Positions 1 to 21,407 of a stretch of DNA of 21,407 bases are shown here, one piece after another (positions within the stretch are counted from its first letter, which is position 1; each line of letters opens with the position of its first letter). The position numbers were made by a program, and so were the translations under genes. The stretch covers positions 1-21,407 of IMG/VR virus record IMGVR_UViG_3300040807_002847. The stretch is one strand, 5' to 3'. The notes under the pieces are model-generated. The model had not been told where the DNA came from. It made no database searches and was given only the letters and a program-made list of their open reading frames with translations. The DNA is from a virus.

Positions 1-170
1 GTCATCGCTGTCAACCTCATGAGGTTGTTGCTTGCAATCTCTGACGTTGCCCTGAACTGTTCTGGTAACTCGGCGGCTTGAGTCTTTAAGTCGATCGCCA
101 GTTCCACTAGGAACGTTGCGGTTTCCTCGGTTAGTGGCTCAAAATCTTGTTGCTCTATGAAATCAAACAT
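1..170 (-). CDS. Partial leftward small protein, unknown function
   Basis: A reading frame runs leftward from an ATG at 170-168 to the window edge, giving 56 complete residues with no stop. The N-terminus is acidic and helix-prone (MFDFIEQQDFEPLTEE), with alternating hydrophobic residues. An AAGGGA Shine-Dalgarno-like element lies just upstream of the ATG, and a good promoter (TTGACA, 18-base spacer, TACATT) lies behind it, which supports a real gene. I recognise no family. It is divergent from the small basic gene at 335. Confidence 0.6.
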   Translation of the reverse strand, partial: MFDFIEQQDFEPLTEETATFLVELAIDLKTQAAELPEQFRATSEIASNNLMRLTAM

Positions 171-194
171 GCGTTCCCTTCGTGTGTTGGACAG

Positions 195-224
195 AATGTA
201 CAGGTGTTTGGTCGGATGTGTCAA
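195..224 (-). promoter_or_regulatory. Leftward promoter, -35 TTGACA / -10 TACATT
   Basis: On the minus strand TTGACA (224-219) is followed by an 18-base spacer and TACATT (200-195). The predicted transcript would start about 18 bases before the leftward ATG at 170 and include its Shine-Dalgarno site. The -35 box is a perfect consensus, and an A/T run flanks it upstream like an UP element. Confidence 0.6.
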
Positions 225-246
225 GAATTTTTTTTTGACGCAGAGG

Positions 247-275
247 TTGTCAGTCTTTGATACGAGGGTTAGATT
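247..275 (+). promoter_or_regulatory. Rightward promoter for the small basic gene
   Basis: TTGTCA (247-252), a 17-base spacer and TAGATT (270-275) resemble a sigma-70-type promoter. A second possible -35 (TTGACG, 235-240) lies just upstream. Together with the leftward promoter this makes 171-334 a divergent control region. The transcript would carry a leader of about 50 bases before the ATG at 335. Confidence 0.45.
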
Positions 276-334
276 CCTGATTGCGCTCCGACGCGCAGTA
301 ACTAACAAACAACTAGCTCACGAAAGGGGCTAAC

Positions 335-643
335 ATGGAAATTACAGAGTTTCAGAAGTTGTCGGCTTCAAAGAAGGGGATCCGTCGTGGTCGCCCAGCG
401 ACGCTGACTCCGCAGCAACGTCAACATAGGGCAGAAGTGGCGAAGGTCAAGAATCGTCTCCGCAACGAGGCGCGACGTCGTGCTCATGCTGTCCTTCAGG
501 ATCGTTATGCCGCAGAGTACGAAGCCCTTATGGAGGCTGAGTACCGTGCTCTTCAGAGTGAGGATCGCTACCGGATTCCTGCTGAAAGCGAATTCACTCT
601 GAAGACGACCTCGGTCACCTCTCCTTCAGACATCTCGCTCTGA
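335..643 (+). CDS. Small basic protein with AT-hook-like motif, unknown
   Basis: This 102-residue protein has a strongly basic first half and an acidic, helical middle. Residues 17-21 read RRGRP, matching the core of an AT-hook (RGRP), which in other proteins binds the minor groove of AT-rich DNA. A long Arg/Ala/Glu-rich helix follows at about residues 30-80. The start is supported by GAAAGGGG about 8 bases upstream. The gene has its own promoter region and an intrinsic terminator just after it, so it is a single transcription unit. A DNA-binding or nucleoid-type role is plausible, but I do not recognise the family. Confidence 0.75.
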   Translation: MEITEFQKLSASKKGIRRGRPATLTPQQRQHRAEVAKVKNRLRNEARRRAHAVLQDRYAAEYEALMEAEYRALQSEDRYRIPAESEFTLKTTSVTSPSDISL

Positions 644-666
644 CTGAACGAAAAGTTCACGCAATT

Positions 667-698
667 GGCACCCTGAAAAGGGTGCCTTTTGTGTTTTT
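667..698 (+). terminator. Intrinsic terminator
   Basis: A perfect 7-base-pair stem (GGCACCC / GGGTGCC, loop TGAAAA) is followed by TTTTGTGTTTTT. It lies 23 bases after the stop of the small basic gene and isolates it from the downstream RNR unit. Confidence 0.9.
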
Positions 699-712
699 CA
701 TGCGATTTGTGA

Positions 713-749
713 CTGACCCCACCCACAGTGATGGTGTACCATCTTCTAA
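713..749 (+). promoter_or_regulatory. Leaderless promoter for the Cys-motif gene and RNR
   Basis: CTGACC (713-718), an 18-base spacer and TACCAT (737-742) are followed by six bases and then ATG at 749. The expected transcription start coincides with the start codon, and no Shine-Dalgarno site is present. This decides the start at 749 rather than the GTG at 728 or ATG at 731, which overlap the promoter. Confidence 0.6.
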
Positions 750-1057
750 TGGATGCGGATTTCAGTTTCGGACGTACCGAAACACACGTTGCGGGTGCCC
801 GCCTGCTTAGTGCTGATAGAAACCCGTGCCCTGTATGCGGAGACCCAAACGGGGATTGCCCCGGTGACTCCGGGCCACCAGTGAAAATCTGGGGGCTTGG
901 CGACGTTCCGTCAATGGAAGACGAGCAAACAATTCACGTTGACCAAGATGTAATAGTCGAACGTCAAATCACTCCGTTTACGAAAGCAAAAGTTTTAGCC
1001 GCTGCCGCTGGGTCACAAATTCCACTCAGCAAGGCACGCGAGCTGGGGCTTATCTAA
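749..1057 (+). CDS. Small protein with Cys-rich zinc-binding-like motif
   Basis: This 102-residue protein, counted from the ATG at 749, contains CPVCGDPNGDC at residues 27-37. That is a CxxC pair plus a third Cys, the look of a small zinc-binding knuckle. The C-terminal half (from about residue 70) is hydrophobic and helical and ends in LSKARELGLI. I do not know its function. It precedes the ribonucleotide reductase by 35 bases with no terminator between, so the two are probably co-transcribed. Longer forms starting at 728 or 731 are possible but would overlap the -10 box. Confidence 0.7.
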   Translation: MDADFSFGRTETHVAGARLLSADRNPCPVCGDPNGDCPGDSGPPVKIWGLGDVPSMEDEQTIHVDQDVIVERQITPFTKAKVLAAAAGSQIPLSKARELGLI

Positions 1058-1092
1058 ATTACCAACTAATTCCGGCTCAGGGGAAAGAAAAA

Positions 1093-3021
1093 ATGACGTA
1101 TATCACTGACGACCACGTAGCTAAGTACGCCTCAAAGCAGGCTCCTTGGGGTTTTGGCGGCTTAGGAGAGATCGTGTATCTCCGCACCTATAGCCGCCCG
1201 ATTGACTACCTCGGACGTAACGAAATGTGGCCAGAAACCATTCAGCGTGTGATCAACGGCGCTGTTGAAATTGGTGTTCCGTACACCCAAGAAGAAGCAG
1301 AAACACTGTTTGACCACATGTTTAATCTGCGTTGCTCGTTCTCAGGTCGCGCTTTGTGGCAGTTGGGCACCCCTCTGGTTCAGAAGTTCAACGCAGCGTC
1401 GCTGAACAACTGCTACTTCGTCAACATTGAAAAAGTTGAAGACTTTGAGTTCCTCTTTGACCACCTGATGCTCGGTGGCGGTGTTGGCTTCTCCGTGGAG
1501 CGAGCCAAGATTCATGAACTTCCGAAGGTGAAGGCTGGAGTTTCCATCACCCATGAGCGCACCAACGACGCCGACATCATTGTTCCCGATTCGCGTCATG
1601 GCTGGTCGCGCATGCTGCACAGCGTGCTGAAGTCGTACTTCTACACCGGCAAGTCGTTCTCGTATTCCACGATGCTGATCCGTGAGTTCGGCGCACCGTT
1701 GAAGACGTTCGGTGGTACTGCGTCAGGTCCTGGTGCTCTGATTGATGGCATTGAGGACATCTGCAAAGTGATGGATGCCCGAGTTGGCAAGAAGCTTCGT
1801 TCAATTGATGTTCTGGATATCTGCAACATCATCGGGCGAATTGTTGTGTCGGGTTCGTCTCGTCGTTCTGCACAGATCGCCATTGGTGACCCTGATGACG
1901 TGTTGTTCTTGCGTGCCAAGAACTGGGCGACTGGTCAGATTCCTGCGTGGCGTGCAAACTCAAACAACTCGATCTATGCCGATTCGTGGGATGAGATCAT
2001 GCCGGAAGTTTGGAATGGCTATGACGGTTCGGGTGAGCCTTACGGTCTGGTGAACCGTGGTCTTGCACGGAAGTATGGTCGTCTCGGTGAGCGTCGTGCG
2101 GATAACACGATTGAGGGTTACAACCCTTGCGCCGAGATTGCTCTTGGCGATGGTGAGTCTTGTAACTTGGCGACGATTTTCTTGCCGAACATTGATTCGG
2201 AAGAGCAGATGAAAGAAATCAGTCGTCTGTTGTACATGTGTCAGAAGCAGATCACTCGGATGGAGTATCCGTACGAGAAGACGAACAAGATCGTGAAGAA
2301 GAACGCTCGTCTTGGTCAGTCGGTTACCGGCATTTTGCAGGCGACTGAGGATCAGTTGTCATGGCTTGACCCGACGTATGTTGCGTTGCGCGAGTTGGAT
2401 GCCAAGTACTCAAAGGAGAATGGTTTTTCTGAGAGTGTGCGTTTGACCACGGTTCAGCCTTCTGGCACGTTGGCTTTGTTGCCTGGCAACACTCCTGGTG
2501 TGCATCCGGCGTTTGCCCGTTACTACATTCGTCGTGTCCGCTTCGGTGCTGCTGACCCTTTGGTTGAGGCATGTCGTCGTCGCGGTTATCCCGTCAAGTG
2601 GGATGTCGGCATTGATGGCCAAGAGGACAAGACCCGTTATGTGGTCGAGTTCCCTGCCGAATCACCTGAGAACGCGGTTTTGGCTGCTGACATGACTGCT
2701 GTGGAGCAGTTGGAGTGGGTGAAGAAGATGCAGACCGATTGGGCTGACAACGCTGTGTCGGTGACTGTGTATTACCGCAAGGAAGAGTTGCCGGAGATCA
2801 AGGAATGGCTTGCAGAGAATTACACGAACGGCGTGAAGTCGGTGTCGTTCTTGCTGCACAGTGACCACAACTTCCCTCTGGCCCCTTACGAGGAAATCTC
2901 GAAGGAAGATTATGAGGCGATGTTGGCGAAGGTTGATTTCTCTCAGCCGTTGGTGCTTGATGCGTCTGGTACGGAGTTGGATCCGAACGAGTGCGCTACG
3001 GGTGCCTGCCCGATTCGTTGA
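1093..3021 (+). CDS. nrdJ: Adenosylcobalamin-dependent ribonucleoside-triphosphate reductase (class II, monomeric)
   Basis: The 642-residue protein reduces ribonucleotides to deoxyribonucleotides using a cobalamin-generated thiyl radical. The visible active-site set matches the Lactobacillus-type monomeric enzyme: Cys107 in NNCYFV, Cys346 and Glu348 in NPCAEI, and Cys357 in ESCNLA. The finger-loop and active-site arrangement gives one Cys of the reducing pair early and the radical Cys in NPCAEI or ESCNLA. The C-terminal redox pair CATGAC is at residues 634-639 (C-x4-C). GGGVGFSVERAKI at about 130 and the PSGTLALLPG segment are also family signatures. It is about 100 residues shorter than the roughly 740-residue bacterial enzyme. 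AGGGGA lies 8-9 bases before the ATG. It provides dNTPs without oxygen dependence and requires host B12. Confidence 0.95.
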   Translation: MTYITDDHVAKYASKQAPWGFGGLGEIVYLRTYSRPIDYLGRNEMWPETIQRVINGAVEIGVPYTQEEAETLFDHMFNLRCSFSGRALWQLGTPLVQKFNAASLNNCYFVNIEKVEDFEFLFDHLMLGGGVGFSVERAKIHELPKVKAGVSITHERTNDADIIVPDSRHGWSRMLHSVLKSYFYTGKSFSYSTMLIREFGAPLKTFGGTASGPGALIDGIEDICKVMDARVGKKLRSIDVLDICNIIGRIVVSGSSRRSAQIAIGDPDDVLFLRAKNWATGQIPAWRANSNNSIYADSWDEIMPEVWNGYDGSGEPYGLVNRGLARKYGRLGERRADNTIEGYNPCAEIALGDGESCNLATIFLPNIDSEEQMKEISRLLYMCQKQITRMEYPYEKTNKIVKKNARLGQSVTGILQATEDQLSWLDPTYVALRELDAKYSKENGFSESVRLTTVQPSGTLALLPGNTPGVHPAFARYYIRRVRFGAADPLVEACRRRGYPVKWDVGIDGQEDKTRYVVEFPAESPENAVLAADMTAVEQLEWVKKMQTDWADNAVSVTVYYRKEELPEIKEWLAENYTNGVKSVSFLLHSDHNFPLAPYEEISKEDYEAMLAKVDFSQPLVLDASGTELDPNECATGACPIR

Positions 3022-4845
3022 TCATTGGGCTTCTAGTTCTGCGATGCGACGTTCTTGGTTCTCGCATTGCAGGACTAGAAGTTTGACGGTGTCGAGTAGT
3101 TCTACGGTGAGTACTGCGTAGTCAATTCCGTTGGGGATGCCTTCTGCGTCAACGTGAACAGCCTGAGGGCATACCTCGGCTAGCTCCTCTGCAATCATTC
3201 CTCTACGATTGAAGTGCTTGCTTTGAAGTGTACTGTTCTTTACCGCTTGGCAATCTTCGCAGTCAGGGCAATCACAAACATCATAACTTTTCCATGTTTG
3301 CTCGTCTTCATCCCAATATCCACTGTCATAGTTGTCATCAAATTTCACGGTCCTACAGGACAGGAGTGACAAAGAGTTAGGGATGATCTCTTCATCCGGC
3401 TGAGCCGCAATATTTTTCTTGTACCGTTCAGAAGATCGAACAGGGAATGATGATGCACCAATGTACTCATATCCACTACCATCAAAATTACCTACATCAA
3501 GTCCAGTACCTGCCCCCGTCCAAGCTCTAATAACTGGAGCCATGCGGCTAGCGATATGGAAAGCCACACCAGTAGTTGCGCCCCCGCTAGTGGCGCTATT
3601 GAATGCCTGGATCGGCATATAGTCGTACGCTGAATTGTTGACAACCCTTGTTGATGTCATCTGGTTGGTTCCCACACCAGACGGGTAAATCGCTTGCCCA
3701 TCTACCACCTGCGACCTAAGCGTCGCTGGGGTGACATACCTCACATACGAATCATTCGATGCGTAGATACGGGTGAGTGTGTTAGTCGTTGAGCCAGAGG
3801 TGGTGTTGATCCACCCTGCTTGGATGTAACCATTACCATCTGTACGGACAATCTTGTTCGCCTCGTTATTCCTACCACCGTGAACATGAAGCCCGTCCGT
3901 GGTGTCGGCGTTACCAGCGGAATCGGCATAGCCGACGTGTGTGTCGGCATAAGGTGTGTCACCGTTGTATCCGTACAAACGCCATCTAGATCCAGTCCAA
4001 TATGTTTGTACGGAAAAATCGCTGTTTTCGTCTCGCCGGAAAAGGCGGGTTGGACCGCGACTGTTACGACTGTCGCTGTTCAAAGTTGAGTTATACGTCG
4101 TGCTTACAAAACTTGATGCGTGAACCCCATCTACGGTGTCGGCGTCAAGACCATTTCCCGTGCCTTCGTCTGCAACAGTCAGAATACGATTCCCGAATGT
4201 GTATGAGCGGTTGGTATCTGCTTCAAGCTGTAGTGGGTGAGGGGTTTCCCAAGCGTCATCGTCACCACGGTCGGCTAATATGTAAAAGTTATTTGAGTTG
4301 ATGTGAATCCAGAAGTCGTCTGCGCCACTTGTGGTGTCGTTGAATTTTATTTGCGGATCACTACCAGAAATAGTGACATCGCTTGTAATGGTTTCTAAAG
4401 ATGTTGAAATAGAAACGTTTGATGATCCGTCAAAAGATACGGATCCAGATACGACGCCGGTTAAATTTATTGTTCTAGCAGTTTCTAGAGTTGTTGCCGT
4501 GCTTGCGTTTCCGGTCAGGTTTCCAATTATTCCACTGGTAAACCGTCCGGTTCCAGTGACATCGAGTTCGTATGAGGGGTTTTGCTGGTTAATGCCCACC
4601 CTGTTTAGGTCTGAGTCAACAAAAAAGGTGTCGGTGTCAAATGTGACGTCAACATCTGCGGTGAGAGTTCCTGTAACAACCAGATTGTCAATTGTCACTG
4701 TTCCAGTTGACTGGACAGCAGTAAGCGCAGGGTCAATGGTTATTGAACCTAGAAGAACCCAATCAGACCCGTTGTAGTAGTAAGACACGTTGCTGATAGT
4801 GAAAATGTCACCAGCGCTCGGGTTTGCAGGATAGGGCACAGCCAT
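3022..4845 (-). CDS. Tail fibre/spike with C-terminal S74 intramolecular chaperone domain
   Basis: This 607-residue protein is read leftward. The N-terminus (PYPANPSAGDIF, YYYNGSDWV) resembles the start of many phage tail appendage proteins. The middle is rich in Gly, Ser, Thr and Asn with repetitive beta-type segments such as GNASTATTLETARTINL. From about residue 465 the sequence RSSERYKKNI (Ser471/Ser472, Lys476/477) matches the S74 self-cleaving chaperone domain, which trimerises and then releases the mature fibre. The last 30 residues form a short coiled coil ending in ERRIAELEAQ. An unusual CDCPDCEDC cluster (Cys524, 526, 529, 532) lies inside the chaperone domain. The fibre probably binds the host surface. 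Its start follows a TAAAAT box by six bases. It converges with the RNR with no gap. Confidence 0.9.
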   Translation of the reverse strand: MAVPYPANPSAGDIFTISNVSYYYNGSDWVLLGSITIDPALTAVQSTGTVTIDNLVVTGTLTADVDVTFDTDTFFVDSDLNRVGINQQNPSYELDVTGTGRFTSGIIGNLTGNASTATTLETARTINLTGVVSGSVSFDGSSNVSISTSLETITSDVTISGSDPQIKFNDTTSGADDFWIHINSNNFYILADRGDDDAWETPHPLQLEADTNRSYTFGNRILTVADEGTGNGLDADTVDGVHASSFVSTTYNSTLNSDSRNSRGPTRLFRRDENSDFSVQTYWTGSRWRLYGYNGDTPYADTHVGYADSAGNADTTDGLHVHGGRNNEANKIVRTDGNGYIQAGWINTTSGSTTNTLTRIYASNDSYVRYVTPATLRSQVVDGQAIYPSGVGTNQMTSTRVVNNSAYDYMPIQAFNSATSGGATTGVAFHIASRMAPVIRAWTGAGTGLDVGNFDGSGYEYIGASSFPVRSSERYKKNIAAQPDEEIIPNSLSLLSCRTVKFDDNYDSGYWDEDEQTWKSYDVCDCPDCEDCQAVKNSTLQSKHFNRRGMIAEELAEVCPQAVHVDAEGIPNGIDYAVLTVELLDTVKLLVLQCENQERRIAELEAQ

Positions 4846-4857
4846 TGCACCATTTTA
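4845..4857 (-). promoter_or_regulatory. Leaderless -10 box for the tail fibre gene
   Basis: On the minus strand TAAAAT (4857-4852) is followed by GGTGCA and the fibre ATG (4845-4843). No convincing -35 box is seen at 17-18 bases. The spacing and TAnnnT form match the other leaderless starts in this window. The same GGTGCA run precedes the glycosyltransferase start at 7404. Confidence 0.45.
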
Positions 4858-4882
4858 GTTCAGGGGCAGTTACTTTATGCGC

Positions 4883-4895
4883 TACTCTTGTGGCA
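4883..4895 (+). promoter_or_regulatory. Leaderless -10 box for the first oxygenase operon
   Basis: TACTCT (4883-4888) is followed by six bases (TGTGGC) and ATG at 4895. There is no Shine-Dalgarno site. The -35 region (TTCAGG at 4859-4864, 18 bases away) is weak. This favours 4895 over the in-frame ATG at 4877. It lies back to back with the leftward fibre promoter in a 49-base divergent gap. Confidence 0.45.
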
Positions 4896-5551
4896 TGGAA
4901 ATAAAAGATTTCTTCGTTGGTGAAATGCCGGTGGTCGGAAACGATCCTTTTCCGCACATTTCCGCTAATGGTCTTTTTTCAGAATCTGTTCTTGACGCCG
5001 TATTGGATTGTTTTCCCGCAAATTCAGACAAACATTGGCGTAGGTACAGTGAATCCCATGAAGCAGGCAAAATGGAGATGTCTGATCCGAGCGGATGGCC
5101 AGAACTGATAGCCGAGGTTCTTGAGGTGATGACCTCAGACGAAATGGCAAAAATTGTTGGTGACAGTTTCGGCATCCCTGACTTGATTGGTTCAACATAT
5201 GGCGGTGGACTGCATTGCTCCCCCCGAGGTGCTCGTCTCGCAATGCACACGGATTTCACGCATCATCCAGACACGGGCTTGTATCGACGCATCAATATGT
5301 TGCTTTTTTTGAATAAAGGATGGGAAGAAAGTCACGGTGGAGCCTTGTACTTGGGTGACGATATGGAAGTTGTGGTTCCACCAGTTTTCAATCAACTGGG
5401 CTGTTTTGCTACGTCTGCTGTGTCATCGCATGGTCATCCGGTGCCATGGAACGCTGACTCCCCACGTCGAAGTCTCGCAGTGTATTTTTATTCACCTAAT
5501 GCACCTGCCGAATATTCAGGTCCGAACACGACTGTCTGGAAAGGCGAGTAA
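4895..5551 (+). CDS. 2OG-Fe(II) oxygenase
   Basis: This 218-residue protein has the iron triad of the 2-oxoglutarate/Fe(II) dioxygenase fold: His118 and Asp120 in MHTDF, and a distal His179 in SSHGHP. Arg191/Arg192 about 13 residues later could bind the 2OG carboxylate (RRSLAVYFY). The segment INMLLFLNKGW followed by GGALYLGDD is the usual core beta-strand pattern. Such enzymes hydroxylate protein, small-molecule or nucleobase carbons. It starts the rightward operon next to the tail fibre, and its stop overlaps the next start (TAATG), so it is coupled to the methyltransferase. Substrate unknown. It is the most divergent of the four oxygenases with respect to the 8652/9730 pair. Confidence 0.88.
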   Translation: MEIKDFFVGEMPVVGNDPFPHISANGLFSESVLDAVLDCFPANSDKHWRRYSESHEAGKMEMSDPSGWPELIAEVLEVMTSDEMAKIVGDSFGIPDLIGSTYGGGLHCSPRGARLAMHTDFTHHPDTGLYRRINMLLFLNKGWEESHGGALYLGDDMEVVVPPVFNQLGCFATSAVSSHGHPVPWNADSPRRSLAVYFYSPNAPAEYSGPNTTVWKGE

Positions 5552-6057
5552 TGCATCCCGAAGCTTGGTCGTGGCTGTCAAAACAAGTTGGCAAGGTGGG
5601 AAAAGTATCGTCAATTGTTGATATAGGGGGACGAAACAATAACGGCACACCTCGTGACCTGTTCCCTGGAGTCGAGTACACGGCAGTTGATTTCGTAGAA
5701 GGCGATGACGTGGACATCGTTTGCGACGCTGCCGAGTGGGTTCCTGATCGTGAGTGGGATATGGCGATCTGTACTGAGATGTTTGAACATTTGCCGCCAG
5801 ATAAGTACAAACCAATTTTGTCAAATATCAACATGGCTGTGAGGGCGAACGGGGTGCTGCTTTTCACTGCTGCTACTGATCCTCGGCGACCTCATAGCGC
5901 GTGGGGCGCTCCCGATCCGGGACCTGAAGAGTTCTACGAAAACGTTGACGTTGAAAAGTTGAAGTTAGACATGCGAGCATCGCGCTGGTTTATGGATGAG
6001 TTGGTTGTTGATCGACGTCATGGCGATGTTTATGTCCGTGCAATAAAACTGTCTTAA
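5551..6057 (+). CDS. Class I SAM-dependent methyltransferase
   Basis: This 168-residue protein shows a compact Rossmann methyltransferase. VDIGGRNNNG (from residue 23) is a variant motif I, Asp47 in TAVDFVEGDD is the ribose-binding acidic residue, and DMAICTEMFEHLPP is the motif IV/post-IV region. LLFTAATDPRRP is close to the motif VI strand. The fold matches Methyltransf_11/25-type enzymes, many of which modify small molecules or sugars. AAAGG sits a few bases upstream and the ATG overlaps the previous stop (TAATG), so it is co-translated with the oxygenase. The substrate cannot be inferred. Confidence 0.82.
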   Translation: MHPEAWSWLSKQVGKVGKVSSIVDIGGRNNNGTPRDLFPGVEYTAVDFVEGDDVDIVCDAAEWVPDREWDMAICTEMFEHLPPDKYKPILSNINMAVRANGVLLFTAATDPRRPHSAWGAPDPGPEEFYENVDVEKLKLDMRASRWFMDELVVDRRHGDVYVRAIKLS

Positions 6058-6065
6058 TTCATATA

Positions 6066-6725
6066 ATGCGTCATCTTGTAGCAATCCCTAGTAGATCTCG
6101 AATCGCTGAACTCTTGACGCTTGTTGAGGGTCTGAGGTTGTATGGGCATGGCGACATCGTGGTTCATGACAATGGGTACCCGGTTGACGAGTCTGGACAG
6201 TTGTCTGGTCTAGCCAATGTGGTTGATGCCAGAGGGTGGAAGTTCTACAGGATGTGGAACGACGCTTTGAGGATCGCGAAGGATGAACAATTTGATGCAG
6301 TTGTTTTGCTGAATGACGACATTGAGTTGCACTCGGAGTCAATTGATGTGGCTTTGGATGTTCTTAGTGGTGATGACTCTATTGGAGTGGTGGGTCTCAA
6401 TTACCGGCGTCGCCTTGAAGACGGTGTTGATAGGGGTGCCGGGTTTAGGCAGACGAAAGGCACTTACAAGGATGGCGGAATTTGGGGTTGCGCGTTTATT
6501 GTCCGAACGTCATGCATGGATACGGTTCCGTACATTGATGAGCGCTACAACTTGTGGTACGGGGATGACGAGTTATTCAAAAGCATGAACAAATGTGGTT
6601 ACAAGACTGGGATTGCAGTTGGTGCTCCGGTGCTGCATGAGGGTTCGGCAACTACAAATATGTTTCCTGAGTTGATTGCTTTGACTGACGAAGACCGAAA
6701 GTTATTTGAATCTAAGCGTTTCTGA
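6066..6725 (+). CDS. GT-A fold glycosyltransferase (family 2-like)
   Basis: This 219-residue protein opens with a beta strand (HLVAIPSRSRI) typical of nucleotide-sugar binding. It then has VVLLNDDIEL with Asp84-Asp85 as the metal-binding DxD-type motif, and GGIWGCAFIVRTSC followed by DERYNLWYGDDELFKSMNKCGYK, the acceptor/ED region seen in family 2 transferases. It probably moves a sugar from a nucleotide donor. It follows the methyltransferase by 8 bases without a clear Shine-Dalgarno site, so translational coupling is likely. Its 3' end overlaps the convergent glycosyltransferase by 14 bases. Confidence 0.82.
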   Translation: MRHLVAIPSRSRIAELLTLVEGLRLYGHGDIVVHDNGYPVDESGQLSGLANVVDARGWKFYRMWNDALRIAKDEQFDAVVLLNDDIELHSESIDVALDVLSGDDSIGVVGLNYRRRLEDGVDRGAGFRQTKGTYKDGGIWGCAFIVRTSCMDTVPYIDERYNLWYGDDELFKSMNKCGYKTGIAVGAPVLHEGSATTNMFPELIALTDEDRKLFESKRF

Positions 6726-7404
6726 CTACTGTCATGTCGTAGCCACGCCTGGTTATTGAGGGGACGTGGCGAGGGTAGTGCTGCCCAACAAGGTCTTTTC
6801 GTACGTAGGTGTCAAAGCCTAAGAAGTCAACTACATCACGATGGAAGCATGGGTCGTCTGTGAGGTTTATGTCTCCACGCCATTTGATGCGCTCAAATAC
6901 TTGTTTTTCAAGAAGCAGGAATCCGGCGGTGTTCATGTGGGATTGAACTGGGTATGGGTATTTGTCTACGACTGGACCGTTGAGGCAGTAGGTGGGGACT
7001 TCCCCTCCGACGATTGGGTGTTCCATCTCTAGGAGCTTGGGCAGGGTGTCGTCGGGTGGCATCATGTCGGCGTCAAGGAACAGGATGTGTGTTGCGTCTT
7101 GTTCAATGGCGTAATCGTGAACGATGTTTCTGCCGGTTGTGATGTGTCTGATTCGGTTAGCTCCGGTTACCTCTGTTCGTTTGTCGTCGAGTGTGAATGT
7201 CCAGTGTTCTCCACCTATTTCTTCAAGTCGTTTTGTGAGGGGGGAGAAGAAGTCAATTCCTCGTGCGTCAATTTCAATTGATGCGAAGAACTGAAGTTTT
7301 TCTGGACTGTTGGCTACGAGTTTTTCAGCGTTTTTGAGCCATGACGACCATGTTGGTTCTTTGCTCATTGCAAAGGTTGTGAGTGTTGTGCCGACGACGA
7401 TCAT
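6712..7404 (-). CDS. GT-A fold glycosyltransferase, leftward
   Basis: The 230-residue protein starts with IVVGTTLTTF. It has HILFLDADMMPPDD with Asp111-Ala-Asp113 as a DxD metal and nucleotide-sugar motif, followed by PIVGGEVPTYC and AGFLLLEKQVF. These fit a family 2-like glycosyltransferase. DDPCFHRDVVDFLGFDTYV near residue 190 looks like the catalytic-base region. It is convergent with the glycosyltransferase at 6066. Its start is preceded by TAAACT and six bases, a leaderless layout, so it may be transcribed separately from the two small genes upstream of it. Confidence 0.8.
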   Translation of the reverse strand: MIVVGTTLTTFAMSKEPTWSSWLKNAEKLVANSPEKLQFFASIEIDARGIDFFSPLTKRLEEIGGEHWTFTLDDKRTEVTGANRIRHITTGRNIVHDYAIEQDATHILFLDADMMPPDDTLPKLLEMEHPIVGGEVPTYCLNGPVVDKYPYPVQSHMNTAGFLLLEKQVFERIKWRGDINLTDDPCFHRDVVDFLGFDTYVRKDLVGQHYPRHVPSITRRGYDMTVVRNA

Positions 7405-7416
7405 GCACCAAGTTTA
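7404..7416 (-). promoter_or_regulatory. Leaderless -10 box for leftward glycosyltransferase
   Basis: TAAACT (7416-7411 on the minus strand) is followed by TGGTGC and the ATG at 7404. No -35 consensus is seen. It matches the TAnnnT-N6-ATG layout of other starts here. Confidence 0.4.
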
Positions 7417-7439
7417 TGTCGCCCTTGTTTTTTGTAGGG

Positions 7440-7712
7440 TTAGATGTATTTTAGAGCGTTTTTAACTAAGTCAATAATTTGTGAGTCGTCAATGTAGTGG
7501 GTGCCGTTTAGCATCATGCTGTTTCTAGGCGTTTGAATAATCATCCCATTCACATTTAACGGTTTAGCGATGGTTATTGATTTTGCGCCACAAAGGAAAC
7601 ACAGCGGTTCGCCAGACCACACCGACATGCAGGGTTCGCAACCAAATATCTTCTGATTGTCGGGCATGCCGATAAAGGTTGTTGCTGTTAGAGAAAGCAA
7701 CAACTCCCGCAT
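7440..7712 (-). CDS. Small zinc-ribbon-like protein
   Basis: The leftward protein of up to 90 residues carries Cys25-x2-Cys28-x9-Cys38-x2-Cys41 (CEPC and CFLC), a classic four-Cys zinc-ribbon arrangement. A hydrophilic tail with NGMIIQTPRNSMMLNG follows. Function unknown. The start is uncertain. The ATG at 7712 gives the longest form, but an inverted repeat (7678-7704) falls in its first codons, and an alternative ATG at 7667 would give 75 residues keeping the whole Cys motif. It lies between a leftward coiled-coil gene and the glycosyltransferase and is probably in one transcript with the former. Confidence 0.65.
   Translation of the reverse strand: MRELLLSLTATTFIGMPDNQKIFGCEPCMSVWSGEPLCFLCGAKSITIAKPLNVNGMIIQTPRNSMMLNGTHYIDDSQIIDLVKNALKYI
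7678..7704 (-). repeat. Perfect 8-bp inverted repeat
   Basis: GTTGTTGC and GCAACAAC are separated by 11 bases. It could form a hairpin at the start of the zinc-ribbon gene. On the minus strand it is followed by CTTTATC, too few T residues for a convincing terminator. It may be an operator, a translational control hairpin, or a weak terminator of the gene upstream. Confidence 0.6.
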
Positions 7713-7741
7713 CTTCGCTCGACCGAACGACCTATTCAGTC

Positions 7742-7924
7742 TCAGGGAATTTGAGACAGGTCTTCTTGAGGTTCAGGCAGGGAAGGCTCAGGCATGGTAG
7801 CCGCTTGTGCAGCCTGCTCTTGCATCTGAGACAGGGCGGCGCGAAGCACTGCGTTATCAACGGTGAGCTTCTTCACCTGCTCTGCGAGGTCATTGATCAC
7901 TGCTTCAATGTTGATGTTCGTCAT
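7742..7924 (-). CDS. Short coiled-coil protein with proline-rich tail
   Basis: This 60-residue leftward protein starts at the ATG 7924-7922. Residues 4-40 form an amphipathic heptad-type helix (IEAVINDLAEQVKKL, then TVDNAVLRAAL), and the C-terminus is Pro/Glu-rich (PEPSLPEPQED). I know this only as a type of small phage protein of unknown function. An upstream in-frame extension to 8032 would overlap the divergent oxygenase start and its promoter. TATGAT lies seven bases before the 7924 ATG, so that start is preferred. Confidence 0.7.
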   Translation of the reverse strand: MTNINIEAVINDLAEQVKKLTVDNAVLRAALSQMQEQAAQAATMPEPSLPEPQEDLSQIP

Positions 7925-7982
7925 GAGGCAGATCATAGCAACTTCATTGAGGCTCTGTCGGAACTGCAATAAGATGGGTGAA
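7924..7982. promoter_or_regulatory. Overlapping divergent leaderless promoters
   Basis: Rightward: TTGAGG (7947-7952), 17 bases, TAAGAT (7970-7975), six bases, ATG 7982. Leftward: CCGACA (7961-7956), 18 bases, TATGAT (7937-7932), seven bases, ATG 7924. The two elements occupy the same 57 bases, so RNA polymerase binding is probably mutually exclusive. Neither start has a Shine-Dalgarno site. Confidence 0.65.
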
Positions 7983-8659
7983 TGCTTTTCGTCAAGGACA
8001 ATTTCATCACTGACCCAGACTTGACGGCACAAATCTTGGGTGACTCATCTTTCTTCCCTGAAGCGATGGGTGGGGGGAATCTGGGTGCGACGCTCAACGA
8101 ATTTCATTACGAGCAGGCAGACTGCTACGCGCCGTACATGTTTTGGGATGGGTGGGAGAACAGCAGGGCTGACACCCTGAAGAAAAGAGTTATTGAAAAG
8201 ATTTGGCGTAATTCTGAGTATCTGGGTTTTGACGAGAAGGACGTCGCTGGTTTTGAATACTGGACTCGATCGTTCAGCCCAGGGCAGTGGCTAGGCATCC
8301 ATGTTGACGAGGACACGTTTCGTTACAGTGCCGAGAAGTACTTCCATGGCCCTGCTATCGGCTGTGTTTGGTACGGGTTCTCTGAAGCGCGTGGCGGGTA
8401 TTTGGAGATCCACGAAAAGGGTTTAGCGGAAGGAGAGAATCAACTGGAGCGTGAGGTTGTTGACGCTCTAACTTCTCCCATTGAGAACCGTGAAAGAATT
8501 GCTTACAAACCTAATCGGTTGGTTGTGTTTGATGCTGGTCACCGCCTGCATGAGACAACTCCTGTCACTGATGGAGTGAAGCAGGTTATGGTGGTGAATG
8601 TTTGGTTGAAGAGTTCTCCTCCAGTTGCCTTGCAGACGAGCGAGTTTTTTTATGAGTGA
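7982..8659 (+). CDS. 2OG-Fe(II) oxygenase-like protein with Lys in place of 2OG Arg
   Basis: This 225-residue protein has GIHVDED with His107 and Asp109, and a distal GHRLHETTPV with His187 or His190, as the iron triad. Where the other oxygenases carry Arg ten residues after the distal His, this one has Lys200 (VKQVMVVNVW), a substitution that still binds 2OG in some subfamilies. RGGYLEIHEKG is the core double-strand region. It resembles protein- or small-molecule-hydroxylating phage dioxygenases. Its stop lies inside the start of the next oxygenase (8 bases overlap), so the two are coupled. Confidence 0.78.
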   Translation: MLFVKDNFITDPDLTAQILGDSSFFPEAMGGGNLGATLNEFHYEQADCYAPYMFWDGWENSRADTLKKRVIEKIWRNSEYLGFDEKDVAGFEYWTRSFSPGQWLGIHVDEDTFRYSAEKYFHGPAIGCVWYGFSEARGGYLEIHEKGLAEGENQLEREVVDALTSPIENRERIAYKPNRLVVFDAGHRLHETTPVTDGVKQVMVVNVWLKSSPPVALQTSEFFYE

Positions 8660-9377
8660 AGTCGTTGACGACCGTTTGCCCCTGTTGAGGGTGTACCCGA
8701 ACTTTTTGTCGGGAGATGAACTTGATTTCTGGTCGGGGATGGTGCGCAGAGACGAGTTTTGGGTGCAGACAGGGGCATTCAGGCACGAGGAGGACAGCGC
8801 TGTCGGATATCAGCCCCCTCATTTCGTAATGAATGAGGAGTTTCTTCGTGGTGTTGAAGGTTTCTACAAGAGGGAAGAATTTTTGGTGTCTTCAATCTGC
8901 GATGTTGTGGAGGATTTCTTTGCGGAAGATTTCGTCGTCGGTTCGCAATTATTTTTTCGGAAGTGGGTGAAAGGGTATTTTCAGCACACGCATTTTGACC
9001 ACGCCAACAGTGACGGCGTCGTTGATATTCGTTCGCACGGCGACGAGCCAGAGTCAGCTATGCCTATCGCGTTTCATGACGTCGCTACTGTTCTGTACTA
9101 CAACGATGATTTTGACGGTGGTGAAATAACTTTCCTGGATGGTGACGTGTCAATCAAACCGACACCAGGGATGCTCGCAGTTTTTCCTTGCACAGAGTTT
9201 TACGGTCACGGCGTCAACGAGATTTTGGCGGGTGAAAGATACATGTCGGCGCACTTTTGGACTCGAGCCAAAACGATTGTCATGGATACTCATGGGGGAA
9301 TTCTTGGTGAATCGTGGAGTCGTAAGGTTAGATGGCGAGAAAAAGTTGACCGTCACTTGGTCAATGACGCTTCTTGA
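8652..9377 (+). CDS. 2OG-Fe(II) oxygenase (paralogue of the 9730 gene)
   Basis: This 241-residue protein shows His114-Phe-Asp116 in HTHFDHAN, the distal His186 in FYGHGV, and Arg196 ten residues later (GERYMSAHFW). YYNDDFDGGEITFLDGD and PGMLAVFP are signatures of the prolyl-4-hydroxylase-like 2OG oxygenase fold. A near-identical motif order and the same His-to-Arg spacing occur in the gene at 9730, so these are paralogues. The ATG at 8652 overlaps the previous stop. An in-frame TTG at 8625 is possible but would lie deep inside the upstream gene. Confidence 0.9.
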   Translation: MSEVVDDRLPLLRVYPNFLSGDELDFWSGMVRRDEFWVQTGAFRHEEDSAVGYQPPHFVMNEEFLRGVEGFYKREEFLVSSICDVVEDFFAEDFVVGSQLFFRKWVKGYFQHTHFDHANSDGVVDIRSHGDEPESAMPIAFHDVATVLYYNDDFDGGEITFLDGDVSIKPTPGMLAVFPCTEFYGHGVNEILAGERYMSAHFWTRAKTIVMDTHGGILGESWSRKVRWREKVDRHLVNDAS

Positions 9378-9390
9378 CTCGTCGGTGTTG

Positions 9391-9404
9391 TATGCTCACC
9401 ACTA
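9391..9404 (+). promoter_or_regulatory. Leaderless -10 box within the oxygenase cluster
   Basis: TATGCT (9391-9396) is followed by seven bases and ATG at 9404. TTGACT lies 11 bases upstream of the -10, too close for a standard -35. No Shine-Dalgarno is seen. This supports 9404 rather than the in-frame TTG 9374 or ATG 9392. Confidence 0.45.
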
Positions 9405-9730
9405 TGAGTGATACCGGTTCAGAAATTCCAGTTGTAGACACCGATCAAGTCTCTGCTCTGAGTAGTGCCAAGCATGCCCAGACAGTTGTTCTCACGATGG
9501 ACGAGGACGAGACTTATATGGCGATGTGGGACGGCACCTATCTTCGGCTGATGCTGCCTTTCAAGGCAGATATTGAAAACAGTCTGATGGTGTACAAAAT
9601 TTTGGGACACATTGAGGTCGATTTGCCGTTCCCTCTTGATCCAGTCACTTTTGAGCGTCAGGCACAGTTCTTGATCCACGCCTACAAGGACGGATTGACC
9701 GAATCTGAAGAAGGTTCAGAGGACGATTGA
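9404..9730 (+). CDS. Small acidic protein of unknown function
   Basis: This 108-residue protein is acidic at both ends (last residues TESEEGSEDD). Its middle shows alternating hydrophobic strands (TVVLTMDEDETYMAMWDG, LRLMLPF). I do not recognise it. It lies between two 2OG oxygenases and its stop overlaps the next start (TGATG), so it may be an accessory or binding subunit for the modification system, or the first gene of a separately transcribed half of the cluster. AT-rich codon use does not differ from its neighbours. Confidence 0.7.
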   Translation: MSDTGSEIPVVDTDQVSALSSAKHAQTVVLTMDEDETYMAMWDGTYLRLMLPFKADIENSLMVYKILGHIEVDLPFPLDPVTFERQAQFLIHAYKDGLTESEEGSEDD

Positions 9731-10461
9731 TGAGCGACGCACCTCAATTGCTTGTGGTGCGAGACTTCCTGACACCAGAAGAACTATCTCTTTTCAAAAA
9801 TTTTTTTGAGAATCGGTGCGAGTGGGAACAGGTTGCTCATGCCGATTTTACCGAGCGTCAGCACTACGCTCGTGACATAACGGAGTTTAAAGGTTCGCCC
9901 GAGTATGCGGACATTTATGAGGCGTACGAACGTATTGCTTTACGAAAGAAAGAAACACTTGAAGGTTTCTTTGGGGAGACTCTTGCCCAGCCTGTAAATA
10001 TGGCGTTGCGTAAGTGGGTTGTTGGTGACTACCAGTCTGCGCATTCGGATGTTGGGCATCCAGATGGGAAACTGATTATTCGACCGGCGGCTGTTGAGAC
10101 TGGACCTTTGAGTCTTCACCAGTATGACGTCGCGGCTGTTCTTTACTTCAACGACGAATTTGAAGGTGGAGAGATTTATTTTCCGCACTTCAAGAAAGAT
10201 ATTAATCCTGAACCTGGAATGTTTGTAGCTTTTCCTGCTTCTCATCACTATTTGCACGGCGTGGCGACAGTCCGATCTGGCGCTAGGTACGTACAGACTT
10301 CGTTCTGGCCATACTCGCGAACGATTGTCCATAACTTGGTTCCACAGATTCCCCGAGACTGGTGGAAGAGGTTCGCAAATTCAAGTGAAATTTTGGACTT
10401 CTTGCCTGAAGAAGTCATGTCCGAACTTGACTCAGACTTCCTCCCTCCGGACTACCGATGA
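9730..10461 (+). CDS. 2OG-Fe(II) oxygenase
   Basis: This 243-residue protein carries His105-Ser-Asp107 in SAHSDVGH, the distal His176 in YLHGV and Arg186 ten residues on (GARYVQTSFW). YFNDEFEGGEIYFP and PGMFVAFP match the paralogue at 8652. Residues 1-90 hold LLVVRDFLTPEEL, typical of the N-terminal helix and strand of these enzymes. An AGAGG element lies about seven bases before the ATG. An ATGA overlap joins it to the carbamoyltransferase. Substrate unknown. Confidence 0.9.
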   Translation: MSDAPQLLVVRDFLTPEELSLFKNFFENRCEWEQVAHADFTERQHYARDITEFKGSPEYADIYEAYERIALRKKETLEGFFGETLAQPVNMALRKWVVGDYQSAHSDVGHPDGKLIIRPAAVETGPLSLHQYDVAAVLYFNDEFEGGEIYFPHFKKDINPEPGMFVAFPASHHYLHGVATVRSGARYVQTSFWPYSRTIVHNLVPQIPRDWWKRFANSSEILDFLPEEVMSELDSDFLPPDYR

Positions 10462-11918
10462 GGATCTTAGGTATCAATGATTCAAGTCACGATGCTGCCG
10501 TCAGCGTTGTTGATAACGGTGAAATAGTTTTCGCTGCTCATAGTGAGAGATACAACAAACAAAAAAATACGTTTGAGTTAGCTCCAGAGTTGATTGAAGA
10601 AGCTCTGTCGTATGGCAACCCTGACGTAGTGGCTTACTTTGAGCGTCGAAACAGGAAGCGGTTACGCCGAATGCTGTACGGCGGAATCAACGGCGAGTAC
10701 AAGCATTTGTACAAAAGAAAGTTTAAGAACTCATTACCCAAAGAGATCCAAATCTCTCACCACTACAGCCATGCTTGCGCTGGCTATTTCACCTCGCCGT
10801 TCAACGATGCAACAATTGTTGTGCTGGATGCGATTGGCGAATTTGATACGGCGACAGTTTGGCATGCGAGTGATGGTGTCATCAGGAAAAAAATGGCATA
10901 CAAAGTTCCGTTTAGTTTCGGTCTTTTTTATTCGGCTTTCACTGCTCTTGTCGGGTTGAAGCCAGGTTTTGATGAATACATCCTGATGGGTATGGCTGGG
11001 TATGGAGACAAGGACAGGTTTTTTGATGCGGTAGCCGAATATTTTCCTGACCCGGAAATCCAGGTCAAAAGTTTTCATGCTGGTGTTGAGGGTTGGAATT
11101 ACCCGTTAGAGAGCGAACAAGACAGGTTTGATCTTGCTGCCGCAGTGCAGGCTGTTTACGAGCAGCGCATGGTCGGTTTCATGCAGCGAGTTCGACGTGA
11201 AAGCAGATCTCAAAATCTTGTTTTCATGGGTGGATGCGCCCTCAACTGTTCAGCCAACACCAAGTTATTGGGAATGTGGGAAAACATTTGGATAATGCCA
11301 AACCCTGGTGACGCTGGTTCAAGTTTGGGTGCTGCGTTGGCGGTTCACAATGACCACGTGCGATGGAAGGGTCCTTATCTGGGGCATCAGATAGGTTCTG
11401 CTTTACCTATCAATTCAACTTTTGAGAAGTTGCGCGATGAGGGTGTGGTTGGGGTTGCTGCCGGGAGGGCAGAGTTTGGTCCACGCGCATTCGGAAACAG
11501 AAGTCTGCTTGCTGATCCTCGAACATTAGAAATGAAGGAGAAGGTTAATGAGGTGAAGCTCCGTGAGCAGTTCCGACCTTTTGCTCCGATTGTGTTGGAG
11601 GATTATGCGTACGATTGGTTTGATTTAGATAGACCTTCGCCTTACATGCAGTATGCCGTCAAGTGCAAGAGACCTAATTTGATTCCTGCTGTTGTCCATG
11701 TTGATGGAACGTCTCGTGTGCAGACTGTAAACCCGTATCAGCACTTTGAGTTGTATGAGTTGTTGACTCGGTGGTACGAGCACACTGGGGTTCCTGTTTT
11801 ATTGAACACAAGTCTCAATGTCCGCGATCAGCCGTTGATAAACGATCTTGCGGATGTTGAGCAGTGGAAGATAAATAATCCTTCAGTTTCTATTGTGACT
11901 GGGTTTTGCCGTGAGTGA
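10458..11918 (+). CDS. O-carbamoyltransferase, NodU/CmcH/TobZ family
   Basis: This 486-residue protein has the N-terminal Kae1-like ATPase domain (ILGINDSSHDAA at the start, then HHYSHA with His101, His102 and His105, VVLDAIGEFD, MGMAGYGDKD, MGGCALNCSANTKL). Its C-terminal carbamoyltransferase domain carries FGPRAFGNRSLL, LREQFRPFAPI, VHVDGTSRVQTVNP and GVPVLLNTSLN. In the family these two parts make carbamoyl-adenylate and transfer the carbamoyl group to a hydroxyl on a sugar or related acceptor. It is somewhat shorter than the usual 540-600 residues. It is translationally coupled (ATGA) to the oxygenase before it and overlaps the SGNH gene after it (GTG start), so a hydroxylate-then-carbamoylate order is plausible. 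Confidence 0.93.
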   Translation: MRILGINDSSHDAAVSVVDNGEIVFAAHSERYNKQKNTFELAPELIEEALSYGNPDVVAYFERRNRKRLRRMLYGGINGEYKHLYKRKFKNSLPKEIQISHHYSHACAGYFTSPFNDATIVVLDAIGEFDTATVWHASDGVIRKKMAYKVPFSFGLFYSAFTALVGLKPGFDEYILMGMAGYGDKDRFFDAVAEYFPDPEIQVKSFHAGVEGWNYPLESEQDRFDLAAAVQAVYEQRMVGFMQRVRRESRSQNLVFMGGCALNCSANTKLLGMWENIWIMPNPGDAGSSLGAALAVHNDHVRWKGPYLGHQIGSALPINSTFEKLRDEGVVGVAAGRAEFGPRAFGNRSLLADPRTLEMKEKVNEVKLREQFRPFAPIVLEDYAYDWFDLDRPSPYMQYAVKCKRPNLIPAVVHVDGTSRVQTVNPYQHFELYELLTRWYEHTGVPVLLNTSLNVRDQPLINDLADVEQWKINNPSVSIVTGFCRE

Positions 11919-13143
11919 GTCGTCTGGCAGGTATCCGCACGAATACTTTTTTCTTGATGCGAATGACAAATCTTCTTGGGACGCTTACGAAGATTTTGTT
12001 TTAGGAGACGACCGCCATTTTTCTGCGCCGTTGCACTTACTGCGTAGAACTCGGTTTCACGGGTATCCGAATTTTTCCAACTCCCACTTTGGTGATGATG
12101 TCGTGTTGGACGAGGAAACTGGCATCAGGTGGAGTTGGGGAGGTGAATGGCACAGAGGGTTTCCGTCTGACGGCAATCCCGATAATCGACTTCCAGGTTT
12201 GATTTACAAAGTCAATTCAGACAACATGCATGGCGAGGATTTTGTCTCAAACCCAGATGTTTTGACTTTGGGTTGTTCCGTTACTAGCGGTATTGGTTTG
12301 GCACATAATTTTTCTTGGCCAAACATAGTTAGTCACGTTTTTGGTAAAAGCGTGAACAATATTGGGACTCCTGGAGAATCGGCAGCGTTCATGGTTTACG
12401 CAGCCATGGATCACATCCGTAAGTACGGTTTTCCAAGGTCAATATATTTCTTAGTGCCACCCCTTGACCGTTATACTGGCCCACTTCCTGCTCCTGAAAA
12501 AGTCAGCAATAAAAGGAATCGTGAATGGATCGGCGGAAAAGTCACTTACTACGCCGAGAACGGTTACTACATCGACTTCAATAACAAAGTTTTTTCGTAC
12601 CTATCAATTGACCAGAACAAGTCAATCATCCCGCTAGACATTGTTGCCAACTACAACTTGTCCATGATTGAAGTGCTAGCGATGTTGTGTGACGCTATGG
12701 GCATTGAGTTGCGTCTCTCAAGTTGGGAGTCTCACACTTTTAAAACTCTAAGGCTGATTGACTATCCGGAGGTTGTTCCACCTCCGCTGTTTTTGATGAA
12801 GCCAAGTAGGACTTGGGGTGACATTGCTCATGAAGAAAATGAGCGTTGCTACGCAAACTGGGGGTACCCCGGAGAGATAACTCCTATCGGTTCCCGAACA
12901 AAGTGTTGCGATAAAAAACCACAGTCAAAGTGGCAGGACGAAATGTGGGACTACGGGCTTGACATCAAGTGGGATCGGTTTTACCCGCACCCAGGTTTTC
13001 ACATGCATCTACATTTGGCTGAGTTGTTGACCGGTGAAGAGATATCTGATAGTCAGTACGGAGACATAAGTGCTTGGCATGAGGGAACAAAGTTTGAGCC
13101 GACGGATTTGGATGCCGTTACTCGACCAGATCGGAAAATATGA
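11911..13143 (+). CDS. SGNH-hydrolase-like protein, copy 1
   Basis: This 410-residue protein contains the pattern of many SGNH/GDSL hydrolases: YKVNSDNMHGEDF, then LGCSVTSGIGLAHNFSWPNIV (Ser123 as block I nucleophile, with Cys replacing the usual Asp of GDS). A C-terminal D355-x4-H360 precedes PGFHMHLHLAELL and takes the place of the DxxH pair. Such proteins deacylate or acylate sugars and proteins. It uses a GTG start at 11911 that overlaps the carbamoyltransferase stop. A CC pair (TKCCDKKP) is shared with the next gene. Whether it is an active esterase, a transferase or a lectin-like protein is open. Confidence 0.72.
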   Translation: MSESSGRYPHEYFFLDANDKSSWDAYEDFVLGDDRHFSAPLHLLRRTRFHGYPNFSNSHFGDDVVLDEETGIRWSWGGEWHRGFPSDGNPDNRLPGLIYKVNSDNMHGEDFVSNPDVLTLGCSVTSGIGLAHNFSWPNIVSHVFGKSVNNIGTPGESAAFMVYAAMDHIRKYGFPRSIYFLVPPLDRYTGPLPAPEKVSNKRNREWIGGKVTYYAENGYYIDFNNKVFSYLSIDQNKSIIPLDIVANYNLSMIEVLAMLCDAMGIELRLSSWESHTFKTLRLIDYPEVVPPPLFLMKPSRTWGDIAHEENERCYANWGYPGEITPIGSRTKCCDKKPQSKWQDEMWDYGLDIKWDRFYPHPGFHMHLHLAELLTGEEISDSQYGDISAWHEGTKFEPTDLDAVTRPDRKI

Positions 13144-14105
13144 TTTCAGAATTCTTACGCAAATTTCCATTTGTTGACCCAACAGATGTTGACGGTGTTG
13201 ATTATGGGGCAACACGTTTGGCTGGTTCGTTCTTTTTTCCTCAACACGACGAGCAGCGTCACTTCAAAGAGGAAAATTGCTACTTCATTGGAGATGAGAA
13301 GTTCACTAATGGAGAAGATTGGCATGCGCCGATGGGCGACCTGTCTTATCGGGTCAATTCGCACGGCTTCCATGGGACGGAGTTCGTTCAGAACCCTGAC
13401 CTTCTTTGTGCAGGCTGCTCTGTGACTGTTGGGTTTGGATTGAGCTTCAGGGAAACTTGGCCACATATCTTGAGGGACAACCGTTACGACACAGAGTACG
13501 TGAATGTCGTTGGTGAACCGGGCGCAAGTATCTCAAAGATTGTCTACATGGTGTTTTCGCACATTGACAGGTTTGGGTGGCCTAAGGAAATTCATTTGTG
13601 CTTGCCTGATATTCATCGTGGGTGGGTTCAAGTGCGTCGAGGTGGTGACGATTATGAGGAGTCTGCTATTTGGTACGACCCTGACACCGCGAACTTTTTT
13701 ACGCATGAGGCGAAGAGGAATGGCGTGCGGATTGAGTCTCCTGATGGCACTGATCGTCAGCCTCCGTTGGCAATGATTGTTCGTGAGAACATGATGGCGT
13801 TGGACATGTTGAGTCTGGTTTCGTGGGCTACGGGGATCCCTCTGGTTCTTTCCACGTATGCAGCGTCTACTCATAAGATGATGCTGGCTAATGGTGTTAG
13901 GTATCCTGGTTATGCTCCGCTGCATAAGAGCATGTTGGATTCAAAGCCTCATCCTGTGGGGCATCCGACTGATTGTTGTATGGCAACTCCGGAGGATTTT
14001 TGTTGGCGGGAGGAAGTCTGGACATACGCTTTTGATGGCGTGCATCCAGGGTTTCACTCTCATATCCATTTGGCTGAAGCCCATCTAGGAAGCAGAATAG
14101 TGTGA
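13140..14105 (+). CDS. SGNH-hydrolase-like protein, copy 2
   Basis: This 321-residue protein repeats the architecture of the preceding gene: YRVNSHGFHGTEF, then AGCSVTVGFGLSFRETWPHIL with Ser94 as the candidate nucleophile, and a regular DGVH (Asp299, His302) before PGFHSHIHLAEAH. The TDCCMATPEDFCW segment matches the CC region of copy 1. The two are clearly paralogues, and this copy is closer to the standard family layout. It starts with an ATGA overlap and may be followed by a tiny coupled gene at 14102. Hydrolysis or transfer of an acyl group is likely; substrate unknown. Confidence 0.75.
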   Translation: MISEFLRKFPFVDPTDVDGVDYGATRLAGSFFFPQHDEQRHFKEENCYFIGDEKFTNGEDWHAPMGDLSYRVNSHGFHGTEFVQNPDLLCAGCSVTVGFGLSFRETWPHILRDNRYDTEYVNVVGEPGASISKIVYMVFSHIDRFGWPKEIHLCLPDIHRGWVQVRRGGDDYEESAIWYDPDTANFFTHEAKRNGVRIESPDGTDRQPPLAMIVRENMMALDMLSLVSWATGIPLVLSTYAASTHKMMLANGVRYPGYAPLHKSMLDSKPHPVGHPTDCCMATPEDFCWREEVWTYAFDGVHPGFHSHIHLAEAHLGSRIV

Positions 14106-14185
14106 AGTTGAAAATTTTAAAACTGCGCTTGAAGCACGTTTGGAAAAAAATCACAAAGAAATATAAGCCTCCGTACATTTACTGA
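14102..14185 (+). CDS. Putative Lys-rich 27-residue microprotein
   Basis: A GTG overlaps the stop of the SGNH gene by four bases (GTGA). It opens a 27-residue frame with nine Lys, one Arg and one His among Leu, Ile, Val and Trp, ending in KPPYIY. The first 20 residues alternate cationic and hydrophobic positions and could form an amphipathic helix. It lies before the leaderless promoter of the next gene. It may be real, given the coupling geometry, or a chance frame. A membrane-active or nucleic-acid-binding peptide is conceivable. Confidence 0.4.
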   Translation: MKLKILKLRLKHVWKKITKKYKPPYIY

Positions 14186-14187
14186 GG

Positions 14188-14223
14188 TTGCAAAAAATGT
14201 CAACGCACCCTATGATGGGGACA
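14188..14223 (+). promoter_or_regulatory. Leaderless promoter for the ADP-ribosylglycohydrolase fusion
   Basis: TTGCAA (14188-14193), 17 bases, TATGAT (14211-14216), then GGGGAC and ATG at 14223. This is the cleanest example of the TAnnnT-N6-ATG layout in the window. There is no usable Shine-Dalgarno site because the G-run touches the start codon. Confidence 0.7.
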
Positions 14224-15797
14224 TGACATCAACTGGTTATTACTACGACGACTTTTTCTACGAGGAGAGCATGCAGACACTCTTTGGCAGACGAGACAAA
14301 GAGAAGGCTTTGCTTGGCACTGTTTTTGGTCAGGCTGTAGCCGATGCTTTAGGGGCACCGTTTGAGTTTGGTGCCGCTAACCGCTACTCGGAATGTTTCG
14401 GGGGCGAGCCTGTCCTGACGGGAACTGGCGAGATGATTGGTGGCGGAGCTTTCAATTGGCGTCCTGGCGAATTCACCGACGACACGCAGATGGCTCTAAT
14501 CGGGATATCTGCAATTGTCGAAAACTATGACAGGTTTTCGGAAGCGTTTGCCATTGGCACTAAGAACAAGATTGACGATGCTTACGATCACTTCTTGTCG
14601 CACCTCTACGACATGTACAGAACTTGGGCTAAGACCGCAGCCGATGTTGGTAGCACCACGAGGGGCTCGCTGTCTCACCACGACTACCGATTGGGTGCCA
14701 AGGCTCAGCACGAGAGAACTGGTTTCAGCGCAAGCAATGGTTGCATTATGCGGCTTGGTCCAATGATTGCTTCTTTTGTAGGTAATTTTGATGAACTCAA
14801 TCTTGAAGATGTTTTGAGGTTTTCGGAGTCCCAGACACGACTTACTCACTGGGACGACGATGCGGTTGATGCATCTTTACTGATGGCGTCAATCATGTAC
14901 AAGATTTACGATTCGGTGCAGAACGACAGTTTTCCTGTTGGAACGGAGGCTGAACTGTTAGCCAGTATTGTTGATGATCTTTCTGGTGAGTTTCACAACG
15001 AGGCTCTTGGGATGGTTTTTGGATTCCGTGACTCTGGAGTTGTGTTGAACGGACCTACGAACGGGAAAGCCATCACATGTTTGGCTCAAGCGGTTTGGGC
15101 TGTTTGTTCAACGTCATCGTTTGAGGATGCAATCGTCAAGACCATCAACATTGGTGGAGACACAGACACTGTCGCTGCTGTTGCTGGTGCTATCGCTGGC
15201 GCGTTGTACGGGGTTGATTCCATCCCTTCCAGGTGGATCACGAATGTCAACGGGGTTATTCCTGGAACAGAATTCGGTCACATGGGGTACGACGAACTCA
15301 ACTCCGTTATTCATGATTGGGTTTTGTTCACCAATCCTGATGAGTTGACTCGATTTGAACCCGCTGCTGGTCCTCAACTGCTTGACGAAAACTTTGAGTT
15401 GTATGCTGCGAATCTTCCCGGTGTGGCGTCGTGCGATGATGATTCTTTCCATCTCATCTCCCTATGCCGTACGGGCTCTTTGACGAAGAGGTTCAAGAAT
15501 CGGCGCAACTATTTTATTATTGACACAGTTGGGGCGAACCCTCATCTAGAGACCACGGTCAAGGATGCGGTAGACACGATTGACGCTTGGCTTGATTCAG
15601 GTAAAAAAGTTGTTGTGCATTGTCATGCTGGACGTAGCCGAACTGGGTTCATCTTGAAAGCGTGGTATATGCGTCGTTACGGTGTATCGCACGCTGAGGC
15701 GCATATTTGGTTGGCTGATCGTTGGAAGCTTTACGATCAGTTTGGAAATACTGACTTCACTAAATTCCTTGACGACTTTACGTCTTTGCCTGTCTAA
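14223..15797 (+). CDS. Fusion: ADP-ribosylglycohydrolase + dual-specificity-type phosphatase
   Basis: This 524-residue protein joins two enzyme domains. Residues about 25-350 are an ADP-ribosylglycohydrolase (DraG/ARH): FGQAVADALGAPFEF, EFTDDTQMA (Thr85, Asp86, Asp87 for the dinuclear metal) and IGGDTDTVAAVAGAIAGALYG (Asp313, Asp315). Residues about 390-524 are a cysteine phosphatase: the P-loop is HCHAGRSR with Cys467 and Arg473, and Asp434, 33 residues upstream, is well placed as the general acid, as in dual-specificity enzymes. The ARH part removes ADP-ribose from protein or nucleic acid. The phosphatase could act on phosphoprotein, phosphorylated ADP-ribose or RNA. It has its own leaderless promoter and lies just before the structural operon. 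Confidence 0.93.
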   Translation: MTSTGYYYDDFFYEESMQTLFGRRDKEKALLGTVFGQAVADALGAPFEFGAANRYSECFGGEPVLTGTGEMIGGGAFNWRPGEFTDDTQMALIGISAIVENYDRFSEAFAIGTKNKIDDAYDHFLSHLYDMYRTWAKTAADVGSTTRGSLSHHDYRLGAKAQHERTGFSASNGCIMRLGPMIASFVGNFDELNLEDVLRFSESQTRLTHWDDDAVDASLLMASIMYKIYDSVQNDSFPVGTEAELLASIVDDLSGEFHNEALGMVFGFRDSGVVLNGPTNGKAITCLAQAVWAVCSTSSFEDAIVKTINIGGDTDTVAAVAGAIAGALYGVDSIPSRWITNVNGVIPGTEFGHMGYDELNSVIHDWVLFTNPDELTRFEPAAGPQLLDENFELYAANLPGVASCDDDSFHLISLCRTGSLTKRFKNRRNYFIIDTVGANPHLETTVKDAVDTIDAWLDSGKKVVVHCHAGRSRTGFILKAWYMRRYGVSHAEAHIWLADRWKLYDQFGNTDFTKFLDDFTSLPV

Positions 15798-15812
15798 AAC
15801 CATTCCACCATG

Positions 15813-15818
15813 TAAAAT
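15813..15818 (+). promoter_or_regulatory. Probable promoter of the structural operon
   Basis: TAAAAT, preceded by TG (TGTAAAAT), lies about 40 bases before the connector start. The transcript would have a leader of about 32 bases carrying the GAGGTGG Shine-Dalgarno site at 15846-15852. No good -35 is visible. Confidence 0.4.
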
Positions 15819-15856
15819 CGGTGTGGGTAATCGTCGCGCCCTACCGAGGTGGCAAA

Positions 15857-16495
15857 ATGGCTTTAGTAACGCAGACCGACGTAGAGCGGTACATGGATAT
15901 CAAGTTTTCAAACAGGCAGTCGCATGCCTGCGAGTTTGTGCTGGATGGTCTGCAAAGCGAAATGGAGTCGATTCTTCGGCGACCGATTGAACAGACGTCG
16001 TTCACCGAGGAATACACGGTTGCCCCTTCAAACTTGGGAATCCCGAACTCTTCGTTTTTCTACGACTACTCAATGGACAAGACAATGGCTGGCGAAGTCA
16101 TGTCGTTCCTGCAACCGCCATACACGTTGTATGTTCGCAATTCCCCTATTGTGTCTGTTACGTCGTTGACGGTCACCGCCCCAACTCCGGGGTCTGCTAG
16201 CGAGACTTTGACCGAGGGGCGAGATTTCATTGTTCAGCGTTACGGGATTGATATTTACCGGACGTTTGCCAATGACCGGATTGACATCACTTACACGGCT
16301 GGTCTTGACGGACCGAATGTGAAGCACTTCAAGTTGCTTATTCTGCGAGCCGCTGCTCGGGAGATGCAAAACATGCATGACGATGTTGTTGGCTTGAAGG
16401 ATTTGGAGACAAGGAACGTTGCTCCTCTGACGACAGGTTTCACTCCTGAAGAAATCCAATCAATTCGCCGTCATCGGAGGGTTCGGGTTTCATAA
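15857..16495 (+). CDS. Head-tail connector/adaptor protein
   Basis: This 212-residue protein resembles the gp6/HK97-type connector family: helical N-terminus (TQTDVERYMDIKFS, LDGLQSEMESILRRP), a beta-rich middle (PYTLYVRNSPIVSVTSLTV, VQRYGIDIYR, DRIDITYTAGL), then LLILRAAAREMQNMHDDVVG. Adaptors of this kind join the portal to the tail. The start at 15857 is supported by GAGGTGG five bases upstream. The GTG at 15821 would overlap the promoter. The stop overlaps the next gene (TAATG). Identification rests on fold pattern and position, not on an exact motif. Confidence 0.72.
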   Translation: MALVTQTDVERYMDIKFSNRQSHACEFVLDGLQSEMESILRRPIEQTSFTEEYTVAPSNLGIPNSSFFYDYSMDKTMAGEVMSFLQPPYTLYVRNSPIVSVTSLTVTAPTPGSASETLTEGRDFIVQRYGIDIYRTFANDRIDITYTAGLDGPNVKHFKLLILRAAAREMQNMHDDVVGLKDLETRNVAPLTTGFTPEEIQSIRRHRRVRVS

Positions 16496-16923
16496 TGTCC
16501 GTTGAGTTAGACATCAGTTGTGATGCCAAGAAGGTGATGGCTCGGCTGGGTGCTATGTCACGCAGATCTAAGAACTTCACTCCTGTGTTTCGTGAAGCTC
16601 GAGGGATGCTTGAAAAGGCAAACGCTGAGAACTTCACGGCCAACGGTTTACCTTCTGGCGGCTGGGATCCACGTAAGCGCGACTATGCGTGGCCAATTAT
16701 GCGTCGGACAGGGAAGTTGTTCTCAAGTTTGACGAACATGCGTGGCGCTCCCAACACGATTACCCCGTTGTCGGCTGAGTTCGGAACAGATGTTGAGTAC
16801 GCAAAGTTCCATCAGTATGGGACGCGGTTTATGCCTGCGCGTAGGGTTGTTTATGATCCGCCAGGTTTTTCTAGGGATCTGGCTGAAATGTCGGCTCGGT
16901 ATGTTTCTCGGGGTGATACCTGA
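16495..16923 (+). CDS. Tail completion/virion morphogenesis protein (HK97 gp10/gpS-like)
   Basis: This 142-residue protein contains the block FGTDVEYAKFHQYGT followed by RFMPARRVV, characteristic of virion morphogenesis proteins of the gpS and gp10-like group, and GWDPRKRDYAWPIMRRTGKL in its centre. These proteins join head and tail or complete the tail tip. It is coupled at both ends (TAATG before, TGATG after). Confidence 0.85.
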   Translation: MSVELDISCDAKKVMARLGAMSRRSKNFTPVFREARGMLEKANAENFTANGLPSGGWDPRKRDYAWPIMRRTGKLFSSLTNMRGAPNTITPLSAEFGTDVEYAKFHQYGTRFMPARRVVYDPPGFSRDLAEMSARYVSRGDT

Positions 16924-17519
16924 TGACTATGCAGGGTGCTTACAACGCTAAGTCGTTTGTCAATGAGTATTTGAAGAATGATTTGCCTTCTCGCCTGCGA
17001 ACGTACCGTAACGAGTGGAATTTGGATGATGAAAATCTTCCTGATCCCGTGAAGTATTTGGTGTACGAACCGGTTGCGATTGATTCGTGGCCAACTCTGA
17101 TCACGGTTGCCATTTCAATGAATGGGTTGGAACGGGAAAATTACAGCGCCATTTTTGACCCGCAGTATCAGGTTAATTACACGATGCGTACATATGTTTG
17201 GGTCAAGGATGATGACTCGGATCAATGCACTGCGAAACGTGACAGGTTGAGCACTGTCGTTCGTGCGGCTTTGCTGGATTCTCCATGTCTGGATAAAAAA
17301 TCTGGCGATAACAACTTGTTTGTCATGATCGATGAGGCTTCAATTCGTGAAGAGTATTCAGAACTGACGTTCCTCAAGGGCGAGCGAGTCATGGCAGGAG
17401 CGTATATTTCTTACACTCTCCAGATCAACGAGCAGATCACTGTTGCGAATATTGCCGATTCGGCAGATGAGATCCGTACAACAGTGAATCCTCTGCTCCC
17501 CTTACTGAAAGACTTATAA
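16923..17519 (+). CDS. Tail terminator-like structural protein
   Basis: This 198-residue protein lies where contractile phages keep the tail terminator, between the tail completion gene and the sheath. Beta-rich stretches (TLITVAISMNGL, YTMRTYVWVKDDD, GAYISYTLQIN) match that fold type, which caps the tail tube. There is no diagnostic motif, so the assignment rests mainly on synteny. The ATG overlaps the previous stop. Confidence 0.6.
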   Translation: MTMQGAYNAKSFVNEYLKNDLPSRLRTYRNEWNLDDENLPDPVKYLVYEPVAIDSWPTLITVAISMNGLERENYSAIFDPQYQVNYTMRTYVWVKDDDSDQCTAKRDRLSTVVRAALLDSPCLDKKSGDNNLFVMIDEASIREEYSELTFLKGERVMAGAYISYTLQINEQITVANIADSADEIRTTVNPLLPLLKDL

Positions 17520-17573
17520 TCACCGTACTTCCCCTACGGAGAGCAAAAATAAGAGACAATAAAGGAGCGGACG

Positions 17574-17627
17574 ATGAAAGTTCCTAGAGGTACGAAAGTC
17601 GTTCGGTATAATTTCATAAGCCACTAG
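17574..17627 (+). CDS. Putative 17-residue leader peptide
   Basis: ATG at 17574 is preceded by AAAGGAGCGG, a strong Shine-Dalgarno site. The short frame (MKVPRGTKVVRYNFISH) ends at TAG 17625-17627. Its codons contain the TATAAT box of the sheath promoter. It could be translated from an upstream transcript or be a chance frame. Confidence 0.35.
   Translation: MKVPRGTKVVRYNFISH
17607..17612 (+). promoter_or_regulatory. Consensus -10 TATAAT upstream of the tail sheath
   Basis: A perfect TATAAT lies 45 bases before the sheath start. Start of transcription would be near 17619, leaving a leader with GGAGGAAG before ATG 17658. The -35 region is poor, so an activator or phage factor may be needed. 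Confidence 0.4.
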
Positions 17628-17657
17628 GGACAAAAGCGTCACAGCGGAGGAAGACAA

Positions 17658-19184
17658 ATGCCAGGCATTGTCGTAAACACATCGGTTCGCACGGGACCAT
17701 CCACCACGAATATCTCACCTACCGCCACGTTCTTTATCGTGGGTCGCACCGAGCGTGGCCCTTCGGACGCGGCGAAGTTGGTGACCAGTCTTGCTGACTA
17801 CGAGTCACGGTACGGCGGATTCGTTTCTGGTGCTTACACGCATCAGCAGGTTCAAACGTTCTTTGAAGAGGGCGGAGCGCAGGTTTACGTGTCGCGTGTT
17901 GTGGGGGCAAGCGCAACCACGGCTGAGGCGACCCTGTCGGTCACGGGTGGAGACATCACGTTGACGGCGGTCGGTGCTGGCGATTGGGCTGATGACAACT
18001 TGGAAGCCGAAATTGTTTCGCTGGGAAGCGGTCACGCATTGAAGGTTTATCTCTCTGACGTTCTGGTTTATTCAACCGGTGAGTGTGCTGACGTTGCGAC
18101 GATGAACAACAAGATCAATAACTCTGCTGTTGCTGCCAAGTACGTTACGTCGAGCTATGACAGCGGCATCACTGCTTTGATTGTAGTTGCTGCAACCTCT
18201 TTCGCTGGCGGTGACGAGAACTCAGCGTCGATTAACGCTTCATCGTACTCTTTTGGTACGGACGAGACAGACGTTTCATCAACCTATGCGATTACGAAGG
18301 GTTTGACGGCGTTTGGTGCTGAACTTGGTCCGGGCGCGGTGGCGATCCCTGGTCAAGGCAACGCTTCAACCACTGATCCTTCCGATTCTTCGGCTTCAAC
18401 CATTCAGAAGGATCTGTTGAACCATTCGTACAACAACCAGCGTGTCGCTCTGCTGTCAATTGATGATGGAATTAGCTTGGCTGGCGCTGAAGAAGATGGC
18501 GACGACGCCTCTGCCTATACCCACTCCGAGTACGGCGCACTGTACTACCCGTGGGTGAAAATCACCAATGACACTGGCGCTGTGGAAGCCATCTCCCCTG
18601 AGGGTTTTGTTGCCGCTAAGCGTGCGGTTGCGCACAATGGCACTGGTCCGTGGCGTGCATACGCCGGTTCGGACACCACCGCAAACTTCGTGAGTGGTGT
18701 TCAGCAGGCAATCAGCAAGTCGCAGAGCGATTCGCTTGATGAGCACCGCGTGAACGGCATCCGCATCATTAACGGTGCAGCCCGCATCTATGGCGCTCGT
18801 TCACTCTCTACCGACGAGGACAACTACCGTTTCATCACCGCTCGGGAGATGCTGAACTACGTGGTTGACCGTGCAGAGACCGCTCTTGAGGATCTTGTGT
18901 TCTCACCGATTGACGGTCGCAACAGCCTGTTCTCAAAGGTTCAGGCTCGCCTCGTCGCAATTCTTGAGCCGATCCGCACTGCTGGCGGTCTGTTCGAGTC
19001 GTTCGACAACACTGGAAAGCGCATTGACTACGGATATTCAGTCCAGGTCGATGAGGCAATCAACCCGCTGTCTCAGCTGGCTGGTGGTCTCGTCAAGGCC
19101 AAGGTTGGCATCCGGGTGTCTAGCGTTGCCGACCAGATTGAGGTCGATGTCACCAAGTCCAACCTAACAGCATCAGTTGTCTGA
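17658..19184 (+). CDS. Tail sheath protein
   Basis: This 508-residue contractile sheath subunit has the typical N-terminus (PGIVVNTSVRTGP, FFIVGRTERGPSDAAKLVTSLADYESRYGG), a variable central insertion (about residues 90-270), and a conserved C-terminal third (GIRIINGAARIYGARSL, FITAREMLNYVVDRAETAL, plus VKAKVGIRVSSVADQIEVDV). The sheath contracts during infection, so the phage is a myovirus or myovirus-like particle. GGAGGAAG lies nine bases upstream of the ATG. Confidence 0.95.
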   Translation: MPGIVVNTSVRTGPSTTNISPTATFFIVGRTERGPSDAAKLVTSLADYESRYGGFVSGAYTHQQVQTFFEEGGAQVYVSRVVGASATTAEATLSVTGGDITLTAVGAGDWADDNLEAEIVSLGSGHALKVYLSDVLVYSTGECADVATMNNKINNSAVAAKYVTSSYDSGITALIVVAATSFAGGDENSASINASSYSFGTDETDVSSTYAITKGLTAFGAELGPGAVAIPGQGNASTTDPSDSSASTIQKDLLNHSYNNQRVALLSIDDGISLAGAEEDGDDASAYTHSEYGALYYPWVKITNDTGAVEAISPEGFVAAKRAVAHNGTGPWRAYAGSDTTANFVSGVQQAISKSQSDSLDEHRVNGIRIINGAARIYGARSLSTDEDNYRFITAREMLNYVVDRAETALEDLVFSPIDGRNSLFSKVQARLVAILEPIRTAGGLFESFDNTGKRIDYGYSVQVDEAINPLSQLAGGLVKAKVGIRVSSVADQIEVDVTKSNLTASVV

Positions 19185-19201
19185 TTCAGGAGTAAGTAAC
19201 C

Positions 19202-19669
19202 ATGGCAAAAGTTGCACAGAGGCAGATTGTCGCTGAGATCACACCGTCAGCGGACGGCAACATTGAAACCCCTCCTACCGTTACGGCGGATGCGGGTTCT
19301 GGTTTCGCTTACTTTGCTCAGGTGAGCGGTGGTGAGATCACGGCAAGCGTTGAGAAAATCTATATCGGTGGAAAATTGTTCCCTGAGATTCTTTGCGCTC
19401 CTTCGGAGATCGGTGACATTACGTTGACTCGCCATTATGACGATGCTCAGGACAAGCCGTTCCTGAACAATCTTCGTCAGATGGTTGGTCGTGCGTACTA
19501 CGACGTGGACATTTACGAGTTGAACTGCGAAGTTCGCGACCCTCAGTCGCACCGTGGTTACGCTCAGTGTCTGCTCGTTGGTTTGACCGAGCCTGAGGGT
19601 GACGCTGCTTCAGGGGCTCCCGCCACCTATTCGCTGACTTTCAGCGTTTCCACTGTCAGCCCTGCCTGA
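19202..19669 (+). CDS. Tail tube protein
   Basis: This 155-residue protein follows the sheath by 17 bases, the standard position for the tube subunit. It is rich in beta-strand segments, with IYIGGKLFPEILCAPSEIGDITLTRHYDD and a C-terminal TYSLTFSVSTVSPA strand. CAGGAG lies upstream. Its tube conveys DNA through the tail. A terminator follows, so sheath and tube form one high-expression unit. Confidence 0.85.
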   Translation: MAKVAQRQIVAEITPSADGNIETPPTVTADAGSGFAYFAQVSGGEITASVEKIYIGGKLFPEILCAPSEIGDITLTRHYDDAQDKPFLNNLRQMVGRAYYDVDIYELNCEVRDPQSHRGYAQCLLVGLTEPEGDAASGAPATYSLTFSVSTVSPA

Positions 19670-19704
19670 TAGTTCTTTTTAAATCAGACAACCCACAGTT
19701 GGTG

Positions 19705-19738
19705 AAAGAGGCGTCGGTGTTCCACTGGCGTCTCTTTT
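19705..19738 (+). terminator. Intrinsic terminator after the tail tube
   Basis: A long hairpin pairs AAAGAGGCG with CGTCTCTTT (one G-U), and an inner CGGTG pairs with CACTG around a TTC tip. It ends in TCTCTTTT. This would separate the abundant sheath and tube transcript from the tail chaperone genes. Confidence 0.8.
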
Positions 19739-19745
19739 GCTGTGC

Positions 19746-19760
19746 TAGCGTGCTTTCTTA
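19746..19760 (+). promoter_or_regulatory. Possible leaderless promoter for the tail chaperone
   Basis: TGC-TAGCGT (extended -10 form) is followed by eight bases and the ATG at 19760. No Shine-Dalgarno is present. The -35 is not recognisable. It lies directly after the terminator, where a new promoter is needed. Confidence 0.3.
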
Positions 19761-20275
19761 TGAGTGATGAACTTTACGAAATGAACAGCGGTTCTTCGGA
19801 TTCGTCGTCAAGTGCGGCAACGTCTGGTTCTGCTTCGGTTCTTGATCAGTTGAAAGAAACACTGAGCAAGAAGATTGAGCGCCCTGAGGTTTTCATTGAG
19901 GTTCCGGAGCGTCCTGGTGTGACTGTTCGGGTTTCTCCGAATGTGACTCAGGGGCAGATGCGTGCATGGCGTAAGCAGTCTGGTGAGGACACTAAGAACG
20001 GCATGGATGCGACGAAGTTCGCTGCTTGCGTTGTTGGGCACACTTGCACCGGTATTGCTTTCAATAACGAGATTGCAGAGGATGAGCAGGGACGTCCTTA
20101 CACGTTTGGTTCATCTGCGATTTTGGAAATGGTGGGTGCTTCTCGACCGATTCCGGATGGCGTGTTGGCGTTTTTCGGTATTGAACCTCATGTTGAGTCT
20201 GCTGCTTTGGCGATCCTTGATGCAGCAGGGTTTGGGGACACAGTTGAGACTGTGGACCCTACGAAGATCTCCTAG
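19760..20275 (+). CDS. Tail assembly chaperone, zero-frame product (gpG-like)
   Basis: This 171-residue protein has a Ser-rich N-terminal linker, VLDQLKETLSKKIERPEVFIEVPERPGVTVRVSPNVT-type beta segments (start about residue 32), and a helical C-terminal part (SSAILEMVGASRPIPDGVLAFFGIEP). It lies between the tube and the tape measure, the normal place for the chaperone that folds the tape measure. The stop TAG 20273-20275 lies inside the following overlapping frame. The start at 19760 is chosen over 19742, which overlaps the promoter box. Confidence 0.8.
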   Translation: MSDELYEMNSGSSDSSSSAATSGSASVLDQLKETLSKKIERPEVFIEVPERPGVTVRVSPNVTQGQMRAWRKQSGEDTKNGMDATKFAACVVGHTCTGIAFNNEIAEDEQGRPYTFGSSAILEMVGASRPIPDGVLAFFGIEPHVESAALAILDAAGFGDTVETVDPTKIS

Positions 20276-20457
20276 ACGAACTGGTCGATGATCCGCGCAT
20301 TAAAAGCGCGGCACGTTTAGGGGAGTTGTTTGGCACAGACCCAATTCGCATTTTAGATAGTAGCGATGAGGAATGGTTGCTCAGGTATGCGTGTGCTAAA
20401 GTTATACAGGAAGATCGTGAGGAAATTGAGCGCAAACGTGCTCAAAATCGGTCTTAG
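19760..20457 (+). CDS. Tail assembly chaperone frameshift product (gpGT-like)
   Basis: A frame one base back from the zero frame opens at 20248 and runs to TAG 20455-20457. It encodes LLDELVDDPRIKSAARLGEL, FGTDPIRILDSSDEEWLLRYA and KVIQEDREEIERKR, the usual T-part of a tail chaperone pair. No start codon precedes it. A -1 slip of tRNA-Pro from CCT to CCC at 20257-20260 (GAC CCT to A CCC TAC) would fuse the two parts into a 232-residue protein. It is a single-tRNA slip, not a canonical heptamer, so the exact site is inferred. Confidence 0.7.
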
Positions 20458-20491
20458 TAATCGACACCTGTAGCCCTGATGGAGCCCGTTC

Positions 20492-21407
20492 ATGGCGGAC
20501 CAAGAACGTGTAACAATTAAGATCAATGTCAGGGCTGATACTTCTGCTATTGATCGGGTTCAACGCAAACTTGCTGCGATGTGCGCTCAGGCTGAGGCGT
20601 GTGAGAAAACGTTTAGCGATTTGAATGACCGGTTTGACGCTATGGAGAAGCGTCAGCGAAGTCTGAATAAATCCATTAGCGATAACGACAAAGAGTTACG
20701 TAAATACAATAAGACAACTAAAGATGCCGAGCGTGACACGGATAGGTATAACCGTTCTCACAATCGCCTGAACCGCACTTTTGGTGCCGGTAAAAAGGGA
20801 GCCAAGGGCTTGCAAGGCATGATGAAGTTGTTGACGTTCGCGTTCAAGGCTGCTGGTATTGAAACTCTTGCTTATGCTGCGGCTTTGTCTTCGGTGAACT
20901 TGCTGTTGAAGACAGGTCAGCTCTTGTCAAGGGGCTATCAGGCGTCTGTTCGTGGTGTCGGTGTTGCTGCTGCTAACGCTGCCGCTGGGGTTGCTGCTTT
21001 GGCTGCAACGTTTGCTGCGGCTATGCGTCAGTTCGCTGCCGCTCAGAGTGTCGGTTCGTATGGCGGTCAGTTTGCGTCTGCTAGCCGTGGTTTGCGGGCG
21101 ATGCAGGGTGACGCTCAGTTGGCTGTTTTTGGTGTCCAGGCTTTGACAGGTGCTTTTGCTGCTGCTTCCAAGAATGCTCGAGTTACGGGTCAGACGGTTA
21201 CTGGTTTGCGTGGTTTGGCTGACTTTGCTGCTACGTCAGGTGACATGGAGAAGGGTTTGCAAGCGGCTGCTCAGGTTATTTCTTTGTTGCAGGCTGGTAA
21301 GGCTTCTGGTGGCGAGCAGATGTTGACTGCTGCTCGAGAGTTGGGGCCAGAGTTTGAAAAGTCTTATAAGGCGATGATTGAGGGCGGCAAGAAGTCCAAC
21401 GAGGAAA
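20492..21407 (+). CDS. Tape measure protein, N-terminal part (cut by window end)
   Basis: The open frame runs from ATG 20492 to the window edge, 305 complete residues without a stop. The first 120 residues are charged and coiled-coil forming (VQRKLAAMCAQAEACEKTF, MEKRQRSLNKSISDNDKELR, TTKDAERDTDRYNR). A hydrophobic Ala-rich stretch with FAFKAAGIETLAYAAALSSVNLLL follows. This is the common start of tape measure proteins that set tail length. TGGAG lies 8 bases before the start. It directly follows the chaperone pair. Confidence 0.9.
   Translation, partial: MADQERVTIKINVRADTSAIDRVQRKLAAMCAQAEACEKTFSDLNDRFDAMEKRQRSLNKSISDNDKELRKYNKTTKDAERDTDRYNRSHNRLNRTFGAGKKGAKGLQGMMKLLTFAFKAAGIETLAYAAALSSVNLLLKTGQLLSRGYQASVRGVGVAAANAAAGVAALAATFAAAMRQFAAAQSVGSYGGQFASASRGLRAMQGDAQLAVFGVQALTGAFAAASKNARVTGQTVTGLRGLADFAATSGDMEKGLQAAAQVISLLQAGKASGGEQMLTAARELGPEFEKSYKAMIEGGKKSNEE

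Follow-up and report, generated by a model that had tools for sequence, protein, structure and literature searches.

A 21,407-nucleotide stretch of viral DNA (IMG/VR record IMGVR_UViG_3300040807_002847; hereafter the window) encodes 2OG-Fe(II) oxygenases, a carbamoyltransferase (CT) and two SGNH proteins in one coupled run of genes. Our preferred reading, which we hold tentatively, is that the window is half of an actinophage late-gene tailoring pathway and that it most likely acts on the tail fibre of the phage itself or on a glycan attached to that fibre. The reading is drawn from the conserved placement of SGNH genes beside CT and oxygenase genes, a single clade of SGNH-linked CTs, the fibre neighbourhood, recurring gene overlaps and the likeness of one SGNH protein to CgnD. 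Judged from sequence, the conserved chemistry would be hydroxylation, carbamoylation and an SGNH step. Hydroxyl and carbamoyl tailoring has so far been assigned to no phage part, and in the set of papers we searched, nothing relevant turned up on phage CTs with SGNH partners or on phage tails modified by 2OG enzymes.

The coupled gene cluster

A tail fibre gene flanks the cluster on one side, and head-tail and tail genes on the other. Its genes fall into a core and a variable part.

4877-5551, plus strand: oxyA, 2OG-Fe(II) oxygenase, variable part (PF13640 2.2e-12, PF13661 2.5e-6; HTD at residue 124)
5551-6057, plus strand: class I SAM methyltransferase-like protein, variable part (PF13489 4.6e-6, phrog_32762 8.6e-13)
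6066-6725, plus strand: GT1, putative GT2-type glycosyltransferase, variable part, weak (phrog_22332 6e-4; PF00535 0.09, below cut-off)
6712-7404, minus strand: GT2, putative glycosyltransferase with a DxD-like LDAD, variable part, weak (Anp1 0.016, below cut-off)
7982-8659, plus strand: oxyB, 2OG-Fe(II) oxygenase, core (PF13640 25.5 bits against a cut-off of 27; HVD at 107)
8652-9377, plus strand: oxyC, predicted prolyl-4-hydroxylase-like 2OG oxygenase, core (PF13640 8e-8, phrog_61 2.1e-16; overlaps the oxyB end)
9374-9730, plus strand: p118, conserved small protein of 118 aa, core (homologues in the corresponding position of other phages)
9727-10461, plus strand: oxyD, predicted prolyl-4-hydroxylase-like 2OG oxygenase, core (PF13640 1.4e-7, phrog_61 3.8e-16; PDB 3itq 6e-4)
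10458-11918, plus strand: CT, O-carbamoyltransferase of the SGNH-linked short clade, core (PF16861 9e-52, PF02543 2.5e-38; PDB NovN, GdmN, TobZ)
11911-13143, plus strand: SG1, SGNH/GDSL-type protein, core (GCSVTSG; closest PDB match CgnD 8a2n)
13140-14105, plus strand: SG2, second SGNH/GDSL-type protein, core (31% identity to SG1; GCSVTVG and DGVHPGFHSHIH)

The core is a tightly coupled operon (7982-14105) in which neighbouring genes overlap by 4-8 bases from oxyB through SG2. Short overlaps again join the same kinds of genes in phages with a CT of about 50-80% identity. An earlier note on this DNA had described a coupled rightward cluster. The description holds for oxyB to SG2, but GT2 and two small ORFs on the minus strand split the cluster in two. 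Coupling of this kind might yield products in 'stoichiometric groups', as that note supposed.

All four oxygenases named in the earlier note are borne out: each keeps the HxD iron-binding motif (HTD124, HVD107, HFD113 and HSD106) and a distal His, and in the Pfam profile search three exceed the PF13640 cut-off with oxyB slightly under it. OxyC and oxyD resemble prolyl 4-hydroxylases, and the oxyD match in the PDB, 3itq, is a bacterial enzyme of that kind. OxyB had no significant PDB match; it is retained in L002/L004, L006, L008-L011 and other lineages. The earlier note overlooked p118, whose homologues occupy the same position in other phages and are 41-58% identical to the window copy. Its model (pLDDT 77) has four strands and one helix, and a fold search of the PDB gave no significant match.

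OxyA, the methyltransferase, GT1 and GT2 are confined to the window lineage and L004; the core recurs widely. The methyltransferase was correctly called and is class I-like (PF13489 26.9 bits against a cut-off of 27, with the phrog_32762 match). The two proposed glycosyltransferases are supported by weak or sub-threshold profile matches, with no match to either in the PDB or NCBIfam. An analogy with Nod-factor finishing had also been drawn; it leaned on the glycosyltransferases and methyltransferase, which do not belong to the conserved core.

Carbamoyltransferase and SGNH proteins

The CT contains both NodU/TobZ-type domains, PF02543 (132.8 bits) and PF16861 (175.5 bits), above the Pfam cut-offs, in agreement with its first assignment. 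The HHxxH and GPRA(L/F)GNR motifs of the family are present, in columns that are invariant or nearly so (alignment A6). In domain architecture and catalytic motifs it is like NodU, TobZ, NovN and GdmN; it differs from them in being shorter (486 aa) and in belonging to a clade tied to SGNH genes. In the CT tree, the SGNH-linked CTs form one clade of 44 rows (support 99/97) that holds 37 of the 38 SG-linked rows and spans phages and bacteria, actinomycetes included. The actinophage subclade is SG-linked throughout (18/18; support 100/100).

SG1 and SG2 are members of the SGNH/GDSL superfamily, as had been proposed, and neither has any Pfam match. Each has a GCSxTxG nucleophile block and an HPGxHxHxH block; within G-C-S, the G and S are invariant in the SG alignment. 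In the DxxH region SG2 has DGVH, and SG1 has an insertion ahead of the invariant His. The AlphaFold model of SG1 (pLDDT 74) adopts a GDSL fold. Its best match in the PDB is CgnD (8a2n; E 4e-5, Z 13.1 over 215 residues), with Z of 10-13 against GDSL enzymes, and SGNH carbohydrate esterases are among the fold matches. No close relative was found by tblastn of SG1 against named phages or by megablast of the window DNA.

Conservation and fibre neighbourhood

The genes of the module are not scattered. Among phage loci retrieved by SG alone (42 lineages), CT lies within three genes of SG in 36 and a 2OG oxygenase is present in the locus in 33, so the co-occurrence expected in the earlier note stands. 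Some of these phages have the SG-CT pair near a terminase gene instead of a fibre gene. WhiB genes point towards actinobacterial hosts, which are probably aquatic actinobacteria.

A genome near-identical to the window (G001) is 137 kb long with a terminal overlap. Eight or more further 2OG oxygenases are encoded there in a second cluster, which adjoins a gene for a 2094-aa protein that matches tail fibre families. The second cluster includes TauD, PhyH, more prolyl-4-hydroxylase-like enzymes, DUF6065 (nothing significant against the PDB), and GSHPx-like and Rossmann proteins. That the window is a fragment of so oxygenase-rich a genome had escaped the earlier note. A big2094-type fibre gene is followed, in four lineages (L200, L202, L204 and L244), by a single operon made up of parts of both G001 clusters; the same run follows the fibre gene in L206 and L208, with CT not detected. 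Because other phages combine parts of the two clusters in one fibre-linked operon, we regard the window as half of a pathway.

T4-like cyanophages and pelagiphages (PMC3037559; S-SSM5, S-SCSM1, HTVC008M) also carry a CT with 2OG or PhyH-domain genes nearby, and S-SSM5 has CT, 2OG oxygenases and tail fibre in one stretch. The full core module was not found in the five cyanophage and pelagiphage records examined, among which only Mosig showed an SG-like gene (60 bits). The CTs of these phages fall outside the SGNH-linked clade.

Candidate targets of the proposed pathway

In the pathway we propose, the 2OG oxygenases would hydroxylate a substrate, possibly presented by p118, and CT, drawing on carbamoyl phosphate and ATP, would carbamoylate a hydroxyl. 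The SGNH proteins may be a partner esterase, acyltransferase or peptide hydrolase. Second-cluster enzymes would serve the same pathway, and the finished virion would bear a modified adhesin. Gene content, the conserved SGNH, CT and oxygenase linkage, the nearby fibre genes and intact catalytic motifs are what the analysis shows; the order of reactions, the target and the benefit to the phage are what we infer. The late structural setting, with fibre genes beside both halves and beside the fused form elsewhere, favours surface or virion decoration, which was also the earlier preference. A more specific claim, that this multi-oxygenase, CT and SGNH pathway puts a new hydroxyl-carbamoyl modification on the fibre protein itself, we consider doubtful. 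Two observations count against our preferred reading. Thr, Gly and Ala abound in the 2094-aa fibre whereas Pro and Lys are scarce, so that it is not an evident substrate for a prolyl or lysyl hydroxylase; and some of the SG-retrieved phages have their SG-CT pair by a terminase gene, as noted above.

It is possible, if somewhat unlikely, that the substrate is instead a host cell-surface or capsule-like glycan, modified so as to exclude superinfecting phages or alter the receptor; CT would then place its carbamoyl group on a sugar hydroxyl, and the SGNH proteins would attach or remove acyl groups. Relatives of the CT among NodU, TobZ, NovN and GdmN include sugar-carbamoylating enzymes, the S-SCSM1 CT sits among epimerases and glycosyltransferases, and the SG1 fold list includes carbohydrate esterases. 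Bacterial SG-CT pairs have GT2 glycosyltransferase, DegT aminotransferase and Mur ligase genes nearby, surroundings that would suit glycans or small molecules as targets too. However, the cluster occupies a late structural position, its recurring oxygenases look like prolyl hydroxylases, and its glycosyltransferases are limited to the window lineage and L004.

The cluster could also make a small molecule or modified peptide that is released in the infected cell, though we think this unlikely. The RiPP crocagin is made with a 2OG-dependent CgnC, the hydrolase CgnD, the carbamoyltransferase CgnI and the methyltransferase CgnL (PMC10070186), and the window likewise unites a predicted 2OG-dependent dioxygenase, a CgnD-like SGNH protein, a carbamoyltransferase and a methyltransferase in one cluster. 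CgnD is the nearest fold to SG1, yet its Z score is just about 1 above that of a generic GDSL lipase (12.2). A comparable cluster occurs in the pelagiphage Mosig, where the genes around CT are annotated as MoaA-like enzymes, nitroreductases and aminotransferases. Unlike crocagin, the window has many oxygenases, lies in a phage late region and holds no precursor peptide gene that we could recognise by eye among its small ORFs; p118 is predicted to fold.

Hypermodification of DNA, in which hydroxylated bases would be carbamoylated as in 5-carbamoyloxymethylcytosine, we judge improbable. A phage carbamoyltransferase of the same superfamily is active on 5-hydroxymethylcytosine (PMC8670742), and G001 encodes a C5 cytosine methyltransferase, ThyX and a dCMP-deaminase family protein. 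Whereas that validated enzyme pairs with thymidylate-synthase homologues, the window CT has SGNH and 2OG partners. The two are 27% identical and fall in separate clades, although the long branch of the validated enzyme leaves its own placement unsure, and the window CT reads GPRAFGNRS where the validated enzyme reads GPRALCNTT. Furthermore, PF00303 (the TS-type hydroxymethylase) is absent from G001-G008, the C5 methyltransferase occurs in one of ten module-carrying records, and Tet_JBP (TET/JBP) never rose above its cut-off. The genome-wide searches, tree and motif thus reinforce the lower rank that the earlier note gave to DNA modification.

It is highly improbable that the oxygenases, of which one genome holds many, serve host nitrogen metabolism by lowering or sensing 2-oxoglutarate, a role put forward for cyanophages (PMC3037559): the fixed linkage to CT and SGNH and the late position would go unexplained, and that proposal concerns cyanobacterial NtcA regulation, whereas these phages carry WhiB.

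2OG oxygenases and carbamoyltransferases are common in phages of aquatic microbes, and in cyanophages the oxygenases have been linked to the nitrogen status of the host. A dedicated tailoring pathway is the concrete and testable alternative suggested by the conserved SGNH tie and the nearby fibre genes. If this is true, phage enzymes would chemically finish virion adhesins, with a bearing on host recognition, and a hydroxyl-carbamoyl fibre modification would be a class of virion decoration without earlier description. The SGNH-linked CT clade in actinomycetes and other bacteria may likewise mark unexplored tailoring pathways.

Gene layout and enzymes of the cluster

The source of the window is a 21.4-kb virus fragment in IMG/VR, of which 18 kb match a 137,166-bp genome record, G001, at 99.97%. 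Both ends of G001 (its first and last 298 bases) match window positions 3352-3649, suggesting that the genome closes on itself. The features discussed here are:

3022-4845, minus strand: tail fibre; its C-terminal part has a stretch, SERYKKNI, that resembles intramolecular chaperones, and it carries a Cys-rich insert (CDCPDCEDC)
7440-7712, minus strand: 90-aa ORF with four Cys in two CxxC-type pairs, possibly a zinc ribbon
7982-14105: tightly coupled seven-gene run overlapping by 4-8 bases: the 2OG-Fe(II) oxygenases oxyB and oxyC, p118 (a conserved small protein), the oxygenase oxyD, CT (a NodU/TobZ-type O-carbamoyltransferase), and the SGNH/GDSL-type (SG) genes SG1 and SG2
14223-15797: fusion of ADP-ribosylglycohydrolase (PF03747, 3.7e-53) and dual-specificity phosphatase (PF00782, 1.3e-10) domains

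Upstream of the run, on the same strand, lie a fourth oxygenase (oxyA), a methyltransferase-like gene (MT) and GT1; GT2 and two small ORFs intervene on the opposite strand. GT1 and GT2 are weak candidates for glycosyltransferases. The tail fibre and a class II ribonucleotide reductase flank the cluster on the left; the fusion, a head-tail adaptor, a tail sheath and a tape-measure-like protein flank it on the right. Within its first 31 kb, G001 also encodes a protein with a match to an ADP-ribosyltransferase exoenzyme family (PF03496).

Each of the four oxygenases has a PF13640 match, slightly below the curated cut-off for oxyB, and retains the HxD motif; oxyC and oxyD match phrog_61, a phage 2OG oxygenase family, and in the PDB oxyD hits bacterial prolyl 4-hydroxylases (6e-4). 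CT contains both carbamoyltransferase domains, and its profile recovers NovN, GdmN and TobZ.

A core module and a second cluster

The earlier note had placed the oxygenases, methyltransferase, glycosyltransferases, carbamoyltransferase and SGNH proteins in one coupled cluster. Viral contigs were scanned for CT, and the best 80 loci were compared. In those closest to the window, oxyB, oxyC or oxyD, p118, CT and SG stand in unchanged order among different neighbours, and oxyA, MT, GT1 and GT2 occur only in the window lineage and one further locus, L004. Conservation covers the core module (oxyB to SG2) and does not extend to the remaining genes. Short overlaps between equivalent gene kinds also occur in phages with CTs about 50-80% identical.

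A reverse query with an SG alignment gave 42 SG lineages (70% identity clusters). CT lies within three genes of SG in 36 and directly adjacent in 32, and in 33 the locus includes a 2OG oxygenase. The search pattern favours the CT-linked subfamily, since most of the SG proteins it was built from had been found beside CT. At more distant phage loci SG adjoins CT, and proteins with a CxxxCxxC (radical-SAM-like) motif, read by eye, lie upstream (159 copies in 47 loci). Marine phages (L013-L082) carry many such copies upstream of SG-CT pairs. In pelagiphage Mosig EXVC030M (L103), the annotations around CT name three MoaA-like proteins as well as nitroreductases, aminotransferases, a methyltransferase and a desaturase, a grouping that resembles a biosynthetic gene cluster.

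A scan of G001 proteins of at least 120 aa, over most of the genome, showed that the stretch at 85.5-98 kb holds a second cluster, with two PhyH, two TauD and four PF13640 oxygenases, a DUF6065 protein, and a GSHPx-like and a Rossmann protein. G001 thus encodes at least 12 oxygenases, the window's four included, and up to 14 if a fifth PF13640 match in this cluster (8.6e-4) and another profile match at 48.6 kb are counted. The second cluster lies next to a gene for a 2094-aa protein with matches to tail fibre families. Parts of both clusters form one operon in four loci (L200, L202, L204, L244), ordered, with small differences, fibre, x98, GSHPx-like, SG, oxygenase, SG, CT, oxygenases, DUF6065, TauD2, oxygenases; the two-cluster layout is retained in G006. 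The two clusters are probably halves of one pathway.

WhiB genes, which by their known distribution mark actinobacteria, are present in nine of ten module-bearing records, pointing to actinobacterial hosts. Besides WhiB proteins, G001 (L083-L090) encodes ThyX, a C5 cytosine methyltransferase, a Rad52-type protein and a histone H1-like HC2 match.

Possible targets of the proposed pathway

The window CT has bacterial counterparts at 43-48% identity, in actinomycetes, Edaphobacter, Collimonas and others, and these often lie next to an SG gene; the SG proteins of Edaphobacter and Geodermatophilus share 46% identity. Nearby genes encode GT2 glycosyltransferases, a DegT aminotransferase and a Mur ligase, and in Edaphobacter include mobile-element genes. 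A host-surface glycan is a possible target, though less likely than the fibre-directed reading preferred below.

Somewhat less probable is a crocagin-like product. SG1 and SG2 have no Pfam match, and alignment reveals GCSxTxG and HPGxHxHxH blocks common to them and their relatives. The AlphaFold model of SG1 (pLDDT 74) best matches CgnD, the hydrolase of crocagin (a RiPP) biosynthesis (E 4e-5; Z 13.1 over 215 residues). However, a generic GDSL lipase reaches Z 12.2, so that the predicted GDSL-type fold is safe and the likeness to CgnD suggestive only.

Both readings are likelier than DNA as the target, which we consider improbable. A carbamoyltransferase reported in eLife in 2021 acts on 5-hydroxymethylcytosine to give 5-carbamoyloxymethylcytosine, and co-occurs with thymidylate-synthase homologues (PMC8670742). 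A search of G001-G008 gave no PF00303 protein, Tet_JBP had no match above cut-off in the records searched, and a C5 methyltransferase is present in one of ten module-carrying records. The window CT shares 27% identity with that enzyme and differs from it in the GPRA motif, which would contain two discriminating positions of PMC8670742 (TobZ numbering). In the CT tree, the SGNH-linked CTs group together in a clade of 44 rows (99/97), with the validated enzyme a long branch outside. A role in 2OG metabolism is less credible still.

We tentatively prefer a late tailoring pathway, in which hydroxylation, carbamoylation and an SGNH reaction would be steps, acting most likely on the tail fibre or on a glycan it carries.
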